A DNA stretch of 64,000 bases, taken from assembly GCF_012163145.1 (NCBI RefSeq), contig NZ_JAAVTX010000001.1:903803-967802 (forward strand), read 5' to 3'. Within the stretch, counting starts at the first letter, position 1. Each line of letters starts with the position of its first letter. This document shows positions 1 to 64,000 of this stretch, one piece after another. The position numbers were made by a program, and so were the translations under genes. This DNA is from Falsiroseomonas frigidaquae. Lineage in GTDB: Bacteria; Pseudomonadota; Alphaproteobacteria; Acetobacterales; Acetobacteraceae. The notes beneath the pieces were generated by a model. The model saw nothing but the letters and a program-made list of their open reading frames with translations. It had not been told where the DNA came from and did no database searches.

Positions 1-237
1 GCGCCTCGGGGGTTGGGCCACGGGGCGAGAGGGCGGAGCCGCTTCCGGCGGCTGCGGCGTGGCGACATGCGAGGCCCAGGGGTCGGACCACGGGTCGGAC
101 CAGGCCTCGCTGCCCGGCTGCGTCTCCGGGCTGGCATCGGCAGGCGGCGGCGGGGCGAAAGCGGGCCCCGGGCCGTGCTGCGTCGCATCCGGCGGCGACG
201 GCGCGGATGCGCGGCGCCCGGCAGAGGCCGTGGGCAT
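1..237 (-). CDS. Pro/Ala-rich protein, N-terminal part (runs off left edge)
   Basis: On the minus strand an open frame begins with ATG at 237-235 and stays open to the window edge, giving 79 residues. The peptide is rich in Pro, Ala and Gly and contains a small internal repeat (WSDPWSDPW) encoded by a 12-bp tandem duplication. Codon third positions are overwhelmingly G or C, as in the neighbouring genes, while the overlapping plus-strand frames give Arg-rich shadow peptides. I do not recognise a family; a low-complexity N-terminus ahead of a domain outside the window is likely. It would be divergent from the gene starting at 512. The start could also be the TTG two codons upstream. Confidence 0.4.
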   Translation of the reverse strand, partial: MPTASAGRRASAPSPPDATQHGPGPAFAPPPPADASPETQPGSEAWSDPWSDPWASHVATPQPPEAAPPSRPVAQPPRR

Positions 238-511
238 CCTCAAGCCAGCAATTCCGAAGCCGCCATCGCCCACATCCGCCTGCCCCCGCAGTTCCCCAAG
301 CAATATCGGCAGCCGTCCCGCCGCGCCAGGGCCGCCTCGCGCCCCACCCACCTGCCGCACGGCCCCACCTGCCGCACGGCCCCACTTGCAGCACGACGCC
401 GGCACGCTTCGCCACCGCAGGGGACCCAGCGCCATCCGGATGACCTTAACCCTGCCGGATCACCTCGCCCCTGGCGGATCGGGCAAGGCCCCGCTACCTG
501 TTGGCGGGACA
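238..511. other. Intergenic region with 17-bp tandem repeat
   Basis: This 274-bp stretch separates the putative left-edge minus gene from the TPR-like gene. Positions 347-363 and 364-380 are two identical 17-bp units (CCCACCTGCCGCACGGC), followed by a degraded third copy at 381-397. Open frames cross it, but the translated peptides have no protein-like character, so I treat it as non-coding promoter-side DNA. Confidence 0.4.
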
Positions 512-2752
512 ATGTCCTCCACCGCCCTGCCAGCCCCGCCCGGCCAGCTCTCTGGACAGCCCCCAGGACAGTTCCTCGGCGGGCTGCCTCCGGCGCAGCG
601 CTTCGGCCTGGCCTTCGGCGCGGCCGTGCTGGCGGCGCTGGCCGCCGCCACGCTGTTGCCGCCCCCCGCCCCGCCGCCGCCGCTGCGTGCTTCGGAACCG
701 CTGCGCCCGGCCGAGGACCGCCTGACCGCCACGCTGGAACGCGCCGCCGCCGCCCGGCCGGATGACCCTGCCGCGCTGCGCCGGCTGGCCGACCACCTGC
801 GCGCCAGCCACCGCCCGGTGCAGCTTGCCGCCGTGCTGGAACGCCTGCACGCGCTGACCGGCGAGCCCGCCACATTGCGGGAGGCGATGCAGCTTCGCGA
901 TGAGCTGGGCGATGCCGCCGCCGCCCGCGCCGGCCTGGAGCGCCTTTCCGCCATCGGCGCGACGATGCAGGCGGAGGCGCTGCGCCTGGCGGCGCTGCGG
1001 ATGGAGGCGGGCGATGCCGCCGGCGCCTTCGCCGGGCTGCTCGCCGCGGTGGGCCGCAGCCCGACCCCGGAGCTCGCGCTGCGCGCCATGCAGGCGGCAG
1101 CCCGGCTGCCCGACCCGGCGATGGCGATGCGACCGCTCGGTGCGCTGCTGGTCCAGGTGGCGCCGGATCTGATGGAGGCGCTGCGCCGCGTGCTGATGGG
1201 CGATGGCCGCCCCGATCTGGCGCTGTTCCTGCTGGAGGGCCTGCCGGCCGAGGACCAGGCCGCCCCCCGCGCCGCCCTGGCGCTGGCGGAGGCCGAGGCA
1301 CGCGCCGGCTGGGCGGGCGGTGCGCTGGCCCGCCTCATGGCGCTGCGCGCGACGGAAGGCCTGCCGCCCGGCGGCGGCGCGCTGCTGATCGATCTCGCCT
1401 TGCGCGAAGGCCAGGTCGAGGAAGCCTTCGCCGTGGCCGCCCTGCTGCCACCGGATGCCTGGCCGCCCGAACTGCCGATGCGGCTGCACGAGGCCGCCCG
1501 CGCGTCGCGCGACCCGGCGCTGTTCCGCCGCATCGACCCGGCCCGCCTGGCGGCCCGCCCGGATGCCGCAGCGGTGGTGGCGCTGGCGCGTGGCGACCGC
1601 GCGGCGGCGCGGCGCTACGCCCAGCAGGCGGTGGAGCAGCCGCCGGCCTCCGTGGAAGGCGCGCGCGGGGTTGCCGCGGTGCTGCGCGAACTGGGCCTCG
1701 ACCAGGCCGCGCATGACCGGCTGCGGCGGGAGGTGCAGGCACCCGAACCCGCGCCGCTGGCGGTCCGCCTGTTCGCCGAGCTCGCCGCCCTGCCCGGCCG
1801 CCGCGCCGCCGCCCTGCCGCTGCTGGAGCGGCTGCGCGCCTCCGGCCCGATCGCCGGCGAGGCCTGGCTGCGCCTGGCGCTGGCCGAGGACCGGTTGGCC
1901 GATGTGACGCGCTTCCTGACCGGCGGCGGCACCGCCTCCGCCGCCGCGCTGGCCGAAACGCTGACCCTGGCGGCGCAGCGCCGCGCCGCGCCGCTGGCGG
2001 ATGCCGCCGCGGCCGCGCTGCGCGCCCTGCCCGGACTGCCGGAGGGCTGGACGGCGGAGGAGGTGGCGGTGACCGCCTCCCTCGCCCGGCCGCTCGGTGC
2101 CGCGGGGCTGACCGGCGCGCTGAACCTGCTGGGCTGGACCGGGGAGGTTGCGGCCGGCGACCGCGTGGTGCGGCTGCTGGCGGCGGCGCCGGAGGTGGCG
2201 GGCGCCGCCGCCTTCCTCGGCGCCGCGCAGCACCCCGCCGTGCCACGCCTGCTGCGCGGGGCGGAGGCGCCGGGCGAGGCCGGCACGGCCCGGCTGGCGC
2301 TGGTTTCCGTGCTGGCGCCCGCCGCCGCGGCGCCGCTGCTGGAACGGCGGGCGGAGACCGAGCCGGCCCGCTTCGGCCCGGCCCTGGTGCTCGCCCGGCT
2401 GCGTGGCGAGGGTGCGGCGGAAGGTGAAGCGGCGCTGCGCGACCTGCTGCCGCGGCTGGACCGGGCGCAGCGCGAGCAGGCGCTGTTCCTGGTGCTCGCC
2501 GCGGCGCCGCAGGATTCGCAGGCCGCGCTGCGACGGCTGGCGGAGGCGACGCTGGGTGCCGGCTGGCAGGCCCGCTACGAGGCGGCGCTGACCCGCCAGG
2601 GCCGCCGCGCCGAATTGCTCGCCGCGCTGCGCACCCGCGCGGCGCTCGCCGATGCGGCGGAGCGGCAGGAGATCGCCGCGCGGATGATCGAGTTGGGCGA
2701 CCCGGACGGTGCCGGCGCGGTGCTGCGGGGCGATGTGGAGGAATTGCGGTGA
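512..2752 (+). CDS. Membrane-anchored TPR/helical-repeat protein
   Basis: A 746-residue protein. An Ala/Leu-rich segment at about residues 30-48 looks like a membrane anchor or uncleaved signal, followed by a proline patch. The rest is almost entirely short Ala/Leu/Arg helices with the LxxLA...AxxRL spacing of TPR-like solenoids. The frame is open upstream to 59, but residues before the ATG at 512 are low-complexity and cross a tandem repeat, so 512 was chosen. No enzymatic motif is visible; a periplasmic or membrane scaffold role is an inference. Its stop overlaps the next gene's start (GTGA), implying translational coupling to the GST. Confidence 0.7.
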   Translation: MSSTALPAPPGQLSGQPPGQFLGGLPPAQRFGLAFGAAVLAALAAATLLPPPAPPPPLRASEPLRPAEDRLTATLERAAAARPDDPAALRRLADHLRASHRPVQLAAVLERLHALTGEPATLREAMQLRDELGDAAAARAGLERLSAIGATMQAEALRLAALRMEAGDAAGAFAGLLAAVGRSPTPELALRAMQAAARLPDPAMAMRPLGALLVQVAPDLMEALRRVLMGDGRPDLALFLLEGLPAEDQAAPRAALALAEAEARAGWAGGALARLMALRATEGLPPGGGALLIDLALREGQVEEAFAVAALLPPDAWPPELPMRLHEAARASRDPALFRRIDPARLAARPDAAAVVALARGDRAAARRYAQQAVEQPPASVEGARGVAAVLRELGLDQAAHDRLRREVQAPEPAPLAVRLFAELAALPGRRAAALPLLERLRASGPIAGEAWLRLALAEDRLADVTRFLTGGGTASAAALAETLTLAAQRRAAPLADAAAAALRALPGLPEGWTAEEVAVTASLARPLGAAGLTGALNLLGWTGEVAAGDRVVRLLAAAPEVAGAAAFLGAAQHPAVPRLLRGAEAPGEAGTARLALVSVLAPAAAAPLLERRAETEPARFGPALVLARLRGEGAAEGEAALRDLLPRLDRAQREQALFLVLAAAPQDSQAALRRLAEATLGAGWQARYEAALTRQGRRAELLAALRTRAALADAAERQEIAARMIELGDPDGAGAVLRGDVEELR

Positions 2753-3441
2753 CGCTGCGGATGTACGATTTGGCCGGTGCCGACCCGGCGCGGCGCTTCA
2801 GCCCCTATTGCTGGCGCACGAAGATGGCGCTGGCGATGAAGGGGCTGCCGGTGGAAACCATCGCCTGGCGCTTCACGGAAAAGCAGGTGCTGGGCGCGCT
2901 CGGCTGCGACAAGGTGCCGGTGCTGGTCGATGGCGACCGCGTGGTGACCGATAGCTGGGCGATCGCCGAATATCTGGAGGAAACCTACCCCGACCGCCCC
3001 AGCCTGTTCGGCGGCCCCGGCGGGCATGCGCTGGCCCGCTTCATCAATGCCTGGACCGATGCGGTGCTGCATGCCGGGCTGGTGCGGATGGTGGTGGCCG
3101 ACATCGCCAAGGTGCTCGCCCCCGAGGATGCCGGCTACTTCCGGCAGAGCCGGGAGGCCCGCTTCGGCATGCCGCTGGAGGCCGTGCAGGCGGACCGGGA
3201 GGCGAAGCTGGAGGGCTTCCGCCAGAGCCTGCACCCGCTGCGGATGGTGCTGCGGACGCAGCCCTTCCTGGGTGGCGCGGCACCGCTGTATGCGGACGCC
3301 ATCGTCTTCGGCGGCTTCCAATGGGCGCGCTGCGTCAGCCCCTTCCGGCTGCTGGCGGCGGACGACCAGGTGGAGGCCTGGCGGCAGCGGATGCTGGACC
3401 TGCATGGCGGCCTGGCCCGCGCCGCGATCGGCTTCGACTGA
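2749..3441 (+). CDS. Glutathione S-transferase family protein, LigE-like
   Basis: A 230-residue GST-fold protein. The N-terminal thioredoxin-like domain carries SPYCWRTK at residues 18-25, a cis-Pro VPVL segment, and a D-S-W-x-IAEYLEETYPDRP motif. That combination closely resembles the LigE/beta-etherase branch of GSTs, which cleave aryl ethers with glutathione, rather than classical detoxifying GSTs. The C-terminal part is all-helical. Start is GTG at 2749, overlapping the upstream stop by four bases; an in-frame ATG exists at 2761. No lignin-degradation genes are nearby, so the substrate is unknown. Confidence 0.85.
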   Translation: MTLRMYDLAGADPARRFSPYCWRTKMALAMKGLPVETIAWRFTEKQVLGALGCDKVPVLVDGDRVVTDSWAIAEYLEETYPDRPSLFGGPGGHALARFINAWTDAVLHAGLVRMVVADIAKVLAPEDAGYFRQSREARFGMPLEAVQADREAKLEGFRQSLHPLRMVLRTQPFLGGAAPLYADAIVFGGFQWARCVSPFRLLAADDQVEAWRQRMLDLHGGLARAAIGFD

Positions 3442-3539
3442 GGCGCGATCCCGCTGGCAAGTGCCGCCGCGCTGTGGCCTGATGCCGCACCCGCCATTCC
3501 GGCCGAGAGCGGCATGGCGGCGGCGGAGACGATCAGTCC

Positions 3540-4091
3540 ATGCTGAACAAGACGATGCTGGCGGGCGCGGCCGCGCTCGCCCTTCTTGCGGTCGGAATTC
3601 CGGCCGGTGCGCAGCCCCGCGCGCCCTACACCACCGGCCCGCACAACATCACCCTGCCGAGCGACTGGGAGCAGCGCTTCATCCGCTACGCCACGGTGGA
3701 CAAGGCGGACCGCAAGATCATCCGGCACCTGTACGTCAACCCGGAAGCCTTCGCCGCCGCCCGCGCCGGCCAGCCCCTGCCCCATGGCAGCCTGATCATC
3801 ATGGCCGATACGCGCGCGCGGCTGGATGCGGCGGGCAACCCGCTGCTGGACCAGCAGGGCCGCTTCATCGCCGCGCCCGGCTGGATCGCGCTGGCGGCGC
3901 AGGAGAAGCAGCCGGGCTGGGGCGAGGGCTATCCGCCGGAGCTGCGCAATGGCGAATGGGAATACGCCGCCTTCACCGGCACCGGTGAACGGCGCAACGT
4001 GTCGTTGAACGGCTGCTTCACCTGTCACATCAACACCCGGGCGCAGCAGGATTTCGCCTTCAACTTCTGGGACTACGTACAGACCCGATGA
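3540..4091 (+). CDS. Cytochrome P460 family protein
   Basis: A 183-residue exported protein with a clear signal peptide (residues 1-25, cleavage after GAQ). The haem-binding CxxCH motif is near the C-terminus at residues 159-163, the position typical of the cytochrome P460 family. That family includes periplasmic mono-haem enzymes oxidising hydroxylamine and related nitrogen compounds, and many members have other or unknown roles. The body shows the family's W-x-x-RF-x-RYATV start and the GEW-E-YA-AF strand before the haem site. The stop overlaps the next gene (ATGA). Physiological substrate is not deducible. Confidence 0.85.
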   Translation: MLNKTMLAGAAALALLAVGIPAGAQPRAPYTTGPHNITLPSDWEQRFIRYATVDKADRKIIRHLYVNPEAFAAARAGQPLPHGSLIIMADTRARLDAAGNPLLDQQGRFIAAPGWIALAAQEKQPGWGEGYPPELRNGEWEYAAFTGTGERRNVSLNGCFTCHINTRAQQDFAFNFWDYVQTR

Positions 4092-4744
4092 CCTTCTCGC
4101 TGATCGGCCGGTGCGCGCGCACCGGCCAGTTCGGGGCCGCGGCCACCACCTCCTCCCTCGCCGTGGGCGCACGGGTCCATGCCGTGGCGCCCGGAATCGG
4201 CGCAGTGCTGACGCAGCATCGCACCGACCCGCGGCTCGGCCCGCGCGGCATAGGGCTGCTGCGCTCCGGCTGCTCGGCCTCCGAGACGGTGGCCGCCCTG
4301 GTTGCCTCCACCCCGGATCATGGCTGGCGGCAATTGGCGGCGATCGATGCGGCGGGGCGGACGGCGCATTTCCACGGCGCGCGGGTGAAGCCCGAACATG
4401 GCGCGGCGCATGGCACGGATGTGGTGGCGATCGGCAACATCCTCTCCAGCGCCCAGGTGCCGGATGCGATGGTGAAGGGCTTCCTGGCGAATCCGGAGCT
4501 GCCGCTGGCCGAGCGCCTGGTGCGCGGGCTGGAGGCCGGGGAGGCCGCCGGCGGCGAGCATGGCGATGTGCGCTCCGCCAGCCTGCTGGTGTTCGGCGCG
4601 CATGATTTCGCGCTGGTCGATCTGCGCGCCGATGGCCATGCCCGGCCGATCCCGGCGCTGCGCGCGCTGTGGGAGGAATACGCGCCGCTGGTCGATGCCT
4701 ATGTGGTGCGCGTGCTGAACCCCGACGACGCCATCGCTCTCTGA
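4088..4744 (+). CDS. DUF1028 domain-containing protein
   Basis: A 218-residue protein beginning MTFSLIGRCARTGQFG, the hallmark of the DUF1028 family, which has an Ntn-hydrolase-like fold and no established function. The family often lies beside amidohydrolases and peptidases. Here it overlaps the P460 gene by four bases and is followed 25 bp later by an M20 amidohydrolase, so the three probably form one transcript. DUF1028 neighbours of peptidases have been suggested to act on small amides, but that is not shown here. Confidence 0.9.
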   Translation: MTFSLIGRCARTGQFGAAATTSSLAVGARVHAVAPGIGAVLTQHRTDPRLGPRGIGLLRSGCSASETVAALVASTPDHGWRQLAAIDAAGRTAHFHGARVKPEHGAAHGTDVVAIGNILSSAQVPDAMVKGFLANPELPLAERLVRGLEAGEAAGGEHGDVRSASLLVFGAHDFALVDLRADGHARPIPALRALWEEYAPLVDAYVVRVLNPDDAIAL

Positions 4745-4769
4745 ACTCCTGCTGGAAGGTCTCGAAAGA

Positions 4770-5945
4770 ATGCCGATCAACAACCGGATCGCCGCGATGC
4801 AGCCCGAGATGGAGGTGTGGCGCCGCGACCTGCACATGCATCCGGAGCTGCGCTTCCAGGAACACCGCACCGCCGCCCAGGTGGCGAAGCTGCTGGCTGG
4901 TTGGGGCATTGAGGTGCACACCAATATCGCCACCACCGGCGTGGTCGGCGTGCTGCGTGGCAATGGCGGTGGCAGCCGTAGCATCGGCCTGCGCGCGGAC
5001 ATGGACGCGCTGCCGATGACGGAGGCCACCGGCCTGCCCCATGCGTCGCAGACCCCCGGGGTGATGCATGCCTGCGGCCATGACGGCCACACCACCATGC
5101 TGCTCGGCGCCGCCAAGTACCTGGCGGAGACGCGCAACTTCGACGGCACCGTGCATTTCATCTTCCAGCCCGCCGAGGAAGGCGGCGCCGGGGCCAAGGT
5201 GATGATGGAGGAGGGCCTGTTCACGCGCTTCCCCTGCGACAGCGTCTACGGCATGCACAACGACCCGTCCCTGCCGATCGGCGAGGCGGATATCCGCGAC
5301 GACGTGATGATGGCCGCCGCCGATGGCTTCACCATCACGGTGCGCGGCAAGGGCGGCCACGCGGCGCGGCCGCATGGCGGCATCGACCCCGTCGTGGTCG
5401 GCGCGCAGATCGTCATGGCGCTGCAGACCATCGTGGCGCGGCGCGTGGATCCGCTGGAATCGGCGGTGATCTCCACCACGCAGTTCCATGCCGGCACCGC
5501 CAGCAACGTGATCCCCGACGAGGCGATGCTGAACGGCACGGTGCGCACGCTGAACCCCGCCGTGCGGGACCTGGTCGAGGCGACCATGCGCCGCGTGGTG
5601 GAGGCGACGGCGGCAGCCCATGACGCGGTGGCGGAAATCACCTACCAGCGCGGCTACCCGCCCACCGTCAATCATGCGGAGAATGCCAGGCTCGCCGCGC
5701 GGATCTGCGCCGGCATACTGGGCGAGGGCAAGGTCCGCCGCGACATGCCGCCGGTGATGGGCGCGGAGGATTTCTCCTACATGCTGCTGGAGAAGCCGGG
5801 CGCCTATATCAAGCTCGGCCAGGGCGCCGGCGCCAAGGGCAGCGCGCCGGTGCATACGGTGCAGTACGACTTCAACGACGACCTGCTGCCGATCGGCGCC
5901 AGCTTCTTCGCCGGCATCGTGGAGCAGGAGCTGAAGCGAGGGTAG
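4770..5945 (+). CDS. M20 family amidohydrolase (hippurate hydrolase-like)
   Basis: A 391-residue metallohydrolase. Family motifs are all present: HMHPE at 22-26, RADMDALP at 75-82, ACGHDGH at 101-107 with metal ligands, and PAEEGG at 134-139 with the catalytic/metal-binding glutamates. The H-rich dimerisation insert (GKGGHAARPHGG) follows. Length and motifs fit the M20D group, which cleaves N-acyl-amino acids such as hippurate or indole-acetyl-amino acids. Third gene of a likely operon with P460 and DUF1028. Exact substrate unknown. Confidence 0.92.
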   Translation: MPINNRIAAMQPEMEVWRRDLHMHPELRFQEHRTAAQVAKLLAGWGIEVHTNIATTGVVGVLRGNGGGSRSIGLRADMDALPMTEATGLPHASQTPGVMHACGHDGHTTMLLGAAKYLAETRNFDGTVHFIFQPAEEGGAGAKVMMEEGLFTRFPCDSVYGMHNDPSLPIGEADIRDDVMMAAADGFTITVRGKGGHAARPHGGIDPVVVGAQIVMALQTIVARRVDPLESAVISTTQFHAGTASNVIPDEAMLNGTVRTLNPAVRDLVEATMRRVVEATAAAHDAVAEITYQRGYPPTVNHAENARLAARICAGILGEGKVRRDMPPVMGAEDFSYMLLEKPGAYIKLGQGAGAKGSAPVHTVQYDFNDDLLPIGASFFAGIVEQELKRG

Positions 5946-5982
5946 GACGGCGACAGCCCCCCACCCCCGACCAGCCTCCGGT

Positions 5983-6016
5983 GTTGCGGCAGCGCCGCAA
6001 CCCCCGCCGGCGGGGG
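5983..6016. terminator. Convergent terminator hairpins
   Basis: Between convergent genes lie a hairpin with 8-bp arms GTTGCGGC/GCCGCAAC and a 3-nt loop (5983-6001), then a perfect 16-bp palindrome (6001-6016, CCCCCGCCGGCGGGGG). Symmetry and location suggest bidirectional termination. There is no clear U-tract, so confidence is moderate. Confidence 0.5.
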
Positions 6017-6031
6017 AGGGAGAGGCGGGCC

Positions 6032-6571
6032 TTACGCGGCGCGCAGGTGTTCCTGCAGGCGCGGCATCAGCTCCACCAGGTTGCAGGGGCGGAAGCGGGC
6101 ATCAAGCTGGTGCACCAGGATGTCGTCCCAGGCATCCTTGCAGGCGCCGGTGCTACCCGGCAGCGCGAACAGGTAGGTGCCGCCCGCCACCCCGCCGATG
6201 GCGCGGGACTGGATGGTGGAGGTGCCGATCTTCGCATAGCTCAGCATGCGGAACAGCTCGCCGAAGCCGGTGATCTCCTTCTCCAGCACCCGGGCGAAGG
6301 CCTCCGGCGTCACGTCCCGGCCGGTGATGCCGGTGCCGCCGGTGGTGATGACGCAATCCACCTGCGGATCGGCGATCCAGGCGCGGAGCTGCGCCTCGAT
6401 CAGCGCGGCCTCGTCGCGCAGGATCTCCCGCGCCGCCAGCTCATGCCCCGCCGCCGCGATGCGTCCCACCAGGGTATCGCCCGACCGGTCCGAGGCCAGG
6501 TCGCGGGTGTCGGAGACGGTGAGCACCGCGATCCGCACCGGGACAAACTTTCTCGACTCATCGATCGGCAT
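6032..6571 (-). CDS. moaB: Molybdenum cofactor biosynthesis protein MoaB
   Basis: A 179-residue MoCF-fold protein. The family signature [11 protein letters not shown] is at residues 76-86, and the LPGS loop at about 137-140 lines the molybdopterin site. In Moco synthesis MoaB/MogA-type proteins adenylate molybdopterin before molybdate insertion. Length and N-terminus (ending in [11 protein letters not shown]) match bacterial MoaB. It is the last gene of a minus-strand series after slt and a uracil-DNA glycosylase. A Moco-dependent xanthine dehydrogenase operon lies about 18 kb away, a possible client. Confidence 0.93.
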
Positions 6572-6620
6572 GGGCCGCGTCTTTCTGCTGCAACGGTGCA
6601 GAGATAGGCGCGGCAGAGCC

Positions 6621-8390
6621 TCAGCGCGAGATCAGCATGGCGGCGACGGCGGGCGCGCCCTGGAATTGCGGGAAGCGCCCGGTGGCCAGCGCATCCAGGG
6701 ATGGCGAGGGCAGGCCAAGCCGCGCGGCATAGATCCAGGAATAGGCCAGCACCCGCTGCACGAAGGCGCGGGTTTCCCCGACCGGGATGCTCTCGATGAA
6801 CAGGAAGGGGTCGGACCGGTGCCGCACCGCGGGCAGCCAGCGGGACAGGTTGCCGGGGCCGTTGTTGTAGGCAGCCAGCAGGCGGATCAGGTCGCCATCC
6901 ACCTGTCCCGTCTGGGCCAGGTAATGGACGTAGCGCTGCCCCACCTCCAGCGAGAAGCCGGGGTCGTGCAGCCGGGCGACATTGGCGCCGCGCAGGCTGC
7001 TGTCGCCGGTCACGTAGCTGGCGGTGGCCGGCATGATCTGCAGAATGCCGCGCGCCCCGGCCGGGGAGATGGCGGCCGGGTTGAAGTTGGATTCCTGCCG
7101 GGCCAGCGCATAGACCAGCGCCGGGTCCATGCGGAAGCCGTGCATCGGCTCCAGCCGCGGCAGCGGGAAGCGGGCGAAGTCGCGCGGCCTTCCATCGGCG
7201 GATTGCGACAGCGCGGCGAGCTGGGACGCCAGTTCCGGCATGTTGGCCTGGGTCGCCACCAGCAGCATCGCCCGCACCACGCCGGCATTGCCCTGCACGC
7301 GCGGCCACAGCGCCCGCAGCTCGGCCTCGGCCCGGCTGTTCTGGCCGATCTGCAGCAGTGCCAGGGCGCGCCAGCCGCCGGCGGTCTCGGCGATGGCGGC
7401 GGCCTCGTTCTCCCCGGCCACCTCGCGCTGCCAGGCGAAACCCATGGGCAGGCCGAGGGCGCGGCGGGCGACCAGGCCGTAGAAGGTGCGCGGTTCCTGC
7501 GCCGCCTGCATCATCCACGGCACATAGGCCTGGGGCCGGCGGGCGCGTACCGCGGCGCGGGCGGTCCAGAAGGCGGCGGCGGCGCGGGTGGCCGGGGCTG
7601 CGATCTCGGATCGCGCGGCGTGCTCGAAATAGGCCAGCGCCGCTTCCGGGCGGTTCAGCGCCCAGGCGGCGAGGCCGGCGATATAGCCGGGGAAGGCGCT
7701 GCCACCGGAATGCCGCGCAGCCTCGGCGGCGATCCGGAAGGCGTCCTCGTCCTTGCCCTGCTGCAGCAGGATCTGCGCCACCTCCGCTTTCAGCAGCGCC
7801 TCATAGGCGTCGCTGGCGCGGCTGCGGGCGATATTGGCCAATGCGCCGGCGATGTCGCCATCCCGCGCCCGTTCGCGCACCGTGCGGTCCAGCGGGGCGT
7901 AGCGGATGATCCGGCGGGCGGTGGGCTCGCGTTCCTCCGGCACCACCTCGGTGCTGTCGGACAGCATCTCCAGCGCCGGGGCGGCGGGCAGCGCCATGCC
8001 GGGGGGTGCGCGGCGGGCCAGGATGGCGTGGATGGCGGGGGCGTCGGGGTGGTCGCTGAAATCGGTCAGCCAGGCGACCACTTCCGGCAGTGGCGGCGAT
8101 ACGCCGGCCTTCAGCCAGCGATCGGCCAGCACATGGCCGACCAGCCTGCGGTCCTGCAGCCGCTCCATCTCCCGCGTCGCCTGCGCGGTCTCGCCCTGGG
8201 CATGGAGCGCGAAGATATGGCGAAGGCGCGCCGCATCCGACGGCGCTAGGGGTTGCGGGAACCCGGCGTCCCGGCCCTGCGCCGCAGGGTTCGGAACACT
8301 GAAGGCGGCCTGTTCGACCCGTTGCGCGACGGCAGGGACCTGAGCCCCCAGCGTCAATGTCGCCCCCAGCAGCAGGGCCCGCGCGATCAT
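6621..8390 (-). CDS. slt: Soluble lytic murein transglycosylase (Slt family)
   Basis: A 589-residue periplasmic enzyme that cleaves peptidoglycan to 1,6-anhydromuropeptides. The ATG at 8390 directly precedes a typical signal peptide ending in VAQ; an ATG 18 codons upstream (8444) is possible but less natural. The middle is the Slt superhelical U-domain of Ala-rich helices. The C-terminal lysozyme-like domain has the catalytic Glu in ARQESNFNP, then [13 protein letters not shown] and the AAYNNGPGN motif. It sits between moaB and the uracil-DNA glycosylase, an arrangement I recall from related Rhodospirillales. Confidence 0.93.
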
Positions 8391-8567
8391 GCGAAGGTGA
8401 TCCGCCGGCGGGGAACGCCGGGCCATTTGGCAGAACGCTTGCATGGCGCCCCACCCCTACCGGCCGGGCTAAGCCCCTGGCAACCCTATATTCGATCTGC
8501 CGTTTACGGTTTTGAGACGGCTTTCACGGAATCAATCCTTTACCGGATTAAGCTGCGGCGGATTTTT

Positions 8568-9374
8568 TCAGCCCGGCTGCGTCTCGCCATCCAGTGTGCG
8601 CCGCAACAAGACCAAGTCCATCCAGGCTTCCCGCTTCGCCGCCGGGCTTCGCAGAAGGTAGGCGGGGTGCAGGGTGGGCAGCGCCGGGATGCTGCCCTCC
8701 GGCATCGCCACGCTATGCCAGCGGCCGCGCAGCCGCGTGATGCCGTCCTTTGCCCGCAGCAGGGATTTGGCCGGCGTGCCGCCCAGCAGAACGATGTGGC
8801 GCGGCCGCACCAGGGCGATGTGGCGCAGCAGGAAAGGCAGGAACAGCGCCACCTCGCCATCCGTCGGCGTGCGGTTGCCGGGCGGGCGCCAGGGCAGGAT
8901 GTTGGTCAGGTAGAAGTTCTTTGTCCGGTCCAGGCCGATGCTCGCCATCATCCGGTCCAGCAATTGGCCGGAGACGCCGACGAAGGGGCGGCCGAGCCGG
9001 TCCTCATCCGCGCCCGGCGCCTCGCCGATCATCATCAGGCCGGATTCCGGCACGCCATCACCGAAGACCAGGTTGGTGGCGGTATCGCGCAGCGGGCTGT
9101 CGGTTTCCGCGATCGCGGCGCGCAATGCCTCCAGGCTGCCGGCTTGCGCGGCGCGGCCGGTGGCGAGCGCGGCAGGAGTCGGGATGGCCGGCAGGATCGC
9201 GGGCGTGGGTGGCGGCCGTACCGGAGCCTGCAGCGGTTCCGGCGCGGCATCCGGCTGCGGAGCGGCCGGCGCGGCGAAGCGGTCCAGCGGCGCCGCATCC
9301 AGCGCCTCATCCACCCCCCAATCGATCTGCAGCCGCAGCGCGGCCAGCAGCTCCTCGCGCAATCCTGCCTGCAT
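8568..9374 (-). CDS. Uracil-DNA glycosylase, family 4-like, lacking Fe-S cysteines
   Basis: A 268-residue protein with family 4 UDG motifs: [17 protein letters not shown] (active site), the [14 protein letters not shown] region, LLGGTPAK, and LHPAYLL with the catalytic-loop His. The enzyme removes uracil from DNA in base excision repair. The first roughly 80 residues are a Pro/Ala-rich linker. Oddly the whole protein contains no cysteine, although family 4 enzymes normally bind a 4Fe-4S cluster with four Cys; Ser and Leu occupy two of the expected places. Start chosen at ATG 9374; a TTG at 9410 would add 12 residues. Divergent from the ETF-QO gene. Confidence 0.88.
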
Positions 9375-9619
9375 GGGTGTGATATCGGGCCGCTTCGGGG
9401 TTCCGCGCAATGGGTGGCGACGCTACATCCCTGGCAGACCATTCGAGAACACCAGCGGGTCGGTTTCGCTGGGCTTTTCCGCCCCTGGAGCGTTCCCAGG
9501 CTTGCCGGTGCAACCAGCATCGGCCGCGCCCGGCTCCTTCCCAGGACGAAAGATCCCGCGCGAATCCCAGCCGCCGGCGTTGCCGGATGGTCTCTCAGCA
9601 GAACGCCGGAGGAACAGTG

Positions 9620-11293
9620 ATGTCGGATGGGGCCGAACAGCGGGAATCGATGGAGTTCGACGTGCTGGTGGTCGGCGGCGGCCCTGCCGGCCTCGCCACC
9701 GCCATTCGGCTCAAGCAGGCCCGCCCGGACACCAATGTGTGCCTGGTGGAGAAGGGCGGCGAGATCGGCGCGCATATCCTCTCGGGCGCCGTGCTCGAGC
9801 CCCGCGCGCTGGATGAGCTGATCCCGGATTGGCGTGACGACCCGCCGGCTCTGGCCACCGCTGTCACCGACGACCGCTTCATGATGCTGACGGAAACCCG
9901 CGGCTTCAAGCTGCCGACCCCGCCGCAGATGCACAATGAGGGCAACTACGTCGTCTCCCTCGGCAATGTCTGCCGCTGGCTTGGCGCCAAGGCGGAGGCG
10001 CTGGGGGTGGAGATCTATCCCGGCTTCGCCGCCTCCCAGCTCATCATCGAGGAAGGCCCAGGGGGAGCCCAGGTGCGCGGCGTGGTGGCGGGCGTCGCCG
10101 GCATCCAGAAGGATGGCAGCAAGGGCCCGTCCTACGAGCCAGGCATGGAGCTGCGCGCCACCTACACGGTGTTCGCGGAGGGCTGCCGCGGCAGCCTCGC
10201 CAAGATGCTGTTCGACACTTTCAACCTGCGCGAGGGCGTGGCGCCGCAGACCTATGCGCTGGGCATGAAGGAGCTGTGGGAGATCCCGAAGGACAAGCAC
10301 ACCCCGGGCCTGGTGTGGCATTCCACCGGCTGGCCGCTGCCGTCCGACACCTATGGCGGGTCCTGGCTGTACATGCTGGGGGACAACCTGGTCTCGGTCG
10401 GCTTCGTCGTCGGGCTGGACTACCCGAACCCCTGGCTGTCGCCCTTCGACGAATTCCAGCGCTTCAAGACCCATCCTGCCGTGCGCGGCTTCCTCGAAGG
10501 CGGCAAGCGCATCGCCTATGGCGCCCGCGCGCTGAACGAGGGCGGCATCCAGGCGGTGCCGAAGCTGGTCTTCCCGGGCGGCATGCTGGTGGGCGACGCC
10601 GCCGGCTTCCTCAACGTGCCGAAGATCAAGGGCACGCATACCTCGATGAAATCCGGCATGGTGGCGGCGGATGCCATCGCCGAGGCGCTTGCCGGCGAGG
10701 CCCCAGGGGAGGCCCCGCCGCCGGTGCTGGAGAGCTACCCGACCGCGCTGAAGGCGAGCTGGGTGTGGTCCGAGCTGGAAGGCGTGCGCAACATCCGCCC
10801 GGGCTTCGCGAAATACGGCTTCTGGGGCGGCATGGCGGCCGCGGCGCTGGATACCTACGTGCTGCGCGGCAAGGCACCCTGGACCTGGGGCCACCATGCG
10901 GACCATGAGACGCTGAAGCCGGCCGCCGAGTCCAAGAAGATCGCCTATCCGAAGCCGGATGGCGTGCTGACCTTCGACCGGCTGTCCTCGGTGTTCCTGT
11001 CCAACACCAACCACGAGGAACACCAGCCCAGCCACCTGGTGCTGCGCGACCCGGCCGCCTGGAAGGGCACGAACTGGGACAAGTTCGCCTCCCCGGAAAG
11101 CCGCTACTGCCCGGCCGCGGTGTATGAGGCAGTGGGCGCCGAGGCCGGCAACGGCGATGGCGAGATGCACCTGGTGATCAACGCGCAGAACTGCGTCCAC
11201 TGCAAGACCTGCGACATCAAGGACCCGCTGCAGAACATCGACTGGAAGACCCCGGAAGGTGGCGGTGGACCGAACTACATCGGCGGCATGTAG
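9620..11293 (+). CDS. Electron transfer flavoprotein-ubiquinone oxidoreductase
   Basis: A 557-residue ETF-QO (EC 1.5.5.1), which passes electrons from ETF to ubiquinone at the inner membrane during fatty and amino acid oxidation. The FAD-binding GGGPAG is at residues 19-24. The C-terminal 4Fe-4S cluster ligands are all present: one Cys in SRYCP and three in NCVHCKTC, followed by the family's conserved ending GGGPNYIGGM. Start at 9620 is supported by GGAGGAA eight bases upstream; the frame continues upstream without protein-like content. Length is normal. Confidence 0.96.
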   Translation: MSDGAEQRESMEFDVLVVGGGPAGLATAIRLKQARPDTNVCLVEKGGEIGAHILSGAVLEPRALDELIPDWRDDPPALATAVTDDRFMMLTETRGFKLPTPPQMHNEGNYVVSLGNVCRWLGAKAEALGVEIYPGFAASQLIIEEGPGGAQVRGVVAGVAGIQKDGSKGPSYEPGMELRATYTVFAEGCRGSLAKMLFDTFNLREGVAPQTYALGMKELWEIPKDKHTPGLVWHSTGWPLPSDTYGGSWLYMLGDNLVSVGFVVGLDYPNPWLSPFDEFQRFKTHPAVRGFLEGGKRIAYGARALNEGGIQAVPKLVFPGGMLVGDAAGFLNVPKIKGTHTSMKSGMVAADAIAEALAGEAPGEAPPPVLESYPTALKASWVWSELEGVRNIRPGFAKYGFWGGMAAAALDTYVLRGKAPWTWGHHADHETLKPAAESKKIAYPKPDGVLTFDRLSSVFLSNTNHEEHQPSHLVLRDPAAWKGTNWDKFASPESRYCPAAVYEAVGAEAGNGDGEMHLVINAQNCVHCKTCDIKDPLQNIDWKTPEGGGGPNYIGGM

Positions 11294-11344
11294 CGCACCC
11301 TCGCAGCGCGTCGCCGCATCGCCCGTCGTCGCATCGTCCCGGGC

Positions 11345-12949
11345 ATGAGCGCGGCGACCGGCCCGGTACCCGCCCGCCGGCCGGCGGCGCGGATGGCTGC
11401 GGCGCGAACGGCGCCGGCCGAGGTGGCGCCGGTTCGGCTGGCGCGGCCGATGATGGTCCTCGGCCTGCTGCTCGGGCTGGCGGCGGACCTGCTGCAGCCG
11501 CTGCTGCCGCTGGCCGGTCTGCTGGCGCTGGGCACCGCGCTGCTGCTGGCCCTGGCGCTGGCGCTGCGCGCGCGATGCGCCGCCGGCAGGGCGGCCGGGT
11601 TGCTGCTCGGGCTGGCAGGGCTGGCCGCGGCGCAGATGCTGGCGGGCGGGCCGCGTGGCGTGCTGGCCCAGCATGTGCCGGCGGTCGCCGCCTGGCAGGC
11701 GTCGGCGCTGCACCTGCCGCCACAACCCTGGCCGGTGGAGCGGCTGCGCGCCGCCCTGGCCGCACCCGGCGCCCGGCCCTTGCCCTTCCCGGATTCGGCC
11801 GATTCGCATCTGTTCAACGCGCTGGTGCTGGATGCGCGGGGCGACCGGCGCGGCGCCGCCGCGGCACTGGTCGCCTCCCTCGCAAGGCGGGAGACGCCGC
11901 GCCCGGATGCGCTGCTGCTGCATGACGCGCTGATGGGCTGGCCGGATGCGCAACCCATCCTCGCCGCCGCCGCATTGCCGCCGGAAGCCGCCGCATTGCT
12001 GCGCGCGCTGCGATTGCCCGCTGCCGCCGCCCGCGTGGCGGCGCTGGAGGCGATCCTGGCCCGGCCGCCCGCCGAGGGCCGGCCGCCCGCCGAGGGCCTC
12101 TCCGCCGGGGCCGCACCCGCCCCCGGCACGGCCCGGGCGCCGGATGCGATGGTCGCCCTTGCGGCGCTGGCCCATGCCCGCATCGCCGCCACTCTGCCTG
12201 ATGGCCCCACCGTGGCGGAGGCGGCGCGCATCGCCCCGGCGGTGGAAGCCTTCGCCGACGAGGCCCGCTTCGCCACCTTTGCCGGCCAGTTCCTCGACCC
12301 GAGCCGCGCCCGGCAGCTTCGACAGGGTGTCGCCACGCTGGATTGGGTGCGGGAGGTGGCGGCACGGCGCCTGGCCATCACCACCCTGGCGCCGCCGCCC
12401 GGCCTGACCGACCAGCCGATCCTGCTGCGCCTGGCGCCGCCGGAGCCAGCCCGCGCGGTGCAGCTTCGCGTCGGCGAGGCCTGGGTGGAGGTGCCGCGGG
12501 AGGATGGCGTGCCCACCCTGCGCCTGCCGCGCCCCTTCGCGCCGCAGCGCCTGGTGCTGCGCTACCTGGACCGGAACGGCGTGGCCTCCGCCGAGCTGGT
12601 GCAGGATGTCGATCCGGCCGGGATCATCCGCGCCGGGGCGCAGCAGGCGCTTCGCCGGCAGGGGCCCTTCGGCCTGTACCAGCCCGGCTGGACCGCGCCC
12701 GGCCAGGTCAACCCGCTGCCGATCGCCGGCGCGCTGCGGGCCGGCCTCAGCGCCATCGAATGGTGGACGGAGGTCGAGCCGACGCCGCGACGGGTGCCGG
12801 TGGAGGTGCCGGATTCGGTGCTGCTCGCCGGTGATGCACCGCGGATCCTGGTGGAGTTCACCCCGCCGGAGGAGGCCCGCACGCTGGTGCTCGCGGCGAT
12901 CTATGCCGATGGCAGCCGCAGCGAGCCGCTGGCCCTGCCGATCCGCTAG
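11345..12949 (+). CDS. Unrecognised protein with N-terminal membrane segments
   Basis: A 534-residue protein 51 bp downstream of ETF-QO. The first 40 residues are basic and Ala-rich, followed by two or three hydrophobic segments (about 35-100) and then a long soluble Ala/Leu/Arg-rich region. The C-terminal third is richer in beta-like segments (PRxLVEFTPPEEARTLVLA). Positions 12061-12096 are an exact 18-bp tandem duplication encoding RPPAEG twice. I recognise no family or catalytic motif. The helical middle part recalls TPR-type proteins such as the one at 512-2752. The stop codon lies inside a 16-bp tandem repeat. Confidence 0.65.
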   Translation: MSAATGPVPARRPAARMAAARTAPAEVAPVRLARPMMVLGLLLGLAADLLQPLLPLAGLLALGTALLLALALALRARCAAGRAAGLLLGLAGLAAAQMLAGGPRGVLAQHVPAVAAWQASALHLPPQPWPVERLRAALAAPGARPLPFPDSADSHLFNALVLDARGDRRGAAAALVASLARRETPRPDALLLHDALMGWPDAQPILAAAALPPEAAALLRALRLPAAAARVAALEAILARPPAEGRPPAEGLSAGAAPAPGTARAPDAMVALAALAHARIAATLPDGPTVAEAARIAPAVEAFADEARFATFAGQFLDPSRARQLRQGVATLDWVREVAARRLAITTLAPPPGLTDQPILLRLAPPEPARAVQLRVGEAWVEVPREDGVPTLRLPRPFAPQRLVLRYLDRNGVASAELVQDVDPAGIIRAGAQQALRRQGPFGLYQPGWTAPGQVNPLPIAGALRAGLSAIEWWTEVEPTPRRVPVEVPDSVLLAGDAPRILVEFTPPEEARTLVLAAIYADGSRSEPLALPIR

Positions 12950-13008
12950 AAGCCAGGGACGCTAGAAGGCCGGGACGCTAGAAGCCAGGGCCGCTAGAAG
13001 GCCGGGCC
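12945..13008. repeat. Four-copy 16-bp tandem repeat
   Basis: Four consecutive 16-bp units start at 12945, 12961, 12977 and 12993. Units alternate GCTAGAAGCCAGGGAC and GCTAGAAGGCCGGGAC, with C/A changes at the ends. The first unit contains the TAG stop of the upstream gene, so expansion would not alter the protein. Confidence 0.85.
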
Positions 13009-13087
13009 GCTGAACGGCCGCCCCCTTCCCGTGCGGCCCGGTTGCAGGCACAGGAACCCACCAACCCCCATCGGAGAAACGCCAACC

Positions 13088-13558
13088 ATGACGCACCAGG
13101 CCCCCGCCGGCTTCCAGCATGGCATCACCACCGCCGCCGCCCGCACCATTCTGGACGCCAGCCTCGCCAAGGGGCGGGAGCTGGGCCTCGCGCCGCTGAC
13201 CGTGGTGGTACTGGATGCCGGCGGCCACCTGAAGGCGGCGCTGAAGGAGGATGGCAGCAGCCTGCTGCGGCCGGACATAGCCTGGGGCAAGGCCTTCGGC
13301 GCCATGGCGCTCGGCTTCGGGTCGCGCGAGATGGCGCGGCGCAGCCAGTCCATGCCCGGCTTCATGAACGCGCTGTCGGACCTCGCCGGCGGCCGGTCGG
13401 TGCCGGTGCCGGGCGGCGTGCTGGTGCGCGCGGCGGATGGCGCGGTGCTGGGCGCGGTCGGCGTCTCCGGCGATGTGTCGGACAAGGACGAGATCTGCGC
13501 GGTGGCCGGCATCCAGGCGGCGGGGCTCATCGCCGATACCGGCGACGCGCCCGCCTGA
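13088..13558 (+). CDS. GlcG/HbpS family haem-binding-like protein
   Basis: A 156-residue protein of the GlcG/HbpS fold. The typical pattern is visible: an N-terminal helix with ITTAAARTILDAS, VVVLDAGGHLKAALKEDG, and the C-terminal GGVLVRAADGAVLGAVGVSGDVSDKDE segment. Members bind haem or act as accessory proteins of glycolate/propanediol operons; the precise role varies. ATG at 13088 follows CGGAGAAAC and was preferred over an upstream frame extension. Bracketed by two tandem-repeat tracts. Confidence 0.88.
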   Translation: MTHQAPAGFQHGITTAAARTILDASLAKGRELGLAPLTVVVLDAGGHLKAALKEDGSSLLRPDIAWGKAFGAMALGFGSREMARRSQSMPGFMNALSDLAGGRSVPVPGGVLVRAADGAVLGAVGVSGDVSDKDEICAVAGIQAAGLIADTGDAPA

Positions 13559-13581
13559 TCCACCCGGGTTACGGGCCGGCT

Positions 13582-13634
13582 CAAATGGACCGGCCCAAAT
13601 GGACCGGCCAAATGGACCGGCCAGATGGACCGGC
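13582..13634. repeat. Four-copy 13/14-bp tandem repeat
   Basis: Units at 13582-13595, 13596-13608, 13609-13621 and 13622-13634 have the consensus CAAATGGACCGGC; the last copy has G for A at position 3. Each unit holds a partly symmetric TGGACCGGCCA core across the junction. It lies between the HbpS-like gene and the GST gene. Confidence 0.85.
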
Positions 13635-13685
13635 GCGCGGTTGCGGGGCAGATTTGTCCCGCAACCGCAAGAGACTCGACAAATC

Positions 13686-14294
13686 ATGCTCCGAATCCAT
13701 GGCATCGCCCGCTCCCGCGCCTTCCGCTGCATCTGGGCGGCGGAGGAGGCCGGCCAGGCCTATGAGGTGGTGCCGGTGGGCTTCGGCCCCGGCCTGAAGG
13801 ACGCCATCACGCCGATCAACCCGAACGGGAAGATCCCGGCGCTGGAGGATGGCGGGCTGGTGCTGTTCGAGAGCCTGGCGATCAACCTGCATATCGGCGC
13901 CAAGGCCGGCGCGCCGCTGATGCCGGCGGGCGACGACGGCGCGCGGGTGCTGCAATGGACGCTGTGGGCGGCGACGGAGGCCGAGCCCCAGGCCATGCAA
14001 TGGGCCTACAACACCTTCATCCTGCCGGCCGACCAGCGCGACCCGGCGCTGGCCGCCGCCGGCGCCGCTTCCCTGGCGCAGCGGCTTGCGGTGCTGGAGG
14101 CGCATCTGGCGGCCGGCGGCCCCTGGCTGCTCGGCACCGGCTTCACCATGGCCGACTGCAACCTGGCCAGCGTGCTGTACGGCGCCTGGGCCAATAAATT
14201 CGACCTGGCGCCCTTTCCCAAGGTGAAGACCTGGCTGGACGCCGCCTTCAACCGCCCGGCGGCACTGGCCGCCCGCAAGCAGCGGGAGGGCTGA
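13686..14294 (+). CDS. Glutathione S-transferase family protein
   Basis: A 202-residue cytosolic GST. The N-terminal thioredoxin-like domain contains SRAFRCIWAAEE, the cis-Pro segment NPNGKIPALED and the glutathione-gamma-glutamyl-binding LFESLAI. The C-terminal helical domain has the buried FTMADCNL motif (N-capping Asp). ATG at 13686 starts the recognisable domain at once; the longer upstream frame runs through the repeat tract and the 3' end of the previous gene and is not credible. Substrate unknown. Confidence 0.9.
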   Translation: MLRIHGIARSRAFRCIWAAEEAGQAYEVVPVGFGPGLKDAITPINPNGKIPALEDGGLVLFESLAINLHIGAKAGAPLMPAGDDGARVLQWTLWAATEAEPQAMQWAYNTFILPADQRDPALAAAGAASLAQRLAVLEAHLAAGGPWLLGTGFTMADCNLASVLYGAWANKFDLAPFPKVKTWLDAAFNRPAALAARKQREG

Positions 14295-14297
14295 CCC

Positions 14298-14852
14298 TCA
14301 GCGCGGCCCGCGGGCGCGGTTCAGGGCGAGTTCCTCGGGCGTAAGCTGCAGGCTGATCCGCACCGTGTAGTCCACGGCGCGGACGCCCTGGCCGAGCGGC
14401 ATGGAAAGCCGCGCCGTCTGCCCCTGGATGGTGGTGCGGACCACGTTCGGGCCGAAGGTGACGCGGCTGGTGAAGGCCTGGCGGTCCAGCAGGGCGGCGT
14501 CGCCGGCATCCGACAGGGCGACGAACCAGGGCAGCTCCAGCGTGCGGCCTTCCGCCGCCGGGCCGCGCTCCACCTCGAAGCGCGGCGTCACGCGGACATC
14601 GAGCGCGCTGCGGTCGCGGCCGGCAAAGTCGCAATTCGCCTGGAAGCCGGCGATCCGCGCATCCGCGGTCAGCGCCGTGAGGTCGCCGCTGGCGCCGGCA
14701 CGGAAGCGGGTCAGGTCCGCGCCGTCGGCCAGGATCACGATGCGCGGACAGGGCGCCTGGCTTGCGGCGGAGGTCAGGCTCTGGTTGCCGCCACAACCCG
14801 CCAGCAATGCCAGCCCGGCCAGCGCCGCCACACCCATGCTGCTTCGTGCCAT
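14298..14852 (-). CDS. Putative lipoprotein of unknown function
   Basis: A 184-residue protein with a lipoprotein signal peptide: [20 protein letters not shown], with a LLAGC lipobox. The mature part is beta-rich ([29 protein letters not shown]) and I recognise only a general secreted-protein look. Start at 14852 puts the signal at residue 1; the frame extends to 14981 with a non-protein-like Arg-rich N-terminus. Convergent with the GST gene (3-bp gap) and divergent from ispH. Confidence 0.75.
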
Positions 14853-15079
14853 CACGGCGCATTCTCCCATCGCAGCCGGCCGCCTGCGAAGCGGACCCTT
14901 TGAAGCGGGCCCCGCGGCCGGTAAGGTGGTGCATCGGCACCACGCGCTGCGTCTATCGCATCGCCGGCGCCGTCCGACCATCCCCGCCCCGCCTTCGGGG
15001 CGCAGCCCTGGGGCATCATTCCCGGGCCGTCATTTCCGGGACCACCATTCCCGGATGCAGCGAGGCGCCGAGCACCCAT

Positions 15080-16060
15080 ATGCCCGAGACCATGATGCCC
15101 AACCCCTCCCCCAAGCCCCCGCTGAAGGTGCTGCTCGCCGGCCCGCGCGGATTCTGTGCCGGGGTCGATCGCGCCATCAAGATCGTCGAGGAGGCGCTGA
15201 AGCGCCACGGCGCGCCGGTCTATGTGCGGCACGAGATCGTCCATAACCGCTTCGTGGTGGAAAGCCTGGAACGCCAGGGCGCCGTCTTCGTCGAGGAACT
15301 TTCGGAAATTCCCGATGACGGGAGGCCCGTCGTGTTCTCCGCCCATGGGGTGCCGAAATCGGTGCCGGAGGCGGCGGCGCAGCGGAAGATGTTCGCCCTC
15401 GATGCCACCTGCCCGCTGGTCTCCAAGGTCCACCGGGAGGCGGAGCGCCACCACGCGCGCGGCCGCCACATCCTGCTGATCGGGCATGAGGGCCATCCGG
15501 AGGTGATCGGCACCATGGGCCAGCTGCCGCCCGGCGCCGTGACCCTGGTGGAGGATGCGGCGCAGGCGGAGGTGGTGGTGCCGCCGGGCGACCTGCCGCT
15601 GGCCTACACCACGCAGACCACGTTGTCCGTCGATGACACCGCCGGCATCGTCGCCATCCTGCAGCGCCGCTTCCCGACCATCGCCGGGCCGGCGAAGGAG
15701 GATATCTGCTACGCCACCACCAATCGCCAGGCCGCCGTGAAGGCGATCGCGGCGCGGGGGGCGGAGCTGGTGATCGTGGTCGGCGCGCCGAATTCCAGCA
15801 ATTCCGTGCGGCTGGCCGAGGTGGCCAAGCGCGCCGGGGCGAAGCGGTCCCTGCTGGTGCAGCGCGGCGCCGCGCTGGACCCGACCATGGCGGATGGCTG
15901 CACCACCATCGGCCTGACCGCCGGCGCCAGCGCGCCGGAGGTTCTGGTGGAGGAAGTGCTGGCGAAGCTCGCCACCCGCTTCACGCTGGAGGTGGAGGAA
16001 GTGGTGGTGGCCGAGGAAAAGGTGGTGTTCCGGCTTCCGCCCGCACTCGCGGCCGAATAG
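15080..16060 (+). CDS. ispH: 4-hydroxy-3-methylbut-2-enyl diphosphate reductase
   Basis: A 326-residue IspH (LytB), the last enzyme of the MEP isoprenoid pathway, reducing HMBPP to IPP and DMAPP with a 4Fe-4S cluster. The three cluster cysteines are visible in GFCAGVDRA (Cys26), DATCPLVSK and [10 protein letters not shown]. Substrate-binding motifs HGVPK, GHEGHPE and GAPNSSNS are intact. Three in-frame ATGs occur at 15080, 15092 and 15095; the first is used. Followed by thrB (10 bp gap) and rnhA, an order common in alphaproteobacteria. Confidence 0.96.
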
Positions 16061-16070
16061 ACCCCGTTTC

Positions 16071-17051
16071 ATGGCTGTCTATACCGAGGTGACGGATGAG
16101 GCGCTGCGCGCCTTCCTCACGGATTACGAACTGGGCGGATTGATCGCCTTCCGCGGCATCGCGGAGGGGGTGGAGAACTCGAACTACGCGCTGCGCACCG
16201 AAAGCGGCGACTTCGTCCTCACGCTGTACGAGCGGCGCGTCGATCCGGCCGAGCTGCCCTATTTCCTCGGCCTGATGGAGCATCTGGCACGGGCCGGCCT
16301 GGCCTGCCCCACCCCGGTGCGCGGCCGGGACGGCGAGGCGCTGCGGGAATTGGCCGGGCGGCCGGCGGCGATCTGCACCTTCCTGGAGGGCGTCTGGCCG
16401 CGCCGGGTGCGGCCGGAGCATCTGGCCCCGCTCGGCGATGCGCTGGCCCGGCTGCATGCGGCGAGCGGCGATTTCGCTGGCCGCCGGCCCAACGCGCTCG
16501 GCCCCGCCGGCTGGGCGCCGCTGCTGGAAGCCTGCCGCGGCCGGGGGGATGAGGTGCAGCCCGGGCTGATGGCGGAGCTGGAGGCGCAGCTTGCGGACAT
16601 CCTGGCCGGCTGGCCGGCGGCTGACGCGCTGCCGGTCGGGCAGATCCACGCCGACATGTTCCCGGACAACGTGTTCTTCCTGCCCGATGCCGAGGGCAGG
16701 CCGCGCGTTTCCGGCATCATCGACTTCTACTTCGCCTGCACCGACCTGCTGGCCTACGACATCGCCGTCTGCCTGAACGCCTGGTGCTTCGAGGCCGATG
16801 GCGCCTTCAACCTGACCAAGGCGCGGGCGATGCTGGCGACCTACCAGGCGGTGCGGCCGCTGAGCGCGGCGGAATGCGCGGCGCTGCCGGTGCTGTGCCG
16901 CGGTGCCGCGATCCGCTTCCTGCTGACCCGGCTGTATGACTGGACCCACACCCCGGCGGATGCGCTGGTGACCCGGAAAGATCCGTTGGAATACCTCAGG
17001 AAACTGCGCTTCTTCGCGCGGGTGGAGAGCCCCGGTGCCATCGGTGCTTGA
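16071..17051 (+). CDS. thrB: Homoserine kinase (APH-type ThrB)
   Basis: A 326-residue kinase of the aminoglycoside-phosphotransferase fold that phosphorylates homoserine in threonine synthesis. Characteristic segments are [17 protein letters not shown] near the N-terminus, the catalytic loop [14 protein letters not shown], and the metal-binding [17 protein letters not shown]. Length matches alphaproteobacterial ThrB, which differs from the GHMP-type ThrB of enterobacteria. Its 3' end overlaps rnhA by 17 bp, indicating coupled translation. Confidence 0.95.
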
Positions 17052-17523
17052 GACGCACCCGGCCGAGCCGGGACCGCCGCTGGAGGAGCGGCCCTTCGTC
17101 GAAATCTGGACCGATGGCGGCTGCAAGCCGAACCCGGGACCCGGCGGCTGGGCGGCCATCCTGCGCTCCGGCGGCACGGAGAAGGAACTGACCGGCGCCG
17201 ACGCCGAGACCACCAACAACCGCATGGAACTGACCGCCGCCTGCGCCGCGCTGGAGGCCTTGAAGAAGCCCTGCCGCGTGGTGCTGCACACGGACAGCGA
17301 ATATGTCCGCAACGGCATGGAGCGCTGGATCAAGGGCTGGGTGCGGAACAACTGGCGCAACGCGGCCAAGCAGCCGGTGGCCAACTACCCGCTCTGGCAA
17401 CGCCTGCTGACGGCGGCGAAGCCGCATGAGGTGGAGTGGCGCTGGGTGCGCGGCCATGCGGGCGATGTGATGAACGAACGCGCGGATGTCCTGGCAACCC
17501 AGGCGCGGCAGGGGCTGGGGTAG
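17035..17523 (+). CDS. rnhA: Ribonuclease HI
   Basis: A 162-residue RNase HI that degrades RNA in RNA:DNA hybrids. Catalytic acidic residues are all present: Asp in [11 protein letters not shown], Glu in NRMELTAA, Asp in LHTDSEYV and Asp in [11 protein letters not shown] at 17035 lies inside the end of thrB; another in-frame GTG is at 17044. The short N-terminal extension before the first strand is usual. Last gene of the ispH-thrB-rnhA unit; a hairpin follows 11 bp after the stop. Confidence 0.95.
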
Positions 17524-17533
17524 AGCATTTCAA

Positions 17534-17553
17534 GCCTTGCGGCTTCGCAAGGC
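17534..17553 (+). terminator. Hairpin after rnhA
   Basis: A perfect 8-bp stem GCCTTGCG/CGCAAGGC with a 4-nt loop lies just after the rnhA stop. There is no strong U-tract, so it may be a weak terminator or an mRNA-stabilising hairpin. Confidence 0.45.
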
Positions 17554-17600
17554 AACCCGGAAGCGGGGTTTCGGCGCACGCCCCAAAGGGAGATGTCGGC

Positions 17601-18860
17601 ATGACATTCGATGCGACGCTGGCTGGGATCGCGAAGCAGGCCTGGGACGTCATGGAGGAGATCGGCCACCTCACCGGCACGAAGCAGGCGGGCATCACGC
17701 GCCCCTGCTACGGCGAGGGCGAGCAGCTTGCCGCGGAACGGGTGACGGCCTTCGCCCGCGACCTCGGGCTGGCGCTGCAGCCGGACCGCTACGGCAATCT
17801 GCATGTCATCGTGCCGGGCTCGGATCCGCAGGCCAGGGCCATCATGACCGGGTCGCACCTGGATTCGGTTCCCGGCGGCGGCAATTACGATGGGCTGGCC
17901 GGCGTCATGGCCGGGCTGGCGGTTGCCGCGGCGGCGCTGCGGAGCGGCGGGCATCGGCGCGGCATCCATGCCGTCGCGATGCGCGGCGAGGAAAGCCCGT
18001 GGTTCGGCACCGCCTATGTCGGCAGCCGGCTGATGCTCGGCCATTCGACGCTGGCGGAGATCAGCGGCCTGCGCCGCATCGACAGCGGCCGGACGCTGCA
18101 GGACCATCTCGATGACCTCGGCCTGGCCGATGCGCCGGAGATGCCGATCTCGCGCGATACGGTGGCCGGCTTCCTGGAACTGCATATCGAGCAGGGGCCG
18201 CTGCTGACTGCCGCCGCGTTGCCGGTCGGCATCGCCACCGATATCCGCGGCAACATCCGCTACCCGGAAGCCCGCTGCCTTGGCGAGTACGGCCATTCCG
18301 CCGCCCTGCCGCGCGCCTTCCGCCACGACGCGGTGCTGGCGGTGGCCGAGCTTGCCCTCGCCTTCGAACGGTTCTGGGAGGAGACGGAGCAGCGCGATCC
18401 CTCCTGCGTCTTCACCATGGGCAAGTTCGGCACCGACCCGGCCACGCACGCCATGACCAAGGTCCCCGGCGAGGTCCGCTTCAGCTTCAATGTCGGCTCG
18501 ATCCGGGAGGATGTGATCGCCGAGGCCGATGCGCTGCTGGCCCGCCTGCTCGACAGCATCGCCCAGCGCCGCGGGGTGCGGTTCGAGATGGGGCCGCGCT
18601 TCGGTTCCATGCCGTCCCACCTCGATGCCGCCCTGGTTGCGGCCGTGGAGGGGGCGGCCGGGGCGCTCGGAATCGGCTGCACGCACCTCGCCACCGTCGG
18701 GCATGACGCGGCGATGTTCCACCAGGCGGGCATCCCGGCCTCGGTGATCCTGGTCCGCAATGCGAATGGCAGCCACAACCCGGCGGAGAGCATGACGGAA
18801 GCCGATTTCGTGCGCGGGGCCCGGGTGCTGGGCGGGGCGGCCCTCCGCGCGGCGGCTTAG
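17601..18860 (+). CDS. Zn-dependent M20 hydrolase (allantoate/N-carbamoyl-amino acid amidohydrolase family)
   Basis: A 419-residue hydrolase of the hydantoinase/carbamoylase subgroup of M20. Evidence: TGSHLDSVPGGGNYDGLAG with metal ligands His and Asp, AMRGEESPWFGTAY, the ELHIEQGPLL motif and the C-terminal GHDAAMFHQAGIPASVILV with a metal-ligand His. Such enzymes release CO2 and ammonia from N-carbamoyl amino acids, allantoate or ureidoglycolate. ATG 17601 follows AAGGGAGA. It is followed by a minus-strand GntR regulator, so joint control with the aminotransferase operon is possible but unproven. Confidence 0.9.
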   Translation: MTFDATLAGIAKQAWDVMEEIGHLTGTKQAGITRPCYGEGEQLAAERVTAFARDLGLALQPDRYGNLHVIVPGSDPQARAIMTGSHLDSVPGGGNYDGLAGVMAGLAVAAAALRSGGHRRGIHAVAMRGEESPWFGTAYVGSRLMLGHSTLAEISGLRRIDSGRTLQDHLDDLGLADAPEMPISRDTVAGFLELHIEQGPLLTAAALPVGIATDIRGNIRYPEARCLGEYGHSAALPRAFRHDAVLAVAELALAFERFWEETEQRDPSCVFTMGKFGTDPATHAMTKVPGEVRFSFNVGSIREDVIAEADALLARLLDSIAQRRGVRFEMGPRFGSMPSHLDAALVAAVEGAAGALGIGCTHLATVGHDAAMFHQAGIPASVILVRNANGSHNPAESMTEADFVRGARVLGGAALRAAA

Positions 18861-18891
18861 CCGGACACGCGCCGCGGCTTACACCAAATCC

Positions 18892-19689
18892 TCATTCCGG
18901 GCGCTTCGTCCTGCGCCGGTGCAGCGAGAGGGAAACAGGAGCGCGGACCTCCGCGTTGCGCCCGGCCCTGCCGATGGCGGCGAGCCGCTCGGCGGCGGTG
19001 TCGTCGCCCTCGAAGCGCACCTTCGACTGGATGAAGCGCGTCGCCTCCTCGATCTCGCGCCGCAGCAAGGCCGCGGCAGCCTCCCCGGCGCCGCGGCGCA
19101 GCGCGTCGAGCATCGCCGCGTGGTTGTGCCGCAGGCCGCCCGATGCGGCGACGAGAGCGCCCACGGACCGGAATAGCGGCCCGCGTCGCAGCCACAGGGT
19201 CTCGATCAGGCCCAGCAGCAGCGGGGCCTGCGCGGCGCGGTAGATCCGGAACAGGAAGTCGCGATCCGCCGCCTGGGCGGCATCGGCATCGGCCGCCTCC
19301 CGCGCCGCGTCATGCGCGGCCACCAATCCGGCCAGCTCCGCCAGATCGGCTTCGGGAAGGTGGGCCGCGGCCAGCCGTACCGCCAGCGGCTCCAGTTCCG
19401 CCCGCACCGCGCTGAGTTCGGCGAAGCCAGCCCGGGTCAGCCGCGGCACCACGGCGGTGCCGGAGGGCAGCATGTCCAGCGCCTGCTCCGCGGCCAGGCG
19501 CCGTAGCGCCGTGCGCGCCGGCATGGCGCTGACGCCGAGCGATGCCGCCACCCCACGGATGGACAGCCGGTCCCCGGGCAGAACCGCGCCGCTGACCAGC
19601 GCCTCCCGCAGCCGGCGATAGGTCATCTCCTCCAGGGGCAGCCCTTGCTCCTCCGGCGACGGCAAAAATGCGATAGCGCTTCCTGACAT
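18892..19689 (-). CDS. GntR family (FadR/FCD) transcriptional regulator
   Basis: A 265-residue regulator. The N-terminal winged helix-turn-helix (about residues 20-85) includes TYRRLREALVSGAVLPGDRLSIRG and SLGVSAMPARTALRRLAAE. The C-terminal alpha-helical FCD ligand domain contains ELEPLAVRLAAAHL and the metal/ligand histidine region HNHAAMLDALRRG. FCD regulators usually sense small carboxylates and repress adjacent catabolic genes. Divergent from the aminotransferase-SBP-phosphotriesterase operon, with a palindromic operator candidate between them. Confidence 0.92.
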   Translation of the reverse strand: MSGSAIAFLPSPEEQGLPLEEMTYRRLREALVSGAVLPGDRLSIRGVAASLGVSAMPARTALRRLAAEQALDMLPSGTAVVPRLTRAGFAELSAVRAELEPLAVRLAAAHLPEADLAELAGLVAAHDAAREAADADAAQAADRDFLFRIYRAAQAPLLLGLIETLWLRRGPLFRSVGALVAASGGLRHNHAAMLDALRRGAGEAAAALLRREIEEATRFIQSKVRFEGDDTAAERLAAIGRAGRNAEVRAPVSLSLHRRRTKRPE

Positions 19690-19690
19690 T

Positions 19691-19702
19691 ATGTGATCAC
19701 AT
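19691..19702. promoter_or_regulatory. Candidate GntR operator palindrome
   Basis: A perfect 12-bp palindrome ATGTGATCACAT begins two bases upstream of the gntR start codon in the divergent intergenic region. A short AT-flanked dyad of this kind is typical for FCD-type GntR operators; its place over the gntR translation start suggests autoregulation plus control of the plus-strand operon. Inference from sequence only. Confidence 0.6.
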
Positions 19703-19827
19703 TTCCACCGTTTCTGGCACCGCCGGTTGGTCTTTTGGCGTCATCACGTTGATGTCGGCTGGAAGTGGCCAAGCGGCAAGAGCGTTCCTTGCAAGCCGTT
19801 GGAGTCCCCGATGCCCATTTCCGCCCG

Positions 19828-21159
19828 ATGCCGGAGCCTGCGCCCGTGAGCGCCGCCGTGAAGCTTCGCAACAGCGACCTCGCCTCGGCAGTCGCGGAGG
19901 CGCGCGAAGCCTATGTCGCCGCGCATCCCGCCAGCCAGGCCCTGCATGAGCGCGCCCGCCAGGTCATGCCCGGCGGCAACACCCGCAGCGTGCTGATGTA
20001 TTCGCCCTTCCCGACCGCCATGGAGAAGGGCGAGGGCTGCCATCTGCGGGACGTCGATGGCCGCGACTACCTGGACCTGTGCGGCGAATACACCGCGGGG
20101 CTGTTCGGCCATTCCGAACAGCGCATCCATGATGCGGTGCGCGAGGCGCTCGGGCGGGGCCTCAACCTTGCGGCGGTCGGCGCGGCGGAAACCTCGCTGG
20201 CCGGCCTGATCTGCGGCCGCTTTCCCTCGGTCGAGCTGGTCCGCTTCACCAATAGCGGCACCGAGGCGAACCTGATGGCGCTGACCGCCGCGCGCGCCTT
20301 CACCGGCCGCGATGCGGTGCTCGCCTTCCGCGGCGGCTACCATGGCGGCGTGCTGCTGTTCCCGCTCTCCGGCACCAACCCGGCCACCGTGCCCTTCCCC
20401 TTCGTGATGGCCGACTACAACGACGTGGAAGGCACCGTCGCGCTGATCCGCGAGCACGCGGACCGGCTGGCCGCGGTGATCATCGAGCCGATGCTGGGCA
20501 GCGGCGGCTGCATTCCGGCGCGGCCCGATTTCCTCGCCGCGCTGCGCCAGGCGACGACGGAAGCGGGCATCGTGCTGATCTTCGACGAGGTGATGACCTC
20601 GCGCATGAGCGGCGGCGGCATGCAGGCCCGGCTGGGCATCACGCCCGACCTGACCACGCTGGGCAAGTACATGGCCGGCGGCATGTCCTTCGGCGCCTTC
20701 GGCGGCAGCGCCGACATCATGGGGCTGTTCGATGGCCGCATCGCCCATGCCGGCACCTTCAACAACAACGTCTTGTCGATGGCCGCCGGCAATGTCGCAC
20801 TCGGCAAGATCTTCACCCCTGAAGTCGCGGAGACGCTGTTCGCCCGCGGCGAGGCGATGCGCGCGCGGCTGAACGGCATCCTCACCGGCATGGGCACGAC
20901 GATGCATTTCTCCGGCATCGGCTCGATGGCCACAGCGCAGTTCCGCGCCGGCCCGATCGAGCGCCCCGAACCACCGACGGCGGAGGAGGAAGCGCTGCGC
21001 GAGCTGTTCTTCTTCGACATACTCGCCAGCGGCATCTACCTCGCGCGGCGCGGCATGATCGCGCTCAGCCTGCCGGTCGGCGAGGCGGAGCTCGACCGGC
21101 TCGCCGCCGCCGTGGCCGATTTCGCCGAGGCCCGCGCCGCCCTGCTGCCGCGCGCCTGA
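19828..21159 (+). CDS. Class III PLP aminotransferase (glutamate-1-semialdehyde aminomutase-like)
   Basis: A 443-residue PLP enzyme. The body shows VMPGGNTRSVL, FTNSGTEANLMALTAAR, FRGGYHG, IIEPMLGSGG, LIFDEVMTSR and TLGKYMAGG with the Schiff-base Lys. The similarity is to HemL-like aminotransferases, but the operon context (GntR, orphan solute-binding protein, phosphotriesterase-like hydrolase) points to a catabolic transaminase or mutase rather than tetrapyrrole synthesis. Start is uncertain: ATG 19828 was chosen, with GTG 19765 and GTG 19846 as alternatives. Substrate unknown. Confidence 0.88.
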   Translation: MPEPAPVSAAVKLRNSDLASAVAEAREAYVAAHPASQALHERARQVMPGGNTRSVLMYSPFPTAMEKGEGCHLRDVDGRDYLDLCGEYTAGLFGHSEQRIHDAVREALGRGLNLAAVGAAETSLAGLICGRFPSVELVRFTNSGTEANLMALTAARAFTGRDAVLAFRGGYHGGVLLFPLSGTNPATVPFPFVMADYNDVEGTVALIREHADRLAAVIIEPMLGSGGCIPARPDFLAALRQATTEAGIVLIFDEVMTSRMSGGGMQARLGITPDLTTLGKYMAGGMSFGAFGGSADIMGLFDGRIAHAGTFNNNVLSMAAGNVALGKIFTPEVAETLFARGEAMRARLNGILTGMGTTMHFSGIGSMATAQFRAGPIERPEPPTAEEEALRELFFFDILASGIYLARRGMIALSLPVGEAELDRLAAAVADFAEARAALLPRA

Positions 21160-21191
21160 ACCCCCCCTTTTCCAGACGAGGAGACCCGCCC

Positions 21192-22781
21192 ATGGATCGA
21201 CGCCGATTCCTCGCCACATCCGCCGGACTGGTCGCAGCGGGCGCGGCGCCCGCGCGTGCCCAGCGCAACGACCGTCGCGTGCTGCGCTTCGTGCCGCAGG
21301 CCAATCTGACGGCGCTGGACCCCGTCTGGACGACGGCGGCGGTGACCTCCGTGCATGGCTACACGGTGTTCGATACGCTGTACGGCACCGACGATTCCGG
21401 CCGCATCCGCCCGCAGATGGCCGAGGGACACAGCGTTTCCGATGACGGCCTGACCTGGACCATCCGCCTGCGCGAAGGGCTGCGCTGGCATGACGGGGAA
21501 CGCGTGCTGGCACGCGATTGCGTCGCCAGCCTGCAGCGCTGGAGCCGGCGCGACGTCTTCGGCCAATCCCTCGCCGCCGCCGTTGAGGAATGGGGCACGA
21601 CGGATGACCGCACGCTGCGGATCCGCCTCAAGACCCCCTTCCCGATGCTGCTCTCGGCCATCGGCAAGACGGCGTCCAACATGCCGCTGATGATGCCGGA
21701 GCGGCTGGCGCGCACCGATCCCTTCCGCCAGGTGACGGAGATGGTGGGCTCCGGCCCCTATCGCTTCCTGCAGGATGAATACGTCTCCGGCAGCCGGGTC
21801 GCCTATGCGAAGTTCGATGGCTATGTGCCGCGGCAGGAGCCGGCCGAGAACACCGCCGGCGGCAAGGTGGCGCATTTCGAGCGCATCGAGTGGCACGTGC
21901 TGCCGGACAGCGCCACCGCCGCGGCTGCGTTGCAGGCGGGCGAGGTGGATTGGTGGGACCAGGTGAACCCGGATCTCACGCCCCTGCTCCGGCGCAGCCG
22001 CAACCTGCGCGTCGCGGTGAACGATCCGGCCGGCTACATCGGCACGCTGCGCTTCAACCACCTGCATGCGCCGTTCGACAAGGCGGCGGTGCGCCGGGCG
22101 ATTCTCTACGCGGCGAAGCAGGATGACTATCTGCGCGCGATCACCGGCAACGACCCCGAGATCTTCAGCGAGTGCCATTCCATGTGGCCCTGCGGCACGC
22201 CCTATGGCCGCGAGACCATCCCGCCCGAGCTGCTCGGCAAGCCGGCGGACATGGACCGCGCCAAGCAGATGCTGCGCGATGGCGGCTACAACGGCGAGAA
22301 GGTCGTCATCATCAACCCGAGCGACCTGCCGAGCATCGCGCCCTTCGGCCTGGTGACGGCGGACCTGCTGAGCCGGCTCGGCATGAATGTCGAGCTGATC
22401 GAGACCGATTGGGGTTCGGTCGTGCAGCGCCGCGTCAGCAAGGAGCCGATCGATCGCGGCGGCTGGTCCATCTTCCATACCTGGTGGCCGAGCCCGTCGA
22501 TCCTCAACCCCGCCACCAGCCCGATCCTGCGCGGCCAGGGCGAGCGCGGCTGGTTCGGCTGGTACAGCAATCCCCGGGTCGAGGAGCTTGCGGCACAGTG
22601 GCTGCAGGCGCCGACCGAAGCGGAGCAGGCGCAACTGGCCGAGGAGATCCAGCAGGAATCCTTCCGCGAAGTTCCGGTGGTGCCGCTCGGCCGCTACTTC
22701 ATCCGCACCGCCTACGACGCAAGGTTGACCGGCTTCCTGAAAAGCGCCTCCAGCTATCCCTGGAACGTCCGCTGGGCCTGA
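21192..22781 (+). CDS. ABC transporter substrate-binding protein, family 5 (Tat-type signal)
   Basis: A 529-residue periplasmic binding protein of the oligopeptide/nickel/glutathione type. MDRRRFLATSAGLVAAGAAPARAQ is a twin-arginine signal peptide. The mature protein has the family pattern RVLRFVPQANLTALDP, VFDTLYGTD, WTIRLREGLRWHDGE and DCVASLQRW. No permease or ATPase gene is adjacent, so it must use components encoded elsewhere or have another role. It is a paralogue of 51439-53025. Thirty-two bp after the aminotransferase; presumably same transcript. Confidence 0.92.
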   Translation: MDRRRFLATSAGLVAAGAAPARAQRNDRRVLRFVPQANLTALDPVWTTAAVTSVHGYTVFDTLYGTDDSGRIRPQMAEGHSVSDDGLTWTIRLREGLRWHDGERVLARDCVASLQRWSRRDVFGQSLAAAVEEWGTTDDRTLRIRLKTPFPMLLSAIGKTASNMPLMMPERLARTDPFRQVTEMVGSGPYRFLQDEYVSGSRVAYAKFDGYVPRQEPAENTAGGKVAHFERIEWHVLPDSATAAAALQAGEVDWWDQVNPDLTPLLRRSRNLRVAVNDPAGYIGTLRFNHLHAPFDKAAVRRAILYAAKQDDYLRAITGNDPEIFSECHSMWPCGTPYGRETIPPELLGKPADMDRAKQMLRDGGYNGEKVVIINPSDLPSIAPFGLVTADLLSRLGMNVELIETDWGSVVQRRVSKEPIDRGGWSIFHTWWPSPSILNPATSPILRGQGERGWFGWYSNPRVEELAAQWLQAPTEAEQAQLAEEIQQESFREVPVVPLGRYFIRTAYDARLTGFLKSASSYPWNVRWA

Positions 22782-22785
22782 TGCC

Positions 22786-22845
22786 GATGCCATCACACCC
22801 GATGCCGTCACACCCGATGCCGTCACACCCGATGCCATCACACAA
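22786..22845. repeat. Four-copy 15-bp tandem repeat before phosphotriesterase gene
   Basis: Units GATGCCRTCACACCC start at 22786, 22801, 22816 and 22831; the fourth ends in CACAA and leads into AAGGAGAG, the ribosome binding site of the next gene. Copy-number change would alter the distance between two operon genes but not a protein. Confidence 0.88.
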
Positions 22846-22857
22846 GGAGAGAGATGC

Positions 22858-23898
22858 ATGCGCCTGACGCGCGACGAGATGCGGGGCAAGGCCCAGACGG
22901 TGCTCGGCCTTGTCGATCCGGCCGAGCTCGGCCCGACCTTGATGCATGAGCATCTGATCTGGAACATCACCCACCCCAGCCAGCGCCGGCCAGATGTCAG
23001 CGGCGGGCCGCAGCCCGGGCAGTACTGGGACCTGCTCAACAGCCACGTCGGGGATATCCGCAACACCACCCAGAAGGACCGCGACGTCGCCGCGCGCGCG
23101 ACGCAGGAAATGGTGGATGCCGGCGGCAAGACGGTGGTGGAGCTGACAATCGGCGGGCTGGAGCCCGACCCGGAAGGCCTGGCGCAGGTGGCGCGGCAGA
23201 CCGGCGCGCATATCGTCATGGGCTGCGGGCACTATGTGCATTCCTACCAGGACCCGGCGAACCACGACCGCAGCATCGACAGCTTCGCGAAGGAGATGGT
23301 GGATCAGGTCCAGCAGGGCGCCTGGGGTACGGATGTGCGGGCCGGCATCGTCGGCGAGATCGGCTGCGAATGGCCGTGGACGGACCTCGAGAAGCGCGTG
23401 CTGGCCGGTGCCGTCATCGCACAGCAGGAAACCGGCGCGTCGCTCACCATCCATCCGGCGCGGCACGAGGACCATCCCTCGATGCTGGTGGAGTTCCTGC
23501 GCGAGCACGGCGCGGACATGTCGCGCACCATCATCGACCACATCGACCGCACCATCTTCGACGATGACCGGCTGTTCCGCCTGGCCGATGCCGGGGTGAT
23601 CCTGGAATGGGACCTGTTCGGGCAGGAGAACACCTACTACGCGCATTCCGACATCGACATGCCGAATGACGGCATGCGGCTGCGCACCATCCGCCGGGTG
23701 ATCGATCGCGGCCATCTCGACCAGGTCGTGATCAGCCACGACATCTGCCACACCATCCAGTTCAGCGAATGGGGCGGGCACGGCTATGCCCATATCCAGA
23801 ACAAGGTGCTGCCGCACATGCGGAAGCGCGGCTGGAAGGAATCCGAGATCGAGGCGATCATGGTCGGCAACCCCCGCAGGCTGCTGACCTTCATCTGA
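22858..23898 (+). CDS. Phosphotriesterase-family metallohydrolase
   Basis: A 346-residue amidohydrolase-superfamily protein of the phosphotriesterase/PHP group. Metal ligands: HEH at residues 30-32, Glu in the GIVGEIGC strand at the bridging position (where bacterial PTE has carboxylated Lys), His in LTIHPARHED, His in IIDHIDRT and Asp in VISHDICHT. Natural members are mostly lactonases or esterases. A strong RBS (AAGGAGAG) precedes the ATG. Third gene of the GntR-associated operon; a lactone or lactam substrate is an inference. Confidence 0.9.
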   Translation: MRLTRDEMRGKAQTVLGLVDPAELGPTLMHEHLIWNITHPSQRRPDVSGGPQPGQYWDLLNSHVGDIRNTTQKDRDVAARATQEMVDAGGKTVVELTIGGLEPDPEGLAQVARQTGAHIVMGCGHYVHSYQDPANHDRSIDSFAKEMVDQVQQGAWGTDVRAGIVGEIGCEWPWTDLEKRVLAGAVIAQQETGASLTIHPARHEDHPSMLVEFLREHGADMSRTIIDHIDRTIFDDDRLFRLADAGVILEWDLFGQENTYYAHSDIDMPNDGMRLRTIRRVIDRGHLDQVVISHDICHTIQFSEWGGHGYAHIQNKVLPHMRKRGWKESEIEAIMVGNPRRLLTFI

Positions 23899-23962
23899 GA
23901 CCCCGCCTTACCGGGGGCGTGCCTTGCCCGGCCGGGGGACTTCGCCCGGCCCGCGCCAGGCT

Positions 23963-24565
23963 TCAGCCGCGTTCGCCAGCCCGCGCCGGCGGACCGCCCT
24001 GCGGAAGCCGCAGCCCGTCCATGAAGACATCGAGCAGGCGCATCACCTGCGCCTGCCAGTCCGGTCCATCCTGCAGGTAGCACAGCCCGACGACGGCCCG
24101 CAGCAGGTCCTCCGGGCCGATGTCGCGCCGGATCTCGCCGGCCTCGGCCGCCGGGCCCAGCAGCATCCCGATCGCCTCATGCAGCTTGCCACTGGTGTAG
24201 GCCATCAGCTCCGGCGGCTTGTGCGCGGCCAGTGCGAGCGCCGCGGCCATGCCCTTCTTGGTCGCGACGAACTCCACCAGCGCCTGCGACCAGCGGCGCA
24301 GGCCGGGCAGGTCCGGGCTGAGCTGCCGGGCGAGCTCCGCTAGCTGCTCCACCTCGCGCCGAAAGACCGCCTCATACAGCGCCTCCCGCGTCGGGAAGTG
24401 GCGATAGAGCGTGCCGATGCCGACGCCGGCCCGCCGGGCCACGGTTTCCAGCCCGGCCTCCGGGCCGCCCTGGCTGAACACCGCCTTCGCCGCCTCCATC
24501 ACGCGTTCGCGATTCCGGACGGCATCGGCGCGAGGCTTGCGCGGTCGGCTGGGCTCCTCGGTCAT
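23963..24565 (-). CDS. TetR family transcriptional regulator
   Basis: A 200-residue regulator. The N-terminal HTH (about residues 17-65) contains RVMEAAKAVFSQGGPEAG, VARRAGVGIGTLYRHFPTREALYEAVF. The C-terminal all-helical ligand domain is of the alphaproteobacterial type with DLLRAVVGLCYLQDGPDW. Start ATG 24565 was chosen because the upstream frame reads through the operator region. Divergent from the xanthine dehydrogenase-type operon with twin palindromes between them, so it very likely represses both. Confidence 0.93.
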   Translation of the reverse strand: MTEEPSRPRKPRADAVRNRERVMEAAKAVFSQGGPEAGLETVARRAGVGIGTLYRHFPTREALYEAVFRREVEQLAELARQLSPDLPGLRRWSQALVEFVATKKGMAAALALAAHKPPELMAYTSGKLHEAIGMLLGPAAEAGEIRRDIGPEDLLRAVVGLCYLQDGPDWQAQVMRLLDVFMDGLRLPQGGPPARAGERG

Positions 24566-24590
24566 GGTCGACCCGAATCTCCTCTTTAAA

Positions 24591-24638
24591 AAACGGAGGC
24601 ATCCTCCGTTTGCTCTTGCAAGCGGAGGCACCCTCCGC
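24591..24638. promoter_or_regulatory. Twin palindromic TetR operator
   Basis: Two closely related inverted repeats: AAACGGAGG-CAT-CCTCCGTTT at 24591-24611 and GCGGAGG-CAC-CCTCCGC at 24622-24638. They share the core CGGAGGCAnCCTCCG and are centred 29 bp apart. They sit 26 bp upstream of the tetR start and about 130 bp upstream of the divergent Mo-hydroxylase operon. Arm lengths and spacing fit TetR dimers binding in tandem. Confidence 0.75.
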
Positions 24639-24766
24639 ATATGACCCCGCGGCAGCAGATCGGATAGGCCCCGCTGCCAAGCCGGGCGACGGATTCCAAT
24701 GCCGTGGCAAGCTAATTCGCCCCGCCCCGCCGGCCTATCCGCAAACGCCCCCATCGGAGGCTCCGC

Positions 24767-25264
24767 ATGAGCTATTTGGTCACGCTCACCATCAACCGGG
24801 TCCCGCGGACCGTCGAGCTGGACGATCCGCGCGTCACCCTGCTGGACCTGCTGCGCGAGCGGCTGGACCTGCCCGGCACCAAGAAGGGCTGCGATCGCGG
24901 CCAGTGCGGTGCCTGCACCATCCTGCTGGATGGCCGCCGCGTGAACGCCTGCCTGGCCCTGGCGATCAGCCATGACGGCGCGGATATCCTGACCATCGAG
25001 GGCCTGGCGGAGGGGCAGGCGCTGCACCCCGTGCAGGCCGCCTTCATCGCGCATGACGCCTTCCAGTGCGGCTTCTGCACCCCCGGCCAGATCATGAGCG
25101 CCATCGGCCTGATCGGCGAAGGCCAGGCCGGCGACGATGCCGAGCGGGTGCGGGAGGGGATGAGCGGCAATCTCTGCCGCTGCGGCGCCTATCGCGGCAT
25201 CACCGAGGCTGTCCTCGAAGCGACGCGGATCATGGCCGACACCACGCAGGAGAAGGCGGCATGA
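24767..25264 (+). CDS. (2Fe-2S)-binding subunit of Mo hydroxylase
   Basis: A 165-residue small subunit of the xanthine dehydrogenase/CO dehydrogenase family. The plant-ferredoxin-type cluster ligands are in KKGCDRGQCGACTILLDG plus the Cys in VNAC; the second cluster ligands are in FQCGFCTPGQ and NLCRCGAYRG. It shuttles electrons from the molybdenum subunit to the FAD subunit. First gene of the small-medium-large operon; its stop overlaps the next start (ATGA). Confidence 0.95.
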   Translation: MSYLVTLTINRVPRTVELDDPRVTLLDLLRERLDLPGTKKGCDRGQCGACTILLDGRRVNACLALAISHDGADILTIEGLAEGQALHPVQAAFIAHDAFQCGFCTPGQIMSAIGLIGEGQAGDDAERVREGMSGNLCRCGAYRGITEAVLEATRIMADTTQEKAA

Positions 25265-26328
25265 ACCGCTTCGAATATGTACGACCGCGCAGCGTGGCCG
25301 AGGCCGTCGCCGCCGCCGCGATTCCCGGCAGCGCCTATCTCGCCGCCGGAACCAACCTGCTCGACCTGATGAAGATCGGCGTCGCGCGGCCGGAACGGCT
25401 GATCGACCTGAACCACCTGCCGGACCTCGACATCATCGAGCAACTGCCGGATGGCACCGTGCGGATCGGCGCGCAGGTGCGCAATGCCGACCTGGCGCAT
25501 GATCCCGATTTCCGCCAGCGCTTCCCTGTCGTGGCGGAGGCGTTGCTCTCCGGCGCCTCGGCGCAGCTGCGCAACATGGCGACCGTTGGCGGCAACCTGT
25601 TGCAGCGCACGCGCTGCGCCTGGTTCCAGGACACCGCCAGCGCCTGCAACCGCCGCGCACCCGGCAGCGGCTGCGACGCGCGCGGCGGCGAGAACCGCAT
25701 GCATGCCGTGCTGGGCTGGAGCGAGCACTGCATCGCCACGCACCCGTCCGATTTCTGCGTGCCGCTGGTGGCGCTCGACGCGGTGGTGGAGATCGAGGGG
25801 CCGGCGGGCCGCCGTGAAATCCCCCTGGCCGATTTCCACCTGCTGCCCGGCGATACCCCGGAGCGCGAAAGCGTGCTGGCGCCTGGCGACCTCGTCGTCG
25901 CGCTGCGGCTGCCGGCCGAGGCCGCCGGCTTCGCCGCGCATGCCCGCTACGCCAAGCTGCGCGAACGCACCTCCTACGCCTTCGCCGTGGTCTCCGCCGC
26001 CGCCGCGCTGCGGATCGCGGATGGCCGGATCACCGAGGCCCGGCTGGCGCTTGGCGGTGTCGCGGCGAAGCCCTGGCGGGCGCGGGCGGCGGAAGCCGCG
26101 CTGGCCGGTGCCACGCCCGATGCCGCGGCCTTCCGCCGCGCCGCGGAAGCCGCGCTCGCCGAGGCGCGGCCCTCCGGCGACAACGGCTTCAAGATCGAGC
26201 TGGCACGGCGCATCGCGATCCGTGCGCTGACGCTCGCCGCCGCCGGCACGCCGGACCGGCTGCCGGCCCTGCCCGCCTCCGCCTTTGCCTCCTCATCCAC
26301 CCCCCGGCCCCGAGGTCTGCATGTCTGA
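25261..26328 (+). CDS. FAD-binding subunit of Mo hydroxylase
   Basis: A 355-residue medium subunit. FAD contacts are visible in YLAAGTNLLDLMK near residue 30 and ATVGGNLLQRTRCAWF near residue 110, with the C-terminal CO-dehydrogenase flavoprotein domain (RTSYAFAVVSAAAAL). The stretch after the second FAD motif (TASACNRRAPGSGC) is Cys-rich, as in related xanthine-dehydrogenase M subunits. Starts in the stop of the upstream gene and overlaps the next by 8 bp. The frame also opens upstream at 25066, but that is shadow. Confidence 0.94.
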   Translation: MNRFEYVRPRSVAEAVAAAAIPGSAYLAAGTNLLDLMKIGVARPERLIDLNHLPDLDIIEQLPDGTVRIGAQVRNADLAHDPDFRQRFPVVAEALLSGASAQLRNMATVGGNLLQRTRCAWFQDTASACNRRAPGSGCDARGGENRMHAVLGWSEHCIATHPSDFCVPLVALDAVVEIEGPAGRREIPLADFHLLPGDTPERESVLAPGDLVVALRLPAEAAGFAAHARYAKLRERTSYAFAVVSAAAALRIADGRITEARLALGGVAAKPWRARAAEAALAGATPDAAAFRRAAEAALAEARPSGDNGFKIELARRIAIRALTLAAAGTPDRLPALPASAFASSSTPRPRGLHV

Positions 26329-28561
26329 GATCCAACACATGCGGCATGGCTCCAGCATCGGCCAGCCGGTCACGCGCCGCGACGGCGTGCTGAAGGTCAC
26401 CGGCCAGGCGCGCTACGCCGCCGACAACCACCCATCGGGCATGCTGCACGCCGTGCTAGCGGTCAGCCGCATCGCCCGTGGCCGCGTCGCCTTCCTGGAT
26501 ATCCAGTCGGCCCGGGCGCATCCCGGCGTGGTCGAGGTGATGGTCACGGCCAACCGGCCGGCCCTGGCGCTGCATCCGGACGACAAATCGGTGCCCTTCT
26601 CCTTCAGCATGGACCTGCTGCAGGACGACCGCGTGCGCTACGCCGGCCAGCCCATCGCCGTGGTCATCGCCGAGACGCTGGAGGCGGCGACGGAAGCCGC
26701 CGCCCTGCTCGCGCCGCGCTACGAGGCCGAGCCGGTCGAGGTCACCCTGGATGCCGCGGGGGCCTTCGTGCCGGAAAGCGTCGGCGTCGGCGCCCCGGCC
26801 GAGATGTGGCACGGCGATGTCGAGGCCGGGCTGGCCGCGGCCGCGCAACGCATTGAGGCGACCTACGAGACGCCGCTGCAATTCCACAATGCGATGGAGC
26901 CGCACTGCGTCGTCGCCGCCTGGGACGGCGATGCGCTGTCGCTGGACCTGCCGACGCAGGGCCTGGCGCTGACGCAGATGCGCCTGGCCGCGCTGCTGGG
27001 CATCCGGATGGAGGATCTCCACATCCGCAGTCCCTTCCTGGGCGGCGGCTTCGGATCGAAGCTACTGACCGGGCCGCAGGTGCTGGGCATCCTCGCGGCG
27101 CGGCTCGTCGGGTGGCCGGTGAAGCTGGTGCTGACGCGGGCGCAGATGTACGGCCCCGTCAGCCATCGCTCGCCGACCCGGCAGACGCTGCGCCTCGGCG
27201 CCGCGCAGGATGGCGCACTGGTCGCCATCCACCACCATGTCCGCACCGCGACCAGCCGCTTCGACGAGTTCCTGGAGCCATCGGCCGGCGTCAGCCAGGC
27301 GGTATATGCCGCTCCGGCGATCGCGATCACCAATGAGGCGGTGCGGCTGGACACCGGCACGCCGGGCTTCATGCGCGCCCCCGGGCTGGCCAGTGGCAGC
27401 ATCGCGCTGGAAAGCGCGATCGATGAGCTGGCCGATTCCTGCGGCATGGACCCGCTGGACTTCCGCCTGAAGAACTACGCCGAGGTCGAGCCGGTGTCCG
27501 GCAAGCCGTTCTCCTCCAAGGCCCTGCGCGAATGCTATGCGGAGGGCGCGGCGCATTTCGGCTGGGCCGGCCGGCCGCTGGCGCCGCGCCGGATGCGGGA
27601 CGCGGACGGGCTGCTGGTGGGTTGGGGCGTCGGCACCGCCACCTTCCCGGCGCATATGTTCCAGGCCGAGGCGCGCGCGGTGCTGCGGCGCGATGGCAGC
27701 GGGCTGATGGAATCCGGCACGCACGACATGGGTCAGGGCGCCTGGACCGCTTTCGCGCAGATCGCGGCCGACAGCCTTGGCCTCGGGCTTGACCGGCTGG
27801 AGTTCCGCGCCGGCCATTCCGACCTTCCGAATGCCGGCATCGCCGGCGGCTCCGCCCACACCGCCAGCGCCGGCGGTGCCATCCATGCCGCGGGCGGCCA
27901 GGCGATCGCGCGGCTGGCGGAGCTGGCCCTGGCCGATCCGCGCTCGCCGCTGTTCGGCGCCGGCAATGTCGGCGTGGTGGCCCGCGGCGGCCGGCTGCTG
28001 CGCCGGGACGACGAGAACCGCGGCGAGAGCTATGCCGACATCCTCGCCCGTGCCGGCCTCGACATGGTCGAGGGGCGCGGCAGCGCGGCCGCGGATGCCG
28101 CCGCGACGGAACGCTACGCGATGCACGCGCATGGCGCGGTCTTCGCCGAGGTGAAGGTGGACCCCGAGCTCGGCCAGATCCGCGCCACGCGCCTGGTCGG
28201 CGCCTTTGCCGCGGGCCGGGTCATCAACCCGAGGCTGGTGCGCAGCCAGTACTATGGCGGCATGATCTGGGGGCTGTCCTTCGCCCTGCACGAACGCGCC
28301 GCGATGGACCCGCGCACCGGACGCATCATGAATACCGACCTGGCCGAGTACCACGTGCCGGTGAATGCCGACGTCCCCTCGGTGGAGGCGATCCTGGTCG
28401 AGGAGCAGGATCCGCATGTGAATGCGCTCGGCATCAAGGGCGTCGGCGAAATCGGCATCACCGGCACGGCGGGCGCGATCGCCAATGCGGTGTGGCATGC
28501 GACCGGCGTCCGGATCCGTCATTTTCCGATCGCGATCGAGCAGACCAGCCGCGCGGCCTAG
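26321..28561 (+). CDS. Molybdopterin-binding large subunit, xanthine dehydrogenase/aldehyde oxidase family
   Basis: A 746-residue catalytic subunit. N-terminal domain begins with GQPVTRRDGVLKVTGQARYAAD; molybdopterin-contact segments include PFLGGGFGSKL and FMRAPGLASG. The C-terminal ALGIKGVGEIGITG holds the catalytic Glu that deprotonates the Mo-bound hydroxyl. Family members hydroxylate purines, aldehydes or N-heterocycles; the substrate cannot be fixed from sequence. Moco needed here may come from general maturation genes; no XdhC/CoxF-type chaperone is in the window. TetR-controlled by context. Confidence 0.95.
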   Translation: MSEIQHMRHGSSIGQPVTRRDGVLKVTGQARYAADNHPSGMLHAVLAVSRIARGRVAFLDIQSARAHPGVVEVMVTANRPALALHPDDKSVPFSFSMDLLQDDRVRYAGQPIAVVIAETLEAATEAAALLAPRYEAEPVEVTLDAAGAFVPESVGVGAPAEMWHGDVEAGLAAAAQRIEATYETPLQFHNAMEPHCVVAAWDGDALSLDLPTQGLALTQMRLAALLGIRMEDLHIRSPFLGGGFGSKLLTGPQVLGILAARLVGWPVKLVLTRAQMYGPVSHRSPTRQTLRLGAAQDGALVAIHHHVRTATSRFDEFLEPSAGVSQAVYAAPAIAITNEAVRLDTGTPGFMRAPGLASGSIALESAIDELADSCGMDPLDFRLKNYAEVEPVSGKPFSSKALRECYAEGAAHFGWAGRPLAPRRMRDADGLLVGWGVGTATFPAHMFQAEARAVLRRDGSGLMESGTHDMGQGAWTAFAQIAADSLGLGLDRLEFRAGHSDLPNAGIAGGSAHTASAGGAIHAAGGQAIARLAELALADPRSPLFGAGNVGVVARGGRLLRRDDENRGESYADILARAGLDMVEGRGSAAADAAATERYAMHAHGAVFAEVKVDPELGQIRATRLVGAFAAGRVINPRLVRSQYYGGMIWGLSFALHERAAMDPRTGRIMNTDLAEYHVPVNADVPSVEAILVEEQDPHVNALGIKGVGEIGITGTAGAIANAVWHATGVRIRHFPIAIEQTSRAA

Positions 28562-28601
28562 GCTGATGGGCCGGCGGGGTGACGCCGCCGGCCCATCAGC
28601 C
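28561..28601 (+). terminator. Strong terminator hairpin after Mo hydroxylase operon
   Basis: A perfect 17-bp stem (arms 28561-28577 and 28585-28601, GGCTGATGGGCCGGCGG and its complement) with a 7-nt loop begins at the last base of the operon's stop codon. No long U-tract follows, but stem stability and location make a terminator the best reading. Confidence 0.7.
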
Positions 28602-28674
28602 ACCCCCGTCCGCGGAACCGTCCCACGGAACCGGCCGGGGGGCAGCGAGTTTGGCATCGGCAGCAAGGTGACGC

Positions 28675-29265
28675 ATGCCGGACGAACGCACCCATACCCT
28701 CAGCGATGTGCTCGATCAGCTGGAAGGCTCGGCACAGGGAGACAGCATCACCGTCGAGCAGGTGGTCGAGAAGCTTGGGCACCAGTCCTTCGCCTCGCTG
28801 ATGCTGATCTTCTCGCTGATCTCGACCTCCCCCGCGAGCGCGATCCCGGGCCTCACTGCGACCGTGGCGGTGATCGTCTTCATCCTCGCGGTGCAGATGA
28901 TCGCGGGGCGGGACAGCGTGTGGCTGCCGCAATTCATCACCCGCCGCCAGATTTCCACCCGGAAGCTCTGCAAGGGGATCGGCTGGCTGCGCAAGCCAGT
29001 CCGCTTCGTGGAACGTTACTTGGGTGAGCGGCTCACCTGGCTGCTGCACCGGCCGTGGCTTCTCCTGCCCCTGGTGCTGATCATGGGCCTGACGCTCTTC
29101 ATGCCGCTGATGGAGGTGATCCCGACTTCCGGCTCCATCGCCTCCGCCGTGATCGCGCTGTTCGCGGCCGGGCTGCTGGCGCGGGACGGCGCGGTGGTGG
29201 TGGCATCCATGGTCCTGCTCTCCGCCGTGCCGGTGGCCGTCTGGTATTTCGGCTTCAGCGGCTGA
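28675..29265 (+). CDS. ExoD family exopolysaccharide-related membrane protein
   Basis: A 196-residue inner-membrane protein. The soluble start (VLDQLEGSAQGDSITVEQVVEKLG) followed by FASLMLIFSLISTSPASAIPG and three or four further hydrophobic helices is the ExoD pattern. ExoD was described as needed for exopolysaccharide production and alkali tolerance in rhizobia; its biochemical function is unknown. It is followed after 19 bp by a truncated minus-strand gene, suggesting a recombination junction here. Confidence 0.88.
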   Translation: MPDERTHTLSDVLDQLEGSAQGDSITVEQVVEKLGHQSFASLMLIFSLISTSPASAIPGLTATVAVIVFILAVQMIAGRDSVWLPQFITRRQISTRKLCKGIGWLRKPVRFVERYLGERLTWLLHRPWLLLPLVLIMGLTLFMPLMEVIPTSGSIASAVIALFAAGLLARDGAVVVASMVLLSAVPVAVWYFGFSG

Positions 29266-29284
29266 GGCGCGGCCTCGGCCCGGA

Positions 29285-29521
29285 TCAATCCAGGCGGACC
29301 TCCACCTGCTCCTCCACCTGGATCGGCTGGTACGCCTTCGTCTGCCAGTCGAAGAAGCGGAGGGTGGCACGCCGGAACGCGCCGATGGCGGAGACCTGCG
29401 CCGCGGAAAGTTTCTGCTCGGTCGCGAACCGGCCGAGGCAATCCTGGATCTCGTCATCGGTGGCCAGCACGACGACGAAGCTGCGCTGCCCATGTGCCTC
29501 GTGGATCAGCTTGCTCTTCAT
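29285..29521 (-). pseudogene. Truncated PPC/DUF296-domain protein
   Basis: A 78-residue reading frame whose sequence matches the first half of the bacterial PPC (DUF296) family: MKSKLIHEAHGQRSFVVVLA, then TDDEIQDCLGRFATEQ and SAIGAFRRATLRFFDWQTKAY. Complete members are about 130-145 residues and end in a domain with HxH...G metal-ligand histidines; here it stops right after EQVEV, and the DNA beyond belongs to the convergent exoD gene. I read this as a 3'-deleted remnant, though a short functional version cannot be excluded. Confidence 0.7.
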
Positions 29522-29710
29522 GCGGCTCTCCCGGCTGCGGTCCCTGGCATTCGCAGTGGAAGTCGCCTGGGCGGCCGGAGTTCCGGCAGGCGCGCCCAGG
29601 CAGTTGCCGCCGGGCAACCGCGGCCGACGAACGGGCGTTGCGACCTGACCCGGCGGGACGGCAGGCGCAGCCATTATCCAGGCTCCGGGCGGAGCGAGGG
29701 AGACTCCATC

Positions 29711-31525
29711 ATGGCAATGACGGTCAGCGACTTCCTGTGGGACAGGCTGCATGCCTGGGGCGTCCGTCGCGTGTTCGGCTACCCAGGCGACGGCATCAAC
29801 GGGTTGGTCGGCGCGCTGGATCGCGCCAAGGACCGGCTGGATTTCGTACAGGTCCGGCACGAGGAGATGGCCGCCTTCATGGCCTGTGCGCATGCGAAAT
29901 ATACCGGCGAGGTCGGCGTCTGCCTCGCCACCTCCGGCCCCGGCGCCATCCACCTGCTGAACGGCCTGTATGATGCCCGGCTGGACCACATGCCGGTGCT
30001 CGCCATCGTCGGCCAGCAGGCGCGCGCGGCGATGGGTGGCCATTACCAGCAGGAAGTCGACCTGCCGAGCCTGTTCAAGGATGTCGCCGGCGCCTTCGTG
30101 CAGCAGGCCAGCGTTCCGGCGCAGATCCGCCATCTGGTGGATCGCGGGATGCGCATCGCCATGGCGAACCGGCGCGTCACCTGCCTGATCCTGCCGAACG
30201 ACCTGCAGGAACTGGATGCGGTGGAGCAGCCCGAGCGCAAGCACGGCACGGTCCATTCCGGCCTGGGCTACGCCCGGCCGGTGGTGATCCCGACGCAGGC
30301 CGAGGGCCAGCGTGCGGCCGATGTGCTCAATGCCGGATCGAAGGTCGCCATCCTGGTCGGCGCCGGCGCGCTGCATGCGACGGACGAGATCATCGCGGTC
30401 GCCGATCGGCTTGGCGCGGGCGTCGCCAAGGCGCTGCTCGGCAAGGCGGCGGTGCCGGATGACCTGCCCTTCGTCACCGGCTCCATCGGCCTGCTCGGCA
30501 CCGGGCCGAGCTGGGACATGATGACCGAGTGCGACACGCTGCTGATGGTCGGCAGCGGCTTTCCCTACTCCGAATTCCTGCCGAAGGAAGGCCAGGCGCG
30601 TGGCGTGCAGATCGACGTGGATCCGGCCATGCTGTCGCTGCGCTACCCGATGGAGGTGAACCTGGTCGGCGACAGCCGCGGCACGCTGGACGCGTTGCTT
30701 CCGCTGCTGCAGCAGAAGACCGACCGCAGCTGGCGCGAGCGGATCGAGGGCAAGGTCGCCAAGTGGTGGAAGACGCTGGAGGACCGCGCGATGCAGCCGG
30801 CGGAGCCGCTTAATCCGCAGCGCGTGTTCTGGGACCTGTCGCCGCGCCTGCCGGATCGCTGCATCATCGCGGGTGACTCCGGGTCGCACACCAACTGGTA
30901 CGCGCGCGACGTGAAGCTGCGGCGCGGCATGATGGGCACGCTATCCGGCGGGCTGGCGACCATGGGATCCGGCGTGCCCTATGCCATCGCGGCGAAATTC
31001 GCCCATCCGGATCGTCCGGTGCTCGCAATCTGCGGTGATGGCGCGATGCAGATGAACGGGCTCAACGGACTGATCACCATCGCCAAATACTGGCGCGAAT
31101 GGGCCGACCCGCGGCTGGTCGTGCTGGTGCTGAACAACCGGGATCTGAACCAGGTGACCTGGGAACAGCGGGTGATGGCGGGCGATCCGAAATTCCTCGG
31201 CAGCCAGTCGCTACCTGACCTGCCGTATCACAAGCTGGCCGAGATGCTCGGCCTGCGCGGCATCTTCGTCGATCGGCCGGAGGATGTCGCTCCCGCCTGG
31301 GTCGCCGCCTTCAGCGCCGACCAGCCGACGCTGGTGGAATTCTACACCGACCCCAACGTGCCGCCGCTGCCGCCACACATCACGCTGAAGCAGGCGCGCG
31401 CGCTGATGTCGTCGATGTTCGGAGAGCCAGAGCTTGGCAGCGTCGTGATGAACACGGCGCGGCAGGTCTTCGCCTCCGTGCTGCCCGGATCGCGGGAGGA
31501 GCGAGAACCGAAGGCGCGCGACTGA
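29711..31525 (+). CDS. Thiamine-diphosphate-dependent enzyme, pyruvate oxidase-like
   Basis: A 604-residue ThDP enzyme of the acetolactate synthase/pyruvate oxidase superfamily. The N-terminal Pyr domain has GYPGDGINGLVGAL and the catalytic Glu in RHEEMAAFMACAHAKY; the middle domain follows; the C-terminal PP domain carries GDGAMQMNGLNGL ... NNRDLNQVTWEQR, the Mg-ThDP motif. Sequence character is closest to PoxB-like proteins often annotated only as thiamine-pyrophosphate-requiring protein. ATG 29711 follows GAGGGAG. Stand-alone gene; product unknown. Confidence 0.9.
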   Translation: MAMTVSDFLWDRLHAWGVRRVFGYPGDGINGLVGALDRAKDRLDFVQVRHEEMAAFMACAHAKYTGEVGVCLATSGPGAIHLLNGLYDARLDHMPVLAIVGQQARAAMGGHYQQEVDLPSLFKDVAGAFVQQASVPAQIRHLVDRGMRIAMANRRVTCLILPNDLQELDAVEQPERKHGTVHSGLGYARPVVIPTQAEGQRAADVLNAGSKVAILVGAGALHATDEIIAVADRLGAGVAKALLGKAAVPDDLPFVTGSIGLLGTGPSWDMMTECDTLLMVGSGFPYSEFLPKEGQARGVQIDVDPAMLSLRYPMEVNLVGDSRGTLDALLPLLQQKTDRSWRERIEGKVAKWWKTLEDRAMQPAEPLNPQRVFWDLSPRLPDRCIIAGDSGSHTNWYARDVKLRRGMMGTLSGGLATMGSGVPYAIAAKFAHPDRPVLAICGDGAMQMNGLNGLITIAKYWREWADPRLVVLVLNNRDLNQVTWEQRVMAGDPKFLGSQSLPDLPYHKLAEMLGLRGIFVDRPEDVAPAWVAAFSADQPTLVEFYTDPNVPPLPPHITLKQARALMSSMFGEPELGSVVMNTARQVFASVLPGSREEREPKARD

Positions 31526-31719
31526 TCCGCCTGGGACCGACACGCATCGCGGGCGCGATTTCCCTAGCCGGGACAACGGCAACGGTACCAGCGTGAGCAG
31601 GTCGCACGGCCGTCAGCCAGACAGGCCGCATTTCTGGCTTGATTGCAGGCCAGTCTGATTCTTGTCTTTGCGACCTGCTTCCGAAGCGGTCCGGCTTGCA
31701 GCAAGGGATCCGGTGAACG
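31526..31719. other. Intergenic region without recognised features
   Basis: The 194-bp gap between the ThDP enzyme and the next plus-strand gene has no hairpin, repeat or plausible short gene that I can see. It presumably contains the promoter of the gene at 31720. Confidence 0.5.
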
Positions 31720-33414
31720 ATGGGATTCTGTCTCGCAGATTTTCATCCACTGCTCCCGGCCGAGCAGGAGATGATCGCCACCCTTCGCAGCGGCGACTTC
31801 GACAGGCTTGGCAGCGAGGCTGCAGGATCCCTGCCGGAGGCGGAGGATGCGACGCGGGCGGTTCGCGCGGATCTTCTGCGGTTCCTGCTGCTCGGCGGCG
31901 AGGAGGGTGCGCGGCCCCATGAGAAGGGCATTCGAGTCCAGGGCGCATGGGTTACCGGTACGCTCGATCTGGAAGGCTGCCGCATTCCCCGTGATATCGG
32001 GTTGAAGAAATGCCGCTTCGACGCCGCGCCGATCCTGCGTTCCGCGATACTCGACAGCGTGTTCCTGGACGGCTCGATCCTGCCGGGCCTCCGCGCCGAA
32101 CGGATCGAGGCGCGTGGAACAATTTCGCTGCGCGGCGCCGTGATTGCCGGCGAAGTCCTGGTGGAGGGAGGGCGCATCGGCGGCAACCTCGACTGCAACG
32201 GCATCGTTATCGACGCGACGGGGGATCACGCCATCCAGGCCGAGGATCTCGACGCCAGCAGCGTTCTCCTGCGCGGTGCCGTCATTGCCGGAAGCATTCG
32301 CCTGTCAGGGGCAAGGCTCTCGGGAGACCTGGACGCCTTCAATCTTCGTGTCACCAGCGACGACAAGCCGGCAATCGATGCCGGCGCTGTCGAGACACGC
32401 GGCGATGTGGTGCTGCGGGCTGCGCGCGTCGAGGGCACGCTGCGCCTCGTCAGTGCCAGGATCGGCAGCGACCTCATCCTGCAGAACGCCATGCTGAGCA
32501 ATGCCGCAAAGGTGGCCCTGGAGCTCAACAACGCCGTGGTAACCGGCGTCTTGTTGCTGAACGGGCGGGCCAGGGTCTCCGGCGTGCTCGACCTGACCGG
32601 TGCCACGATCGGCACGATCCACGACACGATCGCGGCCTGGCCGACAACGGGCGATCTGCTGTTGAACCGCTGCCAGTACCAGGCAATTGTCGAAGGACCC
32701 GTTGATGCCCGGACCCGCATCGGCTGGCTGGCGCTGCAGGATCCGGAGCGATGGGGCGAGGATTTCTGGCCGCAGCCCTATGAGCAGTTGGCCAAGGTCT
32801 TCCGCGACCTCGGCCATGACGAGGATGCCCGCCGCGTTCTCATCGCCAAGGAGCGACTGCAGCGCAGTGCCCGGCGCCGGCGAGCGCCGAATCGCGCCTT
32901 GCGCTTCCTGCTCGGCGTCACCGATGGGGTTCTGGCCGTCACCTTGCTGTACGGGCGGCAGCCCCTGCTCGTCTTCGCCTGGCTGTTCTTCTTCTGGCTG
33001 ATGGGCGTTGGCGCGTTCCAGCATGCCGAACGCATCCGGGCGATCATGCCGAACAGCCCGGTGGTGCTGCGCTCGCTGGAATGGACTCTATGCGGACTGG
33101 ATCACAGCCAGGCCCGCTTTCTCATTACGACCCGTCAGGAGATGAACGGGCTGGCGGCAGCGGGGCAGACGCAGCTCGACTGCTTCAAGGATCAGTTCGA
33201 GGCATCCGGCTATCCCGCCTTCAACCCGTGGATGTTCTCGCTGGAGACGCTGTTTCCCGTTCTGGAGGTTGGCCAGAAGGCATATTGGCGGCCGGATTCA
33301 TCGCAGCGCGGTGGCGCCGTGGTGATGGCCTTCTTCTACTTCCAGTCGCTGATCGGCTGGGCACTCAGCCTGCTCGCCGTCGCCGGCTTCTCCGGCCTGG
33401 TCAAGTCGCGCTGA
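31720..33414 (+). CDS. Unrecognised protein: repetitive beta-type N-domain plus C-terminal membrane helices
   Basis: A 564-residue protein of two parts. Residues about 65-310 consist of repeating roughly 20-residue units such as LRGAVIAGEVLVEGGRIGGN and VLRAARVEGTLRLVSARIGS, as expected for a beta-helix or solenoid with stacked hydrophobics. Residues about 340-385 contain PQPYEQLAKVFRDLGHDEDARRVL. After that come hydrophobic segments near 395-430 and at the C-terminus (FQSLIGWALSLLAVAGF), so the solenoid appears tethered to the inner membrane. I recognise the general architecture but no named function. Composition is slightly less GC-biased than its neighbours. Confidence 0.75.
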   Translation: MGFCLADFHPLLPAEQEMIATLRSGDFDRLGSEAAGSLPEAEDATRAVRADLLRFLLLGGEEGARPHEKGIRVQGAWVTGTLDLEGCRIPRDIGLKKCRFDAAPILRSAILDSVFLDGSILPGLRAERIEARGTISLRGAVIAGEVLVEGGRIGGNLDCNGIVIDATGDHAIQAEDLDASSVLLRGAVIAGSIRLSGARLSGDLDAFNLRVTSDDKPAIDAGAVETRGDVVLRAARVEGTLRLVSARIGSDLILQNAMLSNAAKVALELNNAVVTGVLLLNGRARVSGVLDLTGATIGTIHDTIAAWPTTGDLLLNRCQYQAIVEGPVDARTRIGWLALQDPERWGEDFWPQPYEQLAKVFRDLGHDEDARRVLIAKERLQRSARRRRAPNRALRFLLGVTDGVLAVTLLYGRQPLLVFAWLFFFWLMGVGAFQHAERIRAIMPNSPVVLRSLEWTLCGLDHSQARFLITTRQEMNGLAAAGQTQLDCFKDQFEASGYPAFNPWMFSLETLFPVLEVGQKAYWRPDSSQRGGAVVMAFFYFQSLIGWALSLLAVAGFSGLVKSR

Positions 33415-33473
33415 CCCGGCCTTGTTCGCCGGCGACGCGGGCCCGTAGGACACCGCGCTCCTTGGGGGCCAAC

Positions 33474-33749
33474 TCAGCGCTGCGCACGGCCCGCCTGGAC
33501 ACCCTCCTCGAAGGCCCGGTCACGCGCGCGGACGTGACGGTCGTAGACGAAGCCACCGCCGGCGCCGAGCCCGGCGCCGATCGCCGCGCCAAGCCCCGCA
33601 TTTCCCGAGAAGGAGCCGATCAGTGCTCCAGCGCCGGCTCCGGCCAGGCCACCGGTCATGGTGCGCTGCGTGCCTGAGTCGAGATCGGCGCAAGCCGTGA
33701 GGCCGAGGAGCGCGGCGGCGCCCAGCGCCAGGGGAAGCTTGCGGATCAT
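33474..33749 (-). CDS. Glycine-zipper lipoprotein
   Basis: A 91-residue protein with a lipoprotein signal (MIRKLPLALGAAALLGLTAC, lipobox LTAC). The mature part has a GxxxGxGxGxx glycine-zipper stretch (LAGAGAGALIGSF, LGAAIGAGLGAGGGFVYD), a membrane-interacting motif seen in small outer-membrane lipoproteins such as the 17-kDa antigen/Osm families, then a basic tail. Its ATG overlaps the stop of the upstream Rap1a-like gene, so the two are co-translated. Confidence 0.85.
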   Translation of the reverse strand: MIRKLPLALGAAALLGLTACADLDSGTQRTMTGGLAGAGAGALIGSFSGNAGLGAAIGAGLGAGGGFVYDRHVRARDRAFEEGVQAGRAQR

Positions 33750-34135
33750 CGTGGGCTCCTTCGTGAGGCGGGTTGCGGGACCGCGGGCGTCGGGCAGGGA
33801 TAGGCTGCGGTGGCCCACCGCATCACGCCGTCGATCGCACGATCCCCCGCGTGCTGCGGATTGGCGCGCGACCAGGCGACGAAGGCGGCCTGCGCCTGCT
33901 CCACCGTGGGCGTCGCTTCGCCGAGGCAGAAGATTGGCGTAAGGCCGCCGCGCGCAGTGCTGGCCTCGTGGTACTGCCCGGCACCGACGAGGAAGCCACG
34001 ACAATAGGCGACGGCCACCGCATCGGACGATGCGCAGAGTTCGGTCAGCGGGCCGGTTTGAACCGGCCCTGTCTGCGCGGCGGCAGCCCCTGCGACGGCT
34101 GACGCCAGCAGCAATCCCGCGGTCAAGCTCTTCAT
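33746..34135 (-). CDS. Rap1a/Tai-like immunity-family protein
   Basis: A 129-residue secreted protein with a signal peptide ending in AAAQ. The mature sequence has the Rap1a/Tai pattern: two conserved Cys pairs in LCASSD...AYCRGFLVGAG and PIFCLGEATPTVEQAQAAFVAW..NP, and AYPCPTP at the end. Rap1a proteins protect against the type VI secretion amidase Ssp1 in Serratia; many family members are not linked to any effector. No T6SS or amidase effector gene is visible here. Coupled by an ATGA overlap to a glycine-zipper lipoprotein. Confidence 0.75.
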   Translation of the reverse strand: MKSLTAGLLLASAVAGAAAAQTGPVQTGPLTELCASSDAVAVAYCRGFLVGAGQYHEASTARGGLTPIFCLGEATPTVEQAQAAFVAWSRANPQHAGDRAIDGVMRWATAAYPCPTPAVPQPASRRSPR

Positions 34136-34259
34136 CGAAACCAGGTCCCCCGTCCCCCAACGCTTGCCGTGGGCGGCGCGGCCACACTTCGCCGCATCGC
34201 GCCCGTCGGCACATCGGCGGCATGTCGCGCGACTATGCCTGGCGTCCCTGTCGCAGCAC

Positions 34260-35267
34260 TCAGAAACGCACCGCAAGGCTGACCGATCCGAATTGCGATC
34301 CCTCGCGCTGCGTCTCGAACTCCTTGCTGCGCATCGTATAGGTGAAGGTGAGGCGCGCGCGTGGGAACAGCACCGCGAAGCCGAGGCTGGCATCACCGAC
34401 CAGCACCTCGCGATCCACGCTGCGGCTGTCCCGCCAGGTGTTGCCATCCAGCGTGATGTCGCGGGCGACGGCCCTGCCCTCGACGGCCGCGAAGCCGTAC
34501 CAGCCCCAGCGTTCAATCGGCTGGAAGAACACCGATCCGGCCGAGACCGGCCGGGCGCGCGGCGGGCCGAAATCCGCATCCAGCTCCGTGCCGACGCGCA
34601 GCATCAGCCCTGCGGCTGCATAGGTCTGCACATTGCCAAGGCTCGCTGCAAGGCTCGGCACGAACCCATACTGAAGCCCGCTCGCGCCAAGTGGCTGGTT
34701 GAGCCGCCACTGCCGGTTCAGTACCAGGTTGAGGCCGGGCTCATCCTTGATCTGCGCGTCCCAGCCCAGGGCACGTTCGATGTTGAACAGATCATGCGTG
34801 TTGTTCTGCACCTGCTCGCCCAACGCGGCCGGCCCGACCGTGCCGAGCTGCAACTCGAGGCTGCCGAACTCCCGCGGCGTGTAGGAGATCAGCGTCACCG
34901 CACCGTAGAGCCAGCCGGCATAGGGCCGATCGTTGGGATCAGGGTTGCGCGCCCGCGTGTCCTCCGGCGTGAACTTCTTCTGCCCGAAGGCGATGCCCCA
35001 GCGGGCGGTGCCGCCGGACGGGAACAGCAGGGAGGGACGGTCCGTCAGCCCCGCCAACCAGTCCGGCGGATTGTAGGATGGCGAGCCCCAGGCGAAGAGG
35101 AAGCCGTTCGTGTAGAAGCGATCCCGGCCCGAGAAGGTGTCGTTCTCGAGCAGGAAGACATAGGTGCCTGCCGGGTCGGCCGGGCGCGCCGGCGGCATCT
35201 GGGGCGCGGCCGGCAGGGCGACCACCACAGCCGCAATGTGGATGCCTGCAGCTGCGATGCGTGCCAT
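34260..35267 (-). CDS. LpxR family lipid A deacylase-like outer-membrane protein
   Basis: A 335-residue predicted beta-barrel with an N-terminal signal (residues 1-22). The LpxR/DUF2219 signature is present at the start of the barrel: FLLENDTFSGRDRFYTNGF, matching the N-D...D..YTNG motif whose Asn, Asp and Thr bind calcium and substrate. PYAGWLYG and the C-terminal SVSLAVRF are also typical. LpxR removes 3'-acyl chains from lipid A in the outer membrane. Start codon lies 3 bp after the stop of the SLC13 gene, so it is the last gene of the transporter operon. Confidence 0.88.
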   Translation of the reverse strand: MARIAAAGIHIAAVVVALPAAPQMPPARPADPAGTYVFLLENDTFSGRDRFYTNGFLFAWGSPSYNPPDWLAGLTDRPSLLFPSGGTARWGIAFGQKKFTPEDTRARNPDPNDRPYAGWLYGAVTLISYTPREFGSLELQLGTVGPAALGEQVQNNTHDLFNIERALGWDAQIKDEPGLNLVLNRQWRLNQPLGASGLQYGFVPSLAASLGNVQTYAAAGLMLRVGTELDADFGPPRARPVSAGSVFFQPIERWGWYGFAAVEGRAVARDITLDGNTWRDSRSVDREVLVGDASLGFAVLFPRARLTFTYTMRSKEFETQREGSQFGSVSLAVRF

Positions 35268-35270
35268 CGT

Positions 35271-37085
35271 TCAGAAGCGCCAGACGAGGGGAACGATGAA
35301 GACGCCCACGATGAAGAACCAGATCATCATCGGCAGGCCGAACTTCCAGTACTCGCCGAAGGCGTAGCCACCGGGCCGCATGACCATCAGGTTGGTCGGC
35401 GTGGCGATTGGCGTCAGGAAGGCGGCGGCTGCGGCCACCGCGATCGTCATCAGCACCGGCAATGGGGAGACGTCCATCGCGCTCGCAGCGGCGACGCCGA
35501 CCGGAATGATGATCAGCGCGGTGGCCGTGTTGCTGATCAACTGGCCGAGCACCGCGGTCAGGATGAACAGTCCCGCGAGCAGGATGGTGGGGCTGCCGCC
35601 GGCGGCCATGGCCACCAGCCCGTCTGCCATCATCTCCGCAGCCCCGGTCTGCACCATGGCGGTGGACAGCGGCATCATCGCCGCCACCAGGATCACGGTG
35701 GTCCAGTCGATCGCGCGGTAGCATTGCTCCACATTCAGGATGCGCAGCAGCACCAGTGCGAAGCTGCCCAGAATGCCGGCAACCGCAGCCGGAAGCAGGC
35801 CGGTTGCCAGGAAGAAGACCATCGCGGCAAGCACGCCGATCGCACCCCAGGCCCCGATGCCGAGCGGCACGGCCTGACGGCGCACAAGCTCCGGCGAATT
35901 CACCACCAGCACCTGCGGATCCGCGAGGCGGACGTCGAGCGCCTTCCAGCTGCCCTGCAGCAGCATGGTGTCGCCCGCCTGCAGCGTCACCGGCTCCACC
36001 CCGGCATCCATTCCGCCACGCTGGATGGCGATGACGACAAGGTCGCCACTCTCGGTCACCATGCCCTGGAAGGCGGTCTGGCCGATCATCTCCGAGCGCG
36101 GCGGGATCATTACCTCGGCCAGGCCCGAGCTGCGGTTGAACAGGCTGTCGCGGAGTTCGACGTCACTATTCTCGAGCCGGAAGGCAAGGTGATGGGATGC
36201 TGCAAGCTGCGCCGCTTCCTCGCCATCGCCGGAGACCAGCAGGAAGTCGCCCTCCGCCAACGTCTCGCGCCGAAGGCGGTCACCGCTCTCGCCATCATGG
36301 ATCGCGACGAGGCGAAGGCCCTGCCAGGACGGAGCATCGAGGGCCGAGGGCTGCTGGCCGACAAGTGGCGAGGTGGCGCGCAGGCGCAGCCGGAACAGGC
36401 CCTTCTGCAGACCGTACTGCTCGACCAGCGTGGTGGCATGGCGGCCGAAATCCACGCTCATCGTCTCACCGGCGCGATGCGGCAGAAGCCTCTCGCCAAA
36501 CAGCACCGTGATCGCGATCGTGCCCAGCAGCAGGGGAATGCCGACGATGGTGAATTCGAAGAAGCCGATGGCACGCATCCCGGCATCGGCCGCCGCCTCG
36601 CTGACCAGGACGTTCACCGGCGTGCCGGTCAGCGCAAGCAGCGAGCCGGCATGCGCCGAGAAGACCAGCGGCATCAGCAACTGCGACGGCTTGCGCCGCA
36701 GCCGCAGCGCCATCACCATCACCACCGGCAGCAGCGCCGCAACCGCGCCGTTCACGCTGATCAGCGCGGTCAGCAGTGCCACCAGCAGGGCGATCAGCAC
36801 CAGCAGCCGCGTGCGACTTTCCTCGCCGGCGCCGCGAATCAGCATCTGTCCGGCCCAGGCAGTCACCCCGGTGCGGTCCAGCGCGGCGCTGATGACGAAC
36901 AGCGTGGCGATGAACATCACCGCCGGATCACCGAAGCCTGACAGGGCCTGGTTCAACGTGACCAGCCCGGTCGCGTAGAGCGCGAGCCCGACGCCCATCG
37001 CCACGATGATGACCGGAATGCGGTTCCAGACGAAGAGGATGATGGCGGCCAGGATGATGGCCGCCATCAATGCGATGTTACTCAT
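35271..37085 (-). CDS. SLC13-family permease with central TrkA-C domains
   Basis: A 604-residue inner-membrane transporter. Two blocks of hydrophobic helices (about residues 1-185 and 395-604) carry the SLC13/DASS motifs, including LVFSAHAGSLLALTGTPVN and LISNTATALIIIPVGVAAA. Between them lie two regulatory TrkA-C-like domains (about 205-385, with SDVELRDSLFNRSSGLAEVMIPP). DASS proteins move dicarboxylates, sulfate or similar anions. Start ATG lies 3 bp after the AbgT stop, so translation is coupled. Substrate uncertain. Confidence 0.88.
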   Translation of the reverse strand: MSNIALMAAIILAAIILFVWNRIPVIIVAMGVGLALYATGLVTLNQALSGFGDPAVMFIATLFVISAALDRTGVTAWAGQMLIRGAGEESRTRLLVLIALLVALLTALISVNGAVAALLPVVMVMALRLRRKPSQLLMPLVFSAHAGSLLALTGTPVNVLVSEAAADAGMRAIGFFEFTIVGIPLLLGTIAITVLFGERLLPHRAGETMSVDFGRHATTLVEQYGLQKGLFRLRLRATSPLVGQQPSALDAPSWQGLRLVAIHDGESGDRLRRETLAEGDFLLVSGDGEEAAQLAASHHLAFRLENSDVELRDSLFNRSSGLAEVMIPPRSEMIGQTAFQGMVTESGDLVVIAIQRGGMDAGVEPVTLQAGDTMLLQGSWKALDVRLADPQVLVVNSPELVRRQAVPLGIGAWGAIGVLAAMVFFLATGLLPAAVAGILGSFALVLLRILNVEQCYRAIDWTTVILVAAMMPLSTAMVQTGAAEMMADGLVAMAAGGSPTILLAGLFILTAVLGQLISNTATALIIIPVGVAAASAMDVSPLPVLMTIAVAAAAAFLTPIATPTNLMVMRPGGYAFGEYWKFGLPMMIWFFIVGVFIVPLVWRF

Positions 37086-37088
37086 CGT

Positions 37089-38639
37089 CTAAAGGCCCCA
37101 GGGCAGGCCGAGGAGGTACCAGGCCGCCAGCAGCATGGTCCAGACCACGGAGATCGCGATGACATAGGGCAGCATCAGCGCGATCACCGTGCCGACGCCG
37201 GCGTCCTTCTGGTATCTGATCGCGAAGGTCACGATCATGGCGAAATAGGCGTTGAGCGGCGTGATGGAATTCATCGGGCTGTCGCCGACGCGATAGGCCG
37301 CCAGCACCGTCTCCGGCTCGACGCCGAGCTGCATCAGCAGCGGCACGAAGACCGGCGCGAAGATCGCCCATTTCGCGATTGCCGCGGTGATGATGAGGTC
37401 GATGCCGAAGACGGCGATGACGAAGCCGACCAGCAGCACCACGGTCGGCATGTTGAGCCCGCCGAGAAACTCGGCCAGGGAAACCGCCGCCAGCGTCGCC
37501 ATGTTCGAGTAGTTGAAGATGGCGATGAACTGGCTGATCACCAGCAGCAGCAGGATCAGCCCCGCCAGCGCGCCGATGGATTTCTGGATTGCGGCGATCG
37601 CCTCCGCCGCGCTGCTCATGGTGCCCGCCGCGCGGCCGTAGGCGATACCGCAGACCAGGAAGATCAGCGCGATGGAGACGATCAGGCTGCCCATGAACGG
37701 CGAGGCCCCGATGATGGCGCCGGTTTCCGGATTGCGCAGCGGAGCGCCGGGCGGCAGCACCAGCAACCCGATGAGCACCATCACGCCGATGAAGCCCAGG
37801 CCCGCGGCGCGCAGGCCCTTGTATTCGTCGTCCGACAGCACGTTCTCGCCCGGGACGTGGTAGTCGCCCACATAGGCGCCGAGACGTGGCTCGATCACAC
37901 GCTCCGTCACCAACCCGATCAGCACCGTCAGCATGGCGACGGAGGCGATGGAGAACCAGACATTCGCCGCCAGGTCGATCGAGACATTCGGGTTCACCAG
38001 ACGCGCCGCATCGTTGGTGATCTCCGTCAGAATACCGTCGACGGGCACGATCAGCACATTGACCATGAAGGCCGAGGCGACGGCGGCAAAGCCCATGGCA
38101 AGGCCGGCCAGCGGATGCCGGCCGACGCTGAGGAAGGCCGCCGCGGCAAGCGGGATCAGCACGAGGTATCCGGCATCGGCGGCAATGGAGGAGACGATGC
38201 CGACGAAGACCAGGATGTAGGTCAGCGCCTTGGGCGGAGCGACGATCACCAGCTTGCGGATCAGCGCCTTGACCAGGCCGGCTTCCTCCGCAACGCCGAC
38301 GCCGACCATCGCCACGATGATGACGCCGACCGCGTTGAAGCCCATGAAGTTCGGCACCACCCCGGTGAACATGAAGCGGAGGCCGTCGATGGTCAGCAGG
38401 CTGCGTGCGGCCGTCGTCGCTGGCTCGATGTCGCCCGTTGCAGGATTGTAGGCCTGGTAGGTGACCCGCGCGCCGAAGGCCGCCAGCAGCGCCGACAGGA
38501 TGACCACGAAGACGATCAGGTAGACGAAGATCATCACCGGATGCGGCACGCGGTTGCCAATGCGCTCGACGGTGTCGAGCAGGCGCTGCATCACCGTCTT
38601 GTCCTCGAGCGTCGCCGGCGGCGGATGGATCGCGCTCAT
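37089..38639 (-). CDS. AbgT family transporter
   Basis: A 516-residue membrane protein of the AbgT family (p-aminobenzoyl-glutamate or sulfonamide/antimetabolite transporters). Features: an N-terminal NRVPHPVMIFVYL, the family's SIAADAGYLVLIPLAAAAFLSVGRHP, and LVCGIAYGRAAGTM plus about a dozen hydrophobic segments. It overlaps the upstream M20 dipeptidase by four bases (ATGA). In Escherichia coli AbgT works with an M20 hydrolase pair that splits the imported substrate; here a single M20 enzyme precedes it, a similar import-and-cleave arrangement. Confidence 0.93.
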   Translation of the reverse strand: MSAIHPPPATLEDKTVMQRLLDTVERIGNRVPHPVMIFVYLIVFVVILSALLAAFGARVTYQAYNPATGDIEPATTAARSLLTIDGLRFMFTGVVPNFMGFNAVGVIIVAMVGVGVAEEAGLVKALIRKLVIVAPPKALTYILVFVGIVSSIAADAGYLVLIPLAAAAFLSVGRHPLAGLAMGFAAVASAFMVNVLIVPVDGILTEITNDAARLVNPNVSIDLAANVWFSIASVAMLTVLIGLVTERVIEPRLGAYVGDYHVPGENVLSDDEYKGLRAAGLGFIGVMVLIGLLVLPPGAPLRNPETGAIIGASPFMGSLIVSIALIFLVCGIAYGRAAGTMSSAAEAIAAIQKSIGALAGLILLLLVISQFIAIFNYSNMATLAAVSLAEFLGGLNMPTVVLLVGFVIAVFGIDLIITAAIAKWAIFAPVFVPLLMQLGVEPETVLAAYRVGDSPMNSITPLNAYFAMIVTFAIRYQKDAGVGTVIALMLPYVIAISVVWTMLLAAWYLLGLPWGL

Positions 38640-40018
38640 GACGACAATGCTCCCAGGATGCGCGCCCAGGACCGGATGCCCTTCTGGAAGCTGACCAGGT
38701 TGTATTTCTCGTTCGGGCTGTGGATGCGGTCATCCTCCAGCCCGAAGCCCGCCAGCACGACATCCATGCCGAGCGACGTCTTCAGCATATGCGTCACCGG
38801 TATGGAGCCGCCGGAGCCGATGAACACCGCGGGCTTGCCCCATTCGTCGCTCAATGCCTTGCGCGCCTTCGCGAAGGCAGGGTCCGTATCGGGGAAGCGG
38901 ATCGCACGGCCGGAGCCGTGCTCGATGAACTCCGCGCGGCAATCAGCCGGCAGACGAGCGCGGACATGGGCGCGGAATGCCTCGCGGATCCTGTGCGGGT
39001 CCTGGTCGAACACCAGGCGGAAGGAGATCTTGGCGGAGGCCTGGGCGGGAATGACGGTCTTGAAGCCTTCGCCCTGGTAGCCACCGCCCATGCCGTTGAT
39101 CTCGCAGGACGGGCGCGACCAGACCATCTCCAGCGCGTCGCGGCCCTTCTCGCCGGCCGGCACGGACAGCCCGACGACACCCAGGAACTTCTCCGCCGTG
39201 AAGCCGAGCGTGCCCCATTGCTCACGCAGTTGCCCGGGCAGTTCCGGCACGCCGTCGTAGAAGCCAGGCAACGTGACGCGGCCCTGGTCGTCGTAGAGCG
39301 CCGCGAGGATCCTCGCGAGAATGCGGTTGGGGTTGGCTGCGGCCATGCCGTAGAAGCCCGAATGCAGGTCGCGATCGGCGCCGTGGATGATCACCTCCTC
39401 GCCGCACAGGCCGCGCAGCATGGTGACGATCGCGGGTGTCGTCGCATCCCACATGTTGGTGTCGCAGATCAGCCCGATATCGGCCTTCAGCTCGTCCTGA
39501 TTGGCATCGAGAAAGCCCGGCAGATTGACACCGCCGGATTCCTCCTCGCCTTCCAGCAGGATCGTCAGCGGAATCGGCAGCTTTCCCGTCACCGCCTTCC
39601 AGGCGCGGCAGGCCTCGACGAAGGCCATCAGCTGCCCCTTGTCATCGGCGCTGCCCCGGCCGCGGATCACCTTCGTGCCGTCGGCCTGCGTCTCGACCAC
39701 CGGATCAAATGGGTCGCGGTCCCACAGGTCCAGCGGGTCCACCGGCTGAACGTCGTAATGGCCGTAGAACAGCGCCGAGGGTCCGCTGGCGTTGCGGTCA
39801 TGCGCGACGACGATCGGGTGCCCCGGCGTGGATCGCGCCGCAGCATCGAACCCGATCGCGCGAAGATCCTCGGCGTGCCATTCCGCATTCGCGGCGCAGT
39901 CGCCGGCGAAGGCGGGGTCCGTGGAGATGGATTTGATGCGCAGCACGGCGAACAGCCGTTCCAGGGCGCCGTCCATATCCCGGTCGATTTGCGCCAGCAC
40001 GCGGTCGAGTTCGCTCAT
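38636..40018 (-). CDS. M20 family dipeptidase
   Basis: A 460-residue metallopeptidase of the CNDP/carnosinase-like M20 branch. Motifs: FYGHYDVQPVDPLDLW with metal ligands, RGRGSADDKGQ with the bridging Asp, and LEGEEESGG with the catalytic and metal-binding Glu pair; PVTHMLKTSLG near the end. The insert domain (RDLHSGFYGMAAANPN) is typical. Start ATG 40018 was chosen over the Arg-rich upstream extension. First gene of the M20-AbgT-SLC13-LpxR unit, so it probably hydrolyses imported peptides or acyl-amino acids. Confidence 0.92.
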   Translation of the reverse strand: MSELDRVLAQIDRDMDGALERLFAVLRIKSISTDPAFAGDCAANAEWHAEDLRAIGFDAAARSTPGHPIVVAHDRNASGPSALFYGHYDVQPVDPLDLWDRDPFDPVVETQADGTKVIRGRGSADDKGQLMAFVEACRAWKAVTGKLPIPLTILLEGEEESGGVNLPGFLDANQDELKADIGLICDTNMWDATTPAIVTMLRGLCGEEVIIHGADRDLHSGFYGMAAANPNRILARILAALYDDQGRVTLPGFYDGVPELPGQLREQWGTLGFTAEKFLGVVGLSVPAGEKGRDALEMVWSRPSCEINGMGGGYQGEGFKTVIPAQASAKISFRLVFDQDPHRIREAFRAHVRARLPADCRAEFIEHGSGRAIRFPDTDPAFAKARKALSDEWGKPAVFIGSGGSIPVTHMLKTSLGMDVVLAGFGLEDDRIHSPNEKYNLVSFQKGIRSWARILGALSS

Positions 40019-40169
40019 GGGTTTCCTGCCTGCCGTTGTGGCGGTCGGGCGCGCATGTCGCTGCACCAGGTCCTGCCGGTATGGCCACGTTAGAGACGGG
40101 CGCTGCGCGGTCCCACGGCGGCGCGTCCCGCCTCTGTGCACTCCGTCCGCTGCAGCGGAACCGAGGCGC

Positions 40170-40676
40170 TCATGCCGCGCCGCGCTCGGCCTCCACGCCG
40201 CCGAGTGCCGTGCGCAGCATGTCTTCCTTCGTCTCGTCGAAGGAGCTGCTCATGATGCGCCCACCCATGCCCTGCAGCCCCGCCATGACGCGGTCCGCCG
40301 TCATCTTCCGCACCAGCAGGAACAGCGCGGCCTCACCCGACTGCAGCGTCTGCGCCACCTCCTTCATGAAGGTGTCGTTGATGCCGACATCGCTCAACCG
40401 GCCGGCAACGGCACCCGTCGCCGCGCCAAGCGCGGCGCCCGCCAGCGGGTTGAGGAACAGCAGACCGATCAGCGAGCCCCAGAGCGCGCCGCTCGCCGCA
40501 CCCGCCGCCGTCGGCTGCAGGATCTGGTTGAGCTTGATGCCACCATCGGGGCGCCGCAGCGCGACGGCGGCATCGCCGACCGCAATCAGGTATTCGCGCT
40601 GCATGGCCAGGATGCGCGAACGCGCCTCCTCCGCCTGCGCTTCGGTCGGGAAGGCGATGACGAGCAGGTCTGCCAT
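40170..40676 (-). CDS. DUF1269 domain-containing membrane protein
   Basis: A 168-residue protein. It begins MADLLVIAFPTEAQAEEAR and has a Gly-rich double transmembrane segment (SGALWGSLIGLLFLNPLAGAALG) and an acidic/basic C-terminal domain, as in the DUF1269 family. The family has no established function; it is common next to stress and envelope genes. Separated by about 150 bp from the M20 gene, so probably its own transcript. Confidence 0.85.
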   Translation of the reverse strand: MADLLVIAFPTEAQAEEARSRILAMQREYLIAVGDAAVALRRPDGGIKLNQILQPTAAGAASGALWGSLIGLLFLNPLAGAALGAATGAVAGRLSDVGINDTFMKEVAQTLQSGEAALFLLVRKMTADRVMAGLQGMGGRIMSSSFDETKEDMLRTALGGVEAERGAA

Positions 40677-40757
40677 GTGAATGCTCCTGTCGATGGCATG
40701 CGGGCGAAGGTGACCGCGGCGCGGTGAGAGGGGGGCATGCCGCGCCGCGGGCGGGCT

Positions 40758-41072
40758 CTACTCGACGACCGTAAGGTTCGCCGGGTTGAGCCGCGCTGTG
40801 CGCAGCGCGCCGCCGGGCGTCCTGTGGACGACCGTGGACTTCGGGATGTCCACCGCGACCACTTCGGCCGCCGGCAGCCGCAGCTGCAGATTGTTCAGCA
40901 GGATGGTCTCCGGCACGCCGCGCGGCGTCTTGCCGCCGGTGGCGCGGCACTCGACCTCGGCGCACTCGAATTCGCGCGCGGGTTGGGCCACGGCGGCTGC
41001 GGCCAGGGCGATGCCGAGGCCGGTATCGGGTGTGAGGCGGCGCGCCGCCCGCATAGATTTCAGGGACATCAT
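40758..41072 (-). CDS. Small exported protein, paralogue A of the TPRGV/LLNxLQ pair
   Basis: A 104-residue protein with a signal-like N-terminus: basic residues 5-12, then a short Ala-rich run. The core is TPRGV at 49-53 and LLNNLQ at 58-63, followed by PAAEVVAVDI and a VV-containing strand. The same core and spacing occur in the protein at 54457-54846, and both lie head-to-head with an AraC-type regulator. I recognise no named family. Two Met codons at 41072 and 41069 compete as start. Beta-strand-rich C-terminus; export is inferred. Confidence 0.7.
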   Translation of the reverse strand: MMSLKSMRAARRLTPDTGLGIALAAAAVAQPAREFECAEVECRATGGKTPRGVPETILLNNLQLRLPAAEVVAVDIPKSTVVHRTPGGALRTARLNPANLTVVE

Positions 41073-41260
41073 CTGTACTCCCACGGGCCCGGGCAGGGCC
41101 CTGCGGCCTGCGTCGCAACCGGTACCAAGGCGCGTGGCGCAAGGGATGGGCGCGGCGTCCCCGCGCTGAACCTCGCGTTCCTTGGCGCGCGAGGAAGCTG
41201 GAACGCCCGGCGGCTTCGCGATAAGGCAGGGGCAGGCGTTGGCGAGAGTGAACCGCAGAT
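41073..41260. promoter_or_regulatory. Divergent control region, small exported protein A / AraC regulator
   Basis: The 188-bp gap between divergent starts must hold both promoters. Two short strings recur in the corresponding gap at 54153-54456: GGCAGGCGTTG (41231-41241) and TGGCRCAAGG (41135-41144). They are candidate regulator sites only, since chance matches of 10-11 bp in GC-rich DNA are possible. Confidence 0.35.
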
Positions 41261-42283
41261 ATGCCCGACCCTGGCGCGACCGATCTGCGAGATCCGGTCC
41301 GGGGCGACGGTCCCGGCGCCGAAGGGGCGGGGCGATTCTCGGTGGATACGCGCGACCTGCCGCCGGCAATCCGCCTGGATGCATGGCGCGCCTTCTGGCA
41401 ACCAGCGGTGCATGTGACGGCGAGGTGCGACGGTGCCGAGGGCTTCATCGGCCAGGCCACGCTGCGCCGGCTCGGCCGACACGTCCTGCTGGACATGCAG
41501 GCGGCACCCGCCAACTATCGCAGGCCGCGCAGCCAGGGCCTGCGGGATGGGCTGGACCATTGGGTGGTGGCGTTGCACATCGGCGAGACGGAGCGCCCGA
41601 CCGCGGCGATCTGGCTCGGCTCGCTTTCGCAGGGAATCGGGCTGCGCGATCTCGGCGGCCGATGGCTCGCCGTGTTCATCCAGCCGCAGTGCCTGCCGCA
41701 GCTCGCCTCAGTCTTCGCGGCGCCGCGCGCGGTGCCGGTGCTGAGCCCGGCGGCACGCATGCTGGCCGGGATGCTGCCGCGCATCACTGCCTCCGCGGAC
41801 CAGTTCGCGGCCCGGGAGGCACCGCGCCTGGAAGCCGCGCTGTCCTCCATGCTCGCGGCATGCCTGCTCGATGATGAGATGCAGCCGACCTCCGGCCGCC
41901 TGCAGCTCGAGGCCGCAAGGCGGGCGCGGGTGATCGCGCTCGTGGACGCCGCGCTGGGCGATCCGGAGTTGTCGCCGGCAAAGCTGGTGCGGCAAACCGG
42001 CCTCTCCCGCTCCGAGCTGTATCGCTGCTTTGCGCCGACCGGCGGCGTCTCTCGCGTCATCCAGTTGCGCCGGCTGCGCCGGGCCTATGCCGAACTGGCG
42101 CGCGCAGATGGGCCGAGTTCGATCAGCCTGATCAAGGACGCGGTCGGGTTCTTCGACGCCTCCAGCTTCACCCGCGCCTTCCGCCGCGAATTCGGCTGCA
42201 CCCCGCGTGAGGTGCTGGCCCGCCGCCCGCCGCCCGCAGCGCATCCCTGTCCCGGCCTGGCCGCAGCGCTCAGCCCTCGTTGA
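41261..42283 (+). CDS. AraC family regulator 1
   Basis: A 340-residue regulator. The C-terminal AraC-type double HTH has LSRSELYRCFAPTGGV and ..IKDAVGFFDASSFTRAFRREFG. The N-terminal sensor part begins with LPPAIRLDAWR and resembles AraC-binding-like domains. It shares this layout with the regulators at 48462, 53112 and 57436, indicating a local paralogous set. Divergent from small exported protein A. Its last 14 bp overlap the 3' end of the convergent RND gene. Confidence 0.88.
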   Translation: MPDPGATDLRDPVRGDGPGAEGAGRFSVDTRDLPPAIRLDAWRAFWQPAVHVTARCDGAEGFIGQATLRRLGRHVLLDMQAAPANYRRPRSQGLRDGLDHWVVALHIGETERPTAAIWLGSLSQGIGLRDLGGRWLAVFIQPQCLPQLASVFAAPRAVPVLSPAARMLAGMLPRITASADQFAAREAPRLEAALSSMLAACLLDDEMQPTSGRLQLEAARRARVIALVDAALGDPELSPAKLVRQTGLSRSELYRCFAPTGGVSRVIQLRRLRRAYAELARADGPSSISLIKDAVGFFDASSFTRAFRREFGCTPREVLARRPPPAAHPCPGLAAALSPR

Positions 42284-45200
42284 CGGCCAGGACAGGGCTC
42301 GGTTCCGGCGCTGCGCCACGCCGCTCCAGCACCGTCACATACAGCGCCGGCAGCACGATCAGCGTCAGCAGGGTGGCCACCAGCAGCCCCCCCATGATGG
42401 CGAAGGCCATCGGCCCCCAGAACACCGTCGGCGCGATCGGGATCAGGCCCAGCACGGTGGAAAGCGCCGTCAGCATCATCGGCCGCAGGCGCGACGTGGC
42501 GGCCGCCAGCACCGCATCCCGCAGGGCCATGCCATCGGCCCGGTCCTGGTCGATCTGCACGATCAGGATGACGCCGTTCTTGGCGATCATGCCGAGCAGG
42601 GCAAGGATGCCGAGGATGGCGACGAAGCCGAGCGGCCGGTTGAACACCAGCAGCGCCAGCACCACGCCGATCAGGCCGAGCGGCAGGATCGCGACCACCA
42701 GGGCAAGCCGCGCGAAGCTCTGCAACTGGAACATCAGCACGGTCAGCATCACGACGATCATGACCGGCACCACGGCGATGACGGAATCGCGGCTCTTGGC
42801 GCTTTCCTCCGCAATGCCGCCGATCTCGATCCGGGTGCCGGCGGGCAGCCTCGCGTTGATCGCGGCGATGCGCGGCGTCACCTCCGCCACCACCGTCTCG
42901 GGCAGCACGCCGGGGCGCACATCGGCCTGCACGGTCAGGGCGGCAACACGGTCGCGACGCCAGATCAGCGGATATTCCTGGCCGTGCTCGAAGGTGGCGA
43001 ACTGGCCGAGGGCGACGGTGCGGCCGCCGGGAATCGGCACCTGCATGGTCTCCAGCGTATCCAGCGAGAGCCGCTCCGCGGCGGTGGCACGCGCCCGCAC
43101 GCTGACCAGGTAGATGTCGTCGCGGATCTGGGTGATGACCGTGCCGGTGATGGCTGCGTTCAAGGTGCCGGCGATCGCGGTGGAGGACAGGCCGAGCTGG
43201 CGCGCCTGTTCCTGATCCACGACGACGCGCAGCTGGCGGGCCGGCTCGATCCAGTCGAAGCTCACATTGCGCGTCCCGGCGCTGGCGGCCACTTCCTGCG
43301 CCACCTCCAGCGCCACGGCGCGGATGGTCTCGATGTCAGGGCCGACGACGCGGTATTGCACCGGCCAGCCGACCGGGGGCCCGAGCTCGAGTGGCGATAC
43401 GCGGGCGATGGCTGTCGGGAACTGCTCGGCCAGCAGGGCTTCCAGCCGGCGTTGCAGCGCTTCGCGCACCTCCGGGTCCTTCGCCACCACGACGGCCTGG
43501 GCGAAGAAGGGGTTCGGCAGCTGCGCATTCAACGGCAGGTAGAAGCGGATCGCGCCGCGGCCGACATAGCTGCTCCAATGCGCCACGTCCGGGTCCTTCG
43601 CCAGCGCCGCATCCAGCCGCTCCACCGCTGTCAGGCTGGCATGGATCGAGGCGTTCTGGGGCAGTGTCAGGTCCACCAGCAGCTCCGGCCTGTCGGAGGA
43701 AGGGAAGAACTGCTGCGGCACGAAGCGCAGGGCATAGAGCGAGACGAGGAAGGCCGCGATGGCGACGGCGATGGTCACCCAGCGCAGCCGGATCGCCATG
43801 GTCAGGAAGGCCGCATAGCCGCGCAGCAAGGCGCCAGGCGGCGCTGCCGCCACGCCGGCCGCCTGCTTCGGCGCCTTCAGGATGGCCATGCCGAGCAGCG
43901 GCGCGAACAGTACCGCGACAAGCCAGGAGACGACCAGCGCCAGGCCGACCACGGCGAAGATGGAAAAGGTGTACTCGCCCGCCGAACTGGCGGCGAAGCC
44001 GATCGGGATGAATCCGGCGATCGTCACCAGCGTGCCGGTCAGCATCGGTGCCGCCAGTGTCTTGTAGGCGAAGGTGGCCGCCTGCGCCTTGCCGTCGCCG
44101 AGCGAAAGCCGCCGGATCATGGCGTCGATGGTGGTCATCGCGTCATCGACCAGCAGGGTCAGCGCGATGATCAGCGCGCCGAGCGAGATGCGCTGCAGGT
44201 CGATGCCGGCCAGCAGCATCAGCGGGAAGACGATGGCAAGGGTCAGCGGGATGGAAAGCGCCACCACCGCGCCAGCGCGCACGCCCAGGGCGACGAAGCT
44301 GACGGCCATGATGATCAGGATGGCTTGCCACAGGCTTTCCGTGAATTCGCCGATCGCGGTGTCCACCGTCTGGGCCTGATCCGCCACCAGGTAGGGCTCG
44401 ATGCCGATGGGCAGGTCGGCCTGGATTGCCTGCATCTCGCGCCGCAGGTTTTCGCCCAACGCCAGGATGTCGCCCCCGGCGCCCATTGCGATGGCGAGGC
44501 CTATGGCGGGCCGTCCGTTCACCCGGAACATCGGTTGCGGCGGATCGGCATAGGCGCGGCGGTCTCCGCGATATCGGTCAGCCGCACCAGGCGGTCGCCG
44601 GCGACGAAGGAAATCTTGGCAAGGTCCGCCTCGTCCTGGAAGGCACCGGAGACGCGCACCGAAAGCCTCTCGTCGCCGGTCTGCACCAGGCCGGCCGGCT
44701 GCACCGCATTCTGTGCCTGCAGCGCGGCGATCAGCGACGGGTAGTTCAGCCCAAGCCCGGCGAGCCGCTCCAGCGAGAATTCGACGAACACGACCTCATC
44801 CTGCGCGCCAAGGATCTCGACCTTGGTGACGTCCGGCACGCGCAGCAGGCGCGAGCGGATGGCCTCGACGTAGTCGCGCAACTCGCGTTGGCTGAAGCCG
44901 TCCGCGGTGAAGCCGAAGATGATGCCGAAGGTGTCGCCGAAATCATCGTCGAAGCCGGGGCCGACCACGCCCTGCGGCAGGGTATGGCGCATGTCGCCGA
45001 TGCGCTTGCGCACCTCGTACCACATGTCCGGCACCACCTCCGGCGGGGTGGAGCCTTTCAGTTCCACGAAGATCGTGGTCTGCCCCGCGACGGTGTAGCT
45101 GCGCAGCCGGTCGAGGTTGGGAGTCTCCTGCAGGGTCCGCTCCAGCCGCTCCGTCACCTGGGCCAGCGTCTCCTCGATGGTGGCGCCGGGCCAGGCGGCC

Positions 45201-45352
45201 TGCACCACCATGGCGCGGAAGGTGAAGGCCGGGTCCTCGTTCCGGCCGAGGCGGAAGAACACGATGCTGCCGGCGATGACGGCGACCAGCATGAAGTAGG
45301 CGAGAAGCTGCGGCCGCCGGATCGACCACTCGGACAGGTTCGGCCCGATCAT
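42270..45352 (-). pseudogene. RND efflux permease, split by a single-base frameshift
   Basis: Together the two frames span a normal RND permease (about 1,027 residues once repaired). Frame one (45352 down to 44519) encodes MIGPNLSEWSIRRPQLLAYF, the first periplasmic loop and LTDIAE. Frame two (from 44531) continues at MFRVNGRPAIGLAIAMGAGG with TM helices, VDDAMTTIDAMIRR (proton-relay region of TM4) and the final helices. Near 44562 a missing base converts the expected E-I-R-R-A-Y-A-D-P reading into another frame that stops after 16 codons. Overlaps the adaptor gene by ATGA. Could be a real pseudogene, a sequencing error, or a recoding site. Confidence 0.8.
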
Positions 45353-46437
45353 GGTTGGGCGTCCAGCAGCCGAACCTGCTGCCCAGGGCGCAGGACCTGC
45401 ACGCCGGCGGTCACGACGACATCGCCGGCTGCCAATCCCGAGCCGATGATGGCGCGCGCCGGGTCATGCCGCAGGATCTCCACGGGGCGCAGCGCGACGG
45501 TCCGGCTTGCCGTGTCCACCACCCATACGGCAGCGGCACTGCCCTGGCGGGTCAGGGCGCTGGCCGGGATGGCGTAGCCCGCTCCGCCCTGCAGTTCCAT
45601 CCGGCCGGTGACGGTGGAACCAAGCCGCAGCCCGGCGGGCGGATCCTCCAGCCCGATGCGCACGCGGAAGGTGCCGGTCACCGGGTCGGCGCTGGGCGAG
45701 ACTTCCCGCACGCGACCGGTCGCGCGGGTGACGGGGTCGAGCGTCAGCGCCACGGCGACGATCACCCCCGGCGGCGCGCGGTCCATGACCGCGGGCGGCA
45801 CGTCGAACACCGCGTCCAGGCCATCCTGCCGGGCAAGGCGCACGATCATGCGGCCGGGCGCCACCACCTCGCCCGCCTCCGCGCCGCGGGCGGTGACGGT
45901 GCCGGGCGCATCGGCCAGCAACTCGGAATAGCTCAACCGGTTCTCGGCGATGTTCACCTGCGCCTGCGCCGAATCCACCGCACTGCGCGCGGTCTGCCGC
46001 TGCTGCGCCGCCTGGTCGTAGCGTTGCCTGGTGCCGAAGCCGCTGCGCAGCAATTCGCGCGCACGATCGTAGTTCGCCTCCGTCTCCACCAGCTGCGCCT
46101 GCGCGGCCACCAGGGCGGCGCGCGCGGCGCGCAGCCCGTTCTCCTCGTTGGTGCGGTCGAGGCGGGCAACCACCTGCCCCGCCGTCACGCGGTCGCCAAC
46201 ATTCACCAGCCGCTCGATCATGCGTCCATCGATGCGAAATCCGAGATTGACCTCGGTCTGCGCCTGGATGGTGCCGGTCAGGCTAACGGTGGTGCTGTCG
46301 CCGCGCGATTCGACCGTGACGACGCGGACCGGCCGCGGATCCGGCGCGGCGGGCGGCGGCGCCTCGCCGCAGGCGGCCAGTGCCGCGAAGGCGAGCAACA
46401 GGCAGGGCCGCTTCGCGTCGCCCGAGACACTCGACAT
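45349..46437 (-). CDS. RND efflux periplasmic adaptor (membrane fusion) lipoprotein
   Basis: A 362-residue HlyD/AcrA-type adaptor. It has a lipoprotein signal ending LAACGE (Cys anchor), a beta-barrel/lipoyl start TVSLTGTIQAQTEVNLGFRIDGRM, the coiled-coil hairpin (ETEANYDRARELLRSGFG ... RQTARSAVDSAQAQV), the second lipoyl half LADAPGTVTARGAEAGEVV and a barrel domain. Start at 46437 puts the lipobox at the right distance; the frame opens further upstream. Coupled to the frameshifted permease; no TolC-like outer-membrane gene is adjacent. Confidence 0.9.
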   Translation of the reverse strand: MSSVSGDAKRPCLLLAFAALAACGEAPPPAAPDPRPVRVVTVESRGDSTTVSLTGTIQAQTEVNLGFRIDGRMIERLVNVGDRVTAGQVVARLDRTNEENGLRAARAALVAAQAQLVETEANYDRARELLRSGFGTRQRYDQAAQQRQTARSAVDSAQAQVNIAENRLSYSELLADAPGTVTARGAEAGEVVAPGRMIVRLARQDGLDAVFDVPPAVMDRAPPGVIVAVALTLDPVTRATGRVREVSPSADPVTGTFRVRIGLEDPPAGLRLGSTVTGRMELQGGAGYAIPASALTRQGSAAAVWVVDTASRTVALRPVEILRHDPARAIIGSGLAAGDVVVTAGVQVLRPGQQVRLLDAQP

Positions 46438-46563
46438 GCTCGAAATCCCTGCACTGATGGGCAGGGGAAAGCTAACGATCCGTCCGCCTTCCTTGATCAG
46501 CGGCACGTCCCGGCCATGCGCACTACGTCCCGAAGCCACGCCCGCGCGACTGCACGCGATGCC

Positions 46564-47586
46564 CTACACACCCGCGAGCATTGCATCCAGATCGAGCGAG
46601 GATCGCACGCCAAGGGCCCGCGCATGGTCACGCAGGAAATCCTCTGCCGCCCGCCTGCCCGCTTCGCGCAACCATTCGAGGAAGGCCCATTCGGCGTTGA
46701 GCTTCGAGGAATAGCCGAGCGCGGCCATGACCTCGTTCCGTACCATGTGCAGCCGCATGCGGGCCCAGGCCGCGCCTTCGCTGTTGCCAGGGTCGGCGAC
46801 CTTGCGCAGCAGCGCCATCATCTTCAGTTCCTTCAGCGCCACCGCATTGAAGGAAATCTCGTTCACCCGGTCCAGGATATCGCGCGCGCTGCGCGGCGTG
46901 CCGGGGCGCTCGATCGGGTTGATCGGGATCAGGATGGTGTCGTCCGAGGCGAGCTCCGTCACCAGGGGCATCAGCGTCGGGTTGCCGGCGAAGCCGCCAT
47001 CCCAGTAGGGCTCGCCCTCGATCTCCACCGCCTGGAACAACTGCGGCAGGCAGGCGGAGGCCAGCAGCGCCTCGATGCCGAGGTCCGCGTTGCGGAAGAT
47101 CCGCGGACGCCCGGTGCTCACGCTGGTTGCGGTGACGAAGACCTTGATCGGCCCGCCGCGGAGCGCTGCGAAGTCCACGCTCTCACGCAGCACCTCGGCC
47201 AGCGGGTTGCCGGCGACGCTTGGCAGGTCATAGGGCGAGAGGATACGGGCCAGCAGGTCCATCATCAGGAAGGCCGGCGAATTGTCGAGCGTCCAGCGGC
47301 CGAGCATCACATCCACCGGGCCGCGCTGGAACGGGCTGAAGGTGGCGCTGCGGGACACGCGCCGCCAGAACGCCGCGAGCGCCTCGCGCGCGCCCTGCCT
47401 GCCGCCGATGGCATAGCCGCTGGCCAGCACGGCCGCGTTCATCGCCCCGGCGGAGGTGCCGGAAATGCCTTCCACCTCCAGCCACGGCTCCTCCAGCAGC
47501 CGATCGACCACACCCCAGGTGAAGGCGCCATGGGATCCGCCACCCTGCAGGGCAAGGTCCACGAATGCGGGATCACGTCGAGGCAT
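46564..47586 (-). CDS. Patatin-like phospholipase
   Basis: A 340-residue patatin-fold hydrolase. The oxyanion motif GGGSHG is at residues 15-20, the nucleophile motif GTSAG at 43-47 (Ser45), and the catalytic-dyad Asp in YWDGGFAGNP. No signal peptide is visible, so it is likely cytosolic or secreted by a non-Sec route. Patatin-like enzymes cleave acyl chains from phospholipids. Start 47586 was chosen because the upstream extension is Cys/Arg-rich shadow. Downstream of the DUF gene 47609-48199 by 22 bp, probably same transcript. A second patatin lies at 61834-63114. Confidence 0.9.
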   Translation of the reverse strand: MPRRDPAFVDLALQGGGSHGAFTWGVVDRLLEEPWLEVEGISGTSAGAMNAAVLASGYAIGGRQGAREALAAFWRRVSRSATFSPFQRGPVDVMLGRWTLDNSPAFLMMDLLARILSPYDLPSVAGNPLAEVLRESVDFAALRGGPIKVFVTATSVSTGRPRIFRNADLGIEALLASACLPQLFQAVEIEGEPYWDGGFAGNPTLMPLVTELASDDTILIPINPIERPGTPRSARDILDRVNEISFNAVALKELKMMALLRKVADPGNSEGAAWARMRLHMVRNEVMAALGYSSKLNAEWAFLEWLREAGRRAAEDFLRDHARALGVRSSLDLDAMLAGV

Positions 47587-47608
47587 CACGCCCTCCGGCG
47601 CTCGGTGG

Positions 47609-48199
47609 TCACCGCGGCCCAGCCGGGACAACCCGCACAGAGGCCTGCGCGAGCCGACGCAGCAGGCGCAGGCGGCGCAGGATCGGGCGGCGGTCATGCA
47701 GCAGCATCTCGACCGGCTTCCACATCGCCACCCAGCCGAGGATGCCGATGCTTTCGCGTGCGATGCGGGTCAGGGGCCGTTCGGGGAAGTCGGCGACCAG
47801 CACCCAGGCGGTCGTCAGGCAGGCGGCGAGGATCGCCAAGCCGATGGCAAGGCTGCGCCGCGCATCGGAAAGGTGCTCCTTCGCCGAGCGCTCCTGCGCC
47901 TCCGCCAGCAGGCCGAAATGCGTTGCGAGCGCATCACCCAGCCGCGCCTTGTCGGCACTGCCCATGGCATCGGGCGGCAGGCGCACGGTGACATTGAGCG
48001 GCACCTCCGTGGGCTGGCGGCGCGCCCATTCGATGATCTCGCTTTCCGCAGCAGCGCGAAGGCAGCCGGGATGCAGCGGCCAGGCGGCATCCACGGCGAC
48101 CAGTTGCCCGATATCCATCAGATCCAGGTCGAGATTCGAACCGGCGAGAGATGCGGCCGGCCTGGCGGTCGATGACGCGGTCATAACGGCATCGGACAT
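47609..48199 (-). CDS. Unrecognised protein with central transmembrane segment
   Basis: A 196-residue protein. The N-terminal half is hydrophilic (LNVTVRLPPDAMGSADKARLG) and contains a Trp/Arg region; residues about 125-150 form one or two hydrophobic helices (LAIGLAILAACLTTAWVLVAD); the C-terminus is very basic (RRPILRRLRLLRRLAQ). It could sit in the inner membrane with a cytosolic basic tail. No family recognised. Start 48199 (ATG) is preferred to the GTG at 48223. First gene of the minus-strand run that continues into patatin and possibly the RND genes. Confidence 0.7.
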   Translation of the reverse strand: MSDAVMTASSTARPAASLAGSNLDLDLMDIGQLVAVDAAWPLHPGCLRAAAESEIIEWARRQPTEVPLNVTVRLPPDAMGSADKARLGDALATHFGLLAEAQERSAKEHLSDARRSLAIGLAILAACLTTAWVLVADFPERPLTRIARESIGILGWVAMWKPVEMLLHDRRPILRRLRLLRRLAQASVRVVPAGPR

Positions 48200-48461
48200 G
48201 AGGCCCCCGGCTCCAAGGTGCACCGACCTTAGGCTGCCCCCCCATGATGTTCATTATCCGGCCGTCCCGCCGCTTGCCCGCACGTCTCCGGAAGAACGCA
48301 AGTGCAAATACCCGGCCCGCATCGGGCAAAAAATTCAGCCCGAATAATTTATCGCGAAGACCGAACCGCCTCGATAAACAATATATTCGCGACGATGTTT
48401 CTTGTTGCGGAAGCGGGCATGCCCCAGTTAATGGACATGCGAATGCTCATTGGTGGCGCCA
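48200..48461. promoter_or_regulatory. AT-rich divergent control region
   Basis: Between the divergent genes lies a stretch with much lower GC than the rest of the window (notably 48310-48400, extending into about 48530), with runs such as AAAAAATT, ATAATTTAT and ACAATATATT. An inverted pair TCGCGAA (48352-48358) / TTCGCGA (48386-48392) and, inside the start of the next gene, a perfect dyad TCAACTT-A-AAGTTGA (48500-48514) are present. This looks like a promoter/operator zone. Confidence 0.5.
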
Positions 48462-49445
48462 ATGTTTACAAGAATTGCCGGCCAGCAGCAGTATATTTTT
48501 CAACTTAAAGTTGATCCTCCAGTATCGGGAAATGCGAGGTCTCGCCTGCTGAAGCCGCCGCGCCAGCCCGCGCGGAACCCGCCGGCGCGCCTTCAGTTCG
48601 ACGCCTGGCGTGACATGAACCTGGGGCTGGTCGATCATGCCGCGCCCCGGACCCTTCCCGATCGCTACGAGGTGAGCGCCGTCACCTTTCGCTTTGGCGG
48701 GCTGGCGCTGCCTGCGGCGGAGACACCGGCCGAAACCTGCCAGCGCCCGGCAGGCAACCTGCGGCGCGACGGCAAGTGGTCCGGTCAGCTCGTGCGGCAC
48801 ACGCTGGGGCATCCTTGCGACGCGGCACCCGCCCCTTCTGGCTCGCCGCATTTGCATCCGCCGCGCGAGGAGCTGCCCTCCACCCTCGTCTCCGAAGTAA
48901 CGGGCTGCCAGGTTCTGGATACGCCGAGCGGACTTCTCCTACGGGACTACCTTCTGCTGCTGGCGGACCAGCTTCCCCGCATGACGATCGCGGATGGACA
49001 GCGTTTGGCGGAAGCCACCAGGGCGATGATCGCCCTTGCGGCAGCAGAATGCCCGGCGCGGCAGGAGGCGGCGGCGGCGCCCCTCGGGGCTGTGCAGCTG
49101 GCGCAGGTGCACAGCTTCATTCGCGCCAATCTCGGCTCGGCCAGGCTCGGGCCGATGCGGATCTGCCAAGTGGCCGGCATCGCGCGCTCGCAACTCTACC
49201 GGCTGTTCGAACCCTATGGTGATGTGGCGCTGTTCATCCAGCGGGAGCGTCTGAACGCGGCCTACCGGGCGCTGACCGACCCGAACGATACGCGCAGCAT
49301 CGGCGAGATCGCAGAGGCGAGCGGGCTGTTCGATGCTTCGAGCTTCAGCCGCATGTTCCGCCGTGCCTTCGGCATTCCGCCGCGCGAGCTACGCATGGCA
49401 CAGAGGATGCGCACGCTCAGCGCCCGCGAGACCCAGGCCATCTAG
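48462..49445 (+). CDS. AraC family regulator 2
   Basis: A 327-residue AraC-type protein related to the three other regulators in this region. The HTH part has IARSQLYRLFEPYGDVALFI and IAEASGLFDASSFSRMFRRAFG. The N-terminal part shares LQFDAWRD and the REELPSTLVSEVTGC...LDTPSGLLLRDYL segment with its paralogues but appears to lack roughly 40 residues of the sensor domain before it. Start is unclear: ATG 48462 (or TTG 48450) is the only clear upstream codon, and the first 30 residues are unusually AT-encoded. Divergent from 47609-48199. Confidence 0.82.
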   Translation: MFTRIAGQQQYIFQLKVDPPVSGNARSRLLKPPRQPARNPPARLQFDAWRDMNLGLVDHAAPRTLPDRYEVSAVTFRFGGLALPAAETPAETCQRPAGNLRRDGKWSGQLVRHTLGHPCDAAPAPSGSPHLHPPREELPSTLVSEVTGCQVLDTPSGLLLRDYLLLLADQLPRMTIADGQRLAEATRAMIALAAAECPARQEAAAAPLGAVQLAQVHSFIRANLGSARLGPMRICQVAGIARSQLYRLFEPYGDVALFIQRERLNAAYRALTDPNDTRSIGEIAEASGLFDASSFSRMFRRAFGIPPRELRMAQRMRTLSARETQAI

Positions 49446-49673
49446 GGCCGCGACCGCGGTGTGCCGGCGGCTGGATGCGGCGCTGGTGTGGTCCGAAGGG
49501 CCATCCGTGACGCCGGGGCCCCGAGCATATCCACCGACATGTCCATGCTGCACCCTGCGTAGCAGCCGGCGGCCCGGTATGGCCGCCGGCGCATCAGCAG
49601 GCCCGGCACGCGCGTCCGTCCTATCCGCGTGCCGGTGGTACGAACCCTGCCCGCCTCGCGAAAGGCAGCATCA
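49446..49673. terminator. Convergent intergenic region with hairpin
   Basis: Within this 228-bp gap between convergent genes, GCCGGCGGC (49565-49573) and GCCGCCGGC (49582-49590) form a 9-bp stem with an 8-nt loop, a likely bidirectional terminator. No gene is supported in the remainder. Confidence 0.5.
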
Positions 49674-50210
49674 CTAGCGGATCAGCGGCGCGTCGATGGC
49701 GTGGATCACGCCGTTGGAGCACGGGATGTCGGCGCGCGTGACGCGTGCCATCCTCTCGCCCCTCACCACCACCGACAGCACGCCATTCTCCCGGCTGAGC
49801 CGCAGCGGCGTGCCAGCCTCCGTCATCAGCTCGCCGGCCTGGCCAAGCGCGGCGCTGTCATGGCGCCCCTGCACCACATGCGCCTGAAACGCGGCCGGTG
49901 CGAGAACCGGATCGGACTCGCGAATCCCGTCCACCATGGGAAACAGCCGATCGATGAGAACGCTGCGTGCCCCACCCGCCAGCGCATCATTGGTCGGCGC
50001 GAAGATGGTGATGGCTTGGGCATTGCGGACATCGGCGACGGCATGAGCGCGGATCACACCGCTGATGAAGCGGGAGAACTCGTTCATTCCTGCGAGGACG
50101 TCGACACAGTTGCGCTGCTGCGCCGAGGCGCCCGGTGCGCTGACGGCGCCCATGGCGACGGCGATCGCAGAAAATGCGGCGAGGCGCAGTCTTGAGGATC
50201 GGAAGGTCAT
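49674..50210 (-). CDS. Fasciclin (FAS1) domain-containing exported protein
   Basis: A 178-residue protein with a signal peptide ending ASAQ. The single FAS1 domain shows the H1-type motif TIFAPTNDALAGG and the conserved H2-region ending NGVIHAIDAPLI. FAS1 proteins mediate adhesion or interaction with other envelope or matrix components. Domain order is normal though slightly short. Start 50210 fits the signal peptide; upstream frame is shadow. Divergent from a MipA/OmpV gene with a 307-bp gap. Confidence 0.88.
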   Translation of the reverse strand: MTFRSSRLRLAAFSAIAVAMGAVSAPGASAQQRNCVDVLAGMNEFSRFISGVIRAHAVADVRNAQAITIFAPTNDALAGGARSVLIDRLFPMVDGIRESDPVLAPAAFQAHVVQGRHDSAALGQAGELMTEAGTPLRLSRENGVLSVVVRGERMARVTRADIPCSNGVIHAIDAPLIR

Positions 50211-50517
50211 GGCATTCTCTCCTTGTGACGGGCCGAAGCCCCGCAGCGGGTTGGCGAGGGCCTCGGCCCCGATCGCCAATCACGAACCTACGGCGGCGCT
50301 CCGGCGCGTGGCATGGGCGTGGGTCTCAGGCCTATGCCAACCGTCCCATCATCGGCCGACGCGCCCCCTGGCCAGGCCGAGCCGCGCGCGACGGCCTGCC
50401 TTCACGCGTCGGAGCCTGCGCCGTGTTGGAACATCCGGTGCATCGGACGGATGCGACGCCCATCACCCGCCTGGCGCGGATCACTAGTCTTCCCGGCACC
50501 CGCCTGAGGAGATTTCG
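50211..50517. other. Divergent intergenic region, fasciclin / MipA
   Basis: A 307-bp gap between divergent genes. Peptides from overlapping frames are low complexity and not protein-like. I see no tandem repeat or long dyad. It must contain both promoters; GAGGAGA at its right end is the ribosome binding site of the mipA-like gene. Confidence 0.5.
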
Positions 50518-51423
50518 ATGGGACAGAGTTGTGCACCCCCCGCAGCTCGGTTTGCCGATGCGCGGCCATCATCCTTCTCGCCAGGGAGGGATCGGCGGAA
50601 CGGGACAAGGCCTCCCGCCGCAAGGATTGCTCTGCTGGTCGCAGCCGTGCTGGCCTTCGAATCCCCTGCCAGGGCGCAGACCGATCTCACGCCGCAGGCG
50701 ATGCCGCCACCTTCGACAGCCGGCGGCGAATGGCGCGTCTCGGTCGGCGCGGGCGCCCTGCTTTCGCCTGACTATCTGGGTTCCGACAGCCACACCCTTT
50801 CGCCGCTCCTCAGCCCTGATATCCGCTGGCGGCAGGACACGCTGTTCCTGTCCCTGCGCGATGGCCTGGGTGCCACGCTCCTGCGCCACGGTCCTGTCTC
50901 CATGGGCGTCGTGCTGCGGCCCCGCTTCGGGCGCGACCAGGACGACAACGACGCCTTGCGCGGCATGGGCGACATCCGCCCTGCCGGCGAGGGCGGCCTT
51001 TTCATGCGCTATGCCAACCCGAACTGGCGCGGCGCGCTGGAGCTGCGCCAGGGCTTCGGCGGCCATTCGGGTCTCGTCGCCGATGCCCGGCTCGACCGGG
51101 TGCTGCGCCTGCGACCGGATCTCATCCTGACCGCCGGCCCGCGGTTGAGTTGGGGCAGCGAGGATTTTGCCGAAACCTATTTCGGCGTCGATGTGGAGCA
51201 ATCCAGGCGCAGCGGCTATCAGCGCTTCGCGCCACAGGATTACTGGTTCGCAGGCGTTGCCGCGAGCCTGACTCTGCAGCTCGATACCCGCTGGAGCCTG
51301 ACGGCGTTCGGGGAGGCCGGACAGATCCTGGGTGACGCCGCCGACAGCCCGCTCGTCGATGGCCGCGGCAGCGCAACCCAGGCGCTGTTCGGCTTGACCC
51401 TCAACTGGCAGTTCCTGCCGTAA
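50518..51423 (+). CDS. MipA/OmpV family outer-membrane protein
   Basis: A 301-residue predicted outer-membrane beta-barrel. A long basic N-terminus is followed by a hydrophobic signal ending in PARAQ; the barrel begins WRVSVGAGALLSPDYLGSDSHTLSPLLSP and ends with GLTLNWQFLP (C-terminal aromatic, as in barrels). GLGATLLRHGPVSMGVVLRPRFGRDQ is the family's internal pattern. MipA scaffolds peptidoglycan synthesis in E. coli; many OmpV homologues have other roles. Strong RBS GAGGAGA before ATG 50518. Convergent with the SBP at 51439. Confidence 0.9.
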   Translation: MGQSCAPPAARFADARPSSFSPGRDRRNGTRPPAARIALLVAAVLAFESPARAQTDLTPQAMPPPSTAGGEWRVSVGAGALLSPDYLGSDSHTLSPLLSPDIRWRQDTLFLSLRDGLGATLLRHGPVSMGVVLRPRFGRDQDDNDALRGMGDIRPAGEGGLFMRYANPNWRGALELRQGFGGHSGLVADARLDRVLRLRPDLILTAGPRLSWGSEDFAETYFGVDVEQSRRSGYQRFAPQDYWFAGVAASLTLQLDTRWSLTAFGEAGQILGDAADSPLVDGRGSATQALFGLTLNWQFLP

Positions 51424-51438
51424 CGCCGCCGCGCTGCG

Positions 51439-53025
51439 TCAGCGCCGCACATTCCAGAAGAGCGGCGGCCCACGCAGCACGCCCGTCAGCGATCGGCGGT
51501 AGGCGGTTGGCAGGAAGTACTGGCCGAGCGGAAGATAGGGCACCTCGGCGAAAGCCAGGCGCTGCATCTCGGCTGCGATGACCCGCTGCGCGGCAAGGTC
51601 GGCGGCGTCGAGCCATGCGTCGGCAAGCGCCTCCATGCGCGGAATGGAAGGCCATCCGAACCAGGCTCGCTCGCCGCTGCCCCGGACCAGCTGGTGAATG
51701 CCCGGATGCAGCAGGTCGAGCGTCGCGAAGCCGGTGTAGAAGCAGGACCAGCCGCCGCGCTCGACAGGCTCGCGGCTGGCGCGCCGCTGCACCACGGCGG
51801 CCCAGTCCGTCGCGACATGGTCGAGGTTGAGCCCCAGGCGGCGGAACAGCGCGGCACCCACCTCACCCGCCGCCTTGCCCGCTGGAAAATCCGTCGAGAC
51901 CAGCGAGACCACGCGCTCGCCGCGATAGCCGGCCTGGCGAATGGCCTCGCGGGCGCCTGCGATGTCACGCGGTGCGCGGATCGCCTCCATGCCGGCATCG
52001 CTCGCGAGCGCCGTGCCTGGCGGCCAGATGCCGACGCCATCCTGCCATGAGCCGGGCTCGGTGCCCGCCACCGCATTCATGAAGTCCGCCTGGTTCACCG
52101 CGCTCAGCACGGCGCGACGGATCGCCGGATTGTCGAAGGGTGGATGCAGATGGTTCAGCCGGCAGATGCTGATGCTGCCGAGTTCCGGCGTCGTCTCGAT
52201 CATCAGGTCGCGGCTGCGGCGCAATACCGGCAGCAGATCGAAGTCGGGCCGCTCGACCCAGTCCACCTCACCGCGCAGCAGCGCCGCCGCCGCGGTGGAT
52301 GGGTCCGGGATGGTGTGCCACTCGACGCGGTCGAAATGCACGACCTTCGGCCCAGCCGTCCATTCCGGCGTTCCGCCCTCACGCGGGAGGTATCCGGCGA
52401 AGCGTTCGTAAACGGCGCGCGAGCCGGCCACCCACGGGTCGCCGCGAAACCGGAAGGGGCCCGAGCCAACCACCTCCGCGACCACGCGCGAGGGCTCGGT
52501 CAGTGCAAGACGCTCCGGCATGATGGCGCAGATCGGTGACGCCAGCTTGCCAAGCGCATCGAGCATCGGCGCGAAGGGGCGGGAGAGGCGGATCACGAAG
52601 CTGCGGTCGTCGGTCGCCGCGATTTCGTCCGTTCGCACCGCCAGGAGTTGGCCCAGCGGGTCCCGCTGCGACCAGCGCCGGATCGAGGCAACGCAGTCCC
52701 GCGCGCGGACCGGCTCGCCGTCGTGGAACAGCAGGCCCTCACGCAATCGGAACGTCCAGCGCCGGCCCTCATTCTCGACCAGATGCCGCTCGACCATCTG
52801 CGGCGACGGCTTCAACGAAGCGTCGAGGCCATAGAGGGTATCGTAGATCATCAAGGCATGGTTGCGCACGACATAGGCCGTGGTGAACAGCGGATCGAGC
52901 ACCGCGAGGTCCGCCTGCGGCACGAAGCGCAGGGTTCGCGCGGTCGCGCCATGCACCGGGATGGCCGGCGCGGACAATGTCGTGGTTGCCGCGATGGCGG
53001 CCAGCAGGTGTCTGCGACTGGGCAC
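51439..53025 (-). CDS. ABC transporter substrate-binding protein, family 5 (second copy)
   Basis: A 528-residue periplasmic binding protein, paralogous to 21192-22781: shared RTLRFVPQADLAVLDP, YDTLYGLDAS, WTFRLREGLLFHDGE, RARDCVASIRRWSQRD and LNHLHPPFDNPAIRRAVL. The N-terminus (MPSRRHLLAAIAATTTLSAPA) is a Tat-like signal with an RR pair; start is GTG 53025. Again no permease or ATPase is adjacent. It follows the AraC regulator at 53112-54152 on the same strand (86-bp gap), which may control it. Confidence 0.9.
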   Translation of the reverse strand: MPSRRHLLAAIAATTTLSAPAIPVHGATARTLRFVPQADLAVLDPLFTTAYVVRNHALMIYDTLYGLDASLKPSPQMVERHLVENEGRRWTFRLREGLLFHDGEPVRARDCVASIRRWSQRDPLGQLLAVRTDEIAATDDRSFVIRLSRPFAPMLDALGKLASPICAIMPERLALTEPSRVVAEVVGSGPFRFRGDPWVAGSRAVYERFAGYLPREGGTPEWTAGPKVVHFDRVEWHTIPDPSTAAAALLRGEVDWVERPDFDLLPVLRRSRDLMIETTPELGSISICRLNHLHPPFDNPAIRRAVLSAVNQADFMNAVAGTEPGSWQDGVGIWPPGTALASDAGMEAIRAPRDIAGAREAIRQAGYRGERVVSLVSTDFPAGKAAGEVGAALFRRLGLNLDHVATDWAAVVQRRASREPVERGGWSCFYTGFATLDLLHPGIHQLVRGSGERAWFGWPSIPRMEALADAWLDAADLAAQRVIAAEMQRLAFAEVPYLPLGQYFLPTAYRRSLTGVLRGPPLFWNVRR

Positions 53026-53111
53026 GAAGTTGCTCCATCGATGTCAGGCGGCCGATGGGGTCCGACGCACAGCCATGCAGCCGGCAAGCAGCGTGGCGGA
53101 ACACCGTGCCT

Positions 53112-54152
53112 TCACATCGTCAGTGCCGGCGCCATGACCTCCAGTCGGGGACGGTGCTCAGGCGGCACGACGCGCCGCAGTGCACCAGGTGCGTAGCCGA
53201 ACTCCCTTCGGAAGGCGCGGCTGAAGGTCGTTGGCTCGAGGAAGCCGAGTTCCTCGCTGATCACCTGGATTGTGCGGCCGTCGGTGGGATCGGCGATCGC
53301 CCGATGCGCCTGGCGCAGCCGCTCCCGCTGGATGTCGCGCACCACGCCGCCAACCGGCTCGAACAGGCGATAGAGGCGGGAACGCGAAATGCCCACCAGC
53401 CGGCACAGGAATTCGGGTGTGAGATCCGGTGACCGAAGGTGCTGGCGGATGATGGCGCGCACACGGGCCAGCCGCGCCGCCCGCACCACCGCGTCATCCA
53501 CGAGCCCCGGCGTTGTGCCGGCCGAGACCGCTGCGCTCACCAGCGCCCGCGTTGCTTCAACGGCGCGCGGAATCTCGGCCTCCCGCATATTCGGCAATTC
53601 GGCGGCGATCCGCTGCAGGAAGCCGCCCAGGATACGGCCGGACGCCGAGGCAAGCGGCGCAACGCGGCAGCTATCGATCGCCGGAGCGAGTTCGGGGCAG
53701 CTGTCGCGCGGCATGACGAGGCAAAGCCATTCGCCGCCGAAAAGCTCCGTCTCGAACGGCTCGCCGAGCGAGAGGATGACCGGTACGAGCGGCGGAACGG
53801 TGAGGCGGCTATCGCCGCCGCGCACGCCATGCATGCCCCGCGTCGCGACGCAGACAAGCCAGTCATCAAGAAGGTCGCGGCTGATCTGCGCGGCGGAGCG
53901 GCGATAGCGCGCGGCATGCGTGACCACACGGTAGAGCGCGAAAGGGCCGAGCTTCCAGATGCCGTTGCGTGTTTCACCGTGCCCTGCGGGCGCGAGGTCT
54001 TCCAGCACCCCGGCCAGATCCACTGTCGGAGCGCCATTCGCGGGCATGCCGGCATATCGCCTGTCGCGACAGTCGTGCGGTTCCATCTCGATGGTTCGGG
54101 GAATGCCGTGCCCGGCATTCCGCTGCGGCCGCATCATCATGGTCTCCACCAT
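53112..54152 (-). CDS. AraC family regulator 3
   Basis: A 346-residue AraC-type protein. The DNA-binding part carries ISRSRLYRLFEPVGGVVRDI and ISEELGFLEPTTFSRAFRREFG. The sensor part has GIWKLGPFALYRVV, LLDDWLVCVATRG and LVMPRDSCPELAPAID, aligning with regulators at 41261 and 57436. ATG 54152 is preceded by GGAGGTG and was chosen over ATG 54167. Divergent from small exported protein B (304-bp gap) and upstream of the orphan solute-binding protein. Confidence 0.88.
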   Translation of the reverse strand: MVETMMMRPQRNAGHGIPRTIEMEPHDCRDRRYAGMPANGAPTVDLAGVLEDLAPAGHGETRNGIWKLGPFALYRVVTHAARYRRSAAQISRDLLDDWLVCVATRGMHGVRGGDSRLTVPPLVPVILSLGEPFETELFGGEWLCLVMPRDSCPELAPAIDSCRVAPLASASGRILGGFLQRIAAELPNMREAEIPRAVEATRALVSAAVSAGTTPGLVDDAVVRAARLARVRAIIRQHLRSPDLTPEFLCRLVGISRSRLYRLFEPVGGVVRDIQRERLRQAHRAIADPTDGRTIQVISEELGFLEPTTFSRAFRREFGYAPGALRRVVPPEHRPRLEVMAPALTM

Positions 54153-54456
54153 GTCCACCTCCGCCATGCATCGCCGTACGGCGCAGCCGACCGGCACGCC
54201 ACCATAAGCCAAGCCGCGCGCCGATGAGCAGGAGCGATAGGCTGGGCACAGTCCTGGGACGCTTGGCACAAGGCGGAACGGTGCGCGTGTCGCGGCTGGC
54301 ATATGCAGCGCAATGCGGGGACTCCGAACCCATCGCCGCGCAGTCGGCCATCGCTAGAGTGCGAGCGGCAGGCGTTGCTCCGCGCCGCGTCGGCGGGCTC
54401 GCCGGCACCAGTGAAGGAGACGACTTCAACGGATTTAACCTAGAGGAGAAGACCGC
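54153..54456. promoter_or_regulatory. Divergent control region, AraC regulator 3 / small exported protein B
   Basis: This 304-bp gap parallels 41073-41260. It contains GGCAGGCGTTG at 54367-54377 and TGGCACAAGG at 54264-54273, short strings also found, exactly or with one change, in the other gap. They are candidate sites only. No gene is supported inside. Confidence 0.35.
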
Positions 54457-54846
54457 ATGACGACGAACCTGCGACGCGCATTGCAACGCCCGATGCTCGC
54501 GGCTGCCGCGCTTGCATCCGTGGTGGCGATGCCATTGCCGTCCCTGGCGCAGACCTCGATGGGCTCGCGCGAATTCCAGCAGGCCGAGCTCAGCGAATTG
54601 TCCCCCGCCCTCCGCAGCGAGGTGGAGCGGCGTGTCGCCCAGGCGCCAGGCAACACGCCACGCGGCGTGCTGGAGTCGATGCTGCTCAACGAACTCCAGA
54701 TCCGCGAACCCGCCAGCCGGATCGTCGGGCTCGACCTGGGTCGCGGCGTGGTCGTGATCCAGCAGCCGGCCGGCGCGATGAAGGCCTACACCTTCAACAA
54801 GCAGGAGGGTCTGCGGGTCATGGGCGAGGTTTCGCTGGCCCGTTGA
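54457..54846 (+). CDS. Small exported protein, paralogue B of the TPRGV/LLNxLQ pair
   Basis: A 129-residue protein with a clear signal peptide (cleavage after LAQ at residues 30-32). The mature part has a helical start (ELSELSPALRSEVERRV) and the shared core TPRGV at 67-71, LLNELQ at 76-81, then EPASRIVGLDLGRGVVVIQQPAGA. The core matches the protein at 40758-41072 in sequence and spacing. RBS GAGGAGA precedes the ATG. No named family recognised. Divergent from AraC regulator 3. Confidence 0.85.
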   Translation: MTTNLRRALQRPMLAAAALASVVAMPLPSLAQTSMGSREFQQAELSELSPALRSEVERRVAQAPGNTPRGVLESMLLNELQIREPASRIVGLDLGRGVVVIQQPAGAMKAYTFNKQEGLRVMGEVSLAR

Positions 54847-54925
54847 CCGCGGCCGCTTCGCATCAGGTGGGGTGGCGGGCGCCAGGCACGGAATTCCTGG
54901 CGCCCGGACTTTCGGGACAACGAGC

Positions 54926-55147
54926 ATGCGCTTGGGTCAAGGGAATCGCTTCTTTCCGCCCGGGCGGCCGCACGGCCCGGACGCGGTGCATGCCGTGCCT
55001 GCGCGCCTTGCCGCGATGGCGGAGGATCTGGTGCTGCCTGTCCACCGCGCCCTCACGCCCCCGGCCGAGAGACCGCCAGGCATCAGGCCCGGCGCACCAT
55101 CCCGGCCGGTGCAGGCCGGCGTCGTCCTCGCCGGCCGGCAGCCATGA
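54926..55147 (+). CDS. Possible small protein translationally coupled to asparaginase-like gene
   Basis: A 73-residue reading frame (MRLGQGNRFFPPGRPHG...) whose stop overlaps the ATG of the next gene by four bases. Composition is Pro/Ala/Arg-rich, without a recognisable domain or strong RBS. Four-base overlaps are frequent between real genes in this window, which is the main support. It may equally be a chance frame in the leader of the asparaginase-like gene. Confidence 0.3.
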   Translation: MRLGQGNRFFPPGRPHGPDAVHAVPARLAAMAEDLVLPVHRALTPPAERPPGIRPGAPSRPVQAGVVLAGRQP

Positions 55148-56115
55148 GGCGTCCACGCCTGTTCATCATCTCGGTCGGTGGCGCGGAGACCGGAATGCCG
55201 CCGGAGGAGCTTGGCGCGGCACTGGGTTCCGTAGTCTTGCCGGCGACCGTCCCGGCCTTCGCCGCCATCGCGGATGTGGATTCATTCGCATTGTTGCACG
55301 TGCCGAGCGCTTCGCTCTCACCCGCGCATCTCGTGGACGTCGCGCAGCGGATCGAGGACGCGCTGGCCACGGGCTGCGACGGCGCGGTGGTGATGCATGG
55401 CGCGGACACCATCGAGGAATCGGCCTTCATCCTCGACCTTCTGGTAGGCAGCGAGAACCCGGTCGTGGTCGCGGCCATGTGCTGCGGTGGCAATGGGCTC
55501 GGCGCGCGTCAGGCGGCGCGGCTGGCAGTCGCCGTCGCCGTGGCGGCCGCGCCCGAAGCCCGCGGCCTGGGCACGATGGTGGTGGCGAAGGATGAGATCC
55601 ATGCGGCGCGCTTCGCCCAGCTTTCACACGCCCGGCAGGGAGCCTCGTTCGTCTCTCCGCTGGCCGGGCCGATCGGCCTCATCGTCGAGGGACGCCCGCG
55701 ATTCTGGGCGCGTGTATCGCGCCTGCCGTGCTTTCCGGCCTATGACGGGCCGCCTCGCCAGGTGGCCCTGCTGCGCTGGACGATGGGTGACGATGGGCGC
55801 TGGCTCGGGTCACTGCCGATGCTCGGCTATGCCGGCGCGGTCATCGAGGGCATGGGCGCGGGCAATGTGCCGATGGAGGCCATGCGACCGCTCGGCGAAC
55901 TCGCAGCGCGCATGCCGGTGGTGCTCGCCTCACGTTCCACGACCGGGCTCGTCGTGGCGCGCAGGCGGCCCCGCGCGGATCTCGACCTGCTCCGCCTGGG
56001 CCTGATACCGGCGGGATGGCTGTCCGGGCTCAAGGCGCGCCTGCTGCTAGGCGTCGCGTTGCGCGGTGGCACCGGACACGCCGCGGCTGCCGCCGCCTTC
56101 GCGCACTACCAGTGA
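55144..56115 (+). CDS. Asparaginase-like protein lacking catalytic threonines
   Basis: A 323-residue protein with the overall plan of type I/II bacterial L-asparaginases: an N-terminal glycine turn (SVGGAE), GCDGAVVMHGADTIEES, NPVVVAAM and the small C-terminal domain with VIEGMGAGNVP. In canonical enzymes the nucleophile is Thr in TGGT and the second is Thr in HGTDT; here the equivalent residues are Ala14 and Ala87, and the region of the catalytic Lys reads FAQL. Asp88 is kept. No signal peptide. Asparagine hydrolysis is therefore unlikely; a binding or altered catalytic role is possible. Confidence 0.8.
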   Translation: MRRPRLFIISVGGAETGMPPEELGAALGSVVLPATVPAFAAIADVDSFALLHVPSASLSPAHLVDVAQRIEDALATGCDGAVVMHGADTIEESAFILDLLVGSENPVVVAAMCCGGNGLGARQAARLAVAVAVAAAPEARGLGTMVVAKDEIHAARFAQLSHARQGASFVSPLAGPIGLIVEGRPRFWARVSRLPCFPAYDGPPRQVALLRWTMGDDGRWLGSLPMLGYAGAVIEGMGAGNVPMEAMRPLGELAARMPVVLASRSTTGLVVARRRPRADLDLLRLGLIPAGWLSGLKARLLLGVALRGGTGHAAAAAAFAHYQ

Positions 56116-56176
56116 CCGCGCACGCCGCAGTCCCGCAGGACGCCCGCCTGGCGCCAGGGCAGGCCGGAAGCACGCC

Positions 56177-57238
56177 ATGGTGAGCGACCACGCGATGCGC
56201 ACGATGATCGGCCTCTGCACGGCGATCCTGGTCGCAGCGGCATTGCGTGCCGCCGATGCGGTCTTCGCGCCGATCGCCGTAGCGCTCTTCGTCACCGCCC
56301 TTTTGCGGCCGGTGCAGCGCGGCATTCGGTCCCGGGCCGGCGCGGCCGTTGCGGCACTGGCCACCATGGTCCTGGCGTTGGTCACCCTTTGCGTGCTCGC
56401 GCTGCTCAGCGCCTGGGCCTTTGGCAGGGTCGGCCAATGGACCATCGTGAATGCCGCCACGCTGCAGGCGCTCTACGCGCAGAAGGTCGCGCTGCTGCAG
56501 GACGCCGGCGTACCGGCGGAAACCCTGGCCGGCATGTTCGACATGCGCCTGATGGTCCGCCTGGCCCAGCAGGTCACCTCCCAGTTGCAGGGCATATTGA
56601 GCTTCACCGTGGTCACCCTGGTCTTCGTCATTCTCGCGCTGCTCGAAGTGGACGTCGCGCGCCGTCAGCTTGAGGCGCTGCGCGATTCACCCGGCGCCGC
56701 CGCGCTGCTGCGCGCCGCAACACGAACCGGCGCGAAGCTGCGTGCCTATATGGCCGTCCGCACCGTAATGAGCATCCTCACCGGCCTTGCCGTCTGGGCC
56801 TTCGCGAGCGCGATGGGCCTCGAACTGGCGGAGGAATGGGGTCTCATCGCCTTCGTGCTGAACTACATCCCCTTCATCGGGCCGCTCGTGGCCACGGTAT
56901 TCCCCACGGCCTTCGCGGCGCTGCAGTTCGGCACCTGGCAGGTGGCCGCCACCGTCTTCGCCGCGCTGCAGGTGATCCAGTTCCTCTCGGGCAGCTATAT
57001 CGAGCCACGGCTGGCAGGGAAGCGGCTGGCGGTCTCGCCCTTCCTGGTACTCGTCGCCGTGTTCCTCGGCGCGTTCCTGTGGGGCATCATCGGCGCTCTG
57101 GTCGGCGTTCCGATCCTGATCGCGATCCTGTGCATCTGCGAGGAATTCGAGCAGAGCCGCTGGGCTGCGCGGCTGCTGTCGGGCCTCGATGCCGATACCG
57201 CGGTGCCACCAGCGCCTCGCGAGGCCGGTTCGGCGTAA
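56177..57238 (+). CDS. AI-2E family transporter
   Basis: A 353-residue inner-membrane protein of the AI-2E/YdiK/PerM family. About seven hydrophobic segments are visible. Family landmarks are FVLNYIPFIGPLVATVFPTA and LSGSYIEPRLAGKRLAVSPFLVLVAVFLGAFLWG. The family was named from an AI-2 exporter, but transport roles differ widely. Start ATG 56177 was chosen over the longer Arg/Pro-rich extension. It lies 61 bp after the asparaginase-like gene. Confidence 0.92.
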   Translation: MVSDHAMRTMIGLCTAILVAAALRAADAVFAPIAVALFVTALLRPVQRGIRSRAGAAVAALATMVLALVTLCVLALLSAWAFGRVGQWTIVNAATLQALYAQKVALLQDAGVPAETLAGMFDMRLMVRLAQQVTSQLQGILSFTVVTLVFVILALLEVDVARRQLEALRDSPGAAALLRAATRTGAKLRAYMAVRTVMSILTGLAVWAFASAMGLELAEEWGLIAFVLNYIPFIGPLVATVFPTAFAALQFGTWQVAATVFAALQVIQFLSGSYIEPRLAGKRLAVSPFLVLVAVFLGAFLWGIIGALVGVPILIAILCICEEFEQSRWAARLLSGLDADTAVPPAPREAGSA

Positions 57239-57435
57239 TCCAGCCGCTGCGCCGAATCATGCCGGGCGTCCCGCGATTTGGCCCAGCATCCCCGCCGGTG
57301 CCGCCAAGTAATCTTCGTGGTTTCCCAGATAACCCGGAAGCGTAGGGTTCTGCCGCGACCAAAGCTTCCGTCACTATCCTTACAGCACGGGCAAACCTTG
57401 CCACATTCCAGTTATTGGGAGGAAGGATTTACATA
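57239..57435. other. Intergenic region upstream of AraC regulator 4
   Basis: A 197-bp gap, somewhat lower in GC toward its right half (57340-57435). It ends in GGGAGGAAGG, the ribosome binding site of the next gene. No repeat or gene is supported. Confidence 0.4.
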
Positions 57436-58632
57436 ATGCTTGCAGCACCTCTCGACACAGTTACAGATCGTGTTCTACCGTGGGAGATCGTGGACGCTGC
57501 GGATGCGCCCGCTGCTTCGGCCGTTGCCAGGCCGCCTGGGCGGCCTGGCTCTGGCGACAGCGATCAGGACATGGGCACGCCGGCCGGAACCGATGATGCA
57601 GGGGCCGTAGCCCGGCCCAGGCAACCGCTGACCTTCTCCACCCTGGACCTGCCCGCGCGGCAGCAATTCGACGCCTGGCAGGCTGCCAGCGCCGGCACCA
57701 TGGAGGTGATGCCCCTGGCCGATCCGGCCGCCGGCTTCCCCGCCGAGCGGGCGCTTTGGGCGCTTGGTCCCCTGGCGCTCATGACGATGCGGGCTCCGGC
57801 CGCGCGGCTTGTGCGGACGGCCGCCGCGGCTCGCCGAACTTCGCTGGACCATTGGATGATCAACGTCGCGCTGCGCGGCGAGCGGCGGATCTGCAACGAC
57901 GTGGCGAGCTCGACCATCCCTGCCGGCGTGGCAAGCATCGGCTCGATGAACGATGTCATGGATTCGGATCGAACGGACATCGACTGGCTCTGCCTGTTTC
58001 TGCCACGCGATCTTGCGCCCGAGATCGCCACGGCGCTGAGCGCCTCCCGCGGCAGTCCGCTCGATACCTCCATGGGTCGCATCCTCGCGTCCTTCCTCGT
58101 CCAACTCGCAGCCGAGGTGCCGTCGCTTGGCGAGGCAGAGCAGGCGCGGGTCGTCGAATCCGCCCGCGCCATTGTCGCGGCATCCATCGCACCGTCGGCC
58201 GAGGCAATGGCCGCCGCGCATGCGCAGATCGACCTCGTGCAACTCTCGCGCGTCAAGGTCATCATCCGGCAGCATCTGCGTTCCGCCATCCTCACCGCGG
58301 AACGCCTCAGCCGCTTGGCGGGCGTCTCACGCTCGCAGCTCTATCGACTGTTCGAGCACCAGGGCGGTGTCGCGCATTACATCCAGTCGGAGCGGCTGCG
58401 GGCGGCATGTCGTGCGCTCGCGGCACCAGGGGGTGAGCGTGACATCTCGGCGATCGCAGAGGATGTCGGCTTCTTCGATCCCTCGGCCTTCAGCCGGTCG
58501 TTCCGGCGGGAGTTCGGGGTGGCGCCGCGCGAGTTCCGGGCCGCGGCCCTGGCGGGGCAGGCGGTTGTGCTGCGGCGGGACCCCATGAAGCCGGCCACCA
58601 CCGACCTCGCGGATTTTCTTGCCCGACTGTAG
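57436..58632 (+). CDS. AraC family regulator 4
   Basis: A 398-residue AraC-type protein, the longest of the four related regulators. The DNA-binding part has VSRSQLYRLFEHQGGVAHYI and IAEDVGFFDPSAFSRSFRREFG. The sensor part has LPARQQFDAWQ, LDHWMINVALRGERRI and WLCLFLPRDLAPEIATAL. About 60 residues of Pro/Gly-rich linker precede it. ATG 57436 follows GGAGGAAGG; a TTG at 57415 is possible. Convergent with the porin gene at 58645. Confidence 0.9.
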   Translation: MLAAPLDTVTDRVLPWEIVDAADAPAASAVARPPGRPGSGDSDQDMGTPAGTDDAGAVARPRQPLTFSTLDLPARQQFDAWQAASAGTMEVMPLADPAAGFPAERALWALGPLALMTMRAPAARLVRTAAAARRTSLDHWMINVALRGERRICNDVASSTIPAGVASIGSMNDVMDSDRTDIDWLCLFLPRDLAPEIATALSASRGSPLDTSMGRILASFLVQLAAEVPSLGEAEQARVVESARAIVAASIAPSAEAMAAAHAQIDLVQLSRVKVIIRQHLRSAILTAERLSRLAGVSRSQLYRLFEHQGGVAHYIQSERLRAACRALAAPGGERDISAIAEDVGFFDPSAFSRSFRREFGVAPREFRAAALAGQAVVLRRDPMKPATTDLADFLARL

Positions 58633-58644
58633 CAGCCCGTCCGG

Positions 58645-60186
58645 TCAGAACCTGGCGATGCCGAAGGCGACCAGGCGGTTGGCAATGCCGTGCCCGACGC
58701 CGCCCGCCCCTACCGCCTGCGCGCCATCCTCCAGGTCGCGACGGCTGAAGACGTACTCGACCCCGAGGTCGAGCCAGCCGAAGGGTTGTCGGCTCGTCGT
58801 CCGGGTGGCGAAGGGGCTCCAGACCAGGTTCGCGATCACCTGCTGCATCTCGCGGTTCAGTGAAAGCGCTCCGCTTGAGCCGGGCGCGAAGCCGACACCG
58901 CTCGGAAAATCCTGCCGCGCATAAGCATAGGAGAGCGTGCTGCGCAGCGTGTCGCTCCAGAAGCGGCGATAGCCGATGGTGCCGCCATAGCTCGGCACCA
59001 ACTCCAGGCTATAGCCGGTGCCGCCCGTCGCGGAGATGTCCGTCAGGGCCGCCTGGCCGAAGGTATTGCCGGCGAAGTAGCGTCCGATGCCTTCGCCGTA
59101 GTGACCCATCAGCAGCAGCTCGTCGCGCCCGAAGGGCGTCATCCAGCGGCCGAGCGGCAGTCGCGCATGCGCGGCAAGTCCCCAGCCAATACTGCTCTCG
59201 GACCCGCCCGGACCAAGCACGGTGCCGTCCGCATCCAGCGCCAGCCGACGCACCAGGCCGCGCAGCACATACTCCTCCGGCCCGTCGCGCCAGGTCACGC
59301 GCGCCAGCAGATCCGGCGCCTGGTCGAAGACGGGGCTCGCGCCGCCATCGAGGCGTATGGGGCTGAAGATCGGCCCGCCCTGCGTCGTGACGTCGCCATA
59401 TGGCGCTTCGAGCGAAGCCTGCACCGTCCAGTTCGGGCCGAAGCGCCGCGTTGCGCGCAACTGCGCCTGGCGGATGAAGGATTGGTTCAGGTTGGTGGCG
59501 TCGTGATAGGCCTCGATCAGCCCTTCGTTCCAGAGGCTGTTGGCCTGCCCTGCGAGGAAGCTCCAGTCGCCCTGCGACAGTTCCGCGAAGGCCAGGCGCA
59601 GGCGCAGGGCGAGATCGCCACCCTGGGAGATCTCACCGCGGAAATCCGCCTCCACCGTGGTGTCGAGCCGCCCCCAGCTGGTTTCGGTGCGCGTGTCGAA
59701 GCCGATGCGCGAACTGCGCGCGGTGACGTCGAAGCCACCGTTCTGGCGGGCCGCGGCGCTGCCGGTCAAGGGGATGCCCTGGACCGAGGCCGCATCCGTC
59801 GCATTGCGCCCGTTGAAGTCGGCATAGCCTGTCAGACGGATGAAGCCGTAGAGCCGGACTGAGGTTTCGGTATTCGGCACGCGCATCGCAAGCCCGTCGA
59901 GGCTGCCGCGCAGCGCCTGGTCGACCTCGGCGCGCACCACCTCCGGCGTGCGTTGTGGCGGCACGACGACGACCGCCGCGACGGAGGGCGCGGCAGGAAC
60001 GGCTGACTGCACGGGCGCGGGCGCGCGCGCCGCAGGGCGGGGCGGGCGGCGTTCGCGTTCGAGCTGGTTCACCCGTTGCTGCAACGCCTCGATGCGGCGG
60101 ATAAGTTCCGCGACATCGGGCTGCTGCGCCGCCACCGGCGTGACGAAGGCAAGGGTCAAGGCGCCCGCCGCTTTCCAGATGCGCAT
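58645..60186 (-). CDS. DcaP-like outer-membrane porin
   Basis: A 513-residue predicted outer-membrane protein. After a signal peptide (cleavage near VAAQ), a coiled-coil (IRRIEALQQRVNQLERE) and a Pro/Ala-rich linker lead to a beta-barrel starting VRLYGFIRLTGYADF and ending LVAFGIARF (C-terminal Phe). The coiled-coil plus VRLYGFI entry is the pattern of the DcaP family of trimeric porins for dicarboxylates and drugs. Start ATG 60186 was chosen from the signal peptide. Substrate unknown. Confidence 0.85.
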   Translation of the reverse strand: MRIWKAAGALTLAFVTPVAAQQPDVAELIRRIEALQQRVNQLERERRPPRPAARAPAPVQSAVPAAPSVAAVVVVPPQRTPEVVRAEVDQALRGSLDGLAMRVPNTETSVRLYGFIRLTGYADFNGRNATDAASVQGIPLTGSAAARQNGGFDVTARSSRIGFDTRTETSWGRLDTTVEADFRGEISQGGDLALRLRLAFAELSQGDWSFLAGQANSLWNEGLIEAYHDATNLNQSFIRQAQLRATRRFGPNWTVQASLEAPYGDVTTQGGPIFSPIRLDGGASPVFDQAPDLLARVTWRDGPEEYVLRGLVRRLALDADGTVLGPGGSESSIGWGLAAHARLPLGRWMTPFGRDELLLMGHYGEGIGRYFAGNTFGQAALTDISATGGTGYSLELVPSYGGTIGYRRFWSDTLRSTLSYAYARQDFPSGVGFAPGSSGALSLNREMQQVIANLVWSPFATRTTSRQPFGWLDLGVEYVFSRRDLEDGAQAVGAGGVGHGIANRLVAFGIARF

Positions 60187-60295
60187 CGCGCCCAACTCCA
60201 CCAACCATGCTGCGCAAGCATCGGAAGACGTGGCCAGAACTGGAAGTACGCCGTGTCTCGTCCGCGTGCCGGCTGTTCCGCGTGGCGCGTCGGTC

Positions 60296-61786
60296 TCAGC
60301 GAACCGCGCTGCGTGCTGGCAGCACGGCCCCGGCGGCGATCGTCTCCTCGATCCGCTCGGCCAGATAGGGGAAGAAGGGGTTGGAGGAGAGTCGGAGCAG
60401 CGCATCCGGCGCGATGGCCAGCACGCCGCGTTCGCCGCGCGGCGCGATGGCACCGAGTTGCACGCCGAAATCCTCCTCCGCGTCGGGCTCGAGGCCGTAC
60501 AGGCCATCCGTCACCGGGAAGGGCAGCGCGACATGGGAAAGCGAATAGACCGCGCGCGGCCAGGCGAGCCCGATTGGCCGTACCTGCTCCTCCGTGGCGC
60601 CGGCCTCGGTCGCTCGCTCCACCACCTCGGCGTGCTGCGGGCCCGCATTGGTGACGACCACGCTGCGCCAGGCGCGGGTAGCCGGCGGCAGCAGCCGGTC
60701 CAGCGCCGTCTCCGTCGCTGTCGTCAGCAGGGGCCCGAGCTTGGCGTTGCGGTTGATGTCGAACAGCACCAGTTCACTGCCCTGCAAGGGCAACTGATCG
60801 TAGAGCGCCGTGATGACCGCGCGCGTGCTGACGGTGAAATCCACCACCGACTGGAAGGTCAGGATCGGCGGCAACGCGGCGAGGCGGCCCGCCGCGGCCA
60901 GGCGCCGCATCTGCCCCTGCAGTTCCATGGTCAGCCGATGCGACTGCCGCGCACCGTTCACGGGGAAGGAGTTGTACTTGAAGGGGATGAACTCCGGCAC
61001 GATGCCGAGCCAGGCGGCCTTGGCAAAGCGCGGCAGGAGCGCCGGCAGCGCCGTCAGCCCGGCGAAACGGGCAAAGGCGGTAATGCCGATCATGGGAGAG
61101 ATCAGCACGAGCCGGTCCGGAGCGGCTGTCGTGCCATGCTCGACAGCATCGAGCGCATATTTCAGCGCCAGCGCGCCGCCATTCGAGAAGCCGATGAGAT
61201 GCAACGGCATGTCGGGGCGAACGCGCGCACGGGCCTCGCGCATGGCGAGACGCGTGGCAGCCAGCCAATCCTCCCACGTCACCCGCGTGAGCGCCGCCGG
61301 CACCGTGCCGTGTGCTGGCAGCCGGATGCCGATCGCGATCCAGCCACGCTGGCGGTAGAGGTTGGCGATATGGCGCAGGCTATACGGCGAGTCCGTCAGG
61401 CCGTGCAGCAGGACGACGGCGCCCCGCGCCTCGCCTTCGGGCTCCATGACGAAGGAGCGGTTCCAGTCCTGCGCGAAGAGCGCCGGATGCAGCGGGCTGC
61501 CCGCGAAGTAGCGGTTGGCCGGAATATGGTCTGCCGGCTCCAGCGCCGCGGTCACCTCCGTGCGTACCGTGGCGAAGGCCGCCGCCTCGGCGGTGAGGTA
61601 GCCAGTCCAGTCGGCGGCATCGATCTCCGCGGCGCGCAGTTCCTCCGGCACGACAAGGTGCCAGGGCGCAAGCGGCGGGCCCTGCCGGATGTCCCACACG
61701 CGCAGGGCCAGCAGCGCGACAACCAGCGTGGCCCCGAGAAGCACGATCCGCCGCGGCAGGCGCCGCACCCAGTTCGGCATGTTCAT
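60296..61786 (-). CDS. Membrane-anchored alpha/beta hydrolase
   Basis: A 496-residue protein. Residues about 8-28 (RRLPRRIVLLGATLVVALLALR) form a membrane anchor. The hydrolase core has the oxyanion-loop HGLTDSPYSLRHIA, the nucleophile elbow GFSNGG and a likely acid/His pair later (NAGPQHAEVV). Fold family is clear; whether it acts on esters, lipids or peptides is not. ATG 61786 has GGAG upstream; a GTG three bases before also opens the frame. Sits between a porin and a patatin lipoprotein on the same strand. Confidence 0.85.
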   Translation of the reverse strand: MNMPNWVRRLPRRIVLLGATLVVALLALRVWDIRQGPPLAPWHLVVPEELRAAEIDAADWTGYLTAEAAAFATVRTEVTAALEPADHIPANRYFAGSPLHPALFAQDWNRSFVMEPEGEARGAVVLLHGLTDSPYSLRHIANLYRQRGWIAIGIRLPAHGTVPAALTRVTWEDWLAATRLAMREARARVRPDMPLHLIGFSNGGALALKYALDAVEHGTTAAPDRLVLISPMIGITAFARFAGLTALPALLPRFAKAAWLGIVPEFIPFKYNSFPVNGARQSHRLTMELQGQMRRLAAAGRLAALPPILTFQSVVDFTVSTRAVITALYDQLPLQGSELVLFDINRNAKLGPLLTTATETALDRLLPPATRAWRSVVVTNAGPQHAEVVERATEAGATEEQVRPIGLAWPRAVYSLSHVALPFPVTDGLYGLEPDAEEDFGVQLGAIAPRGERGVLAIAPDALLRLSSNPFFPYLAERIEETIAAGAVLPARSAVR

Positions 61787-61833
61787 CACCTGCTCCTACG
61801 GCGATGCCCCACCGCACGCGCCGGCACGTGCGG

Positions 61834-63114
61834 TCATCGCGCCGCGGCCAGGCCCGCAGGCCCGGCGACCGAGGTGGTGGCGAGCGGTGGCGCCGTGGCC
61901 CAGGCCGCTCCGCTCAGGCCCGCGGCACGGCCGTACTCGAATAGCGCCTTCATGAATTCGGGATCGAAGGGCCCGCTGCGCGGCGCCCTGAAGTCCGTGC
62001 CGATATACGCCACACGGAAGCCCAGCCCATCGCGCAGCGCGGTCAGGTAGATCCGGTTGATGTCGTTGATGCCGCTGAAGTGCAGCAGCGTGGAGGCCGA
62101 TCGGCCGGTGATGCTCATCACCCCGCGAGCGACGGTAGCGCCCTCCAGGTCGATGCGACCATTACGCACAACATGAATCACGCGTCTGCGCTGACCCGAT
62201 CCGGCCCGGTCCATGTCGCGCAGTTGCATGGATGGCGGGTAGAAGAAGACCTGTACCGACGCGCCACCATCAACATGCATCTCCTGAAACGTACGGCCTT
62301 CATGGTCGATGTTGACCAGCACGGGGGGGAAGGCGCCAGGGATGGAGGCTGACGCCAGCAGGATGCGGCGAAACAGATCCAGCGCCCCTGGATGTCCGCT
62401 GGCCGCGATCGCGCCGATATTCCAAACCACCGGGCGTTGCAGGTCGAGATTCGTAGTGCCGATCAACAGCAGCCGCCCGCGCCGATATTCACGGGCAATC
62501 GCGCGCAGCATTGCCTCGTCGGCATGACGCTCGATCAGGCTGTAGAGCGGCGATGTATCGGCAACCGCTTCGCCGAATACGAGGGAGAAGGCGGTGGTAA
62601 GCCAGCCGCCGAGGCGCAGCACATCGGCCCGCCCGGCCGGGGTGAAGACCTCGCGGAGTGGTGCGTCGAAGGCGGGGCCGAGGAACGCGAAGGGCGCGAT
62701 CAATGCACCGGCCGAAATGCCGGTGACGACGGTGAATTCGGGCCGGTTGCCGGCCTGGGTCCAGCCATTCATCAGTCCTGCACCGAAAGCGCCGTTATCG
62801 CCGCCGCCGGACAATGCGAGGAAATGCACCTCCGATGGGCCGTCGCGCTGTGGCCCCTGCGCCGCCCTGCCCAGCTGCGCCATCAGCACGCCCTCGCGGC
62901 TCAGGGCATCGGGCGGACCATCCGGCCAGAAGCGAGCATTGGAAATACCGAGCACCGGCAGGTCCGTCGCCAGGCTGGATGGTGGCGGATCGAGCCGCAC
63001 GATGCTCGCGCAGCCACTCAGGAGGCTGGCAGCCAGAAGCAACACGACGGCGAGCGCCATGCCGACCGTGCGGTCTGGTTGGCTGCGGTGATGGGCAATC
63101 GGTGAACCGGACAT
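61834..63114 (-). CDS. Patatin-like phospholipase lipoprotein
   Basis: A 426-residue patatin-family protein with a lipoprotein signal (ALAVVLLLAASLLSGC; an internal ATG at 63060 begins it directly). Catalytic motifs: oxyanion GGGDNGAFGAG, nucleophile GISAG, and the dyad Asp in MHVDGGASV. Its lipid anchor places it at the periplasmic face, unlike the cytosolic-looking patatin at 46564-47586. Such enzymes remodel membrane or lipoprotein acyl chains. Next to the alpha/beta hydrolase on the same strand (47-bp gap). Confidence 0.88.
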   Translation of the reverse strand: MSGSPIAHHRSQPDRTVGMALAVVLLLAASLLSGCASIVRLDPPPSSLATDLPVLGISNARFWPDGPPDALSREGVLMAQLGRAAQGPQRDGPSEVHFLALSGGGDNGAFGAGLMNGWTQAGNRPEFTVVTGISAGALIAPFAFLGPAFDAPLREVFTPAGRADVLRLGGWLTTAFSLVFGEAVADTSPLYSLIERHADEAMLRAIAREYRRGRLLLIGTTNLDLQRPVVWNIGAIAASGHPGALDLFRRILLASASIPGAFPPVLVNIDHEGRTFQEMHVDGGASVQVFFYPPSMQLRDMDRAGSGQRRRVIHVVRNGRIDLEGATVARGVMSITGRSASTLLHFSGINDINRIYLTALRDGLGFRVAYIGTDFRAPRSGPFDPEFMKALFEYGRAAGLSGAAWATAPPLATTSVAGPAGLAAAR

Positions 63115-63616
63115 CAGGCAGGCGCGATCGCGTGGAAATGGACGCAGCGCGGCTTTGTCAGAATCGTGGACGCGTTGGAGCAGATCACGTTCGTTCCTTC
63201 AAAGCTGATGTCGACCGGTTTCCCTTGAGAACGTGGCGCCAACCAGCGGCGTGGCGCATCTGCGCAGCGCATTTCATGAGCTACTGGCCGTGATTTAACG
63301 GAGAGACCACTCCTGTTGCGCCTCTGACGCTCTTACGTCCGAGACTTTAGCAATGACGTTTGCCTGCACAATTGGCATCAGGTGCCAGCATTGTGGCGCA
63401 CATCCCAGTTGCCGCGAAGGCGCCGTCCGCTCGGCAGGTCTCGTGGAGCCGCTCATGTCCGGCCATCATGCGCCGATGCAAGGTGACCCTGCTTCGGGTG
63501 ATGGCTCAGCATTGAGCGCGATAGCGGCCCTGTTGGTGCTCCCGGCGGTGCGGGGGCGACCCTCTCAGTCGGCGGCCTGCGGTTGGGCGATTTCCGGGCA
63601 CTATCCGAACGCGAAA
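63115..63616. other. Intergenic region between patatin gene and rRNA terminator
   Basis: This stretch of about 500 bp lies between a divergently oriented promoter side and the rRNA operon end. Short open frames exist (e.g. 63353-63670), but their peptides are not protein-like and overlap the rRNA terminator. I see no tRNA, IS end or repeat. It probably contains the patatin promoter. Confidence 0.45.
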
Positions 63617-63650
63617 AAGCCGCCTGCGGAGTGTTTCTCCGAGGCGGCTT
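63617..63650 (-). terminator. rRNA operon intrinsic terminator
   Basis: On the minus strand, arms AAGCCGCCT and AGGCGGCTT with an inner CGGAG/CTCCG stem and TGTTT-type loop form a strong hairpin. It is followed on the minus strand by a U-run (TTTTTCGC). It lies about 30 bp after tRNA-fMet in the transcription direction of the rRNA operon. Confidence 0.88.
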
Positions 63651-63680
63651 GGAATGCGTTGATTTGGTGAGGCGAATGGG

Positions 63681-63754
<74 letters not shown>

Positions 63755-63787
63755 GTGGTGGTATGTATGATGTTCCGGTGTGGTGGC

Positions 63788-63908
63788 CCGGCGGCGACCT
63801 ACTCTCCCGAGCCTTAAGGCTCAGTACCATGGGCGCTGGGGTGTTTCACGTCCGAGTTCGGGATGGGATCGGGTGTATCATCCCCGCGATGGCCACCGAG
63901 CCACCAGA
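63788..63908 (-). rRNA. rrf: 5S ribosomal RNA
   Basis: On the minus strand the sequence runs from CTGGTGGC to GCCGCCGG, the two sides of helix I (8 bp with G-U pairs). It includes the conserved CCGATCCCATCCCGAACTCGG, GTGAAAC, and GGGAGAGTAGGTCG blocks. Length is about 120 nt, normal for bacterial 5S; ends are accurate to a few bases. It is followed by tRNA-fMet and a terminator; the 23S gene must lie beyond the right edge. Confidence 0.95.
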
Positions 63909-63942
63909 CCGGAACATCATATGCTGCGGTGTGTGATTTGGT

Positions 63943-63961
63943 TGTGTGTGTGTGTGTGTGT
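63943..63961. repeat. (TG)n dinucleotide repeat in 23S-5S spacer
   Basis: About nine TG units lie in the spacer upstream of 5S in the transcription direction. Dinucleotide runs of this length are unusual in such GC-rich DNA and prone to slippage. The rest of 63909-64000 is spacer without other features. Confidence 0.85.
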
Positions 63962-64000
63962 TGGGTAGATGGAGTGCGGTTTGGTGCTGCGCGCGGCGCT

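Follow-up and report, generated by a model that had tools for sequence, protein, structure and literature searches.

The window analysed here, a 64,000-nucleotide stretch of the Falsiroseomonas frigidaquae genome, carries two genes for small exported proteins, P1 and P2, each divergent from a gene for an AraC-type regulator (Table 1). Our preferred reading, to which we assign a probability of roughly one half, is that these are AraC-activated periplasmic stress proteins, most likely for acid, encoded in a region resembling the acid fitness island of Escherichia coli. The small protein has a DNA control signal and gene neighbours in common with acid-protection systems, which suggests a stress protein that AraC-type regulators encoded nearby probably switch on. 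The grounds are homology, N-termini of export type, an element conserved across genera and the gene neighbourhood.

Table 1. Features of the window, in order of position.
Feature	Position	Strand	Details
DUF1269 protein directly downstream of P1	40170..40676	-	PF06897, 119.7 bits; recurrent, 13/29 loci
Small exported protein P1 (P0001, 104 aa)	40758..41072	-	Family member; 11-residue internal deletion
40-bp tandem element, P1-AraC1 intergenic, pointing to P1	41144..41183	-	Two half-sites, 20-bp period
AraC-type regulator 1 (AraC1, P0003), divergent from P1	41261..42283	+	HTH_18, 53.0 bits (cut-off 33.6)
RND efflux permease (two frames) and membrane-fusion protein	42270..46539	-	Each in 9/29 loci
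AraC-type regulator 2 (AraC2)	48450..49445	+	HTH_18 match
Fourth, weaker element copy, upstream of fasciclin-domain gene 49674-50279	50311..50348	-	Three mismatches to the pattern
Third element copy, upstream of MipA-family gene 50518-51423	50426..50465	+	Score 33.1; outside the matrix-building set
AraC-type regulator 3 (AraC3, P0004), AraC_binding_2, divergent from P2	53112..54152	-	HTH_18, 49.2 bits (cut-off 33.6)
40-bp tandem element, AraC3-P2 intergenic, pointing to P2	54296..54335	+	Two half-sites, 20-bp period
Small exported protein P2 (P0002, 129 aa)	54457..54846	+	Full-length family member
Asparaginase-family enzyme downstream of P2	55144..56115	+	PF00710, 104.1 bits; recurrent, 9/29 loci
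AraC-type regulator 4 (AraC4)	57415..58632	+	HTH_18 match

P1 and P2 belong to a family of small exported proteins

The four open reading frames of the two divergent pairs lie where the initial annotation had placed them, and the head-to-head layout holds in both. A core that it had seen in both small proteins reflects homology, a two-sequence comparison aligning them at 40% identity over 78 residues (E 2e-15); P2 also retrieved P1 from the whole 6.08-Mb genome at E 1.2e-9. An in-frame deletion of 33 nt has cost P1 11 internal residues; it recurs in the G003 orthologue and is absent from that in G002.

The two pairs had been proposed to be a duplicated unit. Paralogy of P1 and P2 stands, but a simple, recent duplication does not: P2 clusters with the copies of G015, G066, G150, G272 and G142 (support 0.987), and P1 lies outside this group, joining it at support 0.857 on a long branch. 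We therefore regard P1 and P2, from the protein tree, as old paralogues. AraC1 likewise forms a very long branch. The deletion in P1 is real, but we do not claim that P1 is decaying, because dN/dS between G000 and G003 (0.62 for P1, 0.90 for P2 on seven changes, 0.48 for AraC1) fails to set it apart from P2.

A family profile built from seven sequences (threshold E ≤ 0.001) matched 32 of 398 Acetobacteraceae genomes, of which 26 hold clear members; the other six were left aside for partial profile cover at E 4e-6 to 1e-3. A sample of 385 genomes from the class added no further clear member, its two matches being the genome itself and G602 (E 1e-7 over model positions 7-71 only, not counted), and the single match among 299 genomes of the phylum was again the genome itself. 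Weak members may escape these two samples, as 11 (class) or 15 (phylum) candidates were scored for most genomes with many. A tblastn search of 72,556 plasmid records placed the family on two plasmids of Polymorphobacter (Sphingomonadales), where the protein is 52% identical to the copy at locus L117, and on one plasmid of Roseomonas gilardii.

Family proteins are of about 110 residues with export-type N-termini. In an alignment of 31 members, both window copies included, the N-terminus of nearly every protein runs from a short basic segment through a hydrophobic one to a cleavage-like site, A-Q or A-x-A, with A31 and Q32 conserved in at least 90%. About 80 residues follow the putative cleavage site, among them the invariant R59, L77 and D93 (P2 numbering). 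Neither P1 nor P2 has a convincing Pfam or NCBIfam family at E ≤ 1, the one Pfam match, to 'Sensor', reaching 12.8 bits against a cut-off of 28.2, and the L117 protein has no NCBIfam match at E ≤ 1e-10. The best Pfam matches of the 31 members, one to CysG_dimeriser (E 0.0011) and three to DUF4148 (best 0.0065), were judged to be chance. So were the sequence matches to solved structures, namely Ika8 (E 2.7e-6) and Ika4 (4.8e-4), which cover 27 residues with no stretch passing alone, and NR1C (0.091).

The AlphaFold2 model of P2 has predicted helices at residues 38-46, 50-62 and 68-83 and strands at 88-93, 98-102, 108-114 and 120-125, with block-mean pLDDT of 78-92 over residues 41-129, an overall mean of 76.2 and a pTM of 0.59. 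A fold search with this model returned nothing at E ≤ 0.001 in PDB or BFVD, and so indicates no chaperone fold. In the open-access literature searched, we recognised no paper on the small-protein family or the 40-bp element, and found none that joins Roseomonas, acid stress and AraC.

A 40-bp tandem element mainly marks the small gene

The element was found by aligning by eye the divergent intergenic regions of P1, P2, G015, G272 and G142, to which G109 was added through the matrix, and is thus common to both units of the window and four other divergent loci. At width 40, the six regions score 129, against a mean of 115.6 for shuffled sequences (standard deviation 1.7, maximum 121), and none of 60 shuffles reaches this score; at widths 20 and 30 the scores are weakly above the shuffles, of which 3-5 and 1-2 in 60, respectively, reach the motif score. 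Its two halves repeat directly: across 15 sites, the self-correlation of the column profile is 0.61 at an offset of 20 and no more than 0.13 at any other offset between 14 and 25.

Tandem half-sites are a known promoter arrangement for AraC-family regulators, as in AraC I1-I2 and promoters of the XylS type. Like them, the element repeats directly at about two helical turns and lies ahead of a target gene that is transcribed away from the regulator gene; it is accordingly a putative AraC-type site, whose half-site sequence and 20-bp period were derived in this analysis. It is also close in size to the GadX/GadW binding sites of E. coli, given as 42 bp in the title of Tramonti 2008 (as cited in PMC3708157).

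On 491,440 control positions the matrix reached a maximum of 11.8 and exceeded 8 at two. In held-out scoring, for which a gene's own genus did not contribute to the matrix, 19 of 31 family genes, in 11 of 15 genera, had a site scoring over 8 in the 300 bp upstream (17 of 29 once the near-identical G003 copies are dropped), against two, three and five of 808 control segments for the three held-out matrices. All 19 sites face the small gene, and 17 begin 92-161 bp upstream of it. The 12 family genes that do not exceed 8 include that of the gadBC locus (L117), and the Polymorphobacter stretches reach 7.6 at most.

The scan of upstream genes and the tally of unit-leading genes used a matrix that includes the training sites. 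Among candidate leaders of all loci, G003 dropped, it can be seen that 16 of 25 small genes score above 8, compared with 7 of 159 unassigned genes, one of 10 glutaminase, one of 14 membrane-fusion, one of four MFS and one of three CitMHS genes, the single HdeD-like gene, and none of the 18 AraC, 10 DUF1269, nine patatin, three asparaginase and two AbgT genes. Two of the seven unassigned genes are of mipA type and three encode M20 peptidases (by cluster or Pfam). We conclude that the element mainly marks the small gene.

The third and fourth copies in the window form a back-to-back pair (50311-50465) in the space that separates the fasciclin-domain gene from the divergent MipA-family gene, and each gene has one copy facing it. 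A weaker match (15.9) lies at 63369-63408 on the minus strand, upstream of a patatin-like gene (61837-63060), and none is listed upstream of AraC2 or AraC4. Expressed as a pattern, the element has five matches in the whole genome, four of them within 13.2 kb of the window, at 41145 (before P1), 50311 (fasciclin gene), 50427 (mipA) and 54297 (P2). The pattern gave 71 matches in the 26 family genomes (eight for the reversed-pattern control) and nine in 15 genomes without the family (control two); since it was derived from sites in family genomes, part of this excess is built in. Twenty of these 80 matches were examined singly, and nine precede an island-type gene while 11 do not. The nine are before five membrane-fusion genes (L159, L164, L170, L180 and L183) and one gene each for an asparaginase, a patatin, a DUF1269 protein and a glutaminase; the L159 and L164 sites fall inside a predicted ORF, and those of L170 and L180 are sites already in the matrix scan.

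AraC-type regulators recur beside the family

The regulators AraC1 and AraC3 are related, as the initial annotation had it, with 35% identity over 271 aa. PF14525 (AraC_binding_2) matches AraC3 at 31.0 bits (cut-off 27) and has no match to AraC1 at E ≤ 1, though the two proteins align over this length. Four related AraC genes lie within a 17-kb region of the window, among 13 HTH_18 matches in the genome. Another one of the 13 lies about 2.7 kb from the genome's single glutaminase match, on contig C14.

Neighbours were counted within 6 kb of 29 family genes, a set that excludes the window itself and includes its orthologous loci in G003 and G002, and in 20 control regions of the same genomes. 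AraC genes of the same kind are present at 14 of the loci, in 8 of 15 genera, and in none of the controls. They are head-to-head with the small gene at eight loci (L051-L055, L096, L097 and L112; 4 of 15 genera) and otherwise arranged at six (L100, L102, L106, L107, L108 and L110). The association suggested by the two units thus extends to other genomes, but not to every locus, as the fetched stretch is without AraC at 15 of the 29, some of them shortened by contig ends. Given this recurrence and the tandem element between the genes in six divergent loci, the exported protein, earlier put forward as either target or cofactor of the regulator, is likely to be a target, and we treat it as a candidate target of the AraC regulator.

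Gene neighbours common to acid-protection systems

DUF1269 genes accompany 13 of the 29 family genes; asparaginase, RND and membrane-fusion genes nine each; glutaminase eight; EmrB-like MFS, CitMHS and MrpA (a count that may take in related antiporter subunits) seven each; AbgT six; AI-2E-type and patatin genes five each; HdeD-like genes two; and GadB-GadC one. One control region (L155) holds a DUF1269 gene, which is no random event since the region was chosen from a contig known to carry one, and the other 19 are without a marker. On the R. gilardii plasmid pRo-1 the annotated genes are a helix-turn-helix (AraC) regulator, SLC13, the small gene, glsA, MFS and RND.

The RND permease of the window is split into overlapping frames at 42273-44531 and 44522-45352 on the minus strand, by a real break or a sequencing error; in the G003 and G002 loci it is one frame of 1027 aa. 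A 204-aa ORF (47609-48223, minus strand) divergent from AraC2 has relatives in both G002 and G003, and Pfam gives it no match at E ≤ 0.01. At five loci without the small gene (L129, L130, L133, L134 and L135), glutaminase adjoins an EmrB-like MFS gene near AraC, RND or Mrp genes, asparaginase coming next in four and DUF1269 in two. Loci of the L129 type are a modular Acetobacteraceae island.

The E. coli acid fitness island is described as comprising hdeAB-yhiD, hdeD, gadE, mdtEF, gadW and gadAX (PMC4222967). Family loci resemble this island and the GAD cluster in their small periplasmic protein, RND pump with adaptor, AraC-type regulators and glutamate/glutamine enzymes, and at two loci in an HdeD-like membrane protein; that of L108 scores 64.4 bits for Pfam DUF308 (cut-off 25) and 50.4 for NCBIfam HdeD, under its cut-off of 189. 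They differ from it in that HdeA is found in none of the 26 family genomes (and in 5 of 398 Acetobacteraceae genomes, the draws for the family and HdeA searches being taken as the same set from their equal size and shared handles), that glutamate decarboxylase is over its cut-off in 2 of the 26, and that the loci add DUF1269, asparaginase, MFS, Mrp and patatin genes. Another parallel is the Brucella gadBC-glsA-hdeA operon, in which gadB, gadC and glsA are described together with the gene for a small periplasmic protein (PMC5695133). L117, in the order small protein, DUF1269, GadB, GadC and glutaminase A, has this enzyme set with a family protein in place of HdeA, scoring 619 bits for GadB (cut-off 380.4), 782 for GadC (650) and 494.6 for glutaminase A (395). 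Unlike the Brucella operon, it adds DUF1269 and its small protein has no HdeA match, and it is one such locus in 29.

Family members are like HdeA/HdeB (PF06411) in size, export-type N-terminus and genomic company, and on both Polymorphobacter plasmids the next gene downstream of the small gene is annotated as an HdeA/HdeB chaperone, the one tested matching PF06411 at 60 bits (cut-off 22). Membership of that family was nonetheless rejected, as PF06411 matches none of the 31 members at E ≤ 1. HdeA is all-helical, and HdeA and HdeB have a conserved cysteine pair; the P2 model has three helices and then four strands, and P2 has no cysteine, while the two of P1 are both absent from its G002 orthologue. 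By analogy, then, the small protein may fill the place of the periplasmic arm in an acid fitness island, yet it is no HdeA/HdeB member.

Proposed mechanism and alternatives

We propose that the small proteins are exported to the periplasm as stress proteins, and that an AraC-family regulator would bind the tandem direct-repeat element, which begins some 90-160 bp before their start codons, and activate them. Some other genes would be activated along with them: mipA and the fasciclin gene in the window, and elsewhere a gene for an RND adaptor, a DUF1269 protein, a glutaminase, an asparaginase or a patatin. The island would thereby combine cytoplasmic enzymes that release ammonia or consume protons, membrane pumps and a dedicated small periplasmic protein, which most likely would shield periplasmic or envelope proteins in acid or a related envelope stress.

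Acid would be the simplest signal to assume, since GadB-GadC, glutaminase, HdeD and HdeA are all described as parts of acid resistance in E. coli or Brucella (PMC4222967, PMC9769608, PMC5695133). Against this, GadB-GadC adjoins the periplasmic gene at one of 29 loci and glutaminase at eight, neither does so in the window, where there is no glutaminase or GAD match, and glutamate decarboxylase passes its cut-off in just 2 of the 26 family genomes; the gene sets behind the acid reading are therefore partial. In Brucella microti, deletion of hdeA is reported to have left glutamate- and glutamine-dependent survival at pH 2.5 unchanged (PMC5695133), and a place in such an operon therefore proves no role. 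For these reasons, and because the element is lacking at the gadBC locus, we put our confidence near one half.

The best-surviving alternative, which we consider possible though clearly less probable, is that the island answers some other envelope signal, such as fatty or aromatic acids, solvents or detergents. A regulator distantly like FeaR would then respond to some small organic compound, the small protein would maintain the envelope, and the acid genes would be neighbours only through a gathering of stress genes. The best curated regulator model is FeaR (74 and 77.6 bits, far under the cut-off of 199), and genes for RND efflux, EmrB-like MFS, patatin phospholipases, MipA, fasciclin, a DcaP-like protein and CitMHS are among the neighbours or carry the element. 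Elements also occur in two genomes that lack the small protein, before an adaptor gene in G009 (inside a predicted ORF) and, as a pattern match with one mismatch, before a patatin gene in G005 (L163). Such a signal, however, leaves unexplained the glutaminase, asparaginase, HdeD-like, GadB-GadC and Mrp genes of the same loci, and an HdeA neighbour in another order.

An improbable alternative is a locus for scavenging amides, dipeptides or folate fragments (asparaginase, glutaminase, AbgT, M20 peptidase, peptide-binding protein), with the small protein as a periplasmic uptake accessory. It would suit the AbgT, M20 peptidase and CitMHS genes downstream of P1 on its strand, the asparaginase downstream of P2 and the three M20 peptidase genes that bear an element, but AbgT and CitMHS recur less often than DUF1269, the presence of RND, Mrp and HdeD-like genes is out of keeping with it, and the element is sparse at CitMHS promoters (one of three) and absent above 8 from those of AbgT (none of two) and asparaginase (none of three). 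Least probable of all is the cofactor idea, a closed sense-and-respond pair in which the exported protein feeds back to AraC, for which the head-to-head layout at eight loci might speak: AraC proteins act in the cytoplasm, whereas the small protein has an export-type N-terminus, and of the 15 loci whose fetched stretch has no AraC, five (L098, L104, L105, L111 and L115) still carry the element. The two genes can therefore occur apart, and the small gene has the look of a target.

Our preferred reading thus remains a periplasmic stress protein under AraC activation, with acid as the likeliest stress. In a bolder form, which we hold tentatively and think rather unlikely as a whole, the family would be a new class of protectors against acid stress in the periplasm, unrelated in structure to HdeA and standing in for it in Acetobacteraceae, controlled by AraC through a new 40-bp tandem site that would mark out a scattered regulon for acid and envelope stress. 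If the preferred reading is right, Acetobacteraceae protect their periplasm from acid without relying on HdeA, by another protein, and acid islands under AraC control are built from different parts in different lineages. For an exported family without a Pfam or NCBIfam model, the analysis offers a hypothesis of function, a cis element and candidate regulators, and the element makes the regulon directly testable.
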